64,000 nt of DNA, taken from a virus. The stretch spans positions 17,924-81,923 of the IMG/VR virus record IMGVR_UViG_3300027973_000044. One strand, given 5' to 3'. Within the stretch, counting starts at the first letter, position 1, and each line of letters begins with the position of its first letter. The notes under the pieces are model-generated. The model was not told the DNA's origin and did no database searches. It was given only the letters and a program-made list of their open reading frames with translations. Shown piece by piece: positions 1 through 64,000 of this stretch. A program made the position numbers and the translations under genes.

Positions 1-1
1 A

Positions 2-43
2 AACGATATGAGTCAAATTTTCCCTGTTGGAGGTACTAGATAA
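2..43 (+). CDS. C-terminal end of an upstream gene (partial)
   Basis: An open frame enters from the left edge, reads NDMSQIFPVGGTR and stops with TAA at 41-43, two bases before the sheath start codon. The tight spacing suits the last codons of a co-transcribed phage gene. In T4 the gene before the sheath is the large terminase gp17, but thirteen residues are not enough to identify this one. It could also be a chance open stretch. Confidence 0.35.
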   Translation, partial: NDMSQIFPVGGTR

Positions 44-44
44 A

Positions 45-2462
45 ATGGCCAGAACTATTCAAAGTCCAGGAGTTGAGATTAGAGAAGTCGATCTTACACT
101 GCGACCAGTTGTCAATCAGGGTACTAGTATTTTCATCACTGGGTTTTCCAATCAAGGACCAGTTGACGAAGTTTTAGAGCCAACAAGCATTAGCGATTTT
201 GAGCAAATATACGGTCTGCCCACCAATGCTGCAGAGCGTTATTTTTATTATACAGTCAAAGCAGCGCTGCAAGCTCCAATTCAATTGAAACTAACCAGAT
301 TGCCTTATGGTGAAGCAAAAGGTGAAGGATTTGAAGCCTGGAGATATAGTGCACTGGCTTATCCTGTTATTGGTCTCACTACAAACACAACAGCATTAAC
401 ATCGAACTACAGCTACTCATTATCTGCTGCCAGTACATATATTCTTGGCAACCCAACACATTTGGAGTTAGATCTCGATCAATACCAAGAACTGTTAAAC
501 AACAACATCGATTGGTCCAACAACCCATCACTCACAGGTGGCGCTGCTGGTACGAAGTTTAGTTATGATACACTAGGTCAAGCCGGTTTGGTCATCCTGA
601 ATCGTGCACAAACAACTGTCAACAATCGTTTTGAAGGCTATTATGTTGGCTTAACTGACAACAATAACAATAATCCTGCAACACCTTTTGATGGCATCCT
701 TGGTGTTAATGCCATTGGCAACAGTTCTACTGCTATTAATAGCTACATTGAAGTGCCAACAACTCGCTTGAACTTCACATTGAGCGCTACAAAGTTTGGT
801 GATGGGTCAAGTGTCAGTGAGGTGATGGAGAATATTACCAATTATGATCTTGGTAATGCTACATTCTCTGATACACTCACTCTGGGTATTTTCAAACTAC
901 GTCAAAGCGTATTTTCACCAGATGTTATTTCATTGGATTACGTTCTTTCTGAGCGCCATGTGGGTTCGTTAGATTATCACAGACAGATTGCCACGGAGAC
1001 TGGTGGACCTGCAGTCAGCTTCTACCTAGGCACAAATGCTGCTGTATCGCCCAATATCCGTATCCTAGGCAATCCATACGTCACAAACCGTTATCTTGAT
1101 ACATGGTTAGGCAATGATGGCTTACCTGCAAAGAAGGTGAGAATGGCTTCCAACAGTCTTGCTCAACCATTCAGGACACAGGGTTACGTGGACAATCATA
1201 CCTCTTATGTGACTCGTGTAGGTGCAGCTTCTGGTATGGTAGGGCAAGCAGTTGCTAGACTCGGTACTACAAGCACTCTTACCCCACTTGGTATCTATAC
1301 TGATACAATTGTTACAAACAAGAATATCGGCAACTTACCTTCAAAATTAGAGCGTGCATTTGAACTTGTTGAAAACCCTGATCTATATCCAATTAATCTT
1401 GCTCTCGAAGCCGGTTTAGGATCAATCTATGTTGGTGTAACAGAAGAAGCAAACAGAACTGGTACACCTCTATCCGCTTGTGGTCCTTACATTGATACAA
1501 CACCGATTAATACATTGAGCGGCTTCTTCACTACAAATAATGAACTGCTCGACAATGATGGATTGCGCATTCGTGCCAATTACAACGCTGTTGCTAGCAT
1601 ATTTGTCAATCAAGCTCAAAACCAACGCAAAGACTTCATGGTAATTCTTGATGCGTTGAGACACATCTTTGTGCAAGGTGACAATAACAAAGTCATTACG
1701 TCAAAGAAATTGTGGAGTCCCAACGCTGGTGTTGATCCAAATCCTTTTGCACCTGGTTATGTTAATACAAACTTTAGCCAACACATCTACTGGCCCTTGA
1801 GACATCAATACAGCTTATTGAATACCAGCTACGCTTGTACATATGCTACAGTTGCTCAAGTGTTAGATACAGTGAGCAATCGCCAAGTCTGGGTACCATT
1901 CTCTGGATTTGCAGCAGCTGCCATGGGTAATACTGATGCTAACTTCCAGCCTTGGTTTGCACCAGCTGGATTTACAAGGGGCACTCTGGTTGGTGTGAAT
2001 GACGTTGGCATCTATCCTAAGATGAAGCAACGTGATCAGCTCTATAAGATCGGGTTGAATCCAGTTCCATTCTTCCCTGTTGAAGGTTTTGTAATCTTTG
2101 GACAAAAGACACTACTAAAGAAACCAAGCGCATTCGATCGTATTAATGTACGCAGATTGTTCTTGAATCTTGAAGTAGCAACTCGCGATACTGTTAAGTT
2201 CTTTATATTTGAACCTAACACATTGTTCACCAGAACGCAAGTTGTAAATGTCTTGACACCTATCTTTGAGAACGCAAAGAATACTGAAGGGGTTTATGAT
2301 TACCTCATCATTTGTGATGAGCGCAACAATACACCTGAAGTGATCGATAATAATGAAATGAAGGTAGATATCTATCTCAAGCCTGTACGTGCTGCAGAGT
2401 TTATCTTGGTAAGCTTCTATGCAACTCGCACAAGTCAAAACTTCCAGGAGTTAGTCTCATAA
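45..2462 (+). CDS. 18: Tail sheath protein (T4 gp18-like)
   Basis: This is the contractile sheath subunit, which polymerises around the tail tube and contracts to drive it through the host envelope. The 805-aa product opens with MARTIQSPGVEIREVDLT, the typical sheath N-terminus (S-P-G-V-x-I-x-E-x-D). Its C-terminal part, with motifs such as FPVEGFVIFGQKT and INVRRLFLNLE, is the conserved sheath fold used for strand exchange between subunits. T4 gp18 is about 659 aa, so the middle variable region is enlarged here. A longer frame begins at TTG 27, but GGAGG at 29-33 sits 11 nt before ATG 45, which fixes the start there. The tail tube gene follows in the usual T4 order. Confidence 0.93.
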   Translation: MARTIQSPGVEIREVDLTLRPVVNQGTSIFITGFSNQGPVDEVLEPTSISDFEQIYGLPTNAAERYFYYTVKAALQAPIQLKLTRLPYGEAKGEGFEAWRYSALAYPVIGLTTNTTALTSNYSYSLSAASTYILGNPTHLELDLDQYQELLNNNIDWSNNPSLTGGAAGTKFSYDTLGQAGLVILNRAQTTVNNRFEGYYVGLTDNNNNNPATPFDGILGVNAIGNSSTAINSYIEVPTTRLNFTLSATKFGDGSSVSEVMENITNYDLGNATFSDTLTLGIFKLRQSVFSPDVISLDYVLSERHVGSLDYHRQIATETGGPAVSFYLGTNAAVSPNIRILGNPYVTNRYLDTWLGNDGLPAKKVRMASNSLAQPFRTQGYVDNHTSYVTRVGAASGMVGQAVARLGTTSTLTPLGIYTDTIVTNKNIGNLPSKLERAFELVENPDLYPINLALEAGLGSIYVGVTEEANRTGTPLSACGPYIDTTPINTLSGFFTTNNELLDNDGLRIRANYNAVASIFVNQAQNQRKDFMVILDALRHIFVQGDNNKVITSKKLWSPNAGVDPNPFAPGYVNTNFSQHIYWPLRHQYSLLNTSYACTYATVAQVLDTVSNRQVWVPFSGFAAAAMGNTDANFQPWFAPAGFTRGTLVGVNDVGIYPKMKQRDQLYKIGLNPVPFFPVEGFVIFGQKTLLKKPSAFDRINVRRLFLNLEVATRDTVKFFIFEPNTLFTRTQVVNVLTPIFENAKNTEGVYDYLIICDERNNTPEVIDNNEMKVDIYLKPVRAAEFILVSFYATRTSQNFQELVS

Positions 2463-2473
2463 TTAAACCGGAG

Positions 2474-2481
2474 AATAAATA
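2474..2481 (+). promoter_or_regulatory. Late-promoter-like box AATAAATA
   Basis: AATAAATA is one base from the T4 late promoter consensus TATAAATA. It ends 7 nt before the tail tube ATG at 2489. Confidence 0.5.
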
Positions 2482-2488
2482 ATACATC

Positions 2489-3043
2489 ATGGCTGACGTA
2501 AAACAATTAATTTCCGACTTTTATAGAGTAGCTTCCGCGAGAGACTTTCAACGCGATTTTCAATTTCGTGTTCTGAGCATCACACCCGCAGGCACAACTG
2601 TAACATTTGATGAGAATGATCTTGTATATGCAAAAGCAGCAACATTACCTGCTCGTGCCATCAACAATGTTCAAGCCCGTTACATGGGATTGAATTTCAA
2701 TCTACCTGGCACAGTCAATTATCCAAACAGTGAAAATTACACATTAACATTCTACAACGATTCTAAGAATAATCTTAGACAAAAGTTTGAAGATTGGACA
2801 CGCGATACATTTAATGATGCCAATAGTACTGGTAATTATTTTACACCAACACAAGCTAGCACCATTGATTTGGTTCAGCTCGACACACAAATGAACAGAG
2901 TTGCTCAATATCAACTTGTGGGTGTCAGTATTCGTAATGTTGGTGCAATTGAGTATCCAATCAGTGAAGGCACTGGAACAATTATCAGCTTCCCTGTTGG
3001 TTTGGCTTATCACTATTTCACACGCAAAGAAGTCAACGATTAA
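2489..3043 (+). CDS. 19: Tail tube protein (T4 gp19-like)
   Basis: This is the subunit of the inner tail tube through which DNA passes. At 184 aa it is close to T4 gp19 (163 aa). It begins MADVKQLISDFYRVASARDF and carries family-like stretches (RAINNVQARYMGLNFNLPG, YPNSENYTLTFYND, and a C-terminal GVSIRNVGAIEYPI). The gene lies 26 bp after the sheath gene, as in T4-like phages. An AATAAATA box sits just upstream, and GGAG at 2470-2473 is rather far (15 nt) for a normal Shine-Dalgarno site. Confidence 0.9.
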   Translation: MADVKQLISDFYRVASARDFQRDFQFRVLSITPAGTTVTFDENDLVYAKAATLPARAINNVQARYMGLNFNLPGTVNYPNSENYTLTFYNDSKNNLRQKFEDWTRDTFNDANSTGNYFTPTQASTIDLVQLDTQMNRVAQYQLVGVSIRNVGAIEYPISEGTGTIISFPVGLAYHYFTRKEVND

Positions 3044-3067
3044 GATAATCGATTCTCCTAACCAGCC

Positions 3068-3075
3068 ATAAATAT
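3068..3075 (+). promoter_or_regulatory. Late-promoter-like box CATAAATA
   Basis: CATAAATA, one mismatch to TATAAATA, ends 5 nt before the ATG at 3081. No Shine-Dalgarno sequence is visible. Confidence 0.5.
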
Positions 3076-3080
3076 ATCAA

Positions 3081-4034
3081 ATGGCCGGTCTCAATAATCC
3101 AATTACTAATGCCTTTCAAGGGCTTACCGATAATGTTATAGGCATTGGCAGAGGTACAAATCCCCTCAGTCAACCGCAGATAACTAATTTACTTGGATTT
3201 AATATACCTGGTGTACCGCTGATCAGTACACGTGATTACTTCTTACTTCAACTTCAAAGCTGGCTGACATCAATACCATTGCAAACACAATGGATTGCCA
3301 TAGTCGATAGCTTTCCCTATGCCTTGAGAAGTGATATTATTCAAGGGCTCGAAAGAACAGATGGTGGCAAGAAAGGTTTTGATATTGACCAAGCTAAAAC
3401 ATTACTAACGAGTTATCCTTTTCAAAAAGTCATTGGATGTGTATTTGCACAAGGTGCTCAAATCCCCGGTGAAACTTATGATACTGCTGATGTGCCAATT
3501 GATAATAATAGGGGGTTTGTGCCAGGTATAGTTTCAGGAAATCGCCGCGGATATGCACAAGTACCATTGCAATTGAGTTTTCTTGAAACCAACACAAGCA
3601 TTGTTGATTTCGTTTTCCGCCCATGGGTAATGCTGGCCAGCCATTATGGGTTGGTCGCCCGGCCTGGCGATCTTCCTGGTAGTAAAGATTATTTCAATGT
3701 AAAAAGTAACATAACTTTATTGTGTTACACACGTAGCTATCAAAATATAAGTCAGATACCGCGCAAAGTTTTTACCTTTTATAATGTTACACCCACTCTT
3801 ATTAACAATATTAATCTTGACTATCAGGATGAACCCACACAGGCAACAGCATATTCTGTCAACTTTACATACACCAATTATACCATTCAAAATAGCATGT
3901 ATTTCCCGTTAGCAGATATCATACAAACAGTTGGCAACGTGACCAATGGCAAATACACACCTGTGGTATCACCATTGCAGACAACAAACGCTACAAATAG
4001 CAATCCACCTCCCAATGTGGCTGGTTTCTTTTAA
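3081..4034 (+). CDS. 54: Tube-fold baseplate protein (T4 gp54-like)
   Basis: Probably the baseplate protein that starts tail tube polymerisation. The 317 aa match T4 gp54 in length (320 aa). The part after about residue 110 reads like a tube-fold domain (VIGCVFAQGAQIPGET, VPLQLSFLETNTSIVDF, then PRKVFTFYNVTPT and AYSVNFTYTNYTIQ), the same general pattern as gp19. The N-terminus (residues 1-60) is rich in Gly, Asn and Pro and may be the arm that contacts the hub. It follows the tube gene, which fits a tube-initiation role. gp48 is the alternative assignment, but the gene at 6311 fits gp48 better. Confidence 0.6.
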   Translation: MAGLNNPITNAFQGLTDNVIGIGRGTNPLSQPQITNLLGFNIPGVPLISTRDYFLLQLQSWLTSIPLQTQWIAIVDSFPYALRSDIIQGLERTDGGKKGFDIDQAKTLLTSYPFQKVIGCVFAQGAQIPGETYDTADVPIDNNRGFVPGIVSGNRRGYAQVPLQLSFLETNTSIVDFVFRPWVMLASHYGLVARPGDLPGSKDYFNVKSNITLLCYTRSYQNISQIPRKVFTFYNVTPTLINNINLDYQDEPTQATAYSVNFTYTNYTIQNSMYFPLADIIQTVGNVTNGKYTPVVSPLQTTNATNSNPPPNVAGFF

Positions 4035-4042
4035 TTTTTTTT

Positions 4043-4050
4043 CTAAATTA
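4043..4050 (+). promoter_or_regulatory. Late-promoter-like box CTAAATTA
   Basis: CTAAATTA lies 4 nt before the ATG at 4055. The same variant, followed by TTN, precedes the TTG-start gene at 40863. Confidence 0.35.
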
Positions 4051-4054
4051 TTAC

Positions 4055-4888
4055 ATGGATTTTTATCTCAATTGTTGGGTTCCAACGCTCAGTGGATATG
4101 CACGAATTTCTGAATTAAAAAATTCACAATTACAAGTATTGTCAAAGTATATTCTTAATGAAGATCATGCAGGCACAAGCGATTGTTTTGATTTGATATT
4201 ACAAGACAACTTACAGGACAAAGATGTAATTAAAAATCTTACTAGGTTTGATAAATGGTTTATATTTTGTTTTTTAAGAGCTACAAATATTTCTCCTGTT
4301 GTTTACATTCAATCCGCAACCAAGGACGGGGCACCGTGCAACATTGAATTGCAATTGTTTGATTTGCTTACAAAGCTTTCTGAGGCTACTCTCTCCTATA
4401 GGTCTATTGTGACGATTGAAGATCTAGATTTTAATATCCAAGCATCAAAAAATCTTTTCTCTGGAAATACACTTGCAGATTCAATTGAATCCATACATGT
4501 AAAAGATACAAACACAGTGATTAATGATAAGACTTCATTGCTGCAAGTGGTGAGTGACAACCATGGTATTGCAATTTTAATTAAAGACCATCTGGCAAAA
4601 CTGGATCAACAGTCCAATTTTAAGTTAATAGAAAATAGAAACAAGGATATAACCATCAAAGATATACCTGTGAGGCTATACGATAATACATTGTTTCTCT
4701 TTCTTAGATCAATTTATCTCCCGTTTTGCAGAGGGGTATACGTGAAGCAGTACGATTTAATGAAAAAGTTAAATATTGATTTTAAGAGCATAAAAGATCT
4801 TACTCCTCTAGAAGGAGAAATACTTCTCAATCTTCATAACGAAGCAGAAGCTGACAAGAAATCCAAAAGAAATACAGATCGGCATTAA
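4055..4888 (+). CDS. Putative baseplate hub assembly protein (gp26/gp51-like)
   Basis: Probable T4-type baseplate hub assembly factor. The 277-aa product starts MDFYLNCWVPTLSGYARISELKNSQ and has a mid-part (LTRFDKWFIFCFLRATNIS) that resembles the gp26/gp51 baseplate family, in which a short sugar-box-free N-terminus is followed by a helical D-x-x-x-x-x-x-LR core. T4 gp51 is 249 aa and gp26 is 208 aa. The C-terminal 20 residues are strongly charged (EAEADKKSKRNTDRH). The position between gp54-like and gp48-like genes supports a hub role. The assignment rests on remembered family patterns and on context, so gp26 and gp51 cannot be separated. Confidence 0.5.
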   Translation: MDFYLNCWVPTLSGYARISELKNSQLQVLSKYILNEDHAGTSDCFDLILQDNLQDKDVIKNLTRFDKWFIFCFLRATNISPVVYIQSATKDGAPCNIELQLFDLLTKLSEATLSYRSIVTIEDLDFNIQASKNLFSGNTLADSIESIHVKDTNTVINDKTSLLQVVSDNHGIAILIKDHLAKLDQQSNFKLIENRNKDITIKDIPVRLYDNTLFLFLRSIYLPFCRGVYVKQYDLMKKLNIDFKSIKDLTPLEGEILLNLHNEAEADKKSKRNTDRH

Positions 4889-4899
4889 TAGAATTACTG

Positions 4900-4907
4900 T
4901 ATAAATA
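4900..4907 (+). promoter_or_regulatory. Late promoter box TATAAATA
   Basis: An exact TATAAATA match ends 6 nt before the ATG at 4914. With T4 late geometry the transcript would start at or next to the start codon. Confidence 0.6.
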
Positions 4908-4913
4908 TAGTAT

Positions 4914-6314
4914 ATGGCTGATGTACAGTTAGACAATAAAGGCGATATTACTCTTTTAAGTATTACTGACAAAATTAAGAAGGCAGATCAGACTGCCAGA
5001 GAAATGTACACCAGGTTGGATAGGTTCATGGAGGCTTCAGCTAGAAAAGAAAAAAACGCTAAAGACGAAGCTAGTTTGGCCAAATCAAAAGAATCTAAGG
5101 ATAATGAACAAACTCAGAAAGAACCTGTAGCAAAGCAAGAAATTGCTGAAACTGCTAAGAGCACGGATACTGATGAATTGATGAATAGTGTCATGGGTGA
5201 GGTTTCTGACCAACTAAGCAAAGCCAATTTACAAGCAGATACACTGGAGCTGCAAGAAGATTTAAACACAAAAACTATTTTAAATGCTGTCAGTGAGCAA
5301 AACAAACAAACACCACCTCCAGTAGTACCGACTGAAGTCAAGACCTCTGAGCCTACCAAACCACAACAGCCTGCAGATCAGAAAGAATCATTCAAAGCTA
5401 GTCCTGTTGAGCCTATCAAGATCGAGGTGACAGCGGAACCAAAGCAACCCACAGAACCAGATCAAACAGAGCCACTCAAGGCTACAGAACCTGTAGAAAT
5501 GTTGACAACCACTGCACCAGTAGCAAGCAAAACATTTGAAGAGGCAAAATTAGATATGCCTGTGGTTTCACAAACACCGGTGATGGAGGTTTCTCCTGCA
5601 CAGGAACTGCCTGTTGCTGCAACATCACCTGCACCTGAATTGCAAGAAAATACCAAAACCTTGAAACCAGAGATTGCAAAAACAGAACTCCCCACAGTAA
5701 TAGAAAAGCCATTAGAGGTTGAAACATCCAAAGAACCTGTTGTAGCTGTTACTGAAGCAGTCAATTCACCAGAACCTGCATTGCCTGATGTATTTGAAGC
5801 ACCACAAGTACTCAAAATGCCACCCACATCCAATAACATAGAAGATTTTCTCAATACACCTCAGGATGTAATACCTGAAATAAGCATGCCTGAGACAGCA
5901 GAGACACCAGTCGAGCCGTTTGTTGCAAGTAGAGAATCTACATCTACACAAGAATTTCCAAACATAGTAGCTTCTACACAGGCAACAGAGCGAGAAGCTT
6001 CCTTAAATTTAACTGATGAGAGTTTGGTGACGATTGGAAAAAGTCTTGATAATATGTCACAGCAAATGAAGCAAAATCAAGAAAAAATTGCTACTTCGCT
6101 GAGCAATCTCAACAGTACTGCGGTAGAAATTTTAAAATTACTACCCACGCTACAGCAACGTAGCAGTGACCAACCAATGAGAGGTGCCTCTAATAGTCGA
6201 GTAAACACCATTGATTCAAGTAATATGATAGGAAATTTTCGTGATTCTCTTAACCTAACAACAAAGGGATACAACAGGAATACTGTGTTCCCTGGAAATA
6301 ATAGTATCACATGA
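4914..6314 (+). CDS. Acidic Pro/Glu/Thr-rich protein with helical ends
   Basis: I do not recognise this 466-aa protein. Residues 1-60 are a charged helix (ITDKIKKADQTAREMYTRLD). Residues about 60-360 are low complexity, dominated by P, E, T, V and A, with many short EPV/EPT-like repeats, and are surely disordered. Residues about 370-430 form a likely coiled coil (SLDNMSQQMKQNQEKIATSL). The last 40 residues are polar. Two helical ends joined by a long flexible linker would suit a tether or an assembly factor inside the tail. It lies among hub genes, and its stop overlaps the next start (ATGA at 6311). A divergent tape measure is possible but not supported by the composition. Confidence 0.7.
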   Translation: MADVQLDNKGDITLLSITDKIKKADQTAREMYTRLDRFMEASARKEKNAKDEASLAKSKESKDNEQTQKEPVAKQEIAETAKSTDTDELMNSVMGEVSDQLSKANLQADTLELQEDLNTKTILNAVSEQNKQTPPPVVPTEVKTSEPTKPQQPADQKESFKASPVEPIKIEVTAEPKQPTEPDQTEPLKATEPVEMLTTTAPVASKTFEEAKLDMPVVSQTPVMEVSPAQELPVAATSPAPELQENTKTLKPEIAKTELPTVIEKPLEVETSKEPVVAVTEAVNSPEPALPDVFEAPQVLKMPPTSNNIEDFLNTPQDVIPEISMPETAETPVEPFVASRESTSTQEFPNIVASTQATEREASLNLTDESLVTIGKSLDNMSQQMKQNQEKIATSLSNLNSTAVEILKLLPTLQQRSSDQPMRGASNSRVNTIDSSNMIGNFRDSLNLTTKGYNRNTVFPGNNSIT

Positions 6315-7762
6315 GTCTGTATGCATTTACAAATTTTGAACAACCGTTTCCGCGGTTGCAAGGTGCACCCAGACTAGTACCCGCCGGTGCTGTTGGCGGA
6401 TCAGGATCCAACTTTCTTAGTCAAGATAGTCCAGGCTATAGTTTGATTGATGTTATTAACGACTTTCAATGGACAACTTCTCCCAAATCTGGCAGACAGG
6501 AAGTACCAGCTTTGTTCTTGAAAGAGAAAAGATTAAAGACAAACGCCATGATGGCTCAAGTTGCTTATTATGGTCTTGCCTTGGGCAATGTTATTGCTGG
6601 TTCAATCGCTGGGTTTAATAATTTACCAGCCAATCTGCAGCCCTTGATAACGGGGGCCGTTGGTGGCTTGGTTGGAAATAAATTTGGGCAAATATTTCAA
6701 GGCGGTGCCACAGGGCTTGGGTCCTTTTTATCTGGCTTGGCCGGGAGCAGACCAGAGCTAGCTGCCGCTTTCAATGTATTTGGTGGTGCCACTGGTACCA
6801 TTGGGAGAACTGGTGCAATTGCTGCAGGTACTGCGATTGGTTACGGTGTTGATAGTAGTCTGCCTTCAGCAGGCTTGAATGCACTATATCAGGCTATACC
6901 ACAATTAAACAAATATATTCCACAGAGATTTAATATTGACAGCCTGGGAAGTGATATTCTTGGTCCATATGAAGGTCTTTATATAACAGAAGATACCAAA
7001 TTTCTTTATAGTTTTCCTTACTTTAGTGATGAGCAGAACTCAATATCAAATTCTTTTGGAGAGTCGGATGGGGTTTTTACGGGCATCGATCCTTTGAATA
7101 TAAATGCTCTTGCTCAAAGTATGAGGGGAGCAGCAGGCTATATATCAGGCATATCCAACTTCGATGCTCCAGGAATTTATATAGAAAAGCCAAAGTTCTT
7201 TAACTTCAAAGAAGAAGGAGAACGTATTAGATTTAGATTCCCATTAATCAATACAGGTTGGTCCACATTTGAAGATGTCTCTAGGCATTGGCAGCTTCTT
7301 TATTTGCTTGCATATCAGAATCGCCCCAACAGAAGAAGTCGCGATCTAATTGACCCTGCAGTAATATATGAAGTAACTATTCCTGGTGTTCGCTTCTATC
7401 CCTTCTGTTATATTAGCGATATGAGTATAAATTTTGTTGGAGCAAGACGTAGAATGAATATTACAGCACCTGTTGGCGGCGGGTCATCAACAGTTAATAC
7501 TATTGTGCCTGATGCATATTTGATAGATATTACTTTGACAACACTTGTATCGGAAACTCAAAACTTCTTATATTCCATGCTACAGGACAGGCAGAATATT
7601 GTAACGGTCACAGATAATAATCCTGCACTAGATATCTTACAGCGAGAAATGAAAAGATCATACAATCAAGTTAACCTCACAAGTCAAACGACAACTGATC
7701 CATCGGGGGCACAAGCATTTGGTCGTGCTGCTAGTGATATAGCCACGAGGTTGGGATTATAA
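6311..7762 (+). CDS. 48: Baseplate tail-tube cap (gp48-like) with Gly/Ala-rich insert
   Basis: Likely gp48, the cap at the junction of baseplate hub and tail tube. The 483-aa product is longer than T4 gp48 (364 aa). The C-terminal 200 residues carry the recognisable pattern (RFRFPLINTGWSTFEDV, then VTIPGVRFYPFCYISDMSIN, then IVPDAYLIDITLTTLVSETQ). Residues about 80-180 are an unusual hydrophobic Gly/Ala-rich stretch (ALGNVIAGSIAG, ITGAVGGLVGNKFG, AIAAGTAIGYGV), like the hydrophobic segments of tape measure proteins. The start overlaps the preceding stop as ATGA, so the two are translationally coupled. Confidence 0.55.
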   Translation: MSLYAFTNFEQPFPRLQGAPRLVPAGAVGGSGSNFLSQDSPGYSLIDVINDFQWTTSPKSGRQEVPALFLKEKRLKTNAMMAQVAYYGLALGNVIAGSIAGFNNLPANLQPLITGAVGGLVGNKFGQIFQGGATGLGSFLSGLAGSRPELAAAFNVFGGATGTIGRTGAIAAGTAIGYGVDSSLPSAGLNALYQAIPQLNKYIPQRFNIDSLGSDILGPYEGLYITEDTKFLYSFPYFSDEQNSISNSFGESDGVFTGIDPLNINALAQSMRGAAGYISGISNFDAPGIYIEKPKFFNFKEEGERIRFRFPLINTGWSTFEDVSRHWQLLYLLAYQNRPNRRSRDLIDPAVIYEVTIPGVRFYPFCYISDMSINFVGARRRMNITAPVGGGSSTVNTIVPDAYLIDITLTTLVSETQNFLYSMLQDRQNIVTVTDNNPALDILQREMKRSYNQVNLTSQTTTDPSGAQAFGRAASDIATRLGL

Positions 7763-7763
7763 T

Positions 7764-8156
7764 ATGATTGGTTTAAGTGCACTTGGATCGTTTAGACGAG
7801 ACCTTAGAGTTCTTGGAGAAAACCCTGAAGTTAGCTATGAAAATATCTTCAGAATGTATAGTACTGAAAATACAGATCAAGGAAATTTTCTATACTATAA
7901 TTTACTCAATAGCGTGTATCTTCCTGATACATTGAGTCCAACAACATACTATACAATAACTCTCAATCGTCGATTGCCCTGGACAGCCATAAGCTACAAT
8001 GAATATAGAACCATTGAGCTGTGGTGGTTGATAGCTTTGACTAATAAAGTGTTTAACCCTGTTCTGTATCCAGCGCCCGGTACAAAGCTTAATATAATTA
8101 AGCCCGAGCTAGTAAAAACAGTAATCAATGATATTACTACACAACTTAAGGGGTAG
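7764..8156 (+). CDS. 53: Baseplate wedge protein (gp53-like, LysM-like C-terminus)
   Basis: Probable gp53, a wedge subunit that clamps neighbouring wedges around the hub. The 130 aa are shorter than T4 gp53 (196 aa). The core ITLNRRLPWTAISYNEYRTI followed by ELWWLIALTN, NP and PAPGTKLNIIKPE is a LysM-like pattern (Y-x-T-x-E-L-W-W-L-I-x-x-x-N ... G-T-x-L-x-I-I), which is the known fold of gp53. It starts one base after the gp48-like stop, in the hub/wedge gene run. Confidence 0.6.
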   Translation: MIGLSALGSFRRDLRVLGENPEVSYENIFRMYSTENTDQGNFLYYNLLNSVYLPDTLSPTTYYTITLNRRLPWTAISYNEYRTIELWWLIALTNKVFNPVLYPAPGTKLNIIKPELVKTVINDITTQLKG

Positions 8157-8158
8157 TC

Positions 8159-9736
8159 ATGAGTAATGCGGTAATCGATAATTTATCTTTTGAAACAGGG
8201 TCAGAGCAGGTATACATTGGTGATACATACTATACATTTAACATGCAGCTAGTCAATAGTGATGGCAATAATGTTGGAATCAAATTTGGTAGTATTGTAG
8301 ATTTTGGTATAACTGATAGTATTACTAATTTTTTTGCAGAAGGTTATCTTATATTTCGAAATGATCTGGATGCTCTAGAGAGTGTTCAGAGCGTCTCGAC
8401 TGATGTTCGTGGAATGCCAGAAAATGCTTTTTCTCCATATGTTTTTCGTGGTGATGGTAGAGATTTGTTGGTGGTTAATATAAAACCAGCTATATCTGTG
8501 GATGACGGTGACCCTGTCAATACTATGGGTCAAAATACAAACAATAATTTTGCATTGAATTATATTTTCTCTATACACAACACTGAGGATATTATTTCTG
8601 AAAATAAAGATATGAAGCTCAAAAAGCTATACATACACGAGCAAAGTTTTCAAGTTTTAAATGAAAAAAATGCTTATTTTACAACAGGCAAGGTAAGAAG
8701 TGGTGGCAATTCTCCTGTAGGCACAAGTAATGGTGAAAGAAGTGTTGAAACAGGTGAAGCAATACGCACTTTACTATCTGAGGTACTTTCTAGAGACACA
8801 GATACGCAGCAAACTTTTGCAGCTGACTGGGATGTGGGTAGTAGCAAGATCTTCTATAGTAGCCCTGCAAACAACAAAGCAATCGATGATCTCTATTACC
8901 TATTAGATTATCATGTGAGTAGTAAAGAAAACGACTACTCTCCAGCTTTATTAAGAAAAGAAAAAAATAACACATGGTATTTGATACCCTTGACCAAGCT
9001 CTTTAAGACCGCTTACTATAAAGGCAATGAAAGCATGGGAAATCTAGGTGGAAGCAATCTTACAGAAAATTTTATAATTGCAAAGCCTAATAGTGGTGAT
9101 AGTCCACCGCTCACTGGTCCTGAAAGAAATCCCCAAGCTTCTCTATTTGCTAATAATTTTCCTGATTATTCCTATGCAGAGAATTTTGAAAATGCAGGCA
9201 TGATGTCTGATGCTAGCACCTTCGGAGTAACAACTCACATGGTTCACAATTATGATCCCAGTACCAAGACTTTTTCTATAGATATAACGGATAATAATAT
9301 TAATGATTCTATGAAGCTATACAAAAGAAATTTTGTTCAAACACAAAAAGGGATTGCTGGAAACTCTCCAGGTCAAAATTTTCCTCTGAATCAAATAAAA
9401 TCTCAAAATAAAAATATTAATCATGTGTTTAATCCTAATCCTGATCAAAATATTAGATTAAATTCTGGACGAAACAAGATACTACTCAACACAGTTTTTA
9501 ATAATAACACAATAGCATTTAGAACCAGAGGTAATACTGTGAGACAACCTGGTAAGTTTATTACTCTTGAGCGGAAAGATTTTGCAAATAACTCTACGTA
9601 TGATAATAAAATATACGGCACGTATCTTGTAGTTAGGGTTGATCATGTGTTTAAGAATGATCAATATTATAACTATATGGTGTGTACGAAGAGCTATTCT
9701 GCCGAACCCACAAGCAGCTCTAGCGACGTGATATGA
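8159..9736 (+). CDS. 27: Baseplate hub protein (gp27-like)
   Basis: Probably the gp27-type hub ring subunit, which links the tail tube to the central spike. It is 525 aa against 391 aa in T4. The N-terminal half has a beta-rich pattern with domain signatures such as FRGDGRDLLVVNIKP and NYIFSIHNTEDI. Near residue 235 is YSSPANNKAIDDLYYLLDYH, followed by ALLRKEKNNTWYLIPLTKLF, which resembles the gp27 segment where a paired domain senses ligand geometry. The C-terminal part (TFNNNTIAFRTRGNTVRQPG, then YGTYLVVRVDHVF) looks like a hub beta-barrel. AAGGGG lies just upstream of the ATG as a ribosome site. No gp5 lysozyme-spike domain is fused to it. Confidence 0.5.
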   Translation: MSNAVIDNLSFETGSEQVYIGDTYYTFNMQLVNSDGNNVGIKFGSIVDFGITDSITNFFAEGYLIFRNDLDALESVQSVSTDVRGMPENAFSPYVFRGDGRDLLVVNIKPAISVDDGDPVNTMGQNTNNNFALNYIFSIHNTEDIISENKDMKLKKLYIHEQSFQVLNEKNAYFTTGKVRSGGNSPVGTSNGERSVETGEAIRTLLSEVLSRDTDTQQTFAADWDVGSSKIFYSSPANNKAIDDLYYLLDYHVSSKENDYSPALLRKEKNNTWYLIPLTKLFKTAYYKGNESMGNLGGSNLTENFIIAKPNSGDSPPLTGPERNPQASLFANNFPDYSYAENFENAGMMSDASTFGVTTHMVHNYDPSTKTFSIDITDNNINDSMKLYKRNFVQTQKGIAGNSPGQNFPLNQIKSQNKNINHVFNPNPDQNIRLNSGRNKILLNTVFNNNTIAFRTRGNTVRQPGKFITLERKDFANNSTYDNKIYGTYLVVRVDHVFKNDQYYNYMVCTKSYSAEPTSSSSDVI

Positions 9737-10581
9737 ACAACAAGACAACCACAGACCCACAACTCACACAAATTAATCTTTTTTATAAGAAAGATTTCTA
9801 TCAAAAAGCTTCTAATTTTTTAAGTACCATACAGGATTACTCATCAGAACTAGAAACAGCTATTAATTTCAACAAGTCAAAAGTACAGAACGATCCAATC
9901 ACAGCACAAGCGGATTTCTTTGCAAATCTGGATAATCAAATGAAGAGCATGCAGCCACAGTTTGCTAGCTACTGGATTAATGCCTTTAATACAAGCTTAG
10001 ATCAAGTCAGAAACGAGGTACGTACGAAAATTGGTGACGGAACTTTCTTTAAGCCGTTTAGTGATAGCATTGGAAGTATTGCACGTGCAGAAAATTATTT
10101 TGATGATTCCACGCAATTGATTAGCGATATTCAGGGAAGTCAAATGATGACGCCATTGCGATATGGCTCTTCTTTGACGAACAAAATACACCCTGCAACC
10201 CTTTTGTTACACGGAGAAATGAGTAAAAAGACTAATTTAGTTTTCAGAAAAAATCTTCAAAATATTCAATCCAAGGTATCGTCGAGCACAAAAGCCCATG
10301 GCGATAACCTTGTTCCAGATACTGAACATTTCAAGAGAATGCAAGGAATCGTGAGTACATTGAACCAGAAAATTCAAAGTGAATATAAGGAACTCTACAG
10401 TGTAATAGATTTTTATTGTAAATATAATCCACGTGCTGCAACAAACAACTTACAATATGTACCGAATTATAATATTACAGTAAGTGTTGAGGGTAACCCA
10501 ATTAATCAAGATATTCTCTTTAATCAATTGCAAGACATCCAGAGTACACTTACGACGAAGAAAGTGTTGGGTGTAGGGTAA
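9733..10581 (+). CDS. Helical structural protein of unknown function
   Basis: I do not recognise this 282-aa protein. It is largely helical and polar (YKKDFYQKASNFLSTIQDYS, FNTSLDQVRNEVRTKIGDGT, FKRMQGIVSTLNQKIQSEYK), with no signal peptide, membrane segment or catalytic motif that I can see. It overlaps the gp27-like stop by ATGA, so it is translated with the hub genes, and its 3' end overlaps the convergent gp16-like gene by about 32 bp. A hub-associated or tail-assembly role (the slot of T4 gp28/gp29) is a guess from context. Confidence 0.75.
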   Translation: MNNKTTTDPQLTQINLFYKKDFYQKASNFLSTIQDYSSELETAINFNKSKVQNDPITAQADFFANLDNQMKSMQPQFASYWINAFNTSLDQVRNEVRTKIGDGTFFKPFSDSIGSIARAENYFDDSTQLISDIQGSQMMTPLRYGSSLTNKIHPATLLLHGEMSKKTNLVFRKNLQNIQSKVSSSTKAHGDNLVPDTEHFKRMQGIVSTLNQKIQSEYKELYSVIDFYCKYNPRAATNNLQYVPNYNITVSVEGNPINQDILFNQLQDIQSTLTTKKVLGVG

Positions 10582-11044
10582 CCGTCACTGCTTCGGCCTC
10601 AGCTTCAATTACCTTAGCATCTTCTAATATCTTTTTGAACACTTCATCCCTGGTTAAGAGCAATTTCTCATCTTTCTTGCTATCTTCTTTGAGCATTTTA
10701 CGCGATTCAATATCCATCACTTTTAAATCCTTGGCACTATCCCGCTTCATTTGTGTTATGTGAATATCTTTGATTATGGATAGAGCGCTAGAAACAGCCT
10801 TAAGCGCTTCCGATAGAGCTTCAACTTCTCGGCTCTCAGGATTACTCATGACGTATTCTTTCACACCTTCAACAATATCTAACCCCTGTGTAACAAGTTT
10901 ACCCGTACTGTTGAGTACGAAGTTTTCAAGATTTTCTCTTGGCAGATTGAAATCTGCCTTTTCAGCGACTTCTTTGCTTGTATTAGAACTTATCTTAAGT
11001 TGTTCAATCAGATCGTTTACGCTAAATTCTTTGTCATCAGCCAT
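10550..11044 (-). CDS. 16: Putative small terminase subunit (gp16-like)
   Basis: Candidate packaging recognition subunit that stimulates the large terminase. The 164-aa product from ATG 11044 equals T4 gp16 in length. Its middle (LENFVLNSTGKLVTQGLDIV, then SNPESREVEALSEALKAVSS, then IIKDIH) mirrors the gp16 core, where a helix pair around a P-R-x-x-E-x-x-x-x-L motif forms the oligomerisation coiled coil. The C-terminus is highly charged. The start codon upstream at 11068 is less likely, because a GATAAATA late box lies between the two ATGs, 4 nt from ATG 11044. It is antisense to all neighbours and away from gp17, unlike T4. Other small helical phage proteins cannot be excluded. Confidence 0.5.
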   Translation of the reverse strand: MADDKEFSVNDLIEQLKISSNTSKEVAEKADFNLPRENLENFVLNSTGKLVTQGLDIVEGVKEYVMSNPESREVEALSEALKAVSSALSIIKDIHITQMKRDSAKDLKVMDIESRKMLKEDSKKDEKLLLTRDEVFKKILEDAKVIEAEAEAVTVTLHPTLSSS

Positions 11045-11048
11045 ACTA

Positions 11049-11056
11049 TATTTATC
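11049..11056 (-). promoter_or_regulatory. Late-promoter-like box GATAAATA (minus strand)
   Basis: On the minus strand GATAAATA lies 4 nt before ATG 11044, one mismatch from TATAAATA. Confidence 0.45.
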
Positions 11057-11058
11057 AC

Positions 11059-11086
11059 TTGAAATCAAAGTACCATAAGATATAAT
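11059..11086 (+). promoter_or_regulatory. Sigma70-like promoter for dUTPase
   Basis: TTGAAA (11059-11064) and TATAAT (11081-11086) are separated by 16 bp and sit directly upstream of ATG 11093. The predicted transcript start coincides with the start codon. This type of promoter suits an early or middle nucleotide-metabolism operon, in contrast to the late boxes of the flanking structural genes. Confidence 0.55.
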
Positions 11087-11092
11087 CTTATT

Positions 11093-11536
11093 ATGAGCTT
11101 ACCTAACTACGTACCTTCAATAAGATTTGAGAAATTTCACCCAGATGCACAGCTACCCAAAAAGAACTTTGACACAGATTCAGGTTGGGATTTATTTGCT
11201 GTAGAGAGCATATCGATTCCACCTAGGAGCAGATTGGTCGTCCCAGCGGGCTTGAAGCTTGCTTACCTGGAGCCAGGATACTGGTTGAGTGTTGAATCTA
11301 GATCAGGATTAAGCTTCAAGAGCGGGGTGCTTGCCCACCCAGGTGTTATCGATCAAAATTATCGAGGAGATTTAGGTGTATTGCTCTATAATCATAATGA
11401 ACAGCCCTATCAAGTTAATAAGGGAGATAGAATTGCACAATTAGTTGTACACTATAATATTCACATGCAGGTTGATTGGGGCACGGTGCAAGCAACGGAT
11501 CGTGGAGCGAGTGGGTTTGGCAGTAGCGGTAAATAA
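11093..11536 (+). CDS. dut: dUTPase (dUTP diphosphatase)
   Basis: Hydrolyses dUTP to dUMP and pyrophosphate, keeping uracil out of phage DNA and supplying dUMP for dTTP synthesis. The 147 aa match the trimeric dUTPase family. All five motifs are present: SGWDLFA at 30-36 (motif I, with Trp in place of the usual Tyr), ESRSGLSFKSG at 68-78 (II), HPGVIDQNYRG with LYN at 82-100 (III), GDRIAQLVV at 111-119 (IV) and the C-terminal lid RGASGFGSSG at 137-146 (V). It has its own sigma70-like promoter and is followed one base later by the clamp loader gene, forming a two-gene replication operon set into the tail region. Confidence 0.96.
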   Translation: MSLPNYVPSIRFEKFHPDAQLPKKNFDTDSGWDLFAVESISIPPRSRLVVPAGLKLAYLEPGYWLSVESRSGLSFKSGVLAHPGVIDQNYRGDLGVLLYNHNEQPYQVNKGDRIAQLVVHYNIHMQVDWGTVQATDRGASGFGSSGK

Positions 11537-11537
11537 G

Positions 11538-12470
11538 ATGGACGTAGACAAGATCTGGACAGAGAAATACCGGCCACAAACCCTGGATGATATTGTACTC
11601 TCAGGTGGGACCAGAGAAATACTTGAATCATTTGTAAAGAATGATGAGATCCCTAATTTATTATTCTGTGGACATGCAGGTATAGGTAAAACGACCACTT
11701 CCAAGGTACTGATCAATTTACTGGACGCAGAAAATATATATCAGAATTGTTCTGAAGTAGGTATTGATGCAGTCCGAAATGATATTACTGGATTCAGCAG
11801 AACAAAGAGTTTCAATGGAAAGAAGAAGATTGTTTTGTTAGATGAGGTTGATGGAATGGCATCGATAGATGCTCAGAGATCTCTTAGAAACGTTCTGGAA
11901 GAATATGCAGGTCATTGTAGGTTTATTTTAACCTGCAATTATAAACACCGTGTTATTGTACCTCTGCAAAGCAGATGCCAGTCGATTGATTTAGATCCCA
12001 AGATTGCTGATGTTGTTAAGAGGTGTTATAATATATTAAAAATCGAGAAAATTAATATTGAAGAAGAGAATAAGACCAAATTAATCAATTTAATTAGAAA
12101 ATATTTTCCTGATATACGCAAGTGTATTAATGAAATGCAGAAGTTTAGCTCAACAGGGTCTTTGTTGATTCCAGATTTAAATATTCAAGATCAATTCTCC
12201 GAAAAGATCATTCAACTCGTTTTAACCAAGAAAGTATTGCAAGCTCGCAAATTTATCATCGAGAATGAAACTTCGTTTAATGGTGATTACCCTGTGCTCA
12301 TGAAGTTTGTCTTTGATAATATTTGCAATGGCAATTACGCATTAACAGAAAATCAGAAAAGACTCTGGCTTGTTACTATTGGTGAATACATGTATAGATC
12401 TGCTCTTGTTTTGGATCAAGAGATTAATTTTTATTGCTTACTATTAGCGTTGTCTGAGATTAGCGCTTAG
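11538..12470 (+). CDS. 44: Sliding clamp loader subunit (T4 gp44-like, RFC/AAA+)
   Basis: AAA+ ATPase that opens the gp45-type sliding clamp and loads it onto primer-template DNA for the phage polymerase. The 310-aa product begins MDVDKIWTEKYRPQTLDDIV, the RFC box. Walker A is GHAGIGKTTT (45-54), Walker B is IVLLDEVDG (98-106), and the SRC trans-acting arginine motif is at 145-147. T4 gp44 is 319 aa. The frame stays open upstream into the dUTPase, but ATG 11538, one base after the dUTPase stop, gives the family N-terminus. The clamp and gp62-type small subunit are not in this window. The 3' end overlaps the convergent gene by 11 bp. Confidence 0.93.
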   Translation: MDVDKIWTEKYRPQTLDDIVLSGGTREILESFVKNDEIPNLLFCGHAGIGKTTTSKVLINLLDAENIYQNCSEVGIDAVRNDITGFSRTKSFNGKKKIVLLDEVDGMASIDAQRSLRNVLEEYAGHCRFILTCNYKHRVIVPLQSRCQSIDLDPKIADVVKRCYNILKIEKINIEEENKTKLINLIRKYFPDIRKCINEMQKFSSTGSLLIPDLNIQDQFSEKIIQLVLTKKVLQARKFIIENETSFNGDYPVLMKFVFDNICNGNYALTENQKRLWLVTIGEYMYRSALVLDQEINFYCLLLALSEISA

Positions 12471-13062
12471 GTAGATAACGGGCTGTGCCCTTGGAAACGG
12501 CAGGATCCTTGACACCTTCTGCAGGAGAGCTAGGAATCTTAACATTTACATTATTAAGCTTGCGATCACCCTCAGAGTCCTTCTTATCACCCAGATCGCT
12601 TGTGCCTGTCTGTCGGTGCGGGGAAGTCATAATCTCGTCTTCATCCTTAATATCCACAGGCTTTGGTTCAATGTTTATGTCACCTTTTCTTTTTAAACTA
12701 TCTGGTACTGGGGCAAGATTTGGATAGGTATCAATATATGTCAAGAGATGTGCAGGTATTGTTAAAAATTCCTTATATATGCCTGGTGCAATCTCTAGAG
12801 TAACGTCAACCAAGAAAGATTCAGCTTCGTTCTGCACGTCACCTGAATGAATAGTGGGGCGAACAGCTTTGATAGCACTTACACGCATGTTTAAACCGCT
12901 ATCATTAAAATATTTGGCTCTTTCAACGTAGTTTTGACCTTGTTTACTGAAGAATTCGTCTTTAAATGCACCCTCGATAAACTTAACAAGATCCCCTGTT
13001 AGAAAGCCACCACGTGTAAACCGTTGAATAGAGGACTCATATAATTTGACGAACTTGTTCAT
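12460..13062 (-). CDS. Conserved T4-like phage protein, function unknown
   Basis: The 200-aa product starts MNKFVKLYESSIQRFTRGGF LTGDLVKF and has a conserved middle ending in DTYPNLAPVPDS. From memory this architecture recurs as a conserved hypothetical protein in marine T4-like phages, where it may be a minor virion or packaging-related protein. Residues 1-120 look folded. Residues 120-200 are charged and disordered (KRKGDINIEPKPVDIKDEDE). It is transcribed against its neighbours from its own exact late box, and its tail overlaps the end of the clamp loader gene. Confidence 0.75.
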   Translation of the reverse strand: MNKFVKLYESSIQRFTRGGFLTGDLVKFIEGAFKDEFFSKQGQNYVERAKYFNDSGLNMRVSAIKAVRPTIHSGDVQNEAESFLVDVTLEIAPGIYKEFLTIPAHLLTYIDTYPNLAPVPDSLKRKGDINIEPKPVDIKDEDEIMTSPHRQTGTSDLGDKKDSEGDRKLNNVNVKIPSSPAEGVKDPAVSKGTARYLPKR

Positions 13063-13068
13063 ATTACA

Positions 13069-13076
13069 TATTTATA
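13069..13076 (-). promoter_or_regulatory. Late promoter box TATAAATA (minus strand)
   Basis: An exact TATAAATA on the minus strand ends 6 nt before ATG 13062. With the + strand box at 13110-13117 it forms a divergent late promoter pair. Confidence 0.6.
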
Positions 13077-13109
13077 GTTTCATAACCACTTTTAGAACAA
13101 ATATCCATG

Positions 13110-13117
13110 TATAAATA
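13110..13117 (+). promoter_or_regulatory. Late promoter box TATAAATA
   Basis: An exact TATAAATA ends 5 nt before the gp25-like ATG at 13123, with no Shine-Dalgarno sequence. Confidence 0.6.
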
Positions 13118-13122
13118 ATTTT

Positions 13123-13590
13123 ATGGCAGCGATCGTTGTTAATGCTTTTAGCTTACCTGTTTCAGGGGCAATATATACGGATCTACTTTTGGATCTAAAG
13201 CTTAATTACACTCAAAACAAGCAACTAGGGAAAAGACGCGAGATCAAGGATTTACAGCGATCTGAGGATATTGGGGCTATTCAAAATAGCTTGTTCAATC
13301 TTTTTACAACTATGCCAGGTCAGAAAATACTTAACCCTATTTTTGGGTTGAACCTTGCACAATATCTATTTGTTCCGATATCTGTGACTCAAGCTAGAAT
13401 CATTGGTGAATCGATTTTTACAGGTATTAAGAAATTTGAACCTCGAGTACTTTTACGAAATATAAACGTTGAAACTGATTATGATAATAATCAATATAAT
13501 ATCTTCATGATAATTGATGTTCCTACGTTAAATATCCAAGGAGTAGGACTAAAAGGAGTATTAAACGATTCAGGATATTATTTTAATTAA
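13123..13590 (+). CDS. 25: Baseplate wedge protein (T4 gp25-like)
   Basis: Conserved wedge core protein of contractile injection systems that nucleates the sheath. The 155 aa compare with 132 aa in T4. The family signature is clear: a helical GAIQNSLFNLFTTMPGQKIL NP segment (51-72) and the EPR core motif at 106-108 (KKFEPRVLLRNINVE), followed by a beta hairpin. It opens the wedge gene group and is followed 2 bp later by gp6, as in many contractile-tail gene clusters. Confidence 0.88.
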   Translation: MAAIVVNAFSLPVSGAIYTDLLLDLKLNYTQNKQLGKRREIKDLQRSEDIGAIQNSLFNLFTTMPGQKILNPIFGLNLAQYLFVPISVTQARIIGESIFTGIKKFEPRVLLRNINVETDYDNNQYNIFMIIDVPTLNIQGVGLKGVLNDSGYYFN

Positions 13591-13592
13591 TT

Positions 13593-15467
13593 ATGAGCGA
13601 CATCACATCAAACCCATTTAATTTGCCTTTTAACGCCTATGCTGCGTTTGATGCAACAAATTTAAAAACACTCATGATACAGCGCCTCAATGAGGGCAAT
13701 GTATTTACAGATCAAATTTATGAGGGTAGTAATTTTAATAGCTTACTCGACGTGATTGCGTATAGCTATAATGTTCTACTTTTTTATCTCAACAAGACAG
13801 CGAGTGAGAGTATGTTTAGTCAAGCTCAGCTGTACGAGAACATGAACCGTATTGTTAAAGCACTTAATTATAATCCAATTGGATTTCAATCGAGTGTAGT
13901 TGCCTTTGAGGCTACAGCACCAACAACTCTTCCTGCAGGGGTATATACAATTCCAAGATATTCTTATTTCACTGTGAACGGTATACCATATTCTTTTGTA
14001 CAGGATGCAACGTTCATTAAAACAACAGACGCAAGAGAAGTACTTACTCAATTCAATAACTCGACTCTGTTATATCAAGGAATTTTTATACCATACCCTC
14101 TGTATGTTGCTAATGGCTCACCGTTTGAGGAATTTTCACTAGCAGCAGTTTCTGAGCAAGGTTCAAATGAATTGATAGATCATACAAATATCTATGTGTA
14201 TGTAACGAACGATGCAGGTCAATATGAACAATGGAATAGAGTTAATAGTCTATATCTAGAAGATCCAAATAGTAAGAGTTTTGAATGCAGGTTCAATGAA
14301 AACCAGAGATACACTATTAAGTTTGGAAATAATGTTAATGGCAAGCAGTTGAAACCAACTAGTGTTGTGTCTATTTTTTATCTCAAGAGCGATGGAACAG
14401 CGGGAGAAATTGGCCCTAATGTTCTTGACAATAATAAGTTATTCTTGTTTAACGAGCCACAATTCAACACAATTTTTAATGACATTAAGTCAAATCTAAC
14501 TTATGTAAATGCAGATCAAGCTGCAAATCTAACCTTCATAAATCCTGCAGCAAGTACAGCATTTACAAATGTAGAAGATGCATTAAGCATCAGAAGTAAT
14601 GCTGCTAACACATTCAAAACGCAGTACAGACTCATTACCACGAGTGACTTCGAAACTTTTATTAAAAATAATTTCAGCAATGTACTCAACGATGTTAAGG
14701 TAGTGAACAACTGGGAATATCTAGCTGAACACGTTAGATACCTTTACAATATTGGGCTTGAAGTACCTAATAACGATAGCCGGGTATTATTTAACCAAGT
14801 GACATTTGCTGATAGTTGTGACTTCAACAACATATATGTTTACGCTGTGCCAAAATTACAAAATAGTAATATGAATAGTACTAAATTAAGAAATAATTTT
14901 CTTGGAACAGGGTTAAAGGATAAGATCATTAATGAACTACTGGACGTAAAGATGACTACTTCGGAAATTGTTATTATGGATCCAGTGTATGTTGCAGTTG
15001 GTCTGGGTGTTGCTAGCAATGAAGAAATAAGCAACGACCTTCTGACATCAGATATTATTTCTGAAACCAAGCTAGTTATTGGAAGGTCTCCCAACAGTCG
15101 CTATTCTGAAAACGAGGTGAAAAACCAAGCGGTCAATATTCTCAAGGATTACTTTAGTGTGGAAAATGCTAAGCTTGGACAATTCATTAATCTTGATTTT
15201 CTTACAACTAAGATCTTCAACATCCCAGGGGTCACTTCTGTGAGCTGTACCCGGTCAGTGAATGGGCAACAAATTACAAGGAGTGGTCTCAGTTTATTAG
15301 TTTTTAACCCCGTCTATAGTGAGCCTGGAGAGGATATAAATGTAATCAATCAGAGTATTACCTTACCATATTTTAAGATTCCCTATATCTACAATCCGGA
15401 TGCTATCTTTGGCAATATCGAAATAGTTACACCTGATTCGCAGGAAGCTAGCTTACGGGAGTACTAA
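13593..15467 (+). CDS. 6: Baseplate wedge protein (T4 gp6-like)
   Basis: Main wedge scaffold that forms the inner baseplate ring with gp7 and gp53. The 624 aa are close to T4 gp6 (660 aa). The N-terminal part (LKTLMIQRLNEG, GSNFNSLLDVIAYSYNVLLF, ESMFSQAQLYENMNRIVKAL NY) is the characteristic gp6/J-like helix bundle. The central NAANTFKTQYRLITTSDFET and the C-terminal INLDFLTTKIFNIPGVTSVS are also typical. It comes directly after gp25, the standard order. Confidence 0.85.
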   Translation: MSDITSNPFNLPFNAYAAFDATNLKTLMIQRLNEGNVFTDQIYEGSNFNSLLDVIAYSYNVLLFYLNKTASESMFSQAQLYENMNRIVKALNYNPIGFQSSVVAFEATAPTTLPAGVYTIPRYSYFTVNGIPYSFVQDATFIKTTDAREVLTQFNNSTLLYQGIFIPYPLYVANGSPFEEFSLAAVSEQGSNELIDHTNIYVYVTNDAGQYEQWNRVNSLYLEDPNSKSFECRFNENQRYTIKFGNNVNGKQLKPTSVVSIFYLKSDGTAGEIGPNVLDNNKLFLFNEPQFNTIFNDIKSNLTYVNADQAANLTFINPAASTAFTNVEDALSIRSNAANTFKTQYRLITTSDFETFIKNNFSNVLNDVKVVNNWEYLAEHVRYLYNIGLEVPNNDSRVLFNQVTFADSCDFNNIYVYAVPKLQNSNMNSTKLRNNFLGTGLKDKIINELLDVKMTTSEIVIMDPVYVAVGLGVASNEEISNDLLTSDIISETKLVIGRSPNSRYSENEVKNQAVNILKDYFSVENAKLGQFINLDFLTTKIFNIPGVTSVSCTRSVNGQQITRSGLSLLVFNPVYSEPGEDINVINQSITLPYFKIPYIYNPDAIFGNIEIVTPDSQEASLREY

Positions 15468-15470
15468 TCT

Positions 15471-18400
15471 ATGCCGACGTTAACGGCAGTACAGATTAAA
15501 GTCACTGTATTTGATGTGGCTGATGCTGCACCTACATATACGAGTTATACGCTTGAAAATACACCTTTTCTTATCACGCCAAATTGGATAGATAGTATAG
15601 AGCAACTAAACTATAGTCAGTATGAGATAATATGGGATCTGGGTGATGGTACTTATATTACTGGAGCAAGTGCCAGACATACATACAAATACCCGGGTAT
15701 CTATAATGTAACAGCAACGTTTTTTGATAGTCAGGGTGAAGCTTATACACTAGCGGCTCCGGCGAGCTTAACAGCTTTCAATGCAGTACCCGATACAATT
15801 GTCTTTAGTAACCTTTTACCTACAGAAAATGATGGTATATATTTGTTACCAGCGGGAAAAAGAAGTAAATCTCTTGAAGTATTTCGTTTTAATAGTTGGC
15901 AGAATGATCAATTTTTAGCAGAAGATAATTACACTATTAATTTTTACGCATCTGGTAGTAATAGTAGCTTTTTATCAGTATCATCCTACTACACAGACAA
16001 ATACGCACATCTTAGAACATATTTTGGCTTTGTTGAAGCTACTGTCAATGCTGATGGAATCATTGATACAAAATTAGTTGACTCCACATCGACTTCTTCG
16101 GTCAGTGTCTACGCAGTTCCAACAAAGCGTCCATTTTCATGGGATATCGATCTTTCTTTCTATAGCATGCCTGTCGATGGTTCAGCTTTCGCTGGTACTT
16201 CCGGGTCCACGCTTGACGGTCATATTGTTAGTTATGTTGACCAAACACCTAGCGATTCTTCTAGAAATGATTTAATTTTCTTATTTGCTCAACCAAGAAC
16301 TACCAGATTTTATGATTATGGAAATATCAATAATAACTACTATCCAAGTATAAATTTTCCTACCTATGGCTACATTAACGTGCCCTGGAAGGTGCAGTTT
16401 CTAAAATCTGTCTTTAACCCTGCAGCAAGCGTTGCTATTACCAGCAACGGAATTACAGCTGAAGGTGTGCAAGACACAGTCGGTCCACTCACAGGTGAAT
16501 ATTTGCACTCTTTTAACATTTACCCAACCAAATGGACAGATACAGATATTGCATTTTGTTGCACATTCAAGGATAGTGAGAATTATACAACAAAATGTTA
16601 TCCACCAATAACCGGTTTTAGGTTTGATGGGCAAGATCCAACACAAGTTAATACGATTAGTATTGGACTATACAAATATGTGCCGCTCGACCCGTTGAAT
16701 TTTACTAACACTTCTCCAACCAGTACAATTCAAGTAACCGGGGCAACATTTACCCGTAATCCATCACCGCCTTTCTTTGAAAAGAGTGGTAGTTATTTTT
16801 GTGGTTTGTTAAACTGCAGCGAAGAAGCTCGTACTGCAGTTATTAGTGCAGCTGTTCTAATTCAGGACAGTCCACCTCTCAATTTGGGCATCACATATGG
16901 CTTTGCAGCTCAACCTGGCAGAGGTGATTTTAAAAGATTCAGAAAACGAGCTATCTTTAGTAACTGTGATGTTGAAGCACTATCATTTGATATTGTGGGT
17001 GAATCAACAACATATTCGGATGATCAAACTTCGAATGTAGGCATATCGTATGCCCCTTTGGAGGATTATAATGTTGGTCAAAATAGAGTCTATATAACAG
17101 ATTCTGACAATGATAAGATTTTTGTCTACACGGTTTCAGGTGCTCCTGTTGCAACAATTGATCTTGCTGCCGCGGCAACATATCGCGGTGTCGATGTTGC
17201 ACCAGATTTAGCTAGCTACAAAGGCAGTCTGGATAGCGCTAGCCCTTCGAATGTCACCATTGATAGCACCGGAAACGCTTGGATAAGTCTTTATGATGCC
17301 ATCTCTGCAATAAAGCTAGATGCCAGTACATTGAATGTTGTGGCACATGCAGAGCCAAATTTACAGAATATTGCATATACAGACTACAGACTTTATGTCA
17401 CACTCAAGAATCAATTGAGCGGATTTGTTGGTGAAAACTCTCTTCTGCCTACATGTGTTGATGCAGGTGTTGATGACACTGTATTTGTGGGGTACAGTCA
17501 TCCAGTGAGCGGCTTTATCTTTAAATACTCTTCCACAGGGGAGTATCTGAGTGCAGTGCCACTAAGCCCACTTTACTCTGTGCAAGAAATTATAGTTGAC
17601 AGAGAGAACAACATATGGGCTGCAGTTAAGAATCTACAATCAAATCGAAGTGCGAATCCATTTCAAAATACTGATTTAATATATAAATGGGATAGCAATT
17701 TTAATCTGCAACCTAACTTCCCAATAAGCTCGCTCGCTAATATTGGAAATATAACTATTGATTTGAACCAAAATCTTTGGGTGAACAATGGAGTATCAAA
17801 AGTCACAAAGATATCTCCAGCAGGGCAGCTAGCCGATATTATTATTGGTAGTCAAGTCAATAGTGCTAGGTATTATCAGCCCATAGGCGGCATTGCCTGT
17901 GACAATGAAGGCTTTCTCTGGGTTCTACACAATTATAATGCACAAATATATTTCTATCCTATTACGGATCTACAACAACTTCCGCTTTCGGCCATTTATA
18001 GCGGCGTGTTACCTGATACACAGTACACAGTGGCCGATGGTTCACGAGCCTTTTACAGTGTGTTTGGCGACTGGACTGGCATAAGATGGATTAACAAATA
18101 CGTTAGTCCTATTAATCCGTTTCCAAGAATTATCCGGGGAAGTAGTAACCTTTTCGATATTCTCAAGAGATCTCCAATCGTTAATAAAATTAATGAGAAT
18201 TTCGATCAAGCAGCAGCTTACAAGAGTTACATATTGCAAGAATCTCTATTTGATAGGACTAAATTGCTAGATGATTTCCTGGGTCAAATAGTTGGCAATG
18301 TTGATAGCCCACCGGAAACTCTTGGTAAAGAAATTTATGAGAAAATAGCTAATTTTGTTGGCAATATATCTGATCCCGATACATGTAATATTTCCGCACT

Positions 18401-18995
18401 CAAAAGTTTATTTGAGCAGTATGGTCTAAATTTTTATGACTTTTGTTCGCAATATCCTTCAGAGCTAACCCGTGCTATGGATATCTTGAGTATTAATCAA
18501 CGAAAACTGTTTGGTAGTCCAAATACATTCAGTGCAAATTTCGGGATAAGTGCTTATGATTATGGTGCTGGAAAAAATTTAGGCGAGCAAATTGATATTT
18601 TAACTGGAACATTTAATGTGGGTACCCCAATTGTAATATATGAAAAATTTAGCGGAATATACAAAAAAGTTTATAACACTGTTGTACCTGTAACAAATGG
18701 TCTATCTGCAGTCATTGGCCAGGAGTACCCGCTGAGTGGTGTCAATTACAATTGGGGCTGGGGATTGGTCACTGGTAACAATGCACAGTCAGGAATCGAT
18801 ATTGCACCATACTATAATTTTTATAAATACAAGGCATATATGCCTTTAGAAATGGTTGACGGGGTTATTGATTTCAAAAATAATCTCACCACAGTAACAC
18901 CAGCTCAGAGTAGTTATGAAAATTGGACTCAGTATGGTGGCACAATGGAGGCCATACTCTCTCGAGCGCTATACAATGGATTGGAGATGTTGTGA
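15471..18995 (+). CDS. Large baseplate protein with PKD and beta-propeller domains (gp7-like C-terminus?)
   Basis: The 1174-aa virion protein sits in the gp7 position after gp6. Residues about 45-95 form a PKD-like domain (WDLGDGTYITGASARHTYKY PGIYNV). Residues about 520-860 form an NHL/SMP-30-like beta-propeller (NRVYITDSDNDKIFVY, VTIDSTGNAWISLYDA, ITIDLNQNLWVNNG). The last 290 residues (LFDILKRSPIVNKINENFD, LLDDFLGQIVGN, IYEKIANFVGN, ELTRAMDILSINQRKLFG) recall the conserved gp7-type wedge proteins of marine T4-like phages. The PKD and propeller would then be surface modules inserted into the wedge. A GGGAG site 9 nt before ATG supports the start. Confidence 0.6.
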   Translation: MPTLTAVQIKVTVFDVADAAPTYTSYTLENTPFLITPNWIDSIEQLNYSQYEIIWDLGDGTYITGASARHTYKYPGIYNVTATFFDSQGEAYTLAAPASLTAFNAVPDTIVFSNLLPTENDGIYLLPAGKRSKSLEVFRFNSWQNDQFLAEDNYTINFYASGSNSSFLSVSSYYTDKYAHLRTYFGFVEATVNADGIIDTKLVDSTSTSSVSVYAVPTKRPFSWDIDLSFYSMPVDGSAFAGTSGSTLDGHIVSYVDQTPSDSSRNDLIFLFAQPRTTRFYDYGNINNNYYPSINFPTYGYINVPWKVQFLKSVFNPAASVAITSNGITAEGVQDTVGPLTGEYLHSFNIYPTKWTDTDIAFCCTFKDSENYTTKCYPPITGFRFDGQDPTQVNTISIGLYKYVPLDPLNFTNTSPTSTIQVTGATFTRNPSPPFFEKSGSYFCGLLNCSEEARTAVISAAVLIQDSPPLNLGITYGFAAQPGRGDFKRFRKRAIFSNCDVEALSFDIVGESTTYSDDQTSNVGISYAPLEDYNVGQNRVYITDSDNDKIFVYTVSGAPVATIDLAAAATYRGVDVAPDLASYKGSLDSASPSNVTIDSTGNAWISLYDAISAIKLDASTLNVVAHAEPNLQNIAYTDYRLYVTLKNQLSGFVGENSLLPTCVDAGVDDTVFVGYSHPVSGFIFKYSSTGEYLSAVPLSPLYSVQEIIVDRENNIWAAVKNLQSNRSANPFQNTDLIYKWDSNFNLQPNFPISSLANIGNITIDLNQNLWVNNGVSKVTKISPAGQLADIIIGSQVNSARYYQPIGGIACDNEGFLWVLHNYNAQIYFYPITDLQQLPLSAIYSGVLPDTQYTVADGSRAFYSVFGDWTGIRWINKYVSPINPFPRIIRGSSNLFDILKRSPIVNKINENFDQAAAYKSYILQESLFDRTKLLDDFLGQIVGNVDSPPETLGKEIYEKIANFVGNISDPDTCNISALKSLFEQYGLNFYDFCSQYPSELTRAMDILSINQRKLFGSPNTFSANFGISAYDYGAGKNLGEQIDILTGTFNVGTPIVIYEKFSGIYKKVYNTVVPVTNGLSAVIGQEYPLSGVNYNWGWGLVTGNNAQSGIDIAPYYNFYKYKAYMPLEMVDGVIDFKNNLTTVTPAQSSYENWTQYGGTMEAILSRALYNGLEML

Positions 18996-21900
18996 GTAAT
19001 CTATATACATTTCAAAATAGTATTATTGAAGGGTCCTTAACACCACTAGATACCTACGCACCAGTTAGCTTTCTAACTTGGTTTAATCAGAAAAATTACA
19101 CAACAGTAGATCTAGATGCACTGTTTCTTCAGTATAAGCAGTATATTATTGAATGGGGCAGAACAAAAAAAGTAAATGCAGCTAAAGTAAACGAAACAAT
19201 CAGAGACTCTTATATTCAGGTATTGCGGGAGCTAATAATTGATTATAGTACTGAAGAAGAGAAACGCTTCATTACAAATGCTGATCTTTCAGATCCCAGT
19301 GATCTTGATATCGTATTGCCTTTTTTTATTAACAAGATTAAGCAGGTTTGCTTGTATTACGCCAATACAAGAGAAAATCTTAAAACAGCTCAAATACAAC
19401 ATAATCTTCGTGGCAGTAATTACGGCATAGAGAACCTTGTCAAGCAGTTAATTTTTGATGCTGCACAGACAAATCAAGTTTTGTTTGCACAGACCACTTG
19501 CAATTTTCCTCCCATTTCAGCTATTGCAAGACAACTTAGCATTTATATTGAAGAATTATATGATCTCAAATCGGATTACTATAATCAAGGAACTCCTTCA
19601 CCCACCAAGAGTACTGATATCGTCAATCTTGCCACACCAAATAAAGCATATGAGAGGTTGTATATTGATTTTAAGCAAGCAATTATAGATGCAATACGAC
19701 AGTATCCATTTTATATCACATCTCTTGGGATTAATAATTTTACTGTTAACCCTTATCTCTCTGGTACTGAGTTAAACTATTTAAAAAATCGTGACTTCAT
19801 AACCTATCTAAGCGGTGGTACTGAAGATCTTAAATTAAATTTATATAAGCGGCTTGCTCCAAAATATCTTGGCAACGATTTCTATTACCTTAGCACTGGT
19901 AGCACGCGCACTGATTTTGTTTCTGGTCTTCTGTTTTCTATAAAACCATTGACTGGTGCACCTACCTTGAATCTTTTAAACAGACAGACACCATCGGTTG
20001 CATCAGTACCAAGCCTTGAAAATCTTTACACAGAATATGAAATAGGAAGATTTTTCCTACCACAGCATCAAGGATTATTAATACATAATACTCCGCAGAA
20101 AAAATATGCCATCGACGTTGCCCAGCTTCAATCTAATACTGTGTATGCTTTTCCAGATCCTGATATTGTTGGTAACACCTCATACAACAACACTCAAGAT
20201 AATTTTCTTGCCCCTATAGCATACACGGTGGATGTTTCATGGAACAAAAGATCCAGAAGCAATCAATTTGCGTTTGGTGATGTGCTGTCAACAAGCTACA
20301 ATCAATTGTATTACGGTTATGAAAGCCGGGAGCAGGATTTGCAGCTGGATGTTTCAGGTCTCTCGCGAACATATGATAATGTGCAGTTTTGGGAAGGCGC
20401 TCGTCAAGAACAATGGGCCAATCCTGACATATGGCCAGGTCTTAGCAGACAAGAAGCACTACCTTTAGCAGATCGTCAAGCAGCTTTATTGGTTAACGAC
20501 TATACCCCCGTATACTGGGGAAGCGATATCTATAATAACGAGTACGGTCTCTTAAAAAAAGTAAGTGCACTCAAGGCTGCTTCTGCTACAACAGATAGTA
20601 ACGGCATAATGCCTAATAGAAATACTACACTCGCTACTGGTGATGCTGTCACAGATCAATCCATTGCAGCAAAGAAAGTCTTGATACCGGGCAAACTTTA
20701 CTTTAGAAATAGTATTACAAATACTGTATCACCGGCTAGTGCGGCCCTTAGCGCTGTGTTCTTCAAGTACCCTGCTGTCGTTAAACAGGAAATTAATGAA
20801 AGCTTGTATTATTTCAACATGTATTATGATACTTTTGTATTGGAAACCAAGAATTATGTTGTTGTTGATACTATCATTTTTGACTATGATACACAACAAA
20901 TTACTATTAATAGCAACCCTGGAACTTTCTTTGAAAAATCGCTACTTAATCCTAAGCTAGAGAAATTTGCTGGAGAATGGTATTCTGAGTACGATAAGAG
21001 CTTGTATCTGTGTTTTCTCACTCTTGGCAATAGGTTATCAAGTTCAAATTACAAGCTACTTTATCCAAAAATATATAGAACACCGCTTACTAATATAAAA
21101 CTATCTGTTGTGTATCCTGATCCAAGAAATGATATAACTGATATGTATTCTATCAGTGCAGGCTTTATAGAACCTCCACAAATAGATTTATACGAAATTG
21201 ATGGTGTGTCTTTCAGCCGTCTTGAGAAGAACAATCTATTTAATTTAACATATCTAGCTAAAAACACTAATAGTATGCCGTTTTTTGTTAACGAGCAAAT
21301 TCAAAAAAATGATCCATACTATTCCTCGTATGAGCCAGAAATATTTAAACCATTTTATTTCATTTACGATAACAACTATTCAAATCCCACGCTACCGTTC
21401 ATGGTTAAGTATAATGCATCTTCAACAGGTACAATGGGTGCACATTTACCTGGAGAAAAGATTCTCGATGTTGGTCAAGAGAATATCTACAATACAACCT
21501 ATCTCTATTGTGATGGTGTCAAACCTCTTCAAATCAATAACATTGGAAGATATATTATTCAATTTGATTGGGAGTCATATAGTGAGACATCTATCTTCTT
21601 GGGTTGCAATTATTATAAAGTACGCAACATTGGTAATGATTTAATTTGGAATGCCGATACTAATGATGCACAATTACTTGATACATATAACATTGATTAT
21701 TTTGGCTCATACAGAGAAGAAATTCGGTCCACAACACAAATATTCAGCACATTTGCTTTTGGAACATCTGGACTAGATACCACGCTATATGTTAATTCAG
21801 GCTATTTAACAGCGCCATTCTTGTCAGGTCAAAGAACATTTACCATGGATTTAAAATGGTCTCCAAGTCTAACCGCAGCACATACACCTGATTCATATAT

Positions 21901-23776
21901 AGCTCGAGGTCTTCCCTGGGAACCGCGGGTAATACCGCCCTTCTCTAAGTTAGCACTAGAATTCTCTTTATTATCTGGGGAAACTGTTTACTTTGTAGAT
22001 AGCTTCACGAACGATACAACTGCAACAGTAACTTTGTGTTCTCCTGTGGGTCGAGATTACCCTGCAGGTCAAACAGTTTATTTTTACAACTGGCTAGAGC
22101 GAATTGAAAATATTAATTATCAAATTCTTATTGGTACACTTTCTGCTATGGTCAAAAGACCAGTGTATCCAGATCCAAGTGTTCTTGAGATTAATCTAAC
22201 AACAAGTATACCTGGGTTTACCGGGTTAATATGTGATGCACCTGAGTCAATCTACAGACCAGTGATCATAACAAAGGCAGGAACCGGAAATGGTATAGTT
22301 TTCTCTGATCCATTCTGTGTGAATTGTGGTGATCTATGCACAGAGAGCTTTGGGTACGGTACAACTTTAACTCTTATCGCTAGCGCAGATTACTTTAGCG
22401 CATTCAATAGATGGGAAGGGGGTACTTGCAATATGCTCAACACAGATTGCATCTTCACTGTAACAACTGCAGAAAGTATTACAGCTTATTTTGACGCTTT
22501 ACCGTTTTATTTTGTAACTGTAACGACCCCAGCAGGTAGAGTGATCTCTCAAGATTTAAAATTTATTATTGATGGCCCTGGTTCAGTAACTAATCCATAT
22601 CTCGTTGGGTCTGTACTCACACTTTCAGCCTTGAAACCTGTTTCTGGTTGGGCCATGTTTGGATATGAGGGGGCAAGTACTTGTGTTGATCAGACAGAGT
22701 TTTGTAGCTTCTCTATAAACTCTGATGTCAATATTGATGTGCTGTACATACGCTATTATGAATACCAAGTAGCCGTAACAACAGTCCCGGTAAATTCCGC
22801 ATACGGCTATCTAGGCGATATTAGTGTCACAACTAATTATCCATGGTTTTATTACATTTGTTCAAGCAGTTGTACATATACATTTACCGGTACAAACACA
22901 CTGGAGTGGGGCAATCAAATCATCACTCTCAGCGGCATGCCTAGACCTGGTTATAAATTAAAATATTGGCGCGGAGCACCTTGTGGAGAAACAGAATTTT
23001 ATACTAGCACATATGTTGATCTGCCAACAAATCTTGTTAACGCGGGTGATCAATGTATTTTTGAAGCTACAGAAAATAGAAGCATTACAGGGGTCTTTGA
23101 TATTGGGTACTATAGTCTTAACATTACTATTTCAGGCTTTGGAATTGGTAGAGTCTTCACAAGCGACGAAGGCATAAATTATTTGAATGAAGACGGTAGC
23201 TTTACTAAATCATATGCCGTCTTGAGCGGCACAACATTTACATTATATGCAAGTGCGTTCGCTGGGAGCAGTATGTTGGGTCTATCAAGCAGGTACTGTT
23301 CTCCTGTATTCGGTGTATCCACATGCAACATCACAATGGATAGGGATGTGGATGTTATTGTTGAAATGTTTGCAAGCAACTTCTATACTTTGACTATGAA
23401 TCTATGCACATGCGGCGTAAGTGTTACTTCGTTCCCAACAAGCCTTGGTGGTTCGTTGAGCTGTCCTTCCATATGCACAGCCACTTACCCAGCTGGTAGA
23501 ATAGTAAACCTGGATCAATTTAATGAAACAGAATCGTGTAATATACGTGCATTTACGGGTGACGGTGTGTACTATCAATATACGCCTGGGGTTGGCGTCA
23601 CTATTGCTGGAGCAGGTGCAACATTTAACAGTGGTGATGTGTTTGGATTAATTGATAGCACAGTGATCTTGAGCCCTGAAGGCGCACCATATACAACAGG
23701 TGCCGGTATTATAATAACACCGGATGCCTTTGTCTCCATGACAGAAAATAGGAGTGTAACCGCGGTACTGGTTTAA
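18992..23776 (+). CDS. Giant baseplate-associated protein with Cys-rich InlB-like repeats
   Basis: The 1594-aa product probably starts at GTG 18992. That codon overlaps the upstream stop as GTGA and has GGAG 5 nt before it; the longer frame from 18923 would overlap the previous gene by 73 bp. The N-terminal 200 residues (SLTPLDTYAPVSFLTWFNQK, EEEKRFITNADLSDPSDLDI VLPFF, LRGSNYGIENLV) match a protein type found after gp6 in marine T4-like phages. Residues from about 1090 to the end hold roughly five divergent InlB B-repeat-like units, each with a GTGxGxV-like start, an FxRWxGxxC core and an ITAYFD-like end. They are rich in cysteine (CVNCGDLC, CTCGV, CPSICTATYP). The repeats probably act as a stalk or adhesin. 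Confidence 0.65.
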   Translation: MSNLYTFQNSIIEGSLTPLDTYAPVSFLTWFNQKNYTTVDLDALFLQYKQYIIEWGRTKKVNAAKVNETIRDSYIQVLRELIIDYSTEEEKRFITNADLSDPSDLDIVLPFFINKIKQVCLYYANTRENLKTAQIQHNLRGSNYGIENLVKQLIFDAAQTNQVLFAQTTCNFPPISAIARQLSIYIEELYDLKSDYYNQGTPSPTKSTDIVNLATPNKAYERLYIDFKQAIIDAIRQYPFYITSLGINNFTVNPYLSGTELNYLKNRDFITYLSGGTEDLKLNLYKRLAPKYLGNDFYYLSTGSTRTDFVSGLLFSIKPLTGAPTLNLLNRQTPSVASVPSLENLYTEYEIGRFFLPQHQGLLIHNTPQKKYAIDVAQLQSNTVYAFPDPDIVGNTSYNNTQDNFLAPIAYTVDVSWNKRSRSNQFAFGDVLSTSYNQLYYGYESREQDLQLDVSGLSRTYDNVQFWEGARQEQWANPDIWPGLSRQEALPLADRQAALLVNDYTPVYWGSDIYNNEYGLLKKVSALKAASATTDSNGIMPNRNTTLATGDAVTDQSIAAKKVLIPGKLYFRNSITNTVSPASAALSAVFFKYPAVVKQEINESLYYFNMYYDTFVLETKNYVVVDTIIFDYDTQQITINSNPGTFFEKSLLNPKLEKFAGEWYSEYDKSLYLCFLTLGNRLSSSNYKLLYPKIYRTPLTNIKLSVVYPDPRNDITDMYSISAGFIEPPQIDLYEIDGVSFSRLEKNNLFNLTYLAKNTNSMPFFVNEQIQKNDPYYSSYEPEIFKPFYFIYDNNYSNPTLPFMVKYNASSTGTMGAHLPGEKILDVGQENIYNTTYLYCDGVKPLQINNIGRYIIQFDWESYSETSIFLGCNYYKVRNIGNDLIWNADTNDAQLLDTYNIDYFGSYREEIRSTTQIFSTFAFGTSGLDTTLYVNSGYLTAPFLSGQRTFTMDLKWSPSLTAAHTPDSYIARGLPWEPRVIPPFSKLALEFSLLSGETVYFVDSFTNDTTATVTLCSPVGRDYPAGQTVYFYNWLERIENINYQILIGTLSAMVKRPVYPDPSVLEINLTTSIPGFTGLICDAPESIYRPVIITKAGTGNGIVFSDPFCVNCGDLCTESFGYGTTLTLIASADYFSAFNRWEGGTCNMLNTDCIFTVTTAESITAYFDALPFYFVTVTTPAGRVISQDLKFIIDGPGSVTNPYLVGSVLTLSALKPVSGWAMFGYEGASTCVDQTEFCSFSINSDVNIDVLYIRYYEYQVAVTTVPVNSAYGYLGDISVTTNYPWFYYICSSSCTYTFTGTNTLEWGNQIITLSGMPRPGYKLKYWRGAPCGETEFYTSTYVDLPTNLVNAGDQCIFEATENRSITGVFDIGYYSLNITISGFGIGRVFTSDEGINYLNEDGSFTKSYAVLSGTTFTLYASAFAGSSMLGLSSRYCSPVFGVSTCNITMDRDVDVIVEMFASNFYTLTMNLCTCGVSVTSFPTSLGGSLSCPSICTATYPAGRIVNLDQFNETESCNIRAFTGDGVYYQYTPGVGVTIAGAGATFNSGDVFGLIDSTVILSPEGAPYTTGAGIIITPDAFVSMTENRSVTAVLV

Positions 23777-23779
23777 ATA
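23772..23779 (+). promoter_or_regulatory. Late-promoter-like box TTTAAATA
   Basis: TTTAAATA overlaps the upstream stop codon and ends 7 nt before ATG 23787. Confidence 0.4.
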
Positions 23780-23786
23780 ATTACAG

Positions 23787-25736
23787 ATGAACCAACCTTT
23801 TGACGATAAAAATATTGCGATCTGGAACGACCAGCCATTAGATCTTTGGAGTGATATTGTTGTTAGTTTTGACTATTCTCGATACGCACTCAACTTCACA
23901 CCAACAGGTGGTTTTGCTGTAGTTTTTTTTGATAGTATCGTTAATAGTCCGCGCAGAGGGGGACGGGATTATAGCTTAGGTTACATATCCAATGATACTC
24001 GTGATTACTGCTTGCAAGATGGTTACACCGGCTTGGGTGCAGCATTTGTAGGTGTGGGGTTTGATCCATATGGTTATTTTGCACTTAATACATATGCACC
24101 AGGCATACCTCTTTCTGCGTTTACAGAATCACCTTCGATCATGGTTCGCAGTGGAGCATCAGAACAATATACCCTCTTGAGCAGATTAACGCTAACAAAT
24201 TTTCTTTCTACAATGCCAGCTGTATCAGGTTTTACTATAGATCAAAATGTATCAGCTTCAAGCATGGCTGAATATAGATCTGTTCGTGTTATTTTGAGCA
24301 AAGCAGGCACAGAGCTAAAGGTTCAAATTAAGCAGAGCTCAACTGATGATGAGTATGCAACAGTAATGATTCAATCGCTACCTAAAAAACGAAGAACAGC
24401 ATTAAAGGTTGCACTCACCAATACAACACAAGAGGGATTGACACAATTTAAAATAAGAAACTTTAATGTGGCTGGTTATCCAGGGTTTCCTGGTACTCAG
24501 AGAATTGCCGGTTGTGAGCAGCGCATCACACAAAATGAACCTGGCAATACAGGGAGTGTTTTATGTGTTGGTAGTGAATACATATCCAATGTATTACCCG
24601 GGAGAGTTGTTACATATGCAACAGACACAACTCAATTTACCTTGAGAAATAACTTGTATTACGGTACAGGTATAACGTTGTTTGGTCAAGATGCAGATAC
24701 AATTATTGGCAAATATAACGGTTCATCCACAGTTGCTGTGTTTGACTACCTTGGTGAAAAAATATTTCGTACTGCAAGTATTGTGACACCAGATAATGCA
24801 GAAGCCACAGCTGCAGATATTGATGGTGATACTCTGGCCATCTGCACAGGTACTCTCTCCGGTAGTGTTTACATTTACACGTACAATAGAGATATAACCA
24901 ACCCTTCAACGTTAGGAACGTGGCAACTATATCAAACAATAACATCAACTCAAGTCTCGAGTGGTGCAGGCATGGGTAATTTTGCTCAGGTTTATGGCGA
25001 TAACATGCTTATTAGTAATAGTAATGAGACTGTGCATGCGTTTAGAAAAAATATCAATCAAAGATGGGACTTTATTCAAACAATTGTATCTCCCATAACA
25101 AGTGTGACGAATTTTGGAGCCACAGTAGCTGTAGACATTGATGATATGATTATTGGTGCACCTGTTTCACAGAAATTTCAATATCCTGAACCAGCACAAG
25201 GTGAAGCATATCACTATGTATTTGATGGTGCTCTCAATCGATGGAGACTAGCAATGGCAATTGGTAGTTTTTATAATTTAAATACACCCAACGGTAATTT
25301 TGGCAATTCTGTGGCTCTGCAAAATAATTACGCCCTCATTGGCTGCCCAGGTGAAGAATACAGATACACACCTGAATCTGCACCAATTGTTAATGTCGGG
25401 AGGGTTTATGTATTTCAAAAAACTACTGGCGGGGTTTTCTCACAGGCTACTGTGATAGCACCAGCGTCTGGTACTATTGAACCGTACATGAATTTTGGTA
25501 ATAAAGTGGGCCTATTCAACAATATTGCCGCAATATTATCACCATTTACTCTAGCATATGCAAAGTCATATATTTCGATATATAATTTGGATTGCTCTTT
25601 CCCACTACCACCAGAAAATATTCCAATACCTGCGTGTGCTCTTCAGCTTATAGATTATAGCGGCTTTGTTCTTGATACTATCTCCAACACATATATGTTA
25701 TCTTATACATGTCAACTAGTAGGACCATTGCCATGA
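23787..25736 (+). CDS. Virion protein with lectin-like N-terminus and FG-GAP propeller
   Basis: The 649-aa product appears to have two parts. Residues 1-230 look like a jelly-roll lectin domain (VVSFDYSRYALNFTPTGGFA VVFFDS, then AEYRSVRVILSKAGTELKVQ). Residues about 285-620 hold FG-GAP/integrin-alpha-type beta-propeller repeats (GITLFGQDADTIIGKYNGSS, ATAADIDGDTLAIC, NFGATVAVDIDDMIIGAP, NFGNSVALQNNYALIGCPGE, VGRVYVFQKT). FG-GAP propellers in surface proteins usually bind ligands. It lies among other large adhesin-like genes and is probably part of the baseplate periphery or a fibre. The C-terminus is Cys-containing and overlaps the next gene by ATGA. Confidence 0.65.
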   Translation: MNQPFDDKNIAIWNDQPLDLWSDIVVSFDYSRYALNFTPTGGFAVVFFDSIVNSPRRGGRDYSLGYISNDTRDYCLQDGYTGLGAAFVGVGFDPYGYFALNTYAPGIPLSAFTESPSIMVRSGASEQYTLLSRLTLTNFLSTMPAVSGFTIDQNVSASSMAEYRSVRVILSKAGTELKVQIKQSSTDDEYATVMIQSLPKKRRTALKVALTNTTQEGLTQFKIRNFNVAGYPGFPGTQRIAGCEQRITQNEPGNTGSVLCVGSEYISNVLPGRVVTYATDTTQFTLRNNLYYGTGITLFGQDADTIIGKYNGSSTVAVFDYLGEKIFRTASIVTPDNAEATAADIDGDTLAICTGTLSGSVYIYTYNRDITNPSTLGTWQLYQTITSTQVSSGAGMGNFAQVYGDNMLISNSNETVHAFRKNINQRWDFIQTIVSPITSVTNFGATVAVDIDDMIIGAPVSQKFQYPEPAQGEAYHYVFDGALNRWRLAMAIGSFYNLNTPNGNFGNSVALQNNYALIGCPGEEYRYTPESAPIVNVGRVYVFQKTTGGVFSQATVIAPASGTIEPYMNFGNKVGLFNNIAAILSPFTLAYAKSYISIYNLDCSFPLPPENIPIPACALQLIDYSGFVLDTISNTYMLSYTCQLVGPLP

Positions 25737-26689
25737 ATACAAGTCAATTTCTAATTCCATCTAATACTGCAGAATTATCGACATACGATTTCTGCTCGTG
25801 GCTGGATCACCACATCTTCAAAGACACAAGCCTGAGCCCAACAGGTTATGATTTTCTGTACCCATTAACAGCATATGGTGGACCGTTGAGTGCAAATACA
25901 CCCATTGTATATAGTGCATCTGCTGTTGGAGGTCCTCTGTATGAAATCTGTTATCAAGATTTTTGTTACAAGCAAACAATTCTTAATGCTTTTGAGATCT
26001 ACTGTGTAACCACAGTGAACTTCATTTTATCTGCCTTGGATGAATCTGTGGCTAATATTATGAAGATTGTGTACGACTTTAACGATGGAAGCGAGGTCAT
26101 ATACAATGACTACAAGTTCACAAACAATCCTCCAGTGTCACCTAAAGACATAGTTGTGTCACATGTATATTACCCTCAAAACAAAACATTAACCACATAC
26201 AATCCATCTATTAGTGTAGTGTTTAGTGATTGCTGTGTTAATACATATACAGCAACAATTTGCTCTTACCGTTGTGGTATTCTAGATATATACGAAGACA
26301 CTTTTCTTTTGGATGCTGCACAGTCAAAAGATTCGTTTAATATTATATTGACCCTGGAGGATCAGGATCGTCGACAAATATTTGGTAATTTACTTGACCT
26401 AAATGAACCATTACCATTTTTATCTGCTCTGCCTGGTGAGGTGCAGCCTGTGCCTCAAGTTGAAGCTTCAACGGTAGTTAGATCAAACACGGCACGTCGT
26501 CTGCGTCGTAATCCTATTGCTGCGTCTGTCTCACAATATGATTATATTGAAGGAGCAGGCATTGACTTAATACCGGATGCGGCAACTCTCGATACACTTG
26601 AGCCTCTTCAAACATCAAACCTCTCTATACAATTGAGCGGTACCGGTGCCCCGTACGCTGGCGGTACCGGAATAACTATAAGTGCTTAA
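25733..26689 (+). CDS. Virion protein of unknown function with PKD-like segment
   Basis: The 318-aa product starts at ATG 25733 (MNTSQFLIPSN), which overlaps the previous stop as ATGA and has AGGA 8 nt upstream; a 24-bp longer frame begins at 25709. Residues about 100-200 (IMKIVYDFNDGSEVIYNDYK, IVVSHVYYPQ) look like a PKD-type Ig-like fold with the D-F-N-D-G-S turn. A Cys pair (DCCVNTYTATICSYRC) follows. The C-terminal 90 residues are polar and end in SGTGAPYAGGTGITIS, a pattern also seen near the end of the 1594-aa protein (GAPYTTGAGIIIT). This hints at a shared trailing module or assembly tag. Confidence 0.65.
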   Translation: MNTSQFLIPSNTAELSTYDFCSWLDHHIFKDTSLSPTGYDFLYPLTAYGGPLSANTPIVYSASAVGGPLYEICYQDFCYKQTILNAFEIYCVTTVNFILSALDESVANIMKIVYDFNDGSEVIYNDYKFTNNPPVSPKDIVVSHVYYPQNKTLTTYNPSISVVFSDCCVNTYTATICSYRCGILDIYEDTFLLDAAQSKDSFNIILTLEDQDRRQIFGNLLDLNEPLPFLSALPGEVQPVPQVEASTVVRSNTARRLRRNPIAASVSQYDYIEGAGIDLIPDAATLDTLEPLQTSNLSIQLSGTGAPYAGGTGITISA

Positions 26690-26692
26690 ATA
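26685..26692 (+). promoter_or_regulatory. Late-promoter-like box CTTAAATA
   Basis: CTTAAATA overlaps the preceding stop codon and ends 4 nt before ATG 26697. Confidence 0.35.
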
Positions 26693-26696
26693 ATAT

Positions 26697-29600
26697 ATGT
26701 TCACCAGCTATATAACATCTAAGAATTATATAGGGCTAAGTGCCTCATATGCTTACGATAACCAATTAAATTTTCTTAATAAGAATATTGCCATTGATGG
26801 TGCACTAACCACCAGCTTTTCACCAGCTTTTTCAGGTACTAATGATTTTATCAAGAGTAACTACAGCTTGTTGCATGTGACTAAGCCCATAAGCTTGGTT
26901 GAGATTACTGATTTTAATAGACCATTTCAAGCCAGTAAAAATTATTTTTGTAACATTTTCAATCAAGTCAGCGGCACAGAAGTCTACTTAACTTTTACTA
27001 ATGCTCTGGATGAACAGCTTCTCTTCACAGTAAATTATGATCAAACTATTAACAGTCTAATATCTGGTTTAAATGATTTCTACTATTTTAACTTTGATTT
27101 CACCAAGCCTCAGATCTGCACCATATCTCATCTGTATAACAACAATGAATACTTTCTTACATTCAACCCTGCAACATTAAATCTAAATTTCGTCATTCTT
27201 TCAGCATTTACACCACTCACAGTATATAACAAAGATTTCTTCTATACGTTTAATAAAGAAGATTTAACACTTTCTCTACAGGCAAGAATCGGTGGTCAAG
27301 CTTACCAGGTAGTTCGTGATAATGCAACCAAGCGTTTGGCACTTAGCAGTACTGATGAAATTAGCTTCACAGATACACGAGCCATATTTTATTTAACTGC
27401 TTTCTTTGACCCCAATCTTCCAGAAGTTACTATTGATTGGGGAAGTTATCTGCGCTCCTTCAATCAAAATAATATTACCATTGATAATACTAAGAGCGTA
27501 TTTGATGTTAAGACAAATTTCTTAATATATGGGCAGTACTTTAATCTTGAGAGAAGTGGACTCATTACAAATCTACTACCACTCAAGACGCAACTCAATA
27601 CACAAAATCAGCAAGGCAGAGGCAATGTTTTTCTAAATGAAGAGCCTGTAAACTATAGAAATTATGTTTCTATTTTCGGTGGTCCCCGACAAGAGAAAGG
27701 ATACGAAAAATTACACCTGCAGTATGAGTCATACTCTACCCCTTTTACTTTTAATCAAGGCAAAACGACCTGGTTTCATATGCCTCAAAATATGTATCCT
27801 TATAGTCGTCTCAATATTAAAGATACAAAATTAATTGAGGCTGGCGCCATTGGTGGTGATCATCCATTGAGAAGTGATAAGGTTTTCAAGAAAATAGCTA
27901 ATTATAAAAATACCAGCAATCAAGGTGATAGCAGCGGAGAGCTCACCGGTCAATGGCTATGCAGTTGGCTGTCAGCAGCCCCTGACATATCTGTACGACC
28001 AGTTTGGGTTGACCGGTATTATAATCCAAAACTCAACACACCATTTGAAGCGCTCAGCGCATCCCCGGGCAGTGTAACATATATACCTTCATTTGATTGT
28101 TATGATCTTAGCGTTGGTATCACAGACGTTCCATCCAGCCTAACGTTTGAGCCAGGTGTGTGGTATGCGTATTCTCATATTGGAAAATCAGATGCTGAAC
28201 AAAATATCAAAGCGTTGACTATAAATCAGCAGCAAAAAAATCTTTCTTTTTATGAAAGGGTTAACGGTAGAATGCTTGATCCGTATCTTGATGAAGATAA
28301 TACTGATACATATATTTTTGACGGTACCTCTTATGGTTTGATTGACGCTCGGTTTCTTCAATTCCCGCTAAATAATTTCACCATTAGTTTCTGGGCAAGT
28401 CGAGAGGATTGGACTGTACCCACAGGATATCAGCTTGGTGGTAACTTTACCGATTACGGGTTGGGAATATATAACTATGAATTAGTTACCCCTTTGCTCT
28501 TTTACCCCTATCAAGGCAATATACTTGCATACAATCAAAATCTTGAGTTGGTTGATTATTATGAGGCACCTTTCAATCGAGGAGAACGAATTGAGTTTTT
28601 CTCAAGAAGAGACCCTCTGAACTCTTTCCATATATTCACAGACGACCAGACAATAGCCGAACTCAATTTACAAGAAACTATTATTGACGGGGTCACAGGA
28701 TTGATCACCAGGCCCATCAAAGATGTGACAAACGATGCAACAAATAGCTATTTGTTGCTCGACAATAATACATTGAGTGGTATCAATCTGGTTTCAAATC
28801 TTGCGTTCCCAGTTGTAGCTGACTACAATGTGTCAACAAGAGGAGTTTATCAAACGATACGAAAAACAAACAATAATAAGATTGTACGTGTGGATGGTGT
28901 ACAGACTATAGTTCGTGGGAATAGTATATATTTCTTGAGTGGCGGTGAAATAAAAGTTTGGGGAACTGAAAGTAATACCATAAGCTCATACATAGCTGGT
29001 CCAGTTGAACGCTTCAATATTGACAAGTACAATAATACCTGGACATCAAGCGCAAACAGGATTAACGTATATGGAAAGTTTACTGCCCCTCTTAATACAT
29101 TTACTCTGACTGCAGATTCATCACTCTCTCAATCCAGTCTAACTGCTCTTAATATTACATTTATTGAGAATTTTAATAACGGCACGCTACAGTCGAGTGT
29201 AGTAATTGCTGCAAGTGGGTCTCGAGCAAACAAGCTTGTATTGACTAAATTAAATTACGACGGAGAGATACAGAAGCAGGTTTTAATTAATGCGGATCTA
29301 TCTCTCAGCTTAAATATTGATCCATCCAATCATAATTACAATTATAGCAATGTTTATGATACTGTTAGTGGCAACAACAACTATACTTTCAAAATAAGAT
29401 TATACAATCAATTTAATACTGAAGATATAGAAATTCCAAGGGCAACAGTATATGCCGACGATTTGAATCCAGGTTATCATCATTTCTCAATTGCTGTTAA
29501 TACAGTTAAGGGATACACCAAGCTATATCTTGATGGTGAACTATATGAGACAATTAATTTTACACCAAGCAAATATTCATTTACACCTCTGGTTGTGGAT

Positions 29601-30065
29601 GACATTGTTGTTGGCGCATGTCCGTTTTATAATGGATCGCTATTTGATACTTTCCTGAGTAACAATAACCCCAAGGGTTCATACTTTGCAAAGGACATTC
29701 AATTGCAAAATCTGTATATTCATAATACAGAGTTAAATTATTTTGATATTAATATGCTCTACAAGGAAAAAAATGTACCGCAGGATCTTGTATGGGATGT
29801 ACCATCAGGTAGACGCAATTACATGGAAACAGTTTCCAGATACTTTACCCAACAAGTGCCTGGTGCCAAGAGTACACTTTTCAATGTTTATATAAATGAT
29901 AGTATTCTCAATCAAGAATGCAGAGATTACTTGCAAACTGCAATTACAAAGAAAATAAAAGACATTGTACCGGGTTATAGCAAATTAAACAAGCTGCAGT
30001 GGGTTACAAACTTGCCTGCGCAGAGTGCAGAGTATTTTCAGCCATATTTCCCAGGCAACCCCTAA
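26697..30065 (+). CDS. Large virion protein with two LamG/concanavalin-like regions
   Basis: The 1122-aa product is probably a baseplate-linked fibre or adhesin. A first concanavalin-like region near residues 540-600 reads YIFDGTSYGLIDARFLQFPL NNFTISFWASRED. A second, near 900-1010, has NPGYHHFSIAVNTVKGYTKL YLDGELYE, the H-H-x-x-x-x-x-x-G-x-x-x-x-Y-x-D-G-x motif of LamG domains. Between them lies propeller-like sequence (GNSIYFLSGGEIKVWG). The C-terminal 100 residues (ITKKIKDIVPGYSKLNKLQW) look like a separate attachment domain. No exact family is recognised. It is flanked by other giant structural genes on the same strand. Confidence 0.65.
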   Translation: MFTSYITSKNYIGLSASYAYDNQLNFLNKNIAIDGALTTSFSPAFSGTNDFIKSNYSLLHVTKPISLVEITDFNRPFQASKNYFCNIFNQVSGTEVYLTFTNALDEQLLFTVNYDQTINSLISGLNDFYYFNFDFTKPQICTISHLYNNNEYFLTFNPATLNLNFVILSAFTPLTVYNKDFFYTFNKEDLTLSLQARIGGQAYQVVRDNATKRLALSSTDEISFTDTRAIFYLTAFFDPNLPEVTIDWGSYLRSFNQNNITIDNTKSVFDVKTNFLIYGQYFNLERSGLITNLLPLKTQLNTQNQQGRGNVFLNEEPVNYRNYVSIFGGPRQEKGYEKLHLQYESYSTPFTFNQGKTTWFHMPQNMYPYSRLNIKDTKLIEAGAIGGDHPLRSDKVFKKIANYKNTSNQGDSSGELTGQWLCSWLSAAPDISVRPVWVDRYYNPKLNTPFEALSASPGSVTYIPSFDCYDLSVGITDVPSSLTFEPGVWYAYSHIGKSDAEQNIKALTINQQQKNLSFYERVNGRMLDPYLDEDNTDTYIFDGTSYGLIDARFLQFPLNNFTISFWASREDWTVPTGYQLGGNFTDYGLGIYNYELVTPLLFYPYQGNILAYNQNLELVDYYEAPFNRGERIEFFSRRDPLNSFHIFTDDQTIAELNLQETIIDGVTGLITRPIKDVTNDATNSYLLLDNNTLSGINLVSNLAFPVVADYNVSTRGVYQTIRKTNNNKIVRVDGVQTIVRGNSIYFLSGGEIKVWGTESNTISSYIAGPVERFNIDKYNNTWTSSANRINVYGKFTAPLNTFTLTADSSLSQSSLTALNITFIENFNNGTLQSSVVIAASGSRANKLVLTKLNYDGEIQKQVLINADLSLSLNIDPSNHNYNYSNVYDTVSGNNNYTFKIRLYNQFNTEDIEIPRATVYADDLNPGYHHFSIAVNTVKGYTKLYLDGELYETINFTPSKYSFTPLVVDDIVVGACPFYNGSLFDTFLSNNNPKGSYFAKDIQLQNLYIHNTELNYFDINMLYKEKNVPQDLVWDVPSGRRNYMETVSRYFTQQVPGAKSTLFNVYINDSILNQECRDYLQTAITKKIKDIVPGYSKLNKLQWVTNLPAQSAEYFQPYFPGNP

Positions 30066-30084
30066 CTAATGCAGGACTCACACC

Positions 30085-31713
30085 ATGAATGCCATAGATA
30101 CAGAATTTCAAAAAATAGATCTAAATTATGATCGCACAGTAACAGATGTGTTTCAACTGCCATATAGCTTGGATACTATATTATTACAACCAAACGAATT
30201 GGCTGTTTCACAATCCTTCAATCTCAAAATACAGAAACTGTATGATAATTTTTTATATCTGTATGGTTTGTGCAATGTGGCTGATTTTAAGATTCCACGC
30301 AGATATGAGGGTTGGGTTGGTTATACCAACCTCGAAAAACAAATTCTTTATCTGTACGACGATAGTACAACGAACGCTGTTGCAGTCTTATCCTCAGTTC
30401 TTTTTGCAAGCAACCAAGCCTTAGCCTTCTATAGCACAGATAGTCGATATGAGCAGAATTTAATATTTACAAATGGTCAGTTTATCTCTCTCAATGGAAT
30501 CAATCAGCGTGATGGTGACTATAGTCCTGTAAACCTAATACAACAAAGCAGTGTTGATCCACTCTCCGGTTCAATTAATTTTTTCAATATAACAGGCATA
30601 GCACAATACAAAGCAGAGCAGCTCTTCATAAGTGATGCAACTTATAATAATCTTTATTCTTATAATCTTGGTGGCGCTGTGAGTGATGATAATATAAGAA
30701 ATAGACAACTGTTTCAATTGAATGTTGTTGGTGGCCGGGGCACTTCTCAAGATAGAATTAAGTTTAACAACATTGGAAAAATTGCTGTTGCTGGTGATGT
30801 GGTGATAGTTGAAGACAAGGGTAACAAGACATTCAAAGTGTACGATAGAAATCTTAACTGGCTCAATTCAACCATAACACCAACGCTGTTCAATGCAATT
30901 TCAACCATCAATGCCATGGTGTATAGTGAGAAAGATAACAGACTGTACATTGCAAGCAACACTGCATTATTTTTACTCGATATATCCACAGATTATAATC
31001 TCACGTCTGCAAAGAGTTACGATTTTAGCAGCATACTAACTGGCAATGAATACTTTGTGGATATTAAATTTGCAAATTATGATAAAGATGTTTTCTATCT
31101 ACTATCAACTAGAAATTTATATAAGAAATGGATAACCAAGCCTGAGAAAAATATTGGCATGTTGAAGAATAGCGTCTTCAATGATGACAATTTCAGATGG
31201 ATAACAACATCACCTGGTGTGTCAGGGGACGATGTCTTGATATATGCTGTTTCGCAAGACTTGACCAGAAGCTACATTGCAGTGTATCGAGACAATTTGA
31301 GTCTTACAACGCTCTTTAAAACAGATAATCCTCTCATAGTGTACTCCAAGCAAGATGTTCTAATAGACCCAGAGGAGTACAATTGTTCATGGGTATACAA
31401 CAAGAGCATCAAGAAGATGCTCTACAACATGAGCTTGCTTGTGAATAATATTGGATATCGTTTCTTTACAGATGAAGATAACACCGGTACGCCAGTGTTC
31501 TTATATCGTGGTTACAATAATTTCTTTAGATATAATGCACCTCTGGATACAAACAAACATTCCAATGTGTTTATTAATGAAAACTTTCAAGCTGAAACAG
31601 TAAACAGGTGCTTCAAACAAATATATGATTATCAACAATTGGTGCTTCAAACTATCATAACCAATGACTCTGTCGTGACAGATTTAACCCCATATAGCAT
31701 CAGTAATGTCTGA
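30085..31713 (+). CDS. Virion protein with predicted beta-propeller
   Basis: The 542-aa product has repeated blade-like strands (KAEQLFISDATYNNLYSYNL, NNIGKIAVAGDVVIVEDKGN, INAMVYSEKDNRLYIASNTA LFLLD, VFYLLSTRNLYKKW), consistent with an NHL/YVTN-type propeller over residues about 90-400. The N-terminus (IDTEFQKIDLNYDRTVTDVF) and the C-terminus (NRCFKQIYDYQQLVLQTIIT) are helical and could attach to neighbouring baseplate proteins. The start has only a weak AGGA 8 nt upstream and no late box, so it is probably co-transcribed with the gene before it. Confidence 0.6.
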   Translation: MNAIDTEFQKIDLNYDRTVTDVFQLPYSLDTILLQPNELAVSQSFNLKIQKLYDNFLYLYGLCNVADFKIPRRYEGWVGYTNLEKQILYLYDDSTTNAVAVLSSVLFASNQALAFYSTDSRYEQNLIFTNGQFISLNGINQRDGDYSPVNLIQQSSVDPLSGSINFFNITGIAQYKAEQLFISDATYNNLYSYNLGGAVSDDNIRNRQLFQLNVVGGRGTSQDRIKFNNIGKIAVAGDVVIVEDKGNKTFKVYDRNLNWLNSTITPTLFNAISTINAMVYSEKDNRLYIASNTALFLLDISTDYNLTSAKSYDFSSILTGNEYFVDIKFANYDKDVFYLLSTRNLYKKWITKPEKNIGMLKNSVFNDDNFRWITTSPGVSGDDVLIYAVSQDLTRSYIAVYRDNLSLTTLFKTDNPLIVYSKQDVLIDPEEYNCSWVYNKSIKKMLYNMSLLVNNIGYRFFTDEDNTGTPVFLYRGYNNFFRYNAPLDTNKHSNVFINENFQAETVNRCFKQIYDYQQLVLQTIITNDSVVTDLTPYSISNV

Positions 31714-31745
31714 CCATATGAATAACTATTATATAGAGACATAAT

Positions 31746-32501
31746 ATGGCTGGAACATACACATTTCATAGCAAATTGCACAGGGCAAGCCACCATACAA
31801 TCTCTGGTACTACTCTACCAGATGCAGGGTTGGATCCTATTGCATCTCAAACACAACCATTTATTGGCGTATTCTTCAATACCATTCCAGATTCATTGGG
31901 ATTCTTGACCATCGACACCAACAGCTATCAATGGTGGACAGCATATGCATCTGTGAGTACTTTGTCAGGTATCTGGGCACCTTCTCTGTCACTTTATAAC
32001 ACTGTTAATACATTGTCTACCAATTGGAATTTAGGTTATGTGGGTTATTCCAACTACTCACAAATCAGTAGTTTGTACGTTTCAGTGTACACCACAGTGA
32101 GCACATTCAGTGCTGATTGGAATGCACCGTTCATAATGTTTACCAATCTAGCGCAAGAGTATACTGCAGCCAAGACATTCTCTGGAACAGATCTCAGGAT
32201 TAACAGTGGCACAAACACAGTAATTTGGGATGTGTCTTCCAATCAAGTGACCTTCATTACACTTTCCAGCAACTTAAACTTTGCAAATCCTCTCAATCAT
32301 AAAAAAGGTGGCAACTATACATTGAATGTAATTCAAAGCGGTGCAGGGGGGTATGATATCAGATTTAGCACTGCATACAGATTTAACGATACAATTGCAT
32401 TGTCTGGTGTAATTAGTACACTGTCTGGCAGCCGTACAATAATTAATTTTATGTCAGACGGAACACTACTGTACGGGGATAGGGTAGTGTTCCGCGGATG
32501 A
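31746..32501 (+). CDS. Fibre protein with N-S-x-x-W coil repeats
   Basis: The 251-aa product is a short fibre. The N-terminal 45 residues (FHSKLHRASHHTISGTTLPD AGLDPIASQTQPF) are an attachment module shared with the next gene. Residues about 60-130 hold repeats of the type TVNTLSTNWNLGY and VYTTVSTFSADWN, which resemble trimeric fibre shafts. The C-terminal 70 residues (KKGGNYTLNVIQSGAGG, then SGSRTIINFMSDGTLLYG) form a small tip domain that is also shared with the next gene. Its stop overlaps the next start (ATGA at 32498). Confidence 0.7.
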   Translation: MAGTYTFHSKLHRASHHTISGTTLPDAGLDPIASQTQPFIGVFFNTIPDSLGFLTIDTNSYQWWTAYASVSTLSGIWAPSLSLYNTVNTLSTNWNLGYVGYSNYSQISSLYVSVYTTVSTFSADWNAPFIMFTNLAQEYTAAKTFSGTDLRINSGTNTVIWDVSSNQVTFITLSSNLNFANPLNHKKGGNYTLNVIQSGAGGYDIRFSTAYRFNDTIALSGVISTLSGSRTIINFMSDGTLLYGDRVVFRG

Positions 32502-34627
32502 GCAATTTTCTTTTTCATAACAAGTTTCACCAGGCAAACCATCATACCATTGCCACTCCTGGTCTTCCAGATAGTGCAACAGATCCCATTGCATCTCAGT
32601 CTGAACCATTTCAAGGAATATTCTACAATTACTTAAATGCTCTTGTGAATCTTTCTGCAATTGATGTTTCATATCTGGAAACATTCTTAACAGATTCTAT
32701 CACCACATTTGATGGATTATCAGTCAACACAATTCAGAGCATATATGCTGCAATCACAGCTAATGTATTTACAAACAGTCAGCAGTGGTTTGAGATGTAC
32801 ACTAATATCAATGCATTGAGTACCATATATGGTCTGTATCCAACTGTTTCAACCACTGTGAACACATACAGTGGCAACTGGAACTTGGGTTATGATTTTT
32901 ATAGCAGTCTCAATGCATTGAGCGCAAATTATTTCTCCACATACACCATGGTTAACACTTATAGCGCCAATTGGCCGTTCATCGATACAACTCTGAGACT
33001 TAATTTGATGCAACAGAATACGCGTTCCAAGAATTTCAGCGGCGTTAATATTACCAGCATAAGTGTTAATACTGCTGGTGTTTCGGCATATTGGAATTTG
33101 AGTGCAGCACAGTGTGCATTTTTCAGGCTCACAGGTACTACAGTATTTAAGAATATAGTTAATTCCAATAACAAGAAAAAAGGTGGTGAGTATACCCTTG
33201 TGCTGCAGCAAGACGGGTTTGGAAGCAGAAGTGTTACATTTGAAAGTGATTATGTATTTCCAACTGTGTATTTGGGCACAGTGTCTGCAGCCTCACTATA
33301 TGGCACAGGGTACAACACTTCTGGTCAACTGGGCTTAGGAAATACTAGCAATAGAAATGTATTTACTGCATTAACTGGCAATTGGTCACAGGTGATTTGT
33401 AGTACTGCTCATACCATGGCTCAGAGTGCCGGTACCACCAATTGGTTTGGTACAGGGTATAATGGCTTTGGACAATTAGGCTTGAATGATAATAGCAACA
33501 GAAATGTATTTACTGCATTAACAGGCAATTGGTCACAGATGGTGTGTGGTGGTGCTTATACCATGGCTCAGAGTGCCGGTACCACCAATTGGTTTGGTGC
33601 GGGTTTTAATTTTAACGGTGCATTGGGCCTTGGGGATAATAGCGATAGAAATGCACTCACACCGCTCACAGGCAATTGGTCACAGATGGTGTGTGGTGGT
33701 GCTCATACCATGGCTCAGAGCGCTGGCACCACCAAATGGTTTGGCACAGGTAGTAATAGCCAAGGTCAATTGGGACTAGGCGATGATGGCGCTGGTACCA
33801 ATAGAAATGTATTCACACCACTCACAGGCAATTGGTCACAGATGATATGTGGCAGGGCACACACCATGGCATTGTCTGCTGGTACCACCAAATGGTTTGG
33901 CACAGGTGCAAATGGTTACGGTCAACTGGGTCTAGATGATACTATCATCAGAAATGTATTTACTGCATTAACTGGCAATTGGTCGCAGATGGTTTGTGGT
34001 GCAGAGCATACTATGGCGCTAAGTGCTAATAACAAGTGGTTCAGTACTGGTAGGAATGTTGAAGGTCAACTAGGTCTAAATGATAATAGCGATAGAAATG
34101 TATTTACTGCATTAACTGGCGATTGGTCGCAGATGGTGTGTGGTTATTCTCATACCATGACCCAGAGTGCAGGTACTATCAAATGGTTTGGCACAGGACA
34201 AAATTTTTATGGTGAATTGGGTCTTAGTGACAATAGCAATAGAGATGTATTTACAATATTAACTGGTGATTGGTTACAAATGGCAAGCTCTTGTAATTGT
34301 ATTCATACTATGGCTTTTGATCTGACTACTACAGACTCATACAGGACCAATGTTGTTGCTCCAACTGCTCTGAGTGTGACTGTGATTCGCTTCACATGTG
34401 ATGGGAGCAAGTTGTATGGCAAGCCAACACCTTATTATTATGAGAGAGACACAATTTGGACGTATTTTGCAGGCCCTGGTGATCTTCACACCCCCAGCCC
34501 GGCTGAATTCTATATCAATGATTACTTCATACCCATCAATGGACTCACAGTCGCAGGTGTGGTGGTCCCAGCACAAGGGTATTCTGATGGTGGTGGCATA
34601 ACTGTAGTAGAGGGGCTTCCATCCTAA
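32498..34627 (+). CDS. Fibre protein with seven RCC1-type propeller repeats
   Basis: The 709-aa paralogue of the preceding fibre. Residues 1-45 and the shaft (to about 165) align with it (FLFHNKFHQANHHTIATPGL, VNTYSGNWNLGYDFYSSLNA). The tip domain begins KKKGGEYTLVLQQDGFGSRS near 227 and resumes at TNVVAPTALSVTVIRFTCDG (618-637). Between these two parts, residues 269-606 carry seven tandem RCC1-like units of about 49-52 aa (GTGxNxxGQLGLxDNSxRNV, FTALTGNWSQMVCG, HTMAQSAGTTxWF). Seven units make one closed RCC1 beta-propeller. The fold is best known in eukaryotic chromatin/GEF proteins and bacterial surface proteins; here it most likely acts as a receptor-binding head. The last 60 residues are an extra tail. 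Confidence 0.8.
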   Translation: MSNFLFHNKFHQANHHTIATPGLPDSATDPIASQSEPFQGIFYNYLNALVNLSAIDVSYLETFLTDSITTFDGLSVNTIQSIYAAITANVFTNSQQWFEMYTNINALSTIYGLYPTVSTTVNTYSGNWNLGYDFYSSLNALSANYFSTYTMVNTYSANWPFIDTTLRLNLMQQNTRSKNFSGVNITSISVNTAGVSAYWNLSAAQCAFFRLTGTTVFKNIVNSNNKKKGGEYTLVLQQDGFGSRSVTFESDYVFPTVYLGTVSAASLYGTGYNTSGQLGLGNTSNRNVFTALTGNWSQVICSTAHTMAQSAGTTNWFGTGYNGFGQLGLNDNSNRNVFTALTGNWSQMVCGGAYTMAQSAGTTNWFGAGFNFNGALGLGDNSDRNALTPLTGNWSQMVCGGAHTMAQSAGTTKWFGTGSNSQGQLGLGDDGAGTNRNVFTPLTGNWSQMICGRAHTMALSAGTTKWFGTGANGYGQLGLDDTIIRNVFTALTGNWSQMVCGAEHTMALSANNKWFSTGRNVEGQLGLNDNSDRNVFTALTGDWSQMVCGYSHTMTQSAGTIKWFGTGQNFYGELGLSDNSNRDVFTILTGDWLQMASSCNCIHTMAFDLTTTDSYRTNVVAPTALSVTVIRFTCDGSKLYGKPTPYYYERDTIWTYFAGPGDLHTPSPAEFYINDYFIPINGLTVAGVVVPAQGYSDGGGITVVEGLPS
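33302..34315 (+). repeat. Seven tandem RCC1-coding repeats
   Basis: About 147-156 bp per unit. The unit coding for LTGNWSQMVCGG and the one coding for AQSAGTTNWFG are nearly identical at DNA level between the first four copies, showing recent unit duplication. The last copy is the most diverged. Confidence 0.85.
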
Positions 34628-34630
34628 ATA
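34623..34630 (+). promoter_or_regulatory. Late-promoter-like box CCTAAATA
   Basis: CCTAAATA overlaps the fibre stop codon and ends 7 nt before ATG 34638. It opens the head gene group. Confidence 0.4.
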
Positions 34631-34637
34631 ATAACAT

Positions 34638-35627
34638 ATGATGTCATGCAGCAATGTGGAACCAGTGAGTGCTTTTTATAGCACCAATCTTCAATCCAAG
34701 ATTGAAAGTTACGACAGATTGGGTGCACGCATTTGTCGTGCTCTTGGTGCACCATTGATCAACATTGAAATTCATGCAGATCAATTGAATGAGTTTATTA
34801 GCATTGCTTGTGAAATGTACACAAAGTTTGCAGGATACACACAAGAGTATCTGGTGTTTGATAGCAAGCTGTACGACCCAGGTGCAGGCTTGCGACTGGA
34901 TGTTCTTTTCAGTCTAACAAAAGATTTTAATTTTAGAGCCAGGTTTGAGAATGTTTCCAATGATATCAGAGCACTATACAACGTTGGAAGAATGGTCATT
35001 GGTGATCCAAAAAACCCATACTTGTATCAAGTGTTTGATCAAAACAAACCCAGAGAATTGGAATTGCTGAACAGCTACGATTATTTGATTGATAGTTACC
35101 GCAAGGTAACAGATGTGTTGGATTTTGAAGAAGGAAGTTCAGATGGCATTAACACCCTGTTCACAATTGAACAATCTTTGGCGCAACAAACCTACTTCAG
35201 CTACTCTCTAGGCAATTATGGGTTTGATTTGATCAGTTGGTACACATTGAAAAATTGGCTTGATACCCGTGAAAAGGTTTTAGCATTGCGTCGTGATGTG
35301 CGCTTTGATCCACGCACACAATACATGCAAATGTTCCCTGAACCCCGCAACACACATTTCTATGGCATTGTGACTTGCTATGTGGAAAGACCTTTAACAG
35401 ACATTATCAAAGAGCAGTGGGTGTATCAATATGCACTTGCATTGACTAAAATAGCCATTGGCACAGTGCGTGGCAAATATCAAGGCACACAATTGTTTGG
35501 TGGTGGCATTATTAATGCTGCAATTCTGGAAGATGGTAAAACAGAAAGAACAGAATTGGAGAGAAAATTATACGAAAGTGCACCAGGATTCGGGGATGCA
35601 GCACCCCCAGAATTCTTTGTAGGTTAA
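34638..35627 (+). CDS. 13: Neck protein (T4 gp13-like)
   Basis: Probable head-to-tail neck protein that, with gp14, closes the filled head and accepts the tail. The 329 aa are near T4 gp13 (309 aa). The C-terminal third holds the gp13-like signature EQWVYQYALALTKIAIGTVR GKYQGTQLFGGGIINAA followed by an acidic helix (ERTELERKLYE). The N-terminus (YDRLGARICRALGAPLINIE) is helical. It begins the head gene cluster and is followed at once by the head completion gene. Its partner gp14 is not seen in the window. Confidence 0.65.
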   Translation: MMSCSNVEPVSAFYSTNLQSKIESYDRLGARICRALGAPLINIEIHADQLNEFISIACEMYTKFAGYTQEYLVFDSKLYDPGAGLRLDVLFSLTKDFNFRARFENVSNDIRALYNVGRMVIGDPKNPYLYQVFDQNKPRELELLNSYDYLIDSYRKVTDVLDFEEGSSDGINTLFTIEQSLAQQTYFSYSLGNYGFDLISWYTLKNWLDTREKVLALRRDVRFDPRTQYMQMFPEPRNTHFYGIVTCYVERPLTDIIKEQWVYQYALALTKIAIGTVRGKYQGTQLFGGGIINAAILEDGKTERTELERKLYESAPGFGDAAPPEFFVG

Positions 35628-35628
35628 C

Positions 35629-36084
35629 TTGAAACTCACAGTCAAAAATACCAAGTATGTGCAAGGCATTTTCAAGCCCACACACATGGAGAAATACAAA
35701 GGCCATGATTTGCCCAGATATCTGAGCAGTTGGGAATTGAAATTGTTTCGCTGGTGTGATATGAATCCCAATGTGTTGGAATGGGGCAGTGAATCCATTG
35801 TTATTCCATATGAAAGTCCTATTGATAGAAAAGTGCACAGATACATTGTGGATGCAGTGGTGAAACTCAAGACTGCCACCGGCATAAAGAAGTATCTCAT
35901 AGAGGTAAAGCCCTACAAACAGACCATAAAACCAGAGCAAACCCCTGGCAAACACAAGAAGACGTTGCTTTATGAGCAATTGACCTATATACAGAATCAG
36001 GCGAAATGGGAAGCGGCTAAATTCTATGCAAAGAAATATGGCTTCGAATTCACCATTTTAACTGAAAAGGAACTCAGGAAATAA
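35629..36084 (+). CDS. 4: Head completion protein (T4 gp4/gp50-like)
   Basis: Needed to finish DNA-filled heads so that tails can join. The 151 aa equal T4 gp4 (150 aa). The sequence SSWELKLFRWCDMNPNVLEW GSE is the family hallmark, and the fold is TnsA/PD-(D/E)xK nuclease-like: E36, D75 (RYIVDAVVK) and E92-x-K94 (LIEVKP) occupy the catalytic positions. The start is TTG 35629, one base after the gp13 stop; the next Met (residue 20) would remove the conserved N-terminal GIFKPTHMEKYKG segment. The gp21 protease gene follows. Confidence 0.88.
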   Translation: MKLTVKNTKYVQGIFKPTHMEKYKGHDLPRYLSSWELKLFRWCDMNPNVLEWGSESIVIPYESPIDRKVHRYIVDAVVKLKTATGIKKYLIEVKPYKQTIKPEQTPGKHKKTLLYEQLTYIQNQAKWEAAKFYAKKYGFEFTILTEKELRK

Positions 36085-36095
36085 GTGAAATCTGA

Positions 36096-36103
36096 TATAA
36101 ATA
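36096..36103 (+). promoter_or_regulatory. Late promoter box TATAAATA
   Basis: An exact TATAAATA ends 5 nt before ATG 36109, which supports that ATG over the upstream GTG 36085. Confidence 0.6.
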
Positions 36104-36108
36104 ATAAT

Positions 36109-36783
36109 ATGGCCTTACGCTTATTAGTTGAGACACCAGCACCTGAAGACCAATACGAATACGTGGTCGAAGAAAAAAGTGGCAATCAACCCAGCACCAT
36201 GTACATCAAGGGACCATACATGCAGTGTGAAGAGGTTAACAAGAACAAGAGAGTTTATGATTCCGGTGAAATGGACAAAGAAGTTAACCGTTACATCAAT
36301 GAAATGGTGAGAACAAACCGTTCCATGGGCGAATTGAACCATCCCACGCAGGCTGAAGTTAACCTGGAGCGTGCCTGTCATTTGGTAACTGAACTCAACC
36401 GCAGTGGCAATGTTTATTATGGCAAATCCAAAGTGCTCACCACACCCATGGGACAGATTGTTAGAAGCTTGATCAATGATGGTGTGCGTGTAGGCATGAG
36501 TTCTCGTGCCCTGGGAAAACTGGAAGAGTGTGGCAATGGTGTGAACCGCGTCAAGGACTTTCGTTTGGTTGCAGTGGATTGTGTTGCTGATCCAAGTTTT
36601 CCCAAAGCTTTCGTCAATGGCATTCTTGAATCCAAGCAATTTGTAGTAACCCAAGATGGTCACTACGAAGAATATTATGATTCATTTTCCGACAGACTTC
36701 GCAACCTGCCTCGCAGAGATGTTGAAGGTTATCTCAAAGAACAAATTCTGGAGTTCTTTGGCAAGATCAGCAAAGTGCTCTAA
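36109..36783 (+). CDS. 21: Prohead core protease (T4 gp21-like)
   Basis: Serine protease that matures the prohead by cutting the scaffold and capsid proteins. The 224 aa match T4 gp21 (212 aa). Catalytic elements are visible: H78 in MGELNHP, S131/S132 in VGMSSRALG, and D161 in VDCVADPSF. The family start YIKGPYMQCEEVNKNKRVY is also present. A frame from GTG 36085 would add eight residues, but the late promoter box would then lie inside the gene, so ATG 36109 is chosen. It sits before the core protein and scaffold genes, as in T4. Confidence 0.93.
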   Translation: MALRLLVETPAPEDQYEYVVEEKSGNQPSTMYIKGPYMQCEEVNKNKRVYDSGEMDKEVNRYINEMVRTNRSMGELNHPTQAEVNLERACHLVTELNRSGNVYYGKSKVLTTPMGQIVRSLINDGVRVGMSSRALGKLEECGNGVNRVKDFRLVAVDCVADPSFPKAFVNGILESKQFVVTQDGHYEEYYDSFSDRLRNLPRRDVEGYLKEQILEFFGKISKVL

Positions 36784-37157
36784 TGAATATCTCCCAGCCA
36801 TTCACACCTGCTGTTATTTCGGTTGGTTCAACCCAACAAAAGCCTGAATTGGCTGCCCAACTGGCCATGAAGTCACAGAAGAAGATGAAACCTGCCATGG
36901 TTGTTGCGAAAGATGAAGAATGCTATGAAGATGAAACAGGTTATGTCAACATGTGCAAAAAATGTCGTAAAGATTCACAGAATTTCGTAGGCGCGCACTA
37001 TAAATATAACAGTATGCAAGAGAGAGTTAATATTGTCAACTTTTTAAAGTTTTTGAACGAGAAAAATTATGCTGAGGCGCATAAATATTTAAAGAAAGTT
37101 ATGGAAATGAAATTAGCTAAGCGCATTGCACTAAATAAAAATGTGAGGTTATTTTAA
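36783..37157 (+). CDS. Small prohead core protein candidate (gp68-like)
   Basis: The 124-aa product lies between the protease and the scaffold, where T4-like phages encode a small core protein (gp68, 141 aa). Residues 1-45 are polar with many Lys and Gln. Then comes a Cys cluster (CYEDETGYVNMCKKC, C-x10-C-x2-C) that could bind a metal. Residues 75-124 form a basic helix region (ERVNIVNFLKFLNEKNYAEA, YLKKVMEMKLAKRIAL). The start overlaps the gp21 stop (TAATG). The gp68 assignment rests mostly on position and composition. Confidence 0.5.
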   Translation: MNISQPFTPAVISVGSTQQKPELAAQLAMKSQKKMKPAMVVAKDEECYEDETGYVNMCKKCRKDSQNFVGAHYKYNSMQERVNIVNFLKFLNEKNYAEAHKYLKKVMEMKLAKRIALNKNVRLF

Positions 37158-37160
37158 TTT

Positions 37161-38030
37161 ATGACAAAAGACATCAAAACTATTCTAAAAGAAGCAACAC
37201 AAGATCTTCTCTCTGAGGAAGTTCTTAAGGAAATCGAAGCAGCATTTAATTCTGCTATTTCTGAAAAAGTGCAACTTCACGTTACAAAAGCTCTTACCGA
37301 ACAAGATGAAGATTACAGCAGCAAGCTAGAGCATCTTCTGGAAACCATCGATGCAGATCATACATCCAAGCTCGAAAAAGTTGTTGAAGCCATTGATGCT
37401 AACCACACAGAGAAATTAAAAGCTCTTGTGGAGAAGTATAGCAACGCTCTCAGCAAAGAAGCCAAAGCTTTCAAAGACAGCACCATTGACAATATTAGCA
37501 CATACCTTGAAGCGTATATCGACGAGACATTGCCTGCTAATGAAATTAAGGATGCTGTTAAGAATCGCAGAGCCTTGGAGGTTCTCGATCAACTAAGATC
37601 CATTTTGGGCGTTGATGCCGCCCTGGCGAAAGAAAGTGTTCGCGAAGCCATCGTAGATGGAAAGCGTCAATTACAAGAAGCTTCTGAGAAGCTTGAAGCC
37701 GCTAACAAAGAGTTAGCTCAGGTTAAGGCACAACTCGCCACGCGTAATGCGGAACTTACACTCGAAAAGAAGACTGTAGGTTTATCCGCTCGCAAGAAAG
37801 AGTATGTGAACAAGGTGATGAAGACCAAGAGTAGCGAATTCATTACTGAGAACATTGATTATGCCTTGAGCTTATTCGATAAGACAGAAAAAGAGCGGCT
37901 TCAAAATATTAAAGAGGAAGCGGTGCAAGATGCAGCTGCAACACAAGTGGATCGTCCAGTAATGGAAGAGACAGAAGTTGTTGCTGAATCAGTCACCAAC
38001 CCTTACCTCAAAGAACTTTCTAAGTACTAA
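37161..38030 (+). CDS. 22: Prohead scaffold protein (T4 gp22-like)
   Basis: Main internal scaffold around which the capsid assembles, later degraded by gp21. The 289 aa (T4: 269) are almost entirely charged helix and coiled coil. Short repeats HLLETIDADHTSKLEKVVEA IDANHTEKL occur at about 60-90, and a long coiled coil (REAIVDGKRQLQEASEKLEA) at about 160-200. The conserved C-terminal end is TNPYLKELSKY, like T4-type gp22. The capsid gene follows 95 bp later. Confidence 0.88.
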   Translation: MTKDIKTILKEATQDLLSEEVLKEIEAAFNSAISEKVQLHVTKALTEQDEDYSSKLEHLLETIDADHTSKLEKVVEAIDANHTEKLKALVEKYSNALSKEAKAFKDSTIDNISTYLEAYIDETLPANEIKDAVKNRRALEVLDQLRSILGVDAALAKESVREAIVDGKRQLQEASEKLEAANKELAQVKAQLATRNAELTLEKKTVGLSARKKEYVNKVMKTKSSEFITENIDYALSLFDKTEKERLQNIKEEAVQDAAATQVDRPVMEETEVVAESVTNPYLKELSKY

Positions 38031-38125
38031 TTAGTACTAGTAAAGAAGTTAAAGAGGCGCAAGCCTGATTTATATTGTAGATTTTATATATTCTACAGGT
38101 CGAAAATAAAGGAGAACTAATAATT
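38031..38125 (+). promoter_or_regulatory. Leader of the capsid gene with inverted repeat and strong ribosome site
   Basis: The gap before gp23 holds a 6-bp inverted repeat, TGTAGA and TCTACA, around an AT-rich loop (about 38076-38097), then AAAGGAG at about 38108-38114, 11 nt before ATG 38126. Unlike most late genes here, the capsid gene thus has a conventional leader and Shine-Dalgarno site. The AT-rich loop (TTTTATATAT) may include a late promoter, but no exact TATAAATA is present. Confidence 0.45.
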
Positions 38126-39604
38126 ATGAAATCAATCAGACCTACACAGTCTTACATTGATGAGTCTCGCGCACAAGCGTTGCTCGAAAAGTGGAAACCA
38201 GTTTTGGATTACACTTCGGCCAACGTTAAAGCCATCGAAGATGATCATACTCGTTTGAACACAGCCATGCTCTTGGAAAACCAAGAAGCTTGGTGCGTCA
38301 ATGAGGCTAATCAATCGGGTGGTGGTGCCGCTGGCACAGGTTCTGTCTTCGGCTCCAACGCCACAGGTAACTACGGGAACCAAATTCCCAATAGCTCACC
38401 TCAAGGTGATTGGTATGCTCAAGGCGATGCTCGTTTGCCTAAGATTCTCATTCCAATGATTCGTAGAACGTTCCCCGAGTTAATCACCAATGAAATTGTA
38501 GGCGTACAGCCCATGGGTGGACCAGTTGGTCTAGCCTTTGCTTTACGTTACAAGTATTCTCCATATCAGCTTGGCAACGATGGCATCGATGGTTCCGGCA
38601 CAAATGCTGGCAATCTTCTTGCCAATCCCCAACAAGCATCGCTTAACAAGGAGCTTGGTTACCAATACCTCGACACCCGCTACACTGGTACATCCAGCAC
38701 CACCCTAACCGGTGGCGCACCTGGGACAGACGCCGCAAGCCTCTTCCCTTGGATCAACCAAGATAACGGTGTGGCTCAACTTCTCAGCCAGTTCGAATTG
38801 ACGGGCAAAATCCCTCAGATCGAAGTCAGCTTTGAAAAGACAGCCGTCGAAGCCGGTACCCGCAGACTCGCTGCTCGCTGGTCGGTAGAACTCGAACAGG
38901 ATCTTAAGAACATGAACGGTATTGATATCGATACTGAGCTCACCAACGCTATGTCGTATGAGCTACAGGCCGAAATCGACCGTGAAATGATCGCTCGCAT
39001 GATCCAAGTCTCACTCAACGCTGGTGCTGGCACAGGATACTCCGTATGGAGCCCTGCTTCCGCAGACGGCCGTTGGTTGGTAGAGCGCAATCGCGATTTC
39101 TATCAGAGACTCATCATCGAGGCTAACAGAATTGCTGTTCGCAATCGTCGTGGTGCTGCCAACTTTATTGTTGCCACACCTCGCGTTTGCGCGATCCTCG
39201 AGATGCTTCCTGAGTTTCAATGGGTGCCAGTCCAAGGCAATGTCAACACTCAACCTGTTGGCGTAGCTAAGGTTGGTAACCTTGGTGGCAGATTCAACGT
39301 TTACCGTGATACACGTACAGAGGCCCAATATGAGGGTGGCTTACGTTCCGGTTACCGCGTTGAGTACGCTCTACTCGGATACAAAGGTCCGGAGTTTTAT
39401 GACACTGGTATCATCTATTGCCCTTACATCCCTGTAATGGTACAGAGAACCATTGGTCCTAATGACTTCTCGCCACGCGTTGGCTTGCTAACTCGTTATG
39501 GCGTTGTTGACAATATCTTCGGTGCTAATCTATATTATCACACGATTCTATTGTCCGGACTTGGTCAAGCGTTCACACCTGCAAGTGCTTCAGTTTATTT
39601 CTAA
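38126..39604 (+). CDS. 23: Major capsid protein (T4 gp23-like)
   Basis: Forms the hexameric shell lattice (HK97 fold). The 492 aa compare with 521 aa in T4. Recognisable parts are LLENQEAWCVNEAN near the expected gp21 cleavage region, RLPKILIPMIRRTFPELITN EIVGVQPMGGPVGLAFALRY, AARWSVELEQDLKNMNGIDI D and the C-terminal PEFYDTGIIYCPYIPVMV. Cleavage probably removes about the first 50-60 residues. It is preceded by a strong ribosome site and followed by a strong terminator, as suits the most abundant product. Codon use here looks more GC-rich than in the tail genes. Confidence 0.96.
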   Translation: MKSIRPTQSYIDESRAQALLEKWKPVLDYTSANVKAIEDDHTRLNTAMLLENQEAWCVNEANQSGGGAAGTGSVFGSNATGNYGNQIPNSSPQGDWYAQGDARLPKILIPMIRRTFPELITNEIVGVQPMGGPVGLAFALRYKYSPYQLGNDGIDGSGTNAGNLLANPQQASLNKELGYQYLDTRYTGTSSTTLTGGAPGTDAASLFPWINQDNGVAQLLSQFELTGKIPQIEVSFEKTAVEAGTRRLAARWSVELEQDLKNMNGIDIDTELTNAMSYELQAEIDREMIARMIQVSLNAGAGTGYSVWSPASADGRWLVERNRDFYQRLIIEANRIAVRNRRGAANFIVATPRVCAILEMLPEFQWVPVQGNVNTQPVGVAKVGNLGGRFNVYRDTRTEAQYEGGLRSGYRVEYALLGYKGPEFYDTGIIYCPYIPVMVQRTIGPNDFSPRVGLLTRYGVVDNIFGANLYYHTILLSGLGQAFTPASASVYF

Positions 39605-39652
39605 AGCATTTGTTGGCAGCGAATAAGAAAAAATTCCCGGTACGTCCCGGTT

Positions 39653-39684
39653 TAAAAAGAGGCCTTTCGGGGCCTCTTTTTTTG
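39653..39684 (+). terminator. Intrinsic terminator after the capsid gene
   Basis: AGAGGCC and GGCCTCT form a 7-bp GC-rich stem around a short TTTCGG-type loop, preceded by AAAAAG and followed by TTTTTTT. This is a textbook rho-independent terminator. An A-tract on the other side means it could also work in reverse. The region between the gp23 stop and this hairpin also has a short direct repeat (TCCCGGTACGTCCCGG). Confidence 0.9.
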
Positions 39685-39703
39685 TATTAAGCCAGTCAAA
39701 ATA

Positions 39704-39711
39704 TATAAATA
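39704..39711 (+). promoter_or_regulatory. Late promoter box TATAAATA
   Basis: An exact TATAAATA ends 6 nt before ATG 39718. After the terminator, it gives the LCIB-like gene its own late transcription. Confidence 0.6.
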
Positions 39712-39717
39712 ATACAT

Positions 39718-40803
39718 ATGGCCATTATACCGGTATCCGCTTTGAAGGATGCATTTGCAGATGGAGACACACCTGACTCAAATGATTTTATCAATTTAAT
39801 TGACACCACATGTGCTCTGCCTTCTGCAACCAACAGTAACATTGGATCCACTTACACAACAAACTTGACTCTCGTGCAAGGCATGACCGGGATCCCTGTG
39901 GTAATAAACGGTAGCACCTACTATCTTCCTGTGTTCACCACTTATGTGGCTCCAGATCAAGCAGCTTATACAGCCACTGTGAGGCAGACCTATTCAAATG
40001 CAGTCTTGGCAGAAACTGTGGGTGCAAGATGTGCCACATTCATACAGAGCGTTTGCGGATATGCGCCAGGTGATGTTGTCACAGCAGCCTGCATATGTTC
40101 AGATGATAAAAATGCTCCCATCTTCCCCAACAATACATTTGGTCAATACCCCACATCATTGCAACAATTTTCTGGACCATTTTTTGCTGGTGGCATTGGT
40201 GGTTATCCCTTCCCAGGCATTGTGGGTCTGTTTGCATGGATGAGCCATGTGACCACACCAGGTGCATTGTTTATCTATGTGCATCCCCACATTGGCATTA
40301 CTCAGAGTGGACAAGTGGGATTCATGAAGCGCAGAGGGCAGCAGGGCAATCTGTCTCAAACTTGTGGTGCAGTTAATGCAGCACAAGCCAGAATTGTTGG
40401 TACACTTAGTGCGACTCCTCCAACTTTTCCAAGTGCAGAATTCACCATCAATGATTTCCAACAATTCACCTTGGTGAATGCACTGTATTCTAACCGAACC
40501 ACCCGCAATGCATTGACAGCAGCTGCTCCGTTGCAGGGTGGCACATATGGCCAGAGAATGAAGATAGCCACTGATGCCATTCTGGTTGCAGCATTGAGTG
40601 CAGTGGAAACAATTTTACCCATATCTTATGGTGCTTTCTTTCAAGGTGAAAACACAGTGGATGTGTTTGTGCATGCAGGCACATTCATCAATGTGGACGA
40701 TGGGTACAGTGCTTACATAGACACCATTGCATTCAAGAAATACAATCCAGTCACACAGACATTCACCACCCTCACCAGCGCTTTCACAGCAGCTTTTGCC
40801 TAG
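39718..40803 (+). CDS. LCIB-family beta-carbonic-anhydrase-like protein, probably virion-associated
   Basis: The 361-aa product appears to join two modules. Residues 1-45 (VSALKDAFADGDTPDSNDFI NLID) follow the L-K-x-x-F-x-x-G-D-x-P-x-x-x-D-F-x-x-L-I-D pattern common at the start of phage fibre proteins. Residues about 95-330 resemble the LCIB/C family (limiting-CO2-inducible, beta-carbonic-anhydrase fold): C127 in CSDD, GGIGGYPFPGIVGL (158-171), H191 in HPHIGITQSGQVGF, R-G-Q at 206-208 and C216 in TCGA. The predicted zinc ligands C127, H191 and C216 have spacing (64, 25) close to that family, and D129 is kept; the position of the usual Arg two residues later holds Lys. The reaction would be CO2 hydration. 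Activity is unproven, and a binding-only domain is possible. Confidence 0.6.
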   Translation: MAIIPVSALKDAFADGDTPDSNDFINLIDTTCALPSATNSNIGSTYTTNLTLVQGMTGIPVVINGSTYYLPVFTTYVAPDQAAYTATVRQTYSNAVLAETVGARCATFIQSVCGYAPGDVVTAACICSDDKNAPIFPNNTFGQYPTSLQQFSGPFFAGGIGGYPFPGIVGLFAWMSHVTTPGALFIYVHPHIGITQSGQVGFMKRRGQQGNLSQTCGAVNAAQARIVGTLSATPPTFPSAEFTINDFQQFTLVNALYSNRTTRNALTAAAPLQGGTYGQRMKIATDAILVAALSAVETILPISYGAFFQGENTVDVFVHAGTFINVDDGYSAYIDTIAFKKYNPVTQTFTTLTSAFTAAFA

Positions 40804-40849
40804 TCCGCATAATCTAGATCCCCAGCAGTAGCAGATTGTATGTATTGAG

Positions 40850-40857
40850 CTAAATTA
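40850..40857 (+). promoter_or_regulatory. Late-promoter-like box CTAAATTA
   Basis: CTAAATTA ends 5 nt before the TTG start at 40863, as in the gene at 4055. Confidence 0.35.
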
Positions 40858-40862
40858 TTGTA

Positions 40863-41471
40863 TTGAAATTTAAAGATATATTTGTATTTGAAAAGCGGTT
40901 GGCAGAGTTCGCCGGTGCACCATTTGCTGTTTCCACATGTTGTTGTACACATGCACTAGAACTATGCTTCCGTATTCTAAAACCCAATTATGTAGAGTTT
41001 TCATGTCATACCTACATGGGAATCATCATGATGCTCAAAAATTTACATGTTCCCTTTCGAATGATTAACGATCAATGGCAGGGTGAATATAATTTTCGCA
41101 ATAGCCCCATATGGGACTGTGCCAGGAAGTTTGTACCTAACATGTATGTGTCAGGATCTTACAAATGCGTTAGTTTTGGTGAAAACAAACCTCTTGATCT
41201 TGGCCGTGGGGGTGCAATTCTCCTGGATAATGAACAACACTACAAGCTTCTAACCATGTTAAAATTTGATGGCAAAGATGTACAATATGAGCCATGGATA
41301 GATCAACAATATTTTGATGTGGGGTATCACTACAAGATGAATAACCGCGAATGCATTGTTGGTTTAGACAAACTTAATGAATTCATAACCAAAGGTGACT
41401 TCTCTTATTCCCATACACCATATAGAGACTGTCGCAGAATGATAGTCAAAGGCATGCCACTGTTTACATGA
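40863..41471 (+). CDS. Short DegT/DnrJ/EryC1-type PLP aminotransferase
   Basis: Resembles sugar aminotransferases that convert keto-NDP-sugars to amino sugars. The large-domain features are visible: FEKRLAEFAGAPFAVSTCCC THALELCF (cofactor region), SFGENKPLDLGRGGAILLDN with the presumed PLP-binding lysine (K in ENKP), and VGYHYKMNNRECIVGLDKLN, the G-Y-N-Y-R-M-x-x-x-x-A-x-x-G-L-x-Q-L family motif. At 202 aa it is about half the usual 370-400 aa and lacks the C-terminal small domain. The start is probably TTG 40863. Its stop overlaps the next start (ATGA), so it is coupled to the glycosyltransferase. Confidence 0.7.
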   Translation: MKFKDIFVFEKRLAEFAGAPFAVSTCCCTHALELCFRILKPNYVEFSCHTYMGIIMMLKNLHVPFRMINDQWQGEYNFRNSPIWDCARKFVPNMYVSGSYKCVSFGENKPLDLGRGGAILLDNEQHYKLLTMLKFDGKDVQYEPWIDQQYFDVGYHYKMNNRECIVGLDKLNEFITKGDFSYSHTPYRDCRRMIVKGMPLFT

Positions 41472-42337
41472 AGATAGATTACGTATTTTCGTTTGCTAAT
41501 CATTTTTATAAAGAGCTCTACAAGCAGCATTTTGATTGCGCTCTTATTAATCCGCGCAATGTTCATGAGCTACAGTCTGTGGATACAGCAAAGAATATTA
41601 TATTTTTATTTGGAGACCCATACACTCTCAACTATATCAATAGGAGCAATCTTTCTGGCAAGAATATAATGTTTTTAAGACGGCATGAGTTCTATGAAAA
41701 TAATTTTGCATTGCTTCAAAAAAACCGTGTTAAGATTCAGCATTTTTTTACTTTAAATTCTTTCTTTCAAAACAAATTAAGAGACTCATACGGTATTGAG
41801 TCCACCATAGAGAAAAATTATCTGGATGAACAGCTATGGACATACAAAGGAAGAGGCCATGGCAAAGAGATTGCTTGGGTGGGTGAATTTCAGCAACGCA
41901 AATCACCAGATTATTTGAGTGAATTATTGTCTTGTTTGCCGGATTATAACATCCATTGTGCCATTTCACCAGGTCCCTCGAAACAACTGTATGTAGATTT
42001 TCTACAAAACCATAATCATAGCAATTTATTCCTGCATGATGATATTAATACTCAAGAGAAAATGAACAAATGGTTGGATGATAAAAACTATTTGGTAACC
42101 ACATCCATATCAGAGGGCTTGCCTAATAATGTCCTGGAGGCTCTGGCCAAAGGTATTAAGCCCGTAGTAAGAGATTACCCTGGCAATATATTTCATAAAT
42201 TTGCATATGAAAATATTTCTCAATTGAAATTGCACTTATCCGGTGAATACAATTCACTAGAATATCGGCACATGATTGAAGAGCATTATGGATTAAAGCA
42301 TTTTCTAGACTTTAGAGACAAGGTTATTGAGCTCTAA
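41468..42337 (+). CDS. Glycosyltransferase, GT-B fold (GT4-like)
   Basis: The 289-aa product transfers a sugar from an activated donor. The C-terminal half has the GT-B donor-site pattern: KEIAWVGEFQQRKSPDYL, then SISEGLPNNVLEALAKGIKP VV, where the E-x7-E motif contacts the nucleotide sugar. The N-terminal half lacks the usual glycine loop and is short. No membrane segment or signal is seen, so it should act in the cytoplasm. It overlaps the aminotransferase gene by 4 bp and runs tail to tail into the radical SAM gene with a 14-bp overlap. Confidence 0.8.
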   Translation: MKIDYVFSFANHFYKELYKQHFDCALINPRNVHELQSVDTAKNIIFLFGDPYTLNYINRSNLSGKNIMFLRRHEFYENNFALLQKNRVKIQHFFTLNSFFQNKLRDSYGIESTIEKNYLDEQLWTYKGRGHGKEIAWVGEFQQRKSPDYLSELLSCLPDYNIHCAISPGPSKQLYVDFLQNHNHSNLFLHDDINTQEKMNKWLDDKNYLVTTSISEGLPNNVLEALAKGIKPVVRDYPGNIFHKFAYENISQLKLHLSGEYNSLEYRHMIEEHYGLKHFLDFRDKVIEL

Positions 42338-43292
42338 CAAAGGACTTTTGTATCTTCATGTCAAAGAGGTGCGGGCATGCAGTCTTGGGGCATACAATTG
42401 GTGAATCAAATAGTTTGATTCTTAGGTTTGGATTCTCTTGAAGATTGCCAAAATATCTCTGTCGGCAACAAGCGCCCCAGATGGAACCATCTTCTTTGAT
42501 GTTAAGAGCATTTTTGCCTGCGTTACAGAAAATGCCTCTGAAGTTGTGAAAGTTATTTGCTAATATCTCCTGGCCGTCAAATGGGGTCTTTCTGCCATCA
42601 AAATATTCAACCTCTATTCTATCATTTTCAAAATTATATTTTCTATTGGATGGATTGTGCTTGATGAAATCTATTTGCTCTTGATTGTAAAGTGGAGTAA
42701 AGTGTCTTTTGTAATCATTAACATCAAGAACTCCTTTGTTATTGACAGTGATACCGTCTATTTTGAAGAACTCTTTTGATGCCTCTATTGCTACGTCCCA
42801 ATGTTCAGGGTCCATCAACACATGCAATTCAATATGCTTTTTCTTTTTTAAAAATATTTCAAAGATGCTTTTGAAGTGATCTATGTTTGCATACCTTGGG
42901 TGAAAGCTTGGATACAGAATATCAATCAAATCTACAGCTTTAGACCAGAATTCTAAATTATTACCCAGATTTGTATTCATTGCCACCAGAAAGTTAATGG
43001 ATCTCAGGTATGACATCACTTCTTCAACTCCTTTATAGAAACTGGGCTCACCTCCAGTGAGGGTTATCTTTCTTTGAGGCTTGGATTGTATGCAGGGGTT
43101 ATCTTTATATAAGTTATCAAAGAAATTTATATATATTTCAGAAGAAATATGCGGAAACATACCTTTGTGAAGAACAGGGGGGCAGTAATTGCATCGTTGA
43201 TTGCATAGATTATTAATTACAAAATTAATTGCAAAGATGTCATTGGTGATGCCTTTGATGATGGGTTGGTTAATATGGTTTTGCATGTTCAC
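42324..43292 (-). CDS. Radical SAM protein with SPASM-like C-terminus (1)
   Basis: The 322-aa product carries the radical SAM cluster motif C30-x3-C34-x2-C37 (CNQRCNYC) and the SAM-binding TGGEPSF at 79-85, followed by strand/helix repeats of the partial TIM barrel. The C-terminal third has further cysteines (GIFCNAG, WGACCRQ, CPKTACPH), which probably bind an extra Fe-S cluster as in SPASM/Twitch proteins. Such enzymes modify peptides, proteins or sugars by radical chemistry; the substrate here is unknown. The start at 43292 (or Met 3) overlaps the upstream radical SAM gene by about 23 bp. Confidence 0.85.
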   Translation of the reverse strand: MNMQNHINQPIIKGITNDIFAINFVINNLCNQRCNYCPPVLHKGMFPHISSEIYINFFDNLYKDNPCIQSKPQRKITLTGGEPSFYKGVEEVMSYLRSINFLVAMNTNLGNNLEFWSKAVDLIDILYPSFHPRYANIDHFKSIFEIFLKKKKHIELHVLMDPEHWDVAIEASKEFFKIDGITVNNKGVLDVNDYKRHFTPLYNQEQIDFIKHNPSNRKYNFENDRIEVEYFDGRKTPFDGQEILANNFHNFRGIFCNAGKNALNIKEDGSIWGACCRQRYFGNLQENPNLRIKLFDSPIVCPKTACPHLFDMKIQKSFVRAQ

Positions 43293-44076
43293 ACTTCCAG
43301 CACAATGTATTGGATTTATTGTTACTCAATGAATTTACGATATGTTTATAAGTTTCAGAATTAACAACTTCTTCGTAGGAGCTTTCTATTAGATTGCCTA
43401 TCTTATGCTCCAAACTCCAGTCCATGCAACAAAGATACACATCTCCATTTGGTAATAAAACGTGTTGTTTGATTTTGTTTGTAGAGCATCTTATGGCCAT
43501 ATTTGCGGTGTTATCTATTTTTTTAAAGCTATCAACATTACCAGCTCTACTATTCCATCTGAAGTAATCAGGGGTTAGAAAGGAGATTTTTGCTCGGGTT
43601 TTTACTAGTAAGGGTTGTATTGAAGGGTGTGGCTCTTTTCCAAAGAAAACTATTGCATCGCTATTCTCTAGGATTTGCAGACATTTTTCAACATTATGAA
43701 TATAATTATCATCAATTACTAAGTTCATTGAATTATCATTAACCGGCAAATGCAAGATAATGTTATCATACTCTCGATTCAGAATTGTATTAATATTATC
43801 CTGGGACGCTTTATAGAGGGTTGTAGATATTCTTGTGTAATGCCCTCTGCTTCTGCAGAGGGCCACCATCTTGAAACAATCTTTATGAAAGAAAGGTTCA
43901 GAGAACCCTGTAAAATGTATTCTTGTAGAGATTGGCAGTTTGGTTAAAACGTGACTAAAATTTTCTAAAGATAGCTTCTTTATATGAGAATTGTATTTAA
44001 ATAAAAAAGAATCTTGTGGGCAATAAGAGCATTTTATGCTGCACCCCGCTATAGTGGTTATCTCTAATGCATCCAT
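43270..44076 (-). CDS. Radical SAM protein with SPASM-like C-terminus (2)
   Basis: The 268-aa product begins MDALEITTIAGCSIKCSYCP, with the cluster cysteines at 12, 16 and 19. The SAM-site stretch is HFTGFSEPFFHKDC. The C-terminus reads LPNGDVYLCCMDWSLEHKIG NL and LCWKCEHA, a typical SPASM arrangement (L-x-x-x-G-D-V-x-x-C-C-x-D ... G-N-L). ATG 44076 is chosen over 44115, because it sits just before the family motif and leaves a 14-bp divergent promoter space to the sulfotransferase. It is the first gene of a short minus-strand pair with the gene that follows it. Confidence 0.87.
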   Translation of the reverse strand: MDALEITTIAGCSIKCSYCPQDSFLFKYNSHIKKLSLENFSHVLTKLPISTRIHFTGFSEPFFHKDCFKMVALCRSRGHYTRISTTLYKASQDNINTILNREYDNIILHLPVNDNSMNLVIDDNYIHNVEKCLQILENSDAIVFFGKEPHPSIQPLLVKTRAKISFLTPDYFRWNSRAGNVDSFKKIDNTANMAIRCSTNKIKQHVLLPNGDVYLCCMDWSLEHKIGNLIESSYEEVVNSETYKHIVNSLSNNKSNTLCWKCEHAKPY

Positions 44077-44090
44077 ATATAATATGATAT
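44077..44090. promoter_or_regulatory. AT-only divergent promoter gap
   Basis: Fourteen bases, nearly all A/T (one G), separate the radical SAM start from the sulfotransferase start. TATAAT at 44078-44083 is 7 nt before ATG 44091. The opposite strand also reads as a -10-like element (TATTAT). The -35 regions are weak. Confidence 0.4.
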
Positions 44091-44786
44091 ATGCCCAATA
44101 TTGTTTTACTAGCAATTAGTTACCGATCTGGTTCTAATTGTCTTAGATCAATATTGGACCAGAATAACGACATATCTGCTAAAGGTGAAATATTTAGGCC
44201 TTATTTTAAGTTGAACAATGTTAATCGTGACAGTCTTCTGGGTGAGATTGACACACGTCTGAATAGATTTAGACACAGGGAAGACAAAAATAAAGTTTTC
44301 TTATATACCAGTGTTGTTGATGAGATATTGAAGCTAGAAGAATATGACTTGATCCGCAGCATTTTACCTGACAAATCAATCTTTCTATATCGGGAAGATC
44401 TCTTGGAACAGTACTGTTCAGTCAAGGTGGGGAGTGTGACAGGTGTATACCAGGACACAGAGCAATCCAAACAAGAAAAACAAAAAATAAGAATAGAGTT
44501 TAATCTTAATGAATATTTGAATTTTGTTGCCAGAATGAATCGTCATAGAGACTTCTTTGTTGCCTTTTATAAGAAATATAAGATAAACTATATTACTGTA
44601 GAATACAAGAGCATATTGAAGCGAATAGAGGAAATATTTAAATTTTTAGGTTTAGACTATAAAGGCGAATTACCGACTACTATTAAATCTGAAAGTCGAT
44701 CATTGCACGAAATTATAATTAATTTTAAAGATGTTCCTACTAATATGAATCATAAGCTAGTAGTTGATGACATTATTCCTGCTTAA
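44091..44786 (+). CDS. Sulfotransferase (Stf0/NodH-like)
   Basis: The 231-aa product is a probable PAPS-dependent sulfotransferase, moving sulfate onto a sugar or lipid hydroxyl. The 5'-phosphosulfate-binding loop is SYRSGSNCLRSIL (residues 10-22), and the 3'-phosphate site is IFLYREDLLEQYCSVKVGSV TG, the R-x-x-L-L-x-Q-x-x-S ... TG pattern of Stf0/NodH proteins. The C-terminus has the helix YKSILKRIEEIFKFLGLDY, usual in this group. It is the only + strand gene inside a minus-strand cassette and overlaps the next convergent gene by 30 bp, which suggests separate acquisition or separate control. Confidence 0.78.
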   Translation: MPNIVLLAISYRSGSNCLRSILDQNNDISAKGEIFRPYFKLNNVNRDSLLGEIDTRLNRFRHREDKNKVFLYTSVVDEILKLEEYDLIRSILPDKSIFLYREDLLEQYCSVKVGSVTGVYQDTEQSKQEKQKIRIEFNLNEYLNFVARMNRHRDFFVAFYKKYKINYITVEYKSILKRIEEIFKFLGLDYKGELPTTIKSESRSLHEIIINFKDVPTNMNHKLVVDDIIPA

Positions 44787-45665
44787 TGTTCTTCTGTCAA
44801 TGGGGCAAACCTTGCAGATATCGTTTTGCTTTCTGTTTGCTAGAATTTTAGCAAAAAAATCTTTTGATTTTTCTGAATTGAATATCTCACTAATAGTTTG
44901 TTTGTTTGCGTTGCCTATTATTACTTGTCCTTGGTAATCATGGCAACATGGATTACATTCACCATTCCAATTTATAACAAATGAACCAGAAAAAATTGAG
45001 CAACTATTGGGTATTTCTTCGGTAACTTTTTGTTGTGTTTGTTTATTAATTTGTTCTGTTTCAGTATATTCTGCCATATTAAAATTAGGCAGCTTGTAAT
45101 ATATGTTATCGTATAACCCTGAGAATTTATTTTTAATATTGATCAGATCTTGTGTATTGTAAGAAAATAAAACTGTTTGTATCTTTATTTTGGGTCGAGA
45201 AGGCATGTCACCATATTTGTCGAAATAGTATTTCATTCCTTCGTGTATCTTGTCTAGATCTACACCCTTTCTGTATGTTGCATTTAATTCTTTGGTTGAC
45301 CCATCAATACTAACAACACACTCATTCAGCTTGCTCTTGGCTAGTAAGTCTATATCTTCTTGTTTGTAGAAGACTAACCCGTTTGTGGATGTCCTGTGGT
45401 ACACATTCTCTGGGATCATTTGATAGAGCTGGGACCACCTGGGGTGCAGAAAAGGCTCTCCATAATTGAAAGAGACTATTTGCACCTTGTGATTCAATTC
45501 TCTTACCTCATTCATTATTTTTTGAAATAATTCATTGGAAATGAACCCTTTTTTTCTATCCAAAGAATCAGAGCCTGTAGGACATAGGGGGCATTTGGCA
45601 TTACACGTGTTGGTAAGCTCTATCATTATGGAGCTAAGATGTCTATTCATATACGGGATGAACAA
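44757..45665 (-). CDS. Radical SAM/SPASM protein (3)
   Basis: The 302-aa product has the motif C21-x3-C25-x2-C28 (TNTCNAKCPLCPTG), NYGEPFLHPRW as the SAM site, STNGL and VVSIDGSTKELNATYRKG, all standard for SPASM enzymes. The C-terminus reads CSIFSGSFVINWNGECNPCC HDYQGQVIIGNA and DICKVCP, giving a full SPASM cysteine set. This is the most classical of the three. ATG 45665 overlaps the upstream glycosyltransferase by 23 bp; Met 6 (45650) is an alternative start. Proteins like this occur in polysaccharide clusters and in peptide maturation loci. Confidence 0.9.
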   Translation of the reverse strand: MFIPYMNRHLSSIMIELTNTCNAKCPLCPTGSDSLDRKKGFISNELFQKIMNEVRELNHKVQIVSFNYGEPFLHPRWSQLYQMIPENVYHRTSTNGLVFYKQEDIDLLAKSKLNECVVSIDGSTKELNATYRKGVDLDKIHEGMKYYFDKYGDMPSRPKIKIQTVLFSYNTQDLINIKNKFSGLYDNIYYKLPNFNMAEYTETEQINKQTQQKVTEEIPNSCSIFSGSFVINWNGECNPCCHDYQGQVIIGNANKQTISEIFNSEKSKDFFAKILANRKQNDICKVCPIDRRTLSRNNVINY

Positions 45666-46374
45666 ATTTATGTTCTTTTAATTTTAGTTTTGCTTCTTTT
45701 TCATCTATAAATTCATCATAAAAATAACGAGCCCTTCCTTTCATATAAATTATAGAATAAAATTCAGCATGATCATATAGCTCTATGTTGAGATCTTGGC
45801 AAGCTATGCCCATGAGCAATTCCGTTGACAGCATATATTCACCAGGTAGCCCTCTCGCTAGAAAACTGCTTATTCTACTTGTTAGAAATTTATCGTCTTC
45901 AAAGTACTTTGCCGTTTTAAATGTCTGTATCACATTGGATCCAATTCCAAAGATTCCATTTTGTATGAATTTGGGTCGTATTAAATTTATGGGCACCTCA
46001 CCATCGTAAATCCTTCTATCAAGAGTAGATTTGAATAGAGTTCCAAACACAGTATTCTTTAACTCATTATGTAGCTTTATAGTGCCTTGCACTCTTGAAT
46101 CTGGGTCTGCCTTTATTACAACATCTGTGTTGAGATCATCATACACATTGATTATGTTGCGAAAAAAAGCACCTGGTGTTGCATTGATATGGGATCTATC
46201 AAATAGATAATATCTGAAATTATTATCGTGGCAGTATTTTCTTATATCTGGGTCATCATTTCCATCGCTCATAACAGATGTGGGACTATTAGGATAATAT
46301 TTTTGTATCTGTAAAGCACTTGTTTTTAATAAATCAAAATCTTTATACACCGGTACTATGAAGCCTATATTCAT
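45643..46374 (-). CDS. GT-A-type glycosyltransferase
   Basis: The 243-aa product starts MNIGFIVPVYKDFDLLKTSA, the beta-strand/P-V-Y start of family 2-like enzymes. A metal-binding D-x-D occurs in VVIKADPDSRV (about residue 90). The centre has FIQNGIFGIGSNVIQTF and the later part GEYMLSTELLMGIACQ, where an acidic catalytic residue is expected. No transmembrane helix. It is joined to both neighbours by short overlaps (4 bp upstream, 23 bp downstream). Confidence 0.75.
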   Translation of the reverse strand: MNIGFIVPVYKDFDLLKTSALQIQKYYPNSPTSVMSDGNDDPDIRKYCHDNNFRYYLFDRSHINATPGAFFRNIINVYDDLNTDVVIKADPDSRVQGTIKLHNELKNTVFGTLFKSTLDRRIYDGEVPINLIRPKFIQNGIFGIGSNVIQTFKTAKYFEDDKFLTSRISSFLARGLPGEYMLSTELLMGIACQDLNIELYDHAEFYSIIYMKGRARYFYDEFIDEKEAKLKLKEHKFVHPVYE

Positions 46375-47282
46375 ATTTCTAATACTTTTTTAAATATATT
46401 ATTATTGTGGTTTCTTGCATTATTTTGAAATGCTGTCAACTCTTCTGTTAGTATATTGTACTTATTTTCATTATTCAAGATATCTATAATGTTACAGTCG
46501 GCAGAATCAATTTGCTTCAAGATATTATATTCTAGAAATTTCTTATTGGCAATGAGAGGGATTTTATTGGCTATACTATGTGTGAGAGATTCTGATGTTT
46601 TAATGCTAGTATAATCCACTTTGGAGCCATCGTAAGGTATGAGTAAGAACTTGAACCCGGCAATTTGTTTGTAAAAATCTGCATGGCTACACATGTCTAT
46701 TGCTTCTGCATTGCTTGAATGTATTTGCTTGATAGTCTTCTTGGCTCCTTCACCTAGTAACTTTATGCTGCAATTATTTTTTTGCATAAAAGAACTTATA
46801 TATTCTATGGATATCTTATTTTCAAAAAAACGAGAAGTTATTCCAATTATATTTTCCTTGCGTGCATTTAAGTTTAGCGGTGTTTCTGTTTGAAAGAAGT
46901 AGTTTTCGCTAAATGGCTTTTCATATACTCCGTTGGCTATATTTTTGGAGAGTGGAAAATGCTTTTTAATTGTGCTTTCACCATGACCCAATGGCCTATG
47001 ATGTACAAATATAAGATTGGTTGTCTCTCGAAAAACAGGATTTGTATGAAACTCAGGAATTCTATTGTTAGATTCAAGTGCAGTTATAATTATGGAAGTA
47101 TCAAAGCGCGGCACATGTGTCAAAGATAGTTTGTAGAGGTTACACAATTCTTTGAAGCCATACTTATCATTAGGGGCATGATGGTAGAACATAGGTGATA
47201 ATCCCAAACACTGTAAAGATTTGTATATTGATAGTGCTGTGGCGTGGTGATATTCTGTATTGACAATGATGCCTATTCTCAT
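46371..47282 (-). CDS. GT-B-like glycosyltransferase
   Basis: The 303-aa product begins MRIGIIVNTEYHHATALSIY KSL, a nucleotide-binding-type N-terminus. The second half, SIKLLGEGAKKTIKQIHSSN, then CSHADFYKQIAGFKFLLIPY DG, then KTSESLTHSIANKIPLIANK, resembles a GT-B donor domain (S-E-x-L-x-x-x-x-A-x-K-x-P-L-I). Catalytic residues are less clear than in the 41468 gene. It overlaps both neighbours by 4 bp, placing it in a coupled glycosyltransferase operon. Confidence 0.65.
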   Translation of the reverse strand: MRIGIIVNTEYHHATALSIYKSLQCLGLSPMFYHHAPNDKYGFKELCNLYKLSLTHVPRFDTSIIITALESNNRIPEFHTNPVFRETTNLIFVHHRPLGHGESTIKKHFPLSKNIANGVYEKPFSENYFFQTETPLNLNARKENIIGITSRFFENKISIEYISSFMQKNNCSIKLLGEGAKKTIKQIHSSNAEAIDMCSHADFYKQIAGFKFLLIPYDGSKVDYTSIKTSESLTHSIANKIPLIANKKFLEYNILKQIDSADCNIIDILNNENKYNILTEELTAFQNNARNHNNNIFKKVLEI

Positions 47283-48058
47283 TTATATTTCTCGTATAAG
47301 TTTTTTAACGTAGATGTTATCTCATTTGAATCTTCTCCCGCTTTCGATAGCAAGGAGAATACAAATGAACTAAAACATTTTTTTGATTCAGAAGACATCC
47401 ACGGTTTGCTATTGCCGTGAAAATGCAGTATAGCTATATCTTTCATTGTATCTTTTGTCACTTGGCTTGTTACTGTGTTGTATTTTTGAGGCAGAAAGGT
47501 CACAGTATCGCGAAAATACAGATTAAATGCAGACTGATCATTATACCATCTTCTTTTTTTAGCCAGATCTATCAAATTATCTTTGTGTTTTCTGTGTATT
47601 GTTTCCTTGGATAAGATCATGAGACCGCAATTAAAGAAATTCTTTTCAAGATAATTTAAATCCAAAAGCATGTCGGGGTATTTTCTGCAAGCTGCAAAAT
47701 CACCGGAAAAAAGTAATAGATCTTTTATGTCTTGCAATACAAGCATGTCTGAATCTATCATGACGATTTTGTCGTAGTTAAGATGGGACAACTCAAACAC
47801 ATCAAATCTATAATACAGGTTGTAGTTGTATTCTTCTTGTATATCTTTGCATTGAATGTAATCCTCTTTTTTAACATGAATTATTTTGATTTTATTATAT
47901 ATGTTACACAATTCAGAGATAGATTCATCTGATAGATGCCCATCAGAAAGAATTACATAATCCAGATCAAACCATGGGTTATTAATCAGTAAGCTTTTGA
48001 GTAGAGCTCTCATGCCTGGCATGAAATCATCATTTAGAGCAGTAAAAAAGGCTGTCAT
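47279..48058 (-). CDS. Glycosyltransferase family 8
   Basis: The 259-aa product is a clear GT8 enzyme (LPS galactosyl/glucosyltransferase and glycogenin relatives, retaining). The landmarks are FFTALNDDFMPGMRALLKSL at the N-terminus, the D102-S-D104 metal site in IVMIDSDMLVLQDI, FFNCGLMILSK, WYNDQSAFNLYF and the C-terminal metal ligand motif ILHFHGNSKPW. Length is typical. It overlaps its neighbours by 4 bp each. Confidence 0.92.
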   Translation of the reverse strand: MTAFFTALNDDFMPGMRALLKSLLINNPWFDLDYVILSDGHLSDESISELCNIYNKIKIIHVKKEDYIQCKDIQEEYNYNLYYRFDVFELSHLNYDKIVMIDSDMLVLQDIKDLLLFSGDFAACRKYPDMLLDLNYLEKNFFNCGLMILSKETIHRKHKDNLIDLAKKRRWYNDQSAFNLYFRDTVTFLPQKYNTVTSQVTKDTMKDIAILHFHGNSKPWMSSESKKCFSSFVFSLLSKAGEDSNEITSTLKNLYEKYK

Positions 48059-48900
48059 ATGCTATCTTTATAATGTAAAAATTGTTCAATATCACTCTTC
48101 AGCTGCCTGTATTCTTCTTTTATTTGTATAATTCCATTGTCTCGTTTTAGCATTAATAGAGGATCAAAGTGATTATTTTCATATATTTTGTATCTATCTA
48201 TATAATTGCGTTTGCTCAGCTCTCCATGGTAATTGTGATAAACTTTGCCTGTTAAATACCCTGTCTTGAGGTGCTTGCATTTATTAAAATACTCTTGAAT
48301 GGTGTTGTAATGGTTTTGGGAGAAAGGATAGTATGCAAATTTTTCCTTAGCAAAACAACTCCGAGGATAAGGCATCATTTTTTCTTGAATGAAACACCGG
48401 GCCATGATGGCATCACCGGTGCCTGCAATATTCATATCATACAACCCTCCAAGATGCTCAAATACACTTTTTTTCATGGCCCATGCAAATCCACAATGTC
48501 CATGTCGGTTGTTCACTTGTTTGGCATAAACAAAACCGGCAACAGGGTTCAAGGGTTTATTATCTTTATCCAAATGATAGCAAGAGTCAAACAACTGAAG
48601 CACATCAAAGCCTTGTTCAAATTTTTGTAATGCTTTGGAATACCAATCTGCATCAACAAAGCAGACATCATTATCTATCCAAAAAACATATTCTATATCA
48701 TGAATATGTTTCTTGATGGCCAGATTTAACAAATTTTCTTTTAAAAAAATCTTATCTTCACTTTTGAATGTGCAATCAAAAGATATGCCATTTTCATGTA
48801 TGCCAGAGACAATTGAAACAGGATGTTTGTTCTTGAAAGTTTCTATTGACTCCTTCCTGTTTTTATTATTGAAGAAGTTGAAGTAGCTTGTGAAAATCAT
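48055..48900 (-). CDS. GT-A-type glycosyltransferase
   Basis: The 281-aa product starts MIFTSYFNFFNNKNRKESIE. The acidic metal site is YVFWIDNDVCFVDADWY, and GHCGFAWAMKKSVFEHLGGL YD followed by NIAGTGDAIMARCF is the acceptor and catalytic region seen in galactosyltransferase-like GT-A enzymes. ATG 48900 is chosen because its A is shared with the stop of the upstream giant fibre gene (TAATG); the longer frame to 48933 would run into it. Direct translational coupling of a glycosyltransferase to a fibre gene suggests that the fibre, or its receptor, is its target. Confidence 0.78.
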   Translation of the reverse strand: MIFTSYFNFFNNKNRKESIETFKNKHPVSIVSGIHENGISFDCTFKSEDKIFLKENLLNLAIKKHIHDIEYVFWIDNDVCFVDADWYSKALQKFEQGFDVLQLFDSCYHLDKDNKPLNPVAGFVYAKQVNNRHGHCGFAWAMKKSVFEHLGGLYDMNIAGTGDAIMARCFIQEKMMPYPRSCFAKEKFAYYPFSQNHYNTIQEYFNKCKHLKTGYLTGKVYHNYHGELSKRNYIDRYKIYENNHFDPLLMLKRDNGIIQIKEEYRQLKSDIEQFLHYKDSI

Positions 48901-51900
48901 TACCCTTGAGCTTCTGTCCAAGTAACTTTGCACAGAGCCTGGTTAGTTGGAGAGGCTGACACAGGGCGAGCAAAAACTGTTAGAATATCAGGACCATCAG
49001 GGTAAACTGTATTACCGCCCAAGATTGAATTGCCTAGATTTCTTATGATATTAATATTATAATCTGTAACTTGGTTTCTGCCAGAATCTTGTTCCCCTGC
49101 CAAAAAGCCTCCAATGACTACTCCAGCACTCACAGGAGTGTTTCTGACACTTGCACCTGTATGATCCACATATTGTGCCAAACTGCCATTGCCTGCATTG
49201 ATCCAATTGCCAGACACAGGCCATAAGCTAGATTCACAATTGAGCTTTATGGTCACATTTAATGCTTGACGGGTGACTATTTGCACGTCATTTAATACTA
49301 GAATGGAGCGATTGATAAGATTGCGCACTCCTACAAAGCTGCCTATGCCATAATCCACTGCTGGTGCCAGACGAACAGAAATGAGCGGAATGTCTCTATC
49401 CAAGGTGGGGGCTGCAGATGTTGCAGTGCCTGCAGTGAACAAATAGGATTTGTCAGGAGTGAATCCACCATCCATGATGACTGAGGTTCCCCAATGTGAT
49501 AAAGTTGGTGAGCAGTTTTGATTGAATGAAAACACATTGTTGTATGGAAAGAATCGAGGAGTGGGTATGGTTGAAACACCAGCAGAGTTGGTTAGATTGC
49601 CCACATTTCTACGGTCTATTCTTAACACCTGTTCACCTGCAGAATTGGCTCTTAGCTTGCTGTAACGCATGTATTCATAGTCATACAACAGAGTGCCACT
49701 GTTGGGAAGCATGAAGGTGGCACTGGGTGAAACAGTTATGCACGATGTGGATGGGAGCATTGTCTGCACGGTTGCTATTTCTTTTTGTGTTGCAAAATCA
49801 TATCCTTTGTAATACACTTTCCGGTTTTCAGGATCTGATACAATGTTGAAACTGGCTGTTGTAGCCTGCCCACTTTGAGTCAATGGTTGTGTGGGTGGCG
49901 TAAAATTGCCAAATGGATATTGTGCAAATCCTTGAGTTATACGTATGTCATCCAAATAACTGTAAGTTGCGTTTCCGTATATCATACCGCCAAAAAAGAA
50001 TTGACCTCCTTCAAAGGTATTAAAATTTGTAGTTGATACTACAGATGCACCATCAACAAACATTTCACATCTTCCATTCAATCTCTGCAATACAACATGG
50101 TGCCATGTGCTGAGACTAAGAACAGATGTTGAAGAAGTAAAGGTATTTTGTTCATAGTAACTCCCCAGACCTATGATGGCTCTTGCTTTGCTATTGGCAG
50201 TTAGTTCTGCATGCATTCCAAACCCTGGTATACCATAATACGCTGGGGCTCCTCTATAAAAAATAGTATTGGCACTACTGTATGGGTTGTTAAAAAATCC
50301 AGGTTGAAACGTATCAAAGTAAACAAACAATTCTACTGTAAAATCACTAGGAAAGGCAGGGGTGCTGTTGCCAGTATATATGGTGCTATTGTAATAATAT
50401 GTTGGCTCAATTCTGACACTATGTGTACCAAATTTTACTCGAGTAGTGCTAAATGGTAGAAAGGAGTAGAAGGCACCGCTATATAATCTGTCATATGGAT
50501 TGGCAGCAGTTGACTGATTGTCAGGTATGTTATCTAAAGAATATAACCCCTTCACACCATCGGCTGAATTGCTATATCTATACAAGTTTGCTGACAACCG
50601 GGGGCGAAATGAAAAGTATGGCCCAGTCAAATTGTTTGCTTGCTTGACTTCTACAATTCTTGGTTCTGGCAAATCGTTTAATGTATTGTACATGGTAACG
50701 TTGGTTTGATTGGCTTGCAGAATGTACCCTCGTTGAGGTTTATTAATCACCTCAAATCTTGCAGGCAAGTTGCCAGAGCGCATGTAAGCCTCCAGATTCA
50801 CATTATTGTTCTTCATTTGATGGCAGAATATGATGCTACCGTCTGTGGCTCTCACACCCCACCGCACTCTTCCTGCACCATACCAGCTATAATCAAAGTA
50901 CAACATCTGCATTTTGTTCAGGTCAATGGTGTACCCACTAGGGCCAGTACCATCTAATTTATCCAGATTAAAATTTTCTTGATTAAAACTCACTTCTTCA
51001 GTCTTAGTATAGCGAACACCAGTAATGAACTGACCGGTATATTTTGGCACAATGGATATGAGGAAATCGCTATTGATATCACTAACATAGTAACTCATGC
51101 CTCTGATCACAATGTAATCTCCAACTCGTAGTTGTGATTCAAATTTTGTATTGAATCCAAAGACGGTTGTAGAGTTGTTGCTCACAGTTATGGTACCTGT
51201 CATGTTGTTTGTGCTGGAGCGTTTCACAACAGAGAGTTTGTTTCCATCGCATTCAAAAAAGATTCCATTTTGTTCATCGAATAGACCAGTACGAACCACG
51301 GCATCATTCCATCTTATCACATCCACCTTGCCCAACCCATCAGGAGATATGTCTGTTGGTGCTGTGAGAGTATTGAATTGAGTTGTTAGAGTACTAGACA
51401 CAGGGAGCAAAACAGTGAATGTGTTTTGATCGCCCACAGAAGCCACAGTGAACGTTGTGTTGTATCTGTTGATACCACCTTGAACGGTGAGGCCACGAAG
51501 ACGAACTGATGCTCCTTCAAGATAAGCAGAAGGTTGGGCAAAACCATGAGGTTGCTCTGTGGCAATGATCATCACATAGAAAGATGATAATCTTTGATTG
51601 TAAGCTGTGGTGTCAACAGATATGTTGCGTATGTCGTAGCTTGGCTCGAATAGTAACCCTGTACTGAATAAAATACTCTTACCAGACTGATATCTGAAAT
51701 AATTGCGGGTTTGACGAATAATCTGAGAGTTTAGACTGTTATTTGCTGATGTTATCTGTACCCCGCCATCAGTGGCTCTGTGCAAAGCATACCCTTCAGG
51801 CCGCACATACAATCTGGTATTTGTGGTGTTTAATACAGTATCACTCGCAGGAAATAACCCAGCAGTTAAATCAGATACATATGTAAATGAAGTAGGACCA

Positions 51901-52550
51901 TTAATTTGAGCTATATTAAATGCACCAATTGTATAATCTGTTGCACGTGTGCTATCAATAACCCAAATGGGTTGATCTAGGAAAAAATTATGTGGTGTTG
52001 TGGTTGTTACACGCACATTAGGTGTGCCAGAAATGGAAACCATTGAGGTGAAGGGAATAGGCGCCGTTGTATAAAATCCGCCAAGGTAAGCATTAGTCTC
52101 TGCTGTGGCATAATTGGTGTTGGGTCGAATAGCCAGTCTTTTTCGTGGTGATAAAGTGTATTGGCGGATATTGGGTGCAGCTATGACAAGAGACACACCA
52201 TCTGCTAATCCGTTTAGTGTATTCACAAGCACAATGGGTGTGCCCACGGTGTAAGAGAGAGATGGTGTGTATGTACTGGCTAAATTGAGTGTGAGTCCAC
52301 TTGTGGCTGAAGCAGCAGATAAACTTTGTATTTGATCTGCCATGAGAATAGAATCATCTGTTTTCAAGAATATCGAGGGAGTGTTGTTCATTAATTCCAA
52401 AGTTTCCCACTTGGAGGATTGCAAGGAATATTCGAAATCTGTATCAATTAACGATTGAGGGTTGCTGGTTCGTATTCTTTCAACAGCATCATTTTGTACT
52501 GGCTTTATTATTCGATTGCCAATGTCAGCGCTATTGTATGGAAAGCTCAT
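48900..52550 (-). CDS. Giant virion/fibre protein with LamG domain (paralogue A)
   Basis: The 1216-aa product starts at ATG 52550 (MSFPYNSADIGN), overlapping the upstream stop as ATGA. Residues about 10-60 hold QNDAVERIRTSNPQSLIDTD FEYSLQ, a signature of structural proteins in marine T4-like phages. Further conserved blocks are RTGLFDEQNGIFFECDGNKL S, YFDYSWYGAGRVRWGVRATD and LSHWGTSVIMDGGFTPDKSY. Residues about 730-900 are a LamG/concanavalin-like domain (FTVELFVYFDTFQPGFF, STWHHVVLQRLNGRCEMFVD G) that the sister protein lacks. Probably a long fibre or adhesin. Confidence 0.75.
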   Translation of the reverse strand: MSFPYNSADIGNRIIKPVQNDAVERIRTSNPQSLIDTDFEYSLQSSKWETLELMNNTPSIFLKTDDSILMADQIQSLSAASATSGLTLNLASTYTPSLSYTVGTPIVLVNTLNGLADGVSLVIAAPNIRQYTLSPRKRLAIRPNTNYATAETNAYLGGFYTTAPIPFTSMVSISGTPNVRVTTTTPHNFFLDQPIWVIDSTRATDYTIGAFNIAQINGPTSFTYVSDLTAGLFPASDTVLNTTNTRLYVRPEGYALHRATDGGVQITSANNSLNSQIIRQTRNYFRYQSGKSILFSTGLLFEPSYDIRNISVDTTAYNQRLSSFYVMIIATEQPHGFAQPSAYLEGASVRLRGLTVQGGINRYNTTFTVASVGDQNTFTVLLPVSSTLTTQFNTLTAPTDISPDGLGKVDVIRWNDAVVRTGLFDEQNGIFFECDGNKLSVVKRSSTNNMTGTITVSNNSTTVFGFNTKFESQLRVGDYIVIRGMSYYVSDINSDFLISIVPKYTGQFITGVRYTKTEEVSFNQENFNLDKLDGTGPSGYTIDLNKMQMLYFDYSWYGAGRVRWGVRATDGSIIFCHQMKNNNVNLEAYMRSGNLPARFEVINKPQRGYILQANQTNVTMYNTLNDLPEPRIVEVKQANNLTGPYFSFRPRLSANLYRYSNSADGVKGLYSLDNIPDNQSTAANPYDRLYSGAFYSFLPFSTTRVKFGTHSVRIEPTYYYNSTIYTGNSTPAFPSDFTVELFVYFDTFQPGFFNNPYSSANTIFYRGAPAYYGIPGFGMHAELTANSKARAIIGLGSYYEQNTFTSSTSVLSLSTWHHVVLQRLNGRCEMFVDGASVVSTTNFNTFEGGQFFFGGMIYGNATYSYLDDIRITQGFAQYPFGNFTPPTQPLTQSGQATTASFNIVSDPENRKVYYKGYDFATQKEIATVQTMLPSTSCITVSPSATFMLPNSGTLLYDYEYMRYSKLRANSAGEQVLRIDRRNVGNLTNSAGVSTIPTPRFFPYNNVFSFNQNCSPTLSHWGTSVIMDGGFTPDKSYLFTAGTATSAAPTLDRDIPLISVRLAPAVDYGIGSFVGVRNLINRSILVLNDVQIVTRQALNVTIKLNCESSLWPVSGNWINAGNGSLAQYVDHTGASVRNTPVSAGVVIGGFLAGEQDSGRNQVTDYNINIIRNLGNSILGGNTVYPDGPDILTVFARPVSASPTNQALCKVTWTEAQG

Positions 52551-55500
52551 CCTTGTGCCTCTGTCCAAGATACCCTGCATCTTGCAGTTGTGGAAGCAGC
52601 AGTATTGGACCGGGCAAATACAGTTAAAATATCAGGCCCATCAGGATATATCAGATTGCCACCCAGTATGCTGTTGCCCAATTCACGTATTGCATCAATG
52701 TCTGTTGTTGTGACTTGCAGACGACCCGAGCTTTGTTCATTGGCAAAATATCCCAGTATGATATCACCACCAGTTGGAAGTGGTGTAGTGCCACGAACAG
52801 AATGATCAATGTATTGCGCCAGACTGCCTGTGCCAGTATTTACCCATGTAGAAAGAGTTGTGAATTGGGTTGAATTGCTATTCAAACGAACTGTCATGTT
52901 CAATGTTTGGCCGGTGATTATGCCAATCTGCTTGAGTGTCAAGTAAGATCTGTTGATGAGACTGCGTATTCCAATGGAGGCAGGGTTACCAGTATCAGCA
53001 GCCGGGGCAAGTCTTACGGATATGAGAGGCACATCAGCAGAAGCGGGAACTGTTATATTGCTCTGATTGATGGCTGTGAAAAGATATGATTTGTCTTGAT
53101 CAAACCCACCATCCATAATAACTGAAGTTCCCCAATGGGACAGAGCAGGAGAGCAATTCTGATTGGCCGAATACACCGTGGTTTTATTCAATAAGAATTG
53201 TGGAACAGATAAGAGACCACCTGTATTTCGTGTTGCGTTAATCAATATGCTTGAAACAGGTGCTGACACAGTATCAGCTAGCTTCACATAATTAAGATTT
53301 TCGTTGCCGATTATTAGTTTGCCAGAGGCAGGCATGGTTACATTTGAAGCTAGCCGGAAAACTGAAGCGCCTGATAGAGCGCTAAACAAAGCAGGAACTT
53401 CATTGTTATCACGAAATACTCTGTAGTTTCGGTAAGTTGTGATTGGATCATTAGATGCTGTCAATGTAGCAGTAACATTACTTAAAATATTTGCTGAAAC
53501 AACAGGAGACAATGAAAAGTATATTATATCATTAGATGACTGTTTGAGTTCATACATGCCACTTGTTGATTGAGTATTGGTAATAGATACGCTAAACTGA
53601 TTGGATTGCAGAGCCACTGTGGGTTGAGATCTGTTTATGATTTCAAATCTGGCTGGTAAATTGCCTGAACGCATGTATGCTTCAGTGTTTGTATTGTTGT
53701 TGACCAATTCATGACAATACACTATCCCACCATCTTCGGCACGAACACCCCATCGTATTCTACCGGCACCATACCAACTATAATCAAAATATATCATTTG
53801 CATTTTGTTGAGATTGATTGTATAGCCGCTTGGACCTGATCCATCAAGTTTGTCTATGTTAAACTGGTCTTGTGCTGCTCTTATTTCTTCTGTCTTTGTT
53901 ATGCGGACCAAAGAAATGCTTGGCCCACGATATGCAGGACTAATATTCAAGGATGTGTCATTGGTAATTTTTGTAATCAGATATGTCATGCCTTGAATTA
54001 CAATGTTATCACCTTCCAGAAGCTGAGAAGTAAACTTAGTATTTGTACCAGTAATTACAGTGCTATTGTTGACTGCAGAAACAGTGCCAGTCAAATTGTT
54101 TGTACTGGAACGCTTCACAGCAAAAAGCTTATTGCCATCACATTCAAAATAAATTCCATTCTGCTCATCAAATAAGCCAGAACGAACCACACTATCATAC
54201 CAACCTACAACTTCCACTTTGCCTATGCCTCCAGGTGATAGGTCGGCAGGACCATTGAACACACTACCTGACACTGGCAGCTGCAAGGTGAATGTCTTGT
54301 TGTCTGTAACAGTATTCACATAATATGTTTGGTTGTATGTGTTGGGTTCAAGTGTGGTTGTGAGATTATTTAACCGCACAAAGGTTCCCTCGGTATACAA
54401 ATTTTTACCAGAAAACCCATGATCCTGTTCTGTGATCACAGTGATATCAAAGAAAGGATAAGATGAAACGTTATAGTTTGCTGTGGATGCAGAAATTCTT
54501 TGAATATCGTAGCTGGGTTTGAATAAAAGCCCAGTACTAAACAATATACTCTTTCCAGATTGATAGCGAAAATATTTGCGTGTTTGTCTTATGATTTGTG
54601 TGTTTTGTGTGCTGGTTCCATTGTTAATCTGCACTCCACCATCAGTGGCTCTATGTAATGCAACGCCTGTGGGACGAACATAAAGACTGGCGCTGGTAGT
54701 GAAGAGATTGGTTGTGGTTGGTGATCCAGATATTGCATTTACCGATGTGTACCGAAATATATTATCTGATAGTATGGAGGTAATATTGAATGGACCGGTA
54801 TGGGGGGCCGATACAGCTGCACTTGGATCAAGCAGGTATATGGGTTGCTGCAAGAAGAATTGCTGGGGGGATTGAGTTTGCACTTGAATTTCATTTGTAC
54901 CGCCTATGCCTGAAAGTGCCACAATAGGAATTCTTGCATTGCTAAAGAAACCACCAGTATAAACAGTAGTGTTGTCAGTTTTATAATTGGCTACAGCAGG
55001 GTTGGGCTGTGTGCGAATGGCCACCAGTACATCACTGGGAGTACTGGACCCTGCTGCACCTTGAGAAAAAACACCCTTCACTATGGAACTGCCATCCACA
55101 TTTGTCAGATCGGATGTTTCACGCAGAACCAATGGCATGCCTCCAAAGAATGCAGGTGTAGGTGTGTTTGTGGTTTGCAGTCTGACCAGATTTCTAAATG
55201 CTGCAGTGAACAGATCATACTGCACTCCGGCTCGGTATGGTAATTGTGTATTGACGGAGAAACCACTGTTTCCAAGAGTTAAACCATCATTTGCAACGAT
55301 AATTTTACTGTTCACGAAGAAATTCTTGAGAGGACAAACAGTGATTCTGTTGCTGCCTGGATAGAAAATATACATGGTGACTACCCCTTCGGTACCCCAG
55401 TTATTATAATAATCTACAGGTTGTTTATTTGAATTGAATCCCAGTGTGAGCACAAGAAATCGTTCATTAGCAGCTCCAATGTTTTCTCGTCTTGAATATA

Positions 55501-56347
55501 CCCGCTTTAAATCGACATAATTATTATAACCGAATGCATTACCTGCATCATTTACAACTCCACCATAGTAACTACCTGGCCAATAATTGGTAACATATAA
55601 TCCTGAAATGTCTGTTCTATTACCGAAAAACGGTGTATTTTGCCAACCAACTCCTCTGTACAACCCCTGAACATTACTTTGATCTAGATTGAAGGTGTTT
55701 ACAGTCTGACCATAGAATAGAATATTGAAAGGCAGAGTGATTGTTGCGTTAATTTGATAATTGTCATAAGTGTATTGATAATTGCCATACTGGTCAAACT
55801 GGTCTGTAAGTGTACCTGCGGCCACCTCAGTCCAACCTGAACTGATGGGGCCATTGCGGGTGCTTCGAGGATCTGTTATGAATACCTCAGAACTTACTGC
55901 ACTGAGCAATGTGGTGAAGCTGCTCACAAAAGGTGAGATGCTGGTGATCTGTTGGTTAGTAAAGCTGGGTTCATTGGATCTTATGAACACACTGGGTATG
56001 TTGTTTGTTAATGGCAGTGTTTCCCATTTGGGTGATTGCAGGGAATATTCAAAATCTGTGTCAATCAAGGATTCAGGATTGGCAGCTCTGATGCGTTCCA
56101 CTGCATCATTTTGAATGGGACGTATAAAATTGTCTGGATTCAGAATGCTGGCATCCACAATTAAATCATTGGCAATCAAGTAACTTGTGAGAGTGGGCAG
56201 AGATGTGTTGGTAACGCTGTCCACAAGGGTTTGACCAGTGATCTTTTTGTTAACATTTGTGGGCGAAACAACTATGGGTATGATATCAGATACACCCAAT
56301 GCAGATGCACCTGGCAATTCAGTGAATTTACGTTGTACCAGAGCCAT
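52547..56347 (-). CDS. Giant virion/fibre protein (paralogue B)
   Basis: The 1266-aa sister of the preceding protein. The first 75 residues (RKFTELPGASALGVSDIIPI VVSPTNVNKKITGQ) form a fibre-type N-terminal module absent from paralogue A. From residue about 78 it shares QNDAVERIRAANPESLIDTD FEYSLQ, RSGLFDEQNGIYFECDGNKL F, YFDYSWYGAGRIRWGVRAED and LSHWGTSVIMDGGFDQDKSY. It carries its own extra beta-rich region (residues about 130-400) where A is short. A late-type box lies 6 nt before the ATG. The pair probably arose by tandem duplication followed by exchange of the variable modules. Confidence 0.78.
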   Translation of the reverse strand: MALVQRKFTELPGASALGVSDIIPIVVSPTNVNKKITGQTLVDSVTNTSLPTLTSYLIANDLIVDASILNPDNFIRPIQNDAVERIRAANPESLIDTDFEYSLQSPKWETLPLTNNIPSVFIRSNEPSFTNQQITSISPFVSSFTTLLSAVSSEVFITDPRSTRNGPISSGWTEVAAGTLTDQFDQYGNYQYTYDNYQINATITLPFNILFYGQTVNTFNLDQSNVQGLYRGVGWQNTPFFGNRTDISGLYVTNYWPGSYYGGVVNDAGNAFGYNNYVDLKRVYSRRENIGAANERFLVLTLGFNSNKQPVDYYNNWGTEGVVTMYIFYPGSNRITVCPLKNFFVNSKIIVANDGLTLGNSGFSVNTQLPYRAGVQYDLFTAAFRNLVRLQTTNTPTPAFFGGMPLVLRETSDLTNVDGSSIVKGVFSQGAAGSSTPSDVLVAIRTQPNPAVANYKTDNTTVYTGGFFSNARIPIVALSGIGGTNEIQVQTQSPQQFFLQQPIYLLDPSAAVSAPHTGPFNITSILSDNIFRYTSVNAISGSPTTTNLFTTSASLYVRPTGVALHRATDGGVQINNGTSTQNTQIIRQTRKYFRYQSGKSILFSTGLLFKPSYDIQRISASTANYNVSSYPFFDITVITEQDHGFSGKNLYTEGTFVRLNNLTTTLEPNTYNQTYYVNTVTDNKTFTLQLPVSGSVFNGPADLSPGGIGKVEVVGWYDSVVRSGLFDEQNGIYFECDGNKLFAVKRSSTNNLTGTVSAVNNSTVITGTNTKFTSQLLEGDNIVIQGMTYLITKITNDTSLNISPAYRGPSISLVRITKTEEIRAAQDQFNIDKLDGSGPSGYTINLNKMQMIYFDYSWYGAGRIRWGVRAEDGGIVYCHELVNNNTNTEAYMRSGNLPARFEIINRSQPTVALQSNQFSVSITNTQSTSGMYELKQSSNDIIYFSLSPVVSANILSNVTATLTASNDPITTYRNYRVFRDNNEVPALFSALSGASVFRLASNVTMPASGKLIIGNENLNYVKLADTVSAPVSSILINATRNTGGLLSVPQFLLNKTTVYSANQNCSPALSHWGTSVIMDGGFDQDKSYLFTAINQSNITVPASADVPLISVRLAPAADTGNPASIGIRSLINRSYLTLKQIGIITGQTLNMTVRLNSNSTQFTTLSTWVNTGTGSLAQYIDHSVRGTTPLPTGGDIILGYFANEQSSGRLQVTTTDIDAIRELGNSILGGNLIYPDGPDILTVFARSNTAASTTARCRVSWTEAQG

Positions 56348-56353
56348 ATGGGT

Positions 56354-56361
56354 TATTTATT
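56354..56361 (-). promoter_or_regulatory. Late-promoter-like box AATAAATA (minus strand)
   Basis: On the minus strand the sequence reads AATAAATAAATA; the nearer copy ends 6 nt before ATG 56347. Confidence 0.5.
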
Positions 56362-56398
56362 TATTCAAATGACATATTCTATAGTAGATATATGTATA

Positions 56399-58093
56399 TC
56401 AAGGCACATAGCTAAACGAAAAATCAGTTACTAACACTTCAAAATCACTCAGATATGAATATGCAGTGCTGTGATTTCTGATGATGCATGCTGCAGTTGG
56501 TGCCACAGTGGCAGTGCACAATTTGCGGTATGTTTTGGTCAAATATCCTGCAATGCTTCTGGTCACTGTTTGACCTGCTCCTACAGTAAATGCACACAAC
56601 GGAAACACCATGCTGGTGTTATCCAAAGAAACCCCATTGTGCAATCTGTACTGAATATAGTTCAAAAAATTATTGTAAATGGCAGAAGTCATGTTGGTAG
56701 CTGTGGAAGGGAACAAATTGTAGTCATTATTTTCACACCATAATTCTATATTGAATGCAGACAGGGAACCAGCACGAGCACTCACTGGGTTGTTGCTATA
56801 TAGAGTCAGCATATCTGACCCATTGATGCCACTCAATCCAACATAAATCAAAGGTGGTGGTGTTTGTGTGTCTGTTAAGTTTCTACATAATCTCATTCTA
56901 CCTCGGTCCAATGGAGTTATCATAGGCAGTATTCTGTTGCCACATAATTTCCTCAATTGCATGTTGAATTCAACCAAGTTGTTGGTGCCACGGAATCCAA
57001 AATTAGTCTTTTTGGAGAAAAAGAACAAAAACATGGGGTTGCCACCATTGGTTCCGACAGCAGTTCCAGCATATCTATTCGCCAGTATGATCAAATTGGG
57101 ACTGGTTACGGTGCCAGCAACGGTAGTATTGAGAGCAAATCCTTGAAAAGGTGTGTTGTTGGGGTCGTATATTGGTCTTTGTGTGCTGTACCAACCGGAC
57201 TCTGTAGTGCAAGTAGGTGTATTTCCTCTACTGAATGTACGGGGGCGAGGTATCGTGGCACTGTAAGCAGTAGAAATTGTACTATAAGCTATATAGATAT
57301 ATGCACTCAATACATTACCATGACTGGTGTTACCACCTAATGTGTTATCTACATTCAAATACCAGCCAGTAAACGTTGCAGTTGGATCTGAGGCAAAAAA
57401 AATGGGTTGTTCATGAATAACACCTTGACCTGCTATAAAGCCGGTTCTCACGCCTCGGGTGGAAGGAAATTGCGCTTGAAATTGACGGCTATAAAACTGA
57501 AATGTGGGGGCGATAGAATTACCAGAACCACCAGTGGTAAATTCATATATTAATCCATTACTTGATGAATCAGGATATTTTTGTTCTTGAGTGCCTACGG
57601 CAAAACCTGGATCAATACTGTTAACAGCTCTGTAATCAAGAGTCCAGAATTCAGGTTCATCAATGTAAACGCCTGCAACACACCCCAGCGGTTCACCATT
57701 GCCGAAGTTGGTATCACCAAAAACACCTGCCTCCGGGTATGTGCCACTCAACACAGCGCGCTGTGTGCGTGCTGCATTAATAAAGATGTGTGGCCCTTTT
57801 GTTGTTTGTGTTTGACCAGATTCTGCAAAACCTGCCATGTTCAGATTCACTGTGCCTTTCAAGTCATAGAATGTGCCTGTGGTGGCACCTACAGGCACCC
57901 CGCTGTGCTCTGGTAAGAATAGCCAGCCTTGTGTACAATTGTTCCATATGTTCAATCGTTTCATGGTCACAATCAAATCATTGATCTGAACTTTGGCAGC
58001 ATCTGCAATAGGGGTACCTAACTTGTTGAAATATGTCAGAGCTTCTGGTTCATAAATAATCCCTGCATAGTATGTGGTGACTGGTGTTATCAT
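56399..58093 (-). CDS. Putative virion protein of unknown function
   Basis: I do not recognise this 564-aa protein. The N-terminal 60 residues are helical (YEPEALTYFNKLGTPIADAA KVQIND). The rest is rich in N, T, G, S and aromatic residues with many short strands (GWLFLPEHSGVPVGATTGTF YD, NPMFLFFFSKKTNFGFRGTN, GLSGINGSDMLTLYSNNPV), as in a jelly-roll or receptor-binding protein. Its start overlaps the upstream fibre stop (ATGA at 58090), so it is made with that fibre and could be its tip or a chaperone. No signal peptide or membrane helix. Confidence 0.65.
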   Translation of the reverse strand: MITPVTTYYAGIIYEPEALTYFNKLGTPIADAAKVQINDLIVTMKRLNIWNNCTQGWLFLPEHSGVPVGATTGTFYDLKGTVNLNMAGFAESGQTQTTKGPHIFINAARTQRAVLSGTYPEAGVFGDTNFGNGEPLGCVAGVYIDEPEFWTLDYRAVNSIDPGFAVGTQEQKYPDSSSNGLIYEFTTGGSGNSIAPTFQFYSRQFQAQFPSTRGVRTGFIAGQGVIHEQPIFFASDPTATFTGWYLNVDNTLGGNTSHGNVLSAYIYIAYSTISTAYSATIPRPRTFSRGNTPTCTTESGWYSTQRPIYDPNNTPFQGFALNTTVAGTVTSPNLIILANRYAGTAVGTNGGNPMFLFFFSKKTNFGFRGTNNLVEFNMQLRKLCGNRILPMITPLDRGRMRLCRNLTDTQTPPPLIYVGLSGINGSDMLTLYSNNPVSARAGSLSAFNIELWCENNDYNLFPSTATNMTSAIYNNFLNYIQYRLHNGVSLDNTSMVFPLCAFTVGAGQTVTRSIAGYLTKTYRKLCTATVAPTAACIIRNHSTAYSYLSDFEVLVTDFSFSYVP

Positions 58094-59388
58094 GCCAAGC
58101 TACCTAATCCCCATACAAAATTATTATATTTGTATAGTAATGTGGAGGAGAAAGGTAATCGTACTTTGGAACCTGTTGCACACAGTATTGGTACTTGTGT
58201 GGAAGATATGTGCAGAGTGTTAGTGCCCAGAGTAATAAGAGTCACATTAAAATTATTGGAGAGGTCACGAGGAACAAGTACGCTAACAGAAGAGGTGGTG
58301 GTATCCACATGATATATGTTTCCATTGTCAGCATCAGAACAAGTATAACCATCTGGAAATTCAGCTAAAGTAATAGTTTTAGATATTCTGAACGTAACAA
58401 ATGCACTAATAGCACAAAGAGTGGTGTAAGCTGAAGACCAATTGGCGCTATTTGCACAAACACTTGTGTATGTGCTTGTCCATTTGGATGCATCAGCAGT
58501 AGCTGCCTGACTATTCGTCCAACCTATGGATGTTAAGATATTTCCTGTATTCACCCAACCTGCACTAAGACTCACCACAGTATCAGTTGTGGAATTCCAA
58601 GCAGGGTAACCATCAATGTTGCTGTCCACCATGAGCAGACTATCCTCTGTGATAAATTCATCTCCAGTTTCACTTATCACATAAGTGAACAATTCATTCA
58701 CAGCTGCATCATAAAAACTACTGTTGGCATTGAAAGATGTATATGCCCCAGACCATAGTCCGCTATTTGCATTTGTGGTGGTGTAATTGCTGTTCCATCT
58801 AGCAGAGGCAGCTGCTAACAAACTAATATCAACTGCAGACAGATAAGCAGCTGAGTTGCTGGTTAAATTGGTGTAAGCTTGAGACCAATTGGCACTGTTA
58901 CTCTGTGTTGTACTAAAATTACTATTCCATTGATTGCTATTGCCACCAAGTGCAATGATAATATTATTAGTACTCAAGGTACCAGACACAGTAGTATTGC
59001 CAGATATGGCCACCTTGGCAGTGCTGTCAATTGTTCTTCCTATGGCAATTCTGGTACCAGATATAATGAAAGTGTTGGTGTTGTATGACCCAGCAATTAC
59101 TGTGTCTGTATCCAATACTTCCAGTATGGGCAATCCAGTAATATCATTTACAGACATTAATGATCCAGTTAGAGCATCAGTGACACTGAACAATCTGCCT
59201 TGTGCACCATCTACTGTGAATCTGTCTAATGCTGTTAGTGCTGTGGCATAGCTTGTGATATTCAAGCCACCACCATTATCGTAATTTAGACGAACAGCGC
59301 TGTTCAATGCAGCAACTGTGGAAGCTCCAGCTACATTTCTATCAAAGAATATGGCACCAGAAACAGGTACAACTAACACATTAGGCAT
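58090..59388 (-). CDS. Fibre protein with N-S-x-x-W coil repeats
   Basis: The 432-aa product starts MPNVLVVPVSGAIFFDRNVA. Residues about 150-330 carry repeats of about 18-20 aa with the consensus NSANWSxAYTxxxANSxxW (for example TTQSNSANWSQAYTNLTSNS, TSVCANSANWSSAYTTLCAI). They suggest a trimeric shaft like that of the fibres at 31746 and 62049. The C-terminal 100 residues (CSDADNGNIYHVDTTTSSVS VLVPRDL, then LPFSSTLLYKYNNFVWGLG) form a compact beta tip. It has an exact late promoter box just upstream. Confidence 0.75.
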   Translation of the reverse strand: MPNVLVVPVSGAIFFDRNVAGASTVAALNSAVRLNYDNGGGLNITSYATALTALDRFTVDGAQGRLFSVTDALTGSLMSVNDITGLPILEVLDTDTVIAGSYNTNTFIISGTRIAIGRTIDSTAKVAISGNTTVSGTLSTNNIIIALGGNSNQWNSNFSTTQSNSANWSQAYTNLTSNSAAYLSAVDISLLAAASARWNSNYTTTNANSGLWSGAYTSFNANSSFYDAAVNELFTYVISETGDEFITEDSLLMVDSNIDGYPAWNSTTDTVVSLSAGWVNTGNILTSIGWTNSQAATADASKWTSTYTSVCANSANWSSAYTTLCAISAFVTFRISKTITLAEFPDGYTCSDADNGNIYHVDTTTSSVSVLVPRDLSNNFNVTLITLGTNTLHISSTQVPILCATGSKVRLPFSSTLLYKYNNFVWGLGSLA

Positions 59389-59394
59389 ATGCTA

Positions 59395-59402
59395 TATTTA
59401 TA
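59395..59402 (-). promoter_or_regulatory. Late promoter box TATAAATA (minus strand)
   Basis: An exact TATAAATA on the minus strand ends 6 nt before ATG 59388. Confidence 0.6.
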
Positions 59403-60102
59403 GGAAAAACCTGCTCTTTGTGGCATTATAATTCTGCAAGATTTCTGTTTGTGATAATGCACGGTTATATATAGTTACATTATACAAATTTGAGTTTGTA
59501 TCATAAGGTCTTCCTTGTGCATTTCCGATTATTAATGAGTCGGAATTAGTTAAGTTTCCTAAAGTAAAACTATTATTTGTGACAGATGATATAAGCTGCC
59601 CATTTCTATATTGTCTTAATGTATTGTTTAAGCCATTATTAGATCTTTCTGCTACAAAACTATAAAAACAAATAGAACTTAATATGTGTATTTGAGTAGA
59701 AGAGTTCATTAAATTTGGAGTAATATCATAGTAAAATCCTGTGCTATATCTAAAAGTAAATCCAGTAAATGAACCAGGACTAGTCGTCGTTCCTCTTTTA
59801 GTTAGATAACCACCAAAGCTAGCTTCAATATTAAATATATTACAAAATAAATTTATACTAAAAGAACTTGTTCCAAAATTTCCTAAAGTATTGTTTGAGC
59901 ATTGTATTGAACTACCATTAAGATTTATGCCTCCTCCATATTCATTTAAAAATGTAAAACTTCCAGCTATATTAAAATCATTATTATTATTAGATAAATC
60001 ATACCAGATATTTCCGCTTCTGGGATAACTTTTATTATTAGCAGCATCCAAGGATAGGATTAATGCATCTGTGATGATATCAGGGCCTCCGCTGACACTC
60101 AT
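59398..60102 (-). CDS. LamG-like lectin domain protein (1)
   Basis: The 234-aa product is a single concanavalin/LamG-type domain. It opens GPDIITDALILSLDAANNKS YPRSGNIWYDLSNNNNDF, the common start of phage LamG adhesins, and ends LYNVTIYNRALSQTEILQNY NATKSRF, the matching C-terminal strand-helix motif. Such domains usually bind sugars or proteins at the host surface. No signal peptide. It is the last of three tandem genes of the same family; the start overlaps the upstream stop by ATGA. Confidence 0.82.
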   Translation of the reverse strand: MSVSGGPDIITDALILSLDAANNKSYPRSGNIWYDLSNNNNDFNIAGSFTFLNEYGGGINLNGSSIQCSNNTLGNFGTSSFSINLFCNIFNIEASFGGYLTKRGTTTSPGSFTGFTFRYSTGFYYDITPNLMNSSTQIHILSSICFYSFVAERSNNGLNNTLRQYRNGQLISSVTNNSFTLGNLTNSDSLIIGNAQGRPYDTNSNLYNVTIYNRALSQTEILQNYNATKSRFFL

Positions 60103-60794
60103 AGTTTAAACCTTCCTTTCAAAGCATTATAATTTTGTAGAATTTCAGATGGTAGCAATTCACGATTGTACAGTGATACAAATGAAATATTACCAGAAAA
60201 ACGATGTGCAAAGGTCGCCCCTGGTACAGTAGCAACAGTACAATCCACAGCTGTAGTATTTAGACTATATGCATCATCAAAAGTCGTGGCAGACTTCTGC
60301 AATCCGTTTATAAAAATCTTGAAAGCGTGAGTACTGCCGCCTGCCGCATATGTGGCACTTAAGAAAACCCAATTATTAATGCCTGCCCATTCATTTGTCA
60401 TGACTGAGGTTAATAAACACTCCACCCCTATATACCCACTTGCATCTAACCATAAAGCAGATCTACTGCCCTGATAATCATTACTTCCAATTCCAAAAAG
60501 CTCTCTCCCGTCCTCTAATGTGTTTGCATTGAAAACGGCGCACATGCTTCTTGCATTTGATCCTGTTGGAAATTGAGCAGAAAAAGGTATGGAAGTATAG
60601 TTATCTCCGTTAAATACGATACTGCCTCCATTTGCAGCATCAAAAGATGGTCCATCAATCAAGGTACCATCATTACCATATCCACTCAAATCTCTCCAAG
60701 TATCACCTGAGCCAGGATAGCTCTTGCGGTTACCTGCATCCAGGCAGAGCACTAATCCATCGGTAGCTATTTTAGGTGAATGATGAAAGCTCAT
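60099..60794 (-). CDS. LamG-like lectin domain protein (2)
   Basis: The 231-aa product starts at ATG 60794 (MSFHHSPKIATDGLVLCLDA GN), which overlaps the upstream stop as ATGA; the longer frame to 60875 lies inside the previous gene. It has the same layout as its neighbours: SYPGSGDTWRDLSGYGNDG at the N-terminus, and ISFVSLYNRELLPSEILQNY NALKGRF at the end. It probably works as a carbohydrate-binding adhesin or fibre tip. Its sequence is more Cys-containing in the middle (MCAVF, ECLLTS, DCTVAT). Confidence 0.82.
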   Translation of the reverse strand: MSFHHSPKIATDGLVLCLDAGNRKSYPGSGDTWRDLSGYGNDGTLIDGPSFDAANGGSIVFNGDNYTSIPFSAQFPTGSNARSMCAVFNANTLEDGRELFGIGSNDYQGSRSALWLDASGYIGVECLLTSVMTNEWAGINNWVFLSATYAAGGSTHAFKIFINGLQKSATTFDDAYSLNTTAVDCTVATVPGATFAHRFSGNISFVSLYNRELLPSEILQNYNALKGRFKL

Positions 60795-62047
60795 GTTTCT
60801 CCCCATGTCACCCAATGTGACCAAGTGCCTGATCTGTTTGTATAAACAGGGGTGCCAGAGACCCCTGTTCCCCATTTTAAATCATTTGGAAATGATCCAC
60901 ATGTGCCTCCATCCCAACCAGCACCTATGGCACCAATGGAATCACCCCAACTGCATGGATTTTGTGTGTTATTATAAATGCCATGAGCTCCGGAGGATCC
61001 AAGATGAACTCTTCTGTAAGCATACCCACTGTCTGCAGCTAAAGAAGAAACTGTATTATATTGTTGAAATGTGTTGAAATAAACAGCCGCGCGATAGTCA
61101 AGAGCATCTCTCTGAACTAATAATCCCTGCATAGGGATATTTAAATCTATTTCATTAACGGTTGCAGTAGAAGCATATGCAGATCGAAATGTGCAACAAA
61201 ATGGTTTACTATCATAATAATTAGATCTGTACTCCATTTGACGAGGCGCTGTCATTCTGCCTGCTCTGAAATAGTATGTATTGCCAGATGTTGCTCCTAA
61301 CTCTTGAGCTTGATATGGACTAATAAAAGGATAAGCTAAACTACCATCAGCAAATCTTCCAAAAACAGAAGCTGCTTGAGTTTTATAGTTAGTATAAATT
61401 TCTGTTGGTGATAATGGTCTGTTATAAATTCTTATAGCACTTATGCTGCCATTAAGATAATAAGCTCGACCACCATTGAATCCACCAAATGCACCTATTG
61501 AACAACCATTCGTATTTGTTTGAATTGTTCCTGTTTGAGTATCTGATGCTGCAAGAATACTATTAAAATAAACACGCCTATTACCACTCGTAAAAGTTCC
61601 AACTATATGGTTCCATACGTTAGTAGATATGGAGCTATATGGAACTCTCATATCACTATAGGGACTAAAATTTTGTCTAAAAACTACAGAGCCATCAGAC
61701 TGTTCAAAGAATAAACTATATTGAGTATTAACATTACCTTTTTCAAAAATAAATCCATTCTGAGCTAAAGAAGGAACATTTACCCAAGATTCAATTGTGA
61801 GTGTTTGTGTGTTAAGTCTGGATAGTTCGGGAATAATTATAACAGTATCATTTCCATTAAATGTAAATTTATTAGTTGCAAAAATAGGATTATTTACTAA
61901 TTGTGCTGCATCAGTAGAAGTGCTTGTTGAAATATCCTTCCAAGTGGTTTTACCTGCATTGAACGAATTAGGGTTGCTGGCATCCAAATATAACTGCAAG
62001 CCATCTCTTACTATTCTAGGGCCAGCAAAACCATAACTGGTAGCCAT
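60791..62047 (-). CDS. LamG-like protein with extra C-terminal domain (3)
   Basis: The 418-aa product has the family LamG domain over residues 1-230 (IVRDGLQLYLDASNPNSFNA, TLTIESWVNVPSLAQNGFIF, NVWNHIVGTFTSGNRRVYFN, ISAIRIYNRPLSPTEIYTNY). A second domain covers residues about 240-418 (GNTYYFRAGRMTAPRQMEYR, PFCCTFRSAYASTATVNEID, CSWGDSIGAIGAGWDGGTCG), with several Cys and many aromatic residues, and is of unknown function. Being the longest of the three tandem copies, it may be the ancestor or carry the receptor-binding head. It starts one base after the stop of the upstream fibre. Confidence 0.8.
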   Translation of the reverse strand: MATSYGFAGPRIVRDGLQLYLDASNPNSFNAGKTTWKDISTSTSTDAAQLVNNPIFATNKFTFNGNDTVIIIPELSRLNTQTLTIESWVNVPSLAQNGFIFEKGNVNTQYSLFFEQSDGSVVFRQNFSPYSDMRVPYSSISTNVWNHIVGTFTSGNRRVYFNSILAASDTQTGTIQTNTNGCSIGAFGGFNGGRAYYLNGSISAIRIYNRPLSPTEIYTNYKTQAASVFGRFADGSLAYPFISPYQAQELGATSGNTYYFRAGRMTAPRQMEYRSNYYDSKPFCCTFRSAYASTATVNEIDLNIPMQGLLVQRDALDYRAAVYFNTFQQYNTVSSLAADSGYAYRRVHLGSSGAHGIYNNTQNPCSWGDSIGAIGAGWDGGTCGSFPNDLKWGTGVSGTPVYTNRSGTWSHWVTWGET

Positions 62048-62048
62048 A

Positions 62049-64000
62049 TCAACACTCCACTTGCAATTGAGGTATATCTTTTCTTATGGCTGTGAACGAC
62101 CAGAAGAATTTGTATTCTCCTTTGTCAAATAGCTTCTTCTCACACTTGACTGTGAAGGTATTGTTGCTCACATCTATATCATCCACAAACAATGTTTTGT
62201 TGTGTTGATAATTGGTCAATTGAATATTCACACCTTCTTGATGCACCAAGCTAAAAATATAATCTGGAAGAGGCACCACTACTGAATCACCACTCTTTAC
62301 AGACCCGCTGCCAGTGAGACGAACACCATGATAAGGAGATTCCAAGCTTCCATATTGCAAATGCATGCCAGGTTTGGTAGGATGTTGAATATAAAATGAC
62401 TTGGTTGCTGCTGCTACATGGTTGAAATATCCAATAGCTGAAGCACTGATATTACCAGTTACAGTTAAAGAACCAGTCATGATATCACCAGACAATTTTA
62501 CAAAGTTTGTATTTACATAGGAAACACTGACACCAGAGAGATAGTTGCTGCTATTTGATATAAGATTGGTGTATGCAGTATTCCATTGATTGCTATTACC
62601 ACCTGATGCTGTAATAACACCGTTAACATGTAGTTTAGTTGCAGGAGTTGTTTGACTAATACCTACGTTTCCATTTGAATGAATAATTAATTGTTGGTCA
62701 AAATAACTATTATCGTTAATTGACATCCAAGTGGCCCCTGGTGCACCTCTGACCATGAATACATAATTTCCTGCATTAGAAGCTGTTCTTTTGAATCTCA
62801 AGAGAGGATCAGACACATCCGCCGCTTGCACTGTAAATAATTCTGGGTACCCTATTCCTGAATTATCTAAGATAAACAGTTTTGGATTTAATGCCGGTGC
62901 TCCGGTGTTGTTATTTAAAATTTGCACAAATGCCGACGACAAACCAGTCGCACTTAAGCCCCCGGTCATAACATCACCAGATAATTTTACAAAGTTTGTA
63001 TTTACATATGAAACGCTGGCGCCGGAAAGATAGTTGCTACTATTTGATACAAGATTGGTGTACGCTGTATCCCAATTGGCGCTGTTGGTGCTGACATTGG
63101 CATAAGTCCTCTGCCAGCTGCCTGTGATTTGTTGAATGTTGGTAACTCTATCGGCTACTGCTCCGATGTCGGCAGACTCCTCCCAAGTTGCCGAGAAATT
63201 CCTTACAGTTGTGTAAACATCTGTCCAATTAGCACTGTTAGTATTGGTAGTGGTCCAGTTGGAGTTCCATTTATTACTATTACCGCCTAATACTGTGATA
63301 ACACCATTACTACTAATAGCACCATTGACTGTTAATTCAGCTGATGGGAAGCTTGTGTTTATACCTACTTGACCCAAAGGATTCCCACCGCCTTGTGCAT
63401 TTCCAACATGCAGTACTTCTACACCGTCTCCATCATAAAAACTAGCCACATCATAGGGGCCGGCAGCTTGATACACATACAATGCAGGTCCTGGTCCGAG
63501 ATTAACAACACTCAAAGCACTAGTAGTAGTGAAGATAGTATTCTTAAATGTACTGGAGCCTAGGGCAGTTAAGTTACCTTGTATAGTTACATTTTGACTG
63601 AATGTTGTGTTTTGGTTGGTATAAGCAATATTGCTCGGTATACCTGTGTATGCTGTTGTTTGTGTGGTGTTGTCTGGGAATGTTATCCGCGGACCTGATT
63701 CAGATGTACCAAAGGTCCATCCGCTAAAAGATGCAAGGGTGATCCCGTCTGTGGTGTTGCTAACTTTTGTTCCAATACGAACATCATTGTCGGGATACCC
63801 CCTAGCTTCAACTAGAATTTGACTTGTTAGTGTTGGTCCAGACTCGCTTAAACTATTGAAAACTTCATATGCAATGGCGGACCTGTTGCTTTCTACATCA
63901 ACTCGGCCACCGGTTGCAAGAACTGAATCACCAACAGTATTTGTAGTTCCATTTGAGATAGAAGTTTTTGATCCAGACACTGCAATTTCACTTCCTACAA
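62049..64000 (-). CDS. Large fibre protein, 5' end beyond the window
   Basis: The frame is open to the right edge; GTG 63980 is a possible internal start, but codons before it (GSEIA) are also in frame, so the gene is treated as partial. At least 650 aa. It contains the N-S-A-x-W shaft repeat (NSNKWNSNWTTTNTNSANWT), two near-identical copies of NYLSGxSVSYVNTNFVKLSG D, and a C-terminal domain (YIQHPTKPGMHLQYGSLESP YHGVRLTG, then VKCEKKLFDKGEYKFFWSFT A) that resembles the C-terminal domain of fibre proteins in marine T4-like phages. It heads the minus-strand adhesin operon. Confidence 0.78.
   Translation of the reverse strand, partial: VGSEIAVSGSKTSISNGTTNTVGDSVLATGGRVDVESNRSAIAYEVFNSLSESGPTLTSQILVEARGYPDNDVRIGTKVSNTTDGITLASFSGWTFGTSESGPRITFPDNTTQTTAYTGIPSNIAYTNQNTTFSQNVTIQGNLTALGSSTFKNTIFTTTSALSVVNLGPGPALYVYQAAGPYDVASFYDGDGVEVLHVGNAQGGGNPLGQVGINTSFPSAELTVNGAISSNGVITVLGGNSNKWNSNWTTTNTNSANWTDVYTTVRNFSATWEESADIGAVADRVTNIQQITGSWQRTYANVSTNSANWDTAYTNLVSNSSNYLSGASVSYVNTNFVKLSGDVMTGGLSATGLSSAFVQILNNNTGAPALNPKLFILDNSGIGYPELFTVQAADVSDPLLRFKRTASNAGNYVFMVRGAPGATWMSINDNSYFDQQLIIHSNGNVGISQTTPATKLHVNGVITASGGNSNQWNTAYTNLISNSSNYLSGVSVSYVNTNFVKLSGDIMTGSLTVTGNISASAIGYFNHVAAATKSFYIQHPTKPGMHLQYGSLESPYHGVRLTGSGSVKSGDSVVVPLPDYIFSLVHQEGVNIQLTNYQHNKTLFVDDIDVSNNTFTVKCEKKLFDKGEYKFFWSFTAIRKDIPQLQVEC
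62473..62594 (-). repeat. Direct repeat, copy 1, inside fibre gene
   Basis: About 120 bp coding for NTAYTNLISNSSNYLSGVSV and the following NTNFVKLSGD. It is highly similar to 62962-63083, differing mainly at third codon positions. Confidence 0.8.
62962..63083 (-). repeat. Direct repeat, copy 2, inside fibre gene
   Basis: The second copy of the shaft module, coding for DTAYTNLVSNSSNYLSGASV and the following NTNFVKLSGD, about 490 bp from copy 1. Such repeats favour recombination that changes fibre length. Confidence 0.8.

Follow-up and report, generated by a model that had tools for sequence, protein, structure and literature searches.

The 64,000-nucleotide window analysed here, part of an 81.9-kb contig of an uncultured virus of bacteria, encodes two tandem fibre proteins, the second of which carries a predicted seven-bladed propeller of the RCC1 superfamily within its tip domain, at a site that in related viruses is either empty or occupied by an unrelated propeller of the Asp-box type. 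As read from the sequences, this architecture and the swap of propellers are solid. We think it quite probable that they reflect a fibre whose scaffold stays constant and whose tip offers a single socket to interchangeable propellers that bind the host surface.

Genomic context of the fibre genes

The fibre pair is preceded on its 5' side by genes for a tail sheath and a baseplate wedge protein, and followed on its 3' side by those for an Ad2 neck protein, a head-closure protein, a prohead protease and a gp23-like major capsid protein. This gene complement identifies the virus as a divergent myovirus of the T4 superfamily, and its capsid protein is only about 31-34% identical to the cyanophage counterpart. 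Within this structural gene block the pair lies at the baseplate-to-neck junction, with the second fibre gene directly 5' of the Ad2 neck gene and the wedge and sheath genes on the upstream side. The genes for the T4 short tail fibre gp12 and fibritin (Wac) sit between the baseplate genes and the gp13-like neck gene, a position like that of the window pair. At the sequence level, profiles A9 and A10 matched no PDB sequence at E-values up to 1, the 251-aa first fibre matches no family in Pfam or PHROGs, and no relative of the fibre scaffold was recovered from PDB sequences, Pfam or PHROG. We infer the designation 'fibre' from where the genes lie, how their domains are arranged and which modules they have taken up. 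The neck gene served as the syntenic anchor for locating orthologous loci in other contigs. The features discussed below, all on the plus strand, are:

31746-32501, plus strand: first fibre copy, 251 aa, with N-terminal module, shaft and continuous tip (ORF; full-length homology to the second copy)
32498-34627, plus strand: second fibre copy, 709 aa, with the RCC1 ring within its tip (ORF; RCC1 match; model)
32498-32632, plus strand: N-terminal module, residues 1-45, FHNKFH..NHHT...PDS..DPIAS..PF.G.FYN, common to the first copy
32633-33079, plus strand: shaft, about residues 46-194, with S..W-type repeats (alignment of five orthologues)
33080-33259, plus strand: first half of the tip domain, residues 195-254, ending ..SDYVF (profile alignment to the first copy and empty orthologues)
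33260-34345, plus strand: exchangeable cassette, without counterpart in L008 (blastn blocks stop at 33259 and resume at 34346; junction alignment)
33281-34333, plus strand: predicted seven-bladed RCC1 ring, residues 262-612 (Pfam, unit positions, model, fold matches at Z 41)
34346-34432, plus strand: second half of the tip domain, residues 617-645, TNVVAPTALSVTVIRFTCDGSKLYG.. (matches the end of the first-copy tip, E 9e-8)
34433-34624, plus strand: C-terminal extension, residues 646-709 (alignment of seven sequences)
34638-35627, plus strand: neck protein (PHROG head-tail adaptor Ad2; PHROG 211, E 3e-16)

Two tandem fibre copies and a split tip domain

The initial annotation had recognized two ORFs of 251 and 709 aa, both of which are present exactly where it placed them, with a 4-base overlap at 32498-32501. 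It had further claimed that the two genes share an N-terminal module, a shaft and a tip, that the tip of the 709-aa protein is interrupted and then resumes, and that this would reflect a domain insertion into one of two tandem fibre copies. Profile comparisons with hhalign and the empty site of orthologues bear out these points. The alignment of the 251-aa family profile with uninterrupted orthologues of the 709-aa protein is collinear, starting at the N-terminus and taking in the complete tip (probability 100, E 2.3e-66, 37% identity), and the segment following the ring, taken alone from the window and its relatives, matches the closing stretch of the tip in the 251-aa family (probability 94, E 9e-8). 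In the orthologues from L019 and L020 the corresponding site is empty and the tip profiles match. At the level of profile alignments, it is thus confirmed that the 251-aa neighbour has in one piece the tip domain that the ring splits in the 709-aa protein. First-copy fibres are uninterrupted in all 26 of the 26 distinct sequences, with 8-34 residues between the tip halves. As both copies occur across the related contigs, the fibre duplication is old.

The N-terminal module of the 709-aa protein is 56% identical to that of the first copy, and its profile matches every complete fibre of both kinds. In both fibres (31746-31880 and 32498-32632) it displays an unusual conserved histidine pattern, H..KxH...HHT, which has no Pfam, PHROG or PDB match and could possibly form a metal site or a docking motif. 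The shaft is predicted to be partly helical, albeit at low confidence (pLDDT under 50), and in the 709-aa model pLDDT is likewise under 50 for the first 180 residues and for the C-terminal extension. The C-terminal extension is conserved among second copies only, as seen in an alignment of seven sequences. Within it, at 34455-34475, the window differs from L004, L005, L006 and other relatives by two 2-base indels that lie about 15 bases apart at most and compensate for each other; they turn GLIFTP into GDLHTP and could be either natural or an assembly slip.

The RCC1 ring

The 709-aa protein matches the RCC1 repeat (PF00415) with an E-value of 2.1e-32 (111.9 bits, against a curated cut-off of 21.7) and the RCC1-like domain (PF25390) with an E-value of 5e-46. 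It contains seven complete units, starting at residues 266, 315, 364, 413, 465, 513 and 562 (DNA positions 33293, 33440, 33587, 33734, 33890, 34034 and 34181), with successive spacings of 48-52 residues. An AlphaFold2 model of the protein is confident over residues 265-610 (pLDDT mostly 75-93); Foldseek searches with it rank RCC1-like domains first (UVR8, E 1e-26), and VIA-align superimposes it on HERC2 RLD2 with a Z-score of 41.3 (rmsd 2.3, 337 residues aligned) and on human RCC1 with a Z-score of 40.7, spanning residues 262-614. The model thereby yields a strong prediction that the seven units close into one seven-bladed ring. The closed ring had been proposed from the unit count, and exactly seven complete units are indeed present, but the bounds then given (269-606) are slightly narrow, the predicted ring comprising residues 262-612.

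The notion of a recent expansion of the units does not hold: the units differ strongly from each other at silent sites (mean pS 0.55, dS about 0.6-1.7), about as much as the constant N-terminal part does between the window and L007 (0.51). By this measure they are old and were not recently copied from one another. All complete RCC1 blocks compared (window, L007, L018, L009, two in L012, and L014) have seven units in alignment. L009, L012 and L014 were rejected as members of the locus because their RCC1 rings lie in larger proteins without the same tip around the ring. In L012 (3984-9416) a single adhesin-like ORF contains two seven-unit RCC1 blocks and weaker further RCC1 matches. Units of the second of these blocks are up to 93% identical at the nucleotide level, indicating that recent unit copying does occur elsewhere. 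No bacterial sequence from which the RCC1 block might stem turned up in a pattern search of the genome contig collection.

Three alternative states at one tip site

Scans of IMG/VR recovered several dozen contigs with the gene order first fibre, second fibre, neck protein. Alignment of their second fibres shows three alternative states at one tip site. In the empty state (L019, L020, L040, L042, L045, L052, L059, L061 and L132) the tip halves are nearly contiguous, with 14 residues between ...DYVF and IVSLTALSVTVIRF in L019, whose second fibre has 354 aa, and in L020, and 8-20 residues in the remaining members. The RCC1 state is found in the window, L004-L007 and L018, and in the 3' fragments L010, L013 and L015. 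The third state, an Asp-box propeller of 316-334 residues, is found in six contigs (L008 and L031-L035). A tree of the RCC1 blocks neither shows nor rejects a single origin at this site (AU p 0.25, long branches).

The window and L008 are collinear from 26768 to 33259 of the window (91% nucleotide identity) and again from 34346 to 39616 (96%), and in place of window positions 33260-34345 L008 holds 942 unrelated bases coding for an Asp-box propeller. This alignment shows a swap of ring type between close relatives, whatever its direction, and marks the RCC1 block as an exchangeable cassette, a point absent from the initial annotation. In a tree of neck proteins L008 forms one group with L006 and the window (100/98 support) and is separated from L031-L035, the other Asp-box carriers; its insert is only 33-35% identical to theirs. 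At least one change of ring type is therefore required within this small clade.

The identification of the Asp-box insert as a propeller is based on its motifs and on modelling. Motifs such as STDYGQSW, of the S-x-D-x-G-x-x-W type, recur in it; Pfam recovers Sortilin-Vps10 and BNR in L033 with an E-value of 1.2e-6 (BNR 28.1 bits, against a cut-off of 27) and BNR below threshold in L031, L034 and L035. The L008 insert has no Pfam match, and profile A8 found no match among PDB sequences. The L008 model, of moderate confidence, has YCF48 as its top Foldseek match (E 8e-12), and its residues 256-560 superimpose on seven-bladed rings with a Z-score of 26.7 (rmsd 2.7, 270 residues), pointing to a propeller in L008 as well.

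Additional modules are found elsewhere in this locus, which is a hot spot for adhesin-type modules. The shaft of L038 contains a CBM_4_9-like region (E 1e-4), those of L051 and L056 an Asp-box propeller with the tips empty, and L035 has extra sequence before the tip in addition to its tip propeller. L149 (176-4378) and L151 (179-4378) encode a 1400-aa protein with an Asp-box propeller-like stretch (E 4e-22 and 6e-15, respectively); its gene is the second one upstream of the fibres and corresponds in position to 26697-30065 of the window. The distant second fibres of L103, L104, L106 and L107 run on past the tip, and their long C-terminal parts resemble LamG on visual inspection, which might be another way to extend the scaffold.

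Sequence diversification of the RCC1 block

When the window is compared with L007, L010, L013 and L015, nucleotide identity is 64-77% in the RCC1 block and 86-100% downstream, and silent differences amount to 0.61-0.74 inside the block versus 0.22-0.24 in the C-terminal flank. As amino-acid selection alone would not raise silent divergence, replacement or conversion of the RCC1 block by recombination is the likeliest cause of this spike. Most units of L007 are nearest to one another, and those of the window are about equally near to units of L010 and L015 as to each other.

An alignment of 29 ungapped units, each of 49 residues and drawn from six contigs, varies most in the five columns 7, 9, 10, 38 and 39. 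The strands of the model fall at unit residues 2-6, 21-26, 31-36 and 40-45; because two antiparallel strands separate loop 37-39 from loop 7-10 of the next unit, the two loops are predicted to lie on one face of the ring, with the turn at 46-50 on the opposite face as deduced from the model. The five variable columns would thus be confined to two loops on a single face, on which about 35 variable residues would come together. Over all units pN in these columns is about equal to pS (0.62 versus 0.67), and in the strands it is far lower (0.17 versus 0.65), values to be read with the columns having been picked after looking and with pS near saturation. These variable positions, the x of the GxNxxG and GxxHT motifs, also vary in RCC1 proteins generally. 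The block was further considered as a target of a diversity-generating retroelement; the 81.9-kb record, itself possibly a fragment, contains no match to the reverse transcriptase domain RVT_1.

Functional implications and alternative explanations

These observations suggest a mechanism in which the N-terminal module, shaft and tip domain of the second tandem fibre form a conserved scaffold and the loop following the DYVF strand of the tip acts as a socket that can take a whole seven-bladed propeller. Since the start and the end of the chain meet in a closed ring, the tip would still be able to fold around it. In the window virus the propeller is an RCC1 ring, and relatives have an empty loop or an Asp-box (YCF48/BNR-like) propeller in its place. 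On the virion, the propeller would most likely expose a wide face for binding a ligand on the host surface, either a glycan or a protein. Relatives appear to shift specificity by exchanging the whole cassette, probably through recombination in the conserved tip halves, and by varying two loops in each RCC1 blade.

A different role is suggested by the literature on large phages, in which RCC1-like proteins are tentatively linked to DNA organisation, i.e. its ordering or encapsidation (PMC7247149, PMC11370258), and the PHROGs families that the protein matches are filed in the category of DNA, RNA and nucleotide metabolism. The ring could then be a DNA-organising or packaging protein that lies near fibre genes by chance. 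However, that role was itself proposed on the basis of what the family is called, and the ring is an insert in a fibre-type scaffold that is missing in orthologues or replaced by an unrelated propeller with its surroundings kept; a core DNA-binding function would not be expected to undergo such loss or swap, and we regard this reading as very improbable. The possibility that the propeller is a passive spacer or stabilising tip cap, which binds nothing and is exchanged neutrally, draws on the existence of empty versions: as these are presumably functional, the ring would be dispensable for folding and for virus survival in the empty lineages. Yet variation is concentrated in the two loops of one face with the strands conserved, the replacement is another propeller instead of arbitrary sequence, and cousins bear carbohydrate-binding-type domains in the same protein, all of which make a passive role unlikely.

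RCC1 domains mostly bind proteins, and BLIP-II, which neutralises beta-lactamases, has the same fold (Z 24, rmsd 3.3, 260 residues), raising the prospect that the ring binds a protein other than a surface receptor, e.g. to neutralise one of the host or of a competitor. A variable face would suit protein recognition too, but the position at a fibre tip with a conserved N-terminal module favours cell-surface recognition, and we know of no inhibitor link for the alternative Asp-box ring; such a function strikes us as decidedly unlikely. Lastly, repeats are prone to misassembly and the contigs are metagenomic, so that misjoined repeats might mimic the observed architecture. The gene including its junctions is nonetheless 99.7-99.9% identical in contigs from three other metagenomes, the RCC1 architecture recurs at lower identity in L007 and L018, and the Asp-box arrangement is repeated in six contigs. 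An artefact is effectively refuted as an explanation for the architecture.

Receptor binding by the propeller is the most economical explanation that is left, and the pattern at the locus, as seen in the aligned sequences, is that of a surface adhesin and argues for such a role. An internal tip site that is empty in some relatives and filled by an RCC1 or an Asp-box ring in others amounts to a natural experiment in fibre modularity, and it provides a concrete alternative to the DNA-handling idea for virion RCC1 proteins (PMC7247149, PMC11370258), which is echoed in database categories. One might go further and propose, with appreciably less assurance and as a conjecture that could well fail, that seven-bladed propellers of non-homologous kinds have entered, left and replaced one another in the tip socket many times, any of which would be accommodated because such a ring has its chain ends side by side, and that phage virion RCC1 propellers in general serve to recognise the host by a hypervariable face and do not package DNA, those of the 'chromosome condensation' arrays in large coliphages among them. 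As cultured coliphages with virion RCC1 proteins exist, the choice between adhesin and DNA roles is directly testable.

Comparison with known systems

The window ring shares with the RCC1 superfamily (PF00415; the RCC1/BLIP-II fold of UVR8, RPGR, HERC2, human RCC1 and BLIP-II) its repeat sequence, its seven units and the predicted ring closure, and differs in its insertion into a phage fibre tip and its exchange with an unrelated propeller. The biochemistry of human RCC1, namely Ran exchange and chromatin binding, is not defining for all members of the family. The Asp-box inserts of L008 and L031-L035 resemble Asp-box/BNR propellers (YCF48) in their motif-like repeats and in a propeller model closest to YCF48, but their Pfam signal is weak, or absent in L008, and they occupy the tip loop that holds RCC1 in relatives.

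The open-access literature searched yielded no report of an RCC1 propeller at the tip of a phage fibre. RCC1-like proteins have been detected in virions of large phages, as GAP32 gp1 (PMC5259590) and W70_237-239 (PMC11370258); phAPEC6 encodes eleven of them (PMC7247149), and two 'chromosome condensation regulator' proteins are among the most different between fEgEco12 and Ecwhy_1 (PMC13070987). The RCC1-like proteins of GAP32, phAPEC6, 121Q and W70 likewise bring RCC1-type propellers into myoviruses, but they are stand-alone genes, arrayed in 121Q and described as DNA condensation proteins, whereas the window ring splits a fibre tip domain. In Escherichia phage 121Q (L156, 1984-11256) seven tandem RCC1-like genes annotated as DNA condensation have about 15 conserved N-terminal residues (MLPFARMVKYGNIAP) followed by very divergent propellers, which looks more like an anchor with a variable module. 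Annotated phages also have RCC1 genes adjoining tail fibre genes: Synechococcus phage S-SRM01 (L110, 722-9149) has three near a long tail fibre gene, among glycan-related genes for a sulfotransferase, a glycosyltransferase and a sugar epimerase.

Modular phage receptor-binding proteins undergo domain shuffling, and the exchanges described are of C-terminal domains (PMC10684548). The window fibre likewise combines a conserved N-terminal part with a probable binding module swapped between close relatives. Unlike those proteins, usually described as swapping whole C-terminal ends, it has its module internally, with the tip domain and the C-terminus beyond it conserved. The fibres of the contractile eCIS, described with collagen-like shafts and a further C-terminal domain, carry beta-propeller lectins for which glycan binding is proposed (PMC12923769); RCC1 is absent from the main text of that study. 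They too place a propeller on a fibre, but it is not described as an insert splitting a tip domain. Compared with this known modularity of fibres, what is new here is an internal exchange of propeller for propeller at one site, together with an empty state.

Follow-up and report, generated by a model that had tools for sequence, protein, structure and literature searches.

An LCIB-type beta-carbonic-anhydrase domain in a presumably late phage gene, joined to a putative virion-docking module

CrLCIB and CrLCIC, two members of the LCIB/LCIC beta-carbonic anhydrases, keep the zinc site, yet neither showed activity; according to a review, disordering of His162/161 and Arg194/193 may explain their inactivity (PMC5876011). 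On the side of virus particles, residues 1-38 of the crassvirus head fibre gp21 and 1-58 of gp29 are seated in pockets of the capsid hexons, and it is the C-terminus that is displayed (PMC10172136). Vaccinia virus D8, whose fold is that of a carbonic anhydrase, serves in adhesion and binds chondroitin sulfate (PMC4256255).

The DNA analysed here, called the window, is a stretch of 64,000 nucleotides from an IMG/VR virus record of 81.9 kb. The gene of interest and the two parts of its product are the following:

39718..40803, + strand: gene of the LCIB-domain protein, 361 aa; open ORF with a PF18599 match (E=3e-23).
39718..39957, + strand: N-terminal module, residues 1-80, with the fibre-type motif LKxxFxxGDxPxxxDFxxLID; presumed virion docking, from alignment A2 and weak profile hits.
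39958..40800, + strand: LCIB-type beta-carbonic-anhydrase domain, residues 81-361 (Pfam match 109-273); from Pfam, profile, AF2 model and Foldseek.

A sequence-only reading of this gene had proposed the LCIB-type domain from a series of motifs (C127-S-D129-D, GGIGGYPFPG, HPHIGI with H191, GQVG...RRGQ and TCGA with C216), all of which are present where it had placed them, and the domain itself is borne out by sequence, profile and predicted fold. Two of the checks that it had put forward, an HMM search against PF18599 and a structure prediction compared with PtLCIB, gave matches. Residues 109-273 correspond to Pfam PF18599 (LCIB_C_CA) with 82.7 bits for a curated cut-off of 25, and this family was also matched by all 22 aligned viral family sequences. 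Among PDB sequences, phmmer with the window protein as query recovered 6kfs (1.4e-14), 9vzj and 9w05 (both near 1e-10) and PtLCIB4 (5b5y, 3e-10), and a profile of the 22 viral sequences gave 2e-26 for 6kfs and 3e-24 for PtLCIB4. The AlphaFold2 model obtained from the same 22 sequences (pLDDT 74, pTM 0.73) is of low confidence over most of residues 1-76 and is also weak at 130-139 and 160-162. Used as a Foldseek query, it retrieved 6kfs (8.8e-12) and 5b5y (9.4e-12), with TM-scores normalised by target of 0.82 and 0.78, respectively, and only LCIB/LCIC structures were found at E<1e-3. An NCBIfam search of the window protein gave no useful match. The Pfam, phmmer-PDB and Foldseek matches rule out a chance motif match and, as judged from sequence and predicted model, the window protein is almost certainly a member of the LCIB family.

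The positions presumed to form the active site are these:

40096..40104, + strand: C127-S128-D129 motif, with the inferred Zn ligand C127 and with D129; C and D invariant in 76/76 viral sequences with the position, S128 being Ser/Ala.
40246..40248, + strand: H177, aligned with PtLCIB4 His88.
40288..40290, + strand: H191, inferred Zn-ligand His, by alignment.
40330..40332, + strand: R205, whose spacing fits CrLCIB Arg194; from spacing and aligned PDB chain coordinates.
40363..40365, + strand: C216, inferred second Cys Zn ligand, by alignment.

No variation was observed at C127, D129, H177, H191, R205 and C216 in the 75-76 distinct viral homologues covering them (77 distinct viral sequences were counted, and those not covering a position are truncated), and the same six positions are kept in the six cellular LCIB sequences that were checked. 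At the S128 position the viral homologues have Ser or Ala, never Arg. The zinc site C127/H191/C216 named by the sequence-only reading stands as far as alignment goes, since the Cys, His and Cys, together with the Asp of the C-x-D motif, are present and invariant in the viral sequences. The triad was assigned by exclusion and from the residue order within the family, on the basis of alignment, of the names of PDB mutants and of a review (PMC5876011), and metal binding itself is inferred. The one correction is that H177 and R205 are likely to be further catalytic positions beside the triad. PtLCIB4 His88, with which H177 aligns, is the residue changed in PDB entry 5b5z, and a 32-residue spacing together with the aligned chain coordinates fits R205 as the counterpart of CrLCIB Arg194. 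The residues of an active-type cleft are present, with H177 and R205 invariant and no Arg after the first Cys, the Arg correspondence being one of spacing only.

The same reading had doubted the activity on account of a Lys at the usual Arg position. K131 does not lie at such a position and the site is unconserved in cellular homologues too, so this doubt was dropped; it finds no support in the viral sequences covering the inferred active-site positions, six of the seven of which are invariant. A broken Asp-Arg dyad at Lys131 was likewise rejected, positions +4 and +6 after C127 being variable in cellular LCIBs. Conserved ligands are no proof of catalysis, because CrLCIB and CrLCIC keep the zinc site without measured activity. 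Catalysis is favoured here because a His and an Arg beyond the inferred Zn ligands are invariant, and we consider the window protein likely to be catalytically competent, CO2 hydration being inferred without an assay.

The LCIB domain is under strong purifying selection, with dN of 0.01-0.12 against dS of 0.4-2.6 in the close pairs that could be used, three others having been left out for saturated dS. In most usable pairs the dN of the N-terminal part was about 1.5-6 times that of the LCIB domain, the L006-L010 pair showing the opposite.

The elements located upstream of the gene are the following:

36109..36783, + strand: head maturation protease, gp21-type, with its start moved to ATG 36109; phrog_207 (E=4.6e-58), late box at 36096.
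38126..39604, + strand: gp23-type major head protein; phrog_138 (E=1.2e-82), T4-like relatives.
39654..39681, + strand: intrinsic terminator between the capsid gene and the LCIB gene, from a terminator call.
39704..39711, + strand: T4-type late promoter box TATAAATA, 14 nt before the ATG; consensus match.

This arrangement agrees with what had been read from the sequence, namely a gene placed after the capsid gene and its terminator and provided with a late box of its own. A head-tail adaptor (phrog_211) is also found upstream of the LCIB gene, with the protease and the major head protein, and the best-listed named relatives of the capsid protein are gp23 proteins of cyanophages and other T4-like phages (32-34% identity). 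The box TATAAATA occurs 13-14 nt before an ATG six times in the window (at 4900, 13069-13076 on the - strand, 13110, 36096, 39704 and 59395-59402 on the - strand) where about 0.3 would be expected; in 100 shuffles the count was never reached at either spacing. The box as such is not enriched in the window. Upstream of the LCIB gene it remains a consensus match only, with the spacing seen at the five other ATGs. With this spacing, T4-type late transcripts would start at the ATG or within about 1 base of it, which suggests that the late mRNAs are leaderless. The protease probably starts at ATG 36109 and not at GTG 36085, given the late box at 36096 and the relative L006, which starts with MALRLL there. 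Adjoining the head genes, two neighbouring proteins encoded at 31746-34627 fall in one cluster with proteins of L006 and L020, the larger one (32498-34627) having RCC1 repeats. Directly after the LCIB gene, the region 40863-48933 encodes a DegT-like aminotransferase fragment, glycosyltransferases (including GT8) and three radical SAM proteins.

IMG/VR was scanned twice, with the window protein and with alignment A1, and 81 loci (L002-L082) were recovered. Including the window and its own copy (L001), the LCIB domain was present in 91 ORFs, 77 of them distinct, and more than 80 uncultured viral contigs of several phage types (T4-like, crAss-like and large phages) encode such a protein with the active-site positions kept. 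The T4-like carriers are the window, L006, the L013 group, in which tail-sheath-stabiliser-like and portal proteins lie beside the LCIB gene, and the L049 group. In the crAss-like carriers the portal, major head and gp33-like proteins match crAss001 gp20, gp32 and gp33, and the largest LCIB-bearing contigs reach 217 kb (L024, L026). The neighbours of the LCIB gene are a portal, a major head protein or a head-tail adaptor. In two groups, the crass-type and the Thr-rich-linker one, a protein with a match to phrog_858 (starvation-inducible and, by sequence, Dps-like) recurs close to the LCIB gene; its cluster covers 31 loci (for example L042 11297-11761 and L074 6021-6437).

The 50,697 isolate phage records contained no match to the window protein or to three diverse relatives, nor to a non-LCIB query, the docking-module protein of a neighbour. 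No LCIB was found by fold among archived viral proteins, the best match being a Pandoravirus carbonic anhydrase with a non-significant E=0.1. On the cellular side, standalone LCIB was found in 35 of 396 genomes of the phylum of Sunxiuqinia. In a tree built from 39 viral domains and 36 cellular ones, all viral sequences form one clade (support 100/100), which adjoins a chromosomal Chitinophagaceae copy, the nearest cellular sequence with about 30% identity. The cellular sample is almost wholly Bacteroidota and other cellular groups could lie closer. Recent host gene capture is unsupported, given this single viral clade and the low identity to its nearest cellular sequence.

The part of the protein preceding the domain had been described as fibre-like. 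A profile of the window's N-terminal module gave as best PDB matches the PVC and Afp tail fibres 8on5 and 8uur, both from contractile injection systems, which fall exactly on the motif named in that description; the likeness is weak only (E=0.18 and 0.26). A weak match to phrog_22781 was also obtained (8 of 8 members, best E=0.004). No other protein of the window genome has this module, and a search for non-LCIB proteins carrying it found only LCIB genes.

In three other, related lineages, the LCIB protein and neighbouring virion-type proteins have their N-terminal part in common, with E-values of about 1e-5 to 1e-30. An MPNVPDF-type module is common to LCIB and neighbours in L016-L020 (E down to 1e-13), and MANLTLR- and MSTLKTN-type modules, both preceding otherwise similar LCIB domains, are shared in L049-L058 (E down to 3e-30); L049 and L054, compared with L052 and L055, offer a case of exchange of these two modules before the same domain. 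The third lineage, with an LKxYxRxDGxGxIVPGSL-type module, comprises L033 and L060-L081, and its profile also covers the crass-type LCIB proteins. Among the neighbours sharing a module, some have linkers rich in Thr or in Pro and Thr, an RCC1 propeller (L020, where the RCC1 protein and the LCIB protein of the locus have the same N-terminal module) or BspA LRR repeats (L019). Some of these siblings were labelled virion-type from composition, repeats and gene position only. The crass-type docking module did not match crAss001 gp21 or gp29 by sequence and its identity with them was rejected.

Tandem LCIB genes, 3-8 nt apart, were observed in L022-L027, L038 and L039. In all 8 pairs the first copy has 70-131 aa before the domain and the second only 3-16, which might suggest, from sequence alone, a docking copy partnered by one that does not dock. 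The second copies of L022, L024 and L038 have CAD in place of CSD.

The best-supported account, which we hold to be somewhat more probable than its alternatives combined, is that of a late, virion-displayed and catalytically competent LCIB-type zinc beta-carbonic anhydrase. Made late in infection, the protein would be attached into or onto the phage particle by its N-terminal module, and the enzyme domain would decorate the outside of the virion in the manner of a head or tail fibre. There it would act at the host surface during adsorption or entry, most likely by converting respired CO2 into bicarbonate and a proton, a benefit which is guessed; CO2/bicarbonate interconversion and virion location are both inferred. 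Display and catalysis are favoured because of the late promoter, the adjacency to the capsid gene and the modular docking. The late, possibly virion-borne protein put forward by the sequence-only reading is strengthened by the relatives, through shared modules, head-module positions and late promoter. In the absence of proteomics, a place in the virion appears likely for the family as a whole and only moderately so for the window protein, for which the case is thinner: there is no sibling module in its genome, its module occurs only with LCIB and it is weakly fibre-like.

The LCIB fold might instead be displayed to bind an anion of the host surface or of the environment, as an adhesin and not as an enzyme. 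The evidence for display is identical for both, repeat domains of a kind typical for binding are found in the siblings that have these modules, vaccinia D8 provides a precedent (PMC4256255), and the CrLCIB/CrLCIC fold comes without measured activity (PMC5876011). What makes such an adhesin unlikely, without excluding it, is the invariance of six of the seven inferred catalytic positions in a viral domain whose overall identity falls to about 35%, an invariance which would be unexpected if binding were the only role. Alternatively, the N-terminal part could be incidental and the protein a late soluble auxiliary metabolic enzyme that shifts CO2/bicarbonate inside infected cells, for instance to serve carboxylations in the synthesis of nucleotides or lipids. 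The conserved active site, the near absence of an N-terminal extension in second tandem copies and the standalone nature of the cellular LCIB enzymes are all compatible with this possibility, which is nevertheless quite doubtful in view of the N-terminal modules common to virion-type neighbours in three lineages and of genes lying in head modules, not metabolic ones. There is very little to be said for a mere structural brick (decoration or cement) in assembly or head morphogenesis, with a zinc site stabilising the fold, since head-module position, late promoter and the oligomerisation of beta-carbonic anhydrases would suit it but H177 and R205 are invariant without being inferred Zn ligands and one cargo is borne by several different modules.

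Coming back to the displayed enzyme, we tentatively extend it by analogy, with slightly less than even confidence: several kinds of tailed phages may carry a working LCIB carbonic anhydrase outside the particle, an old viral clade may have passed between docking modules and phage types, and tandem docked and undocked copies may form a mixed enzyme, as in LCIB/LCIC. The domain family is known; the phage setting and the viral clade are new as far as our searches reach, no phage LCIB-type carbonic anhydrase having been found in isolate phages, archived viral structures or the literature searched. It may be that the particles of these viruses bear an enzyme that handles CO2. Should the display on virions hold, a virus would be using an enzyme of inorganic-carbon metabolism outside the cell, and phages would be connected in a new way with CO2/bicarbonate at the surface of the host.

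Among known systems, the Pandoravirus carbonic anhydrases (BFVD A0A4D6EJK2, A0A0B5J5T2), although the nearest archived viral fold, are giant-virus enzymes which are not of LCIB type and not encoded in a phage head module. Vaccinia D8 is comparable as a carbonic-anhydrase fold on a virus particle; it differs by an unrelated fold class, an animal virus and an adhesion role, whereas the phage LCIB keeps the inferred catalytic positions. With crassvirus gp21 and gp29 (PMC10172136) the phage proteins would share a short N-terminal docking segment, a displayed C-terminal domain and a gene in the head module; their docking modules have no sequence similarity, and the cargo is an enzyme-type domain instead of a small Ig-like or phi29-type domain. 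The closest likeness is to the LCIB/LCIC beta-carbonic anhydrases (PtLCIB4, the bacterial 6kfs, CrLCIB and CrLCIC), in fold, in Pfam family and in the motifs C-S-D, GG[IL]xG[YF]PF, H (PtLCIB4 H88), PHIG/SHVG-type His, R and C-G. Unlike these cellular proteins, most phage members have N-terminal modules of 45-131 aa and a conserved C-terminal FINVDDGY block; the phage members have CSDD rather than CSDE, fall in a clade apart from the sampled cellular sequences and are encoded in head modules.
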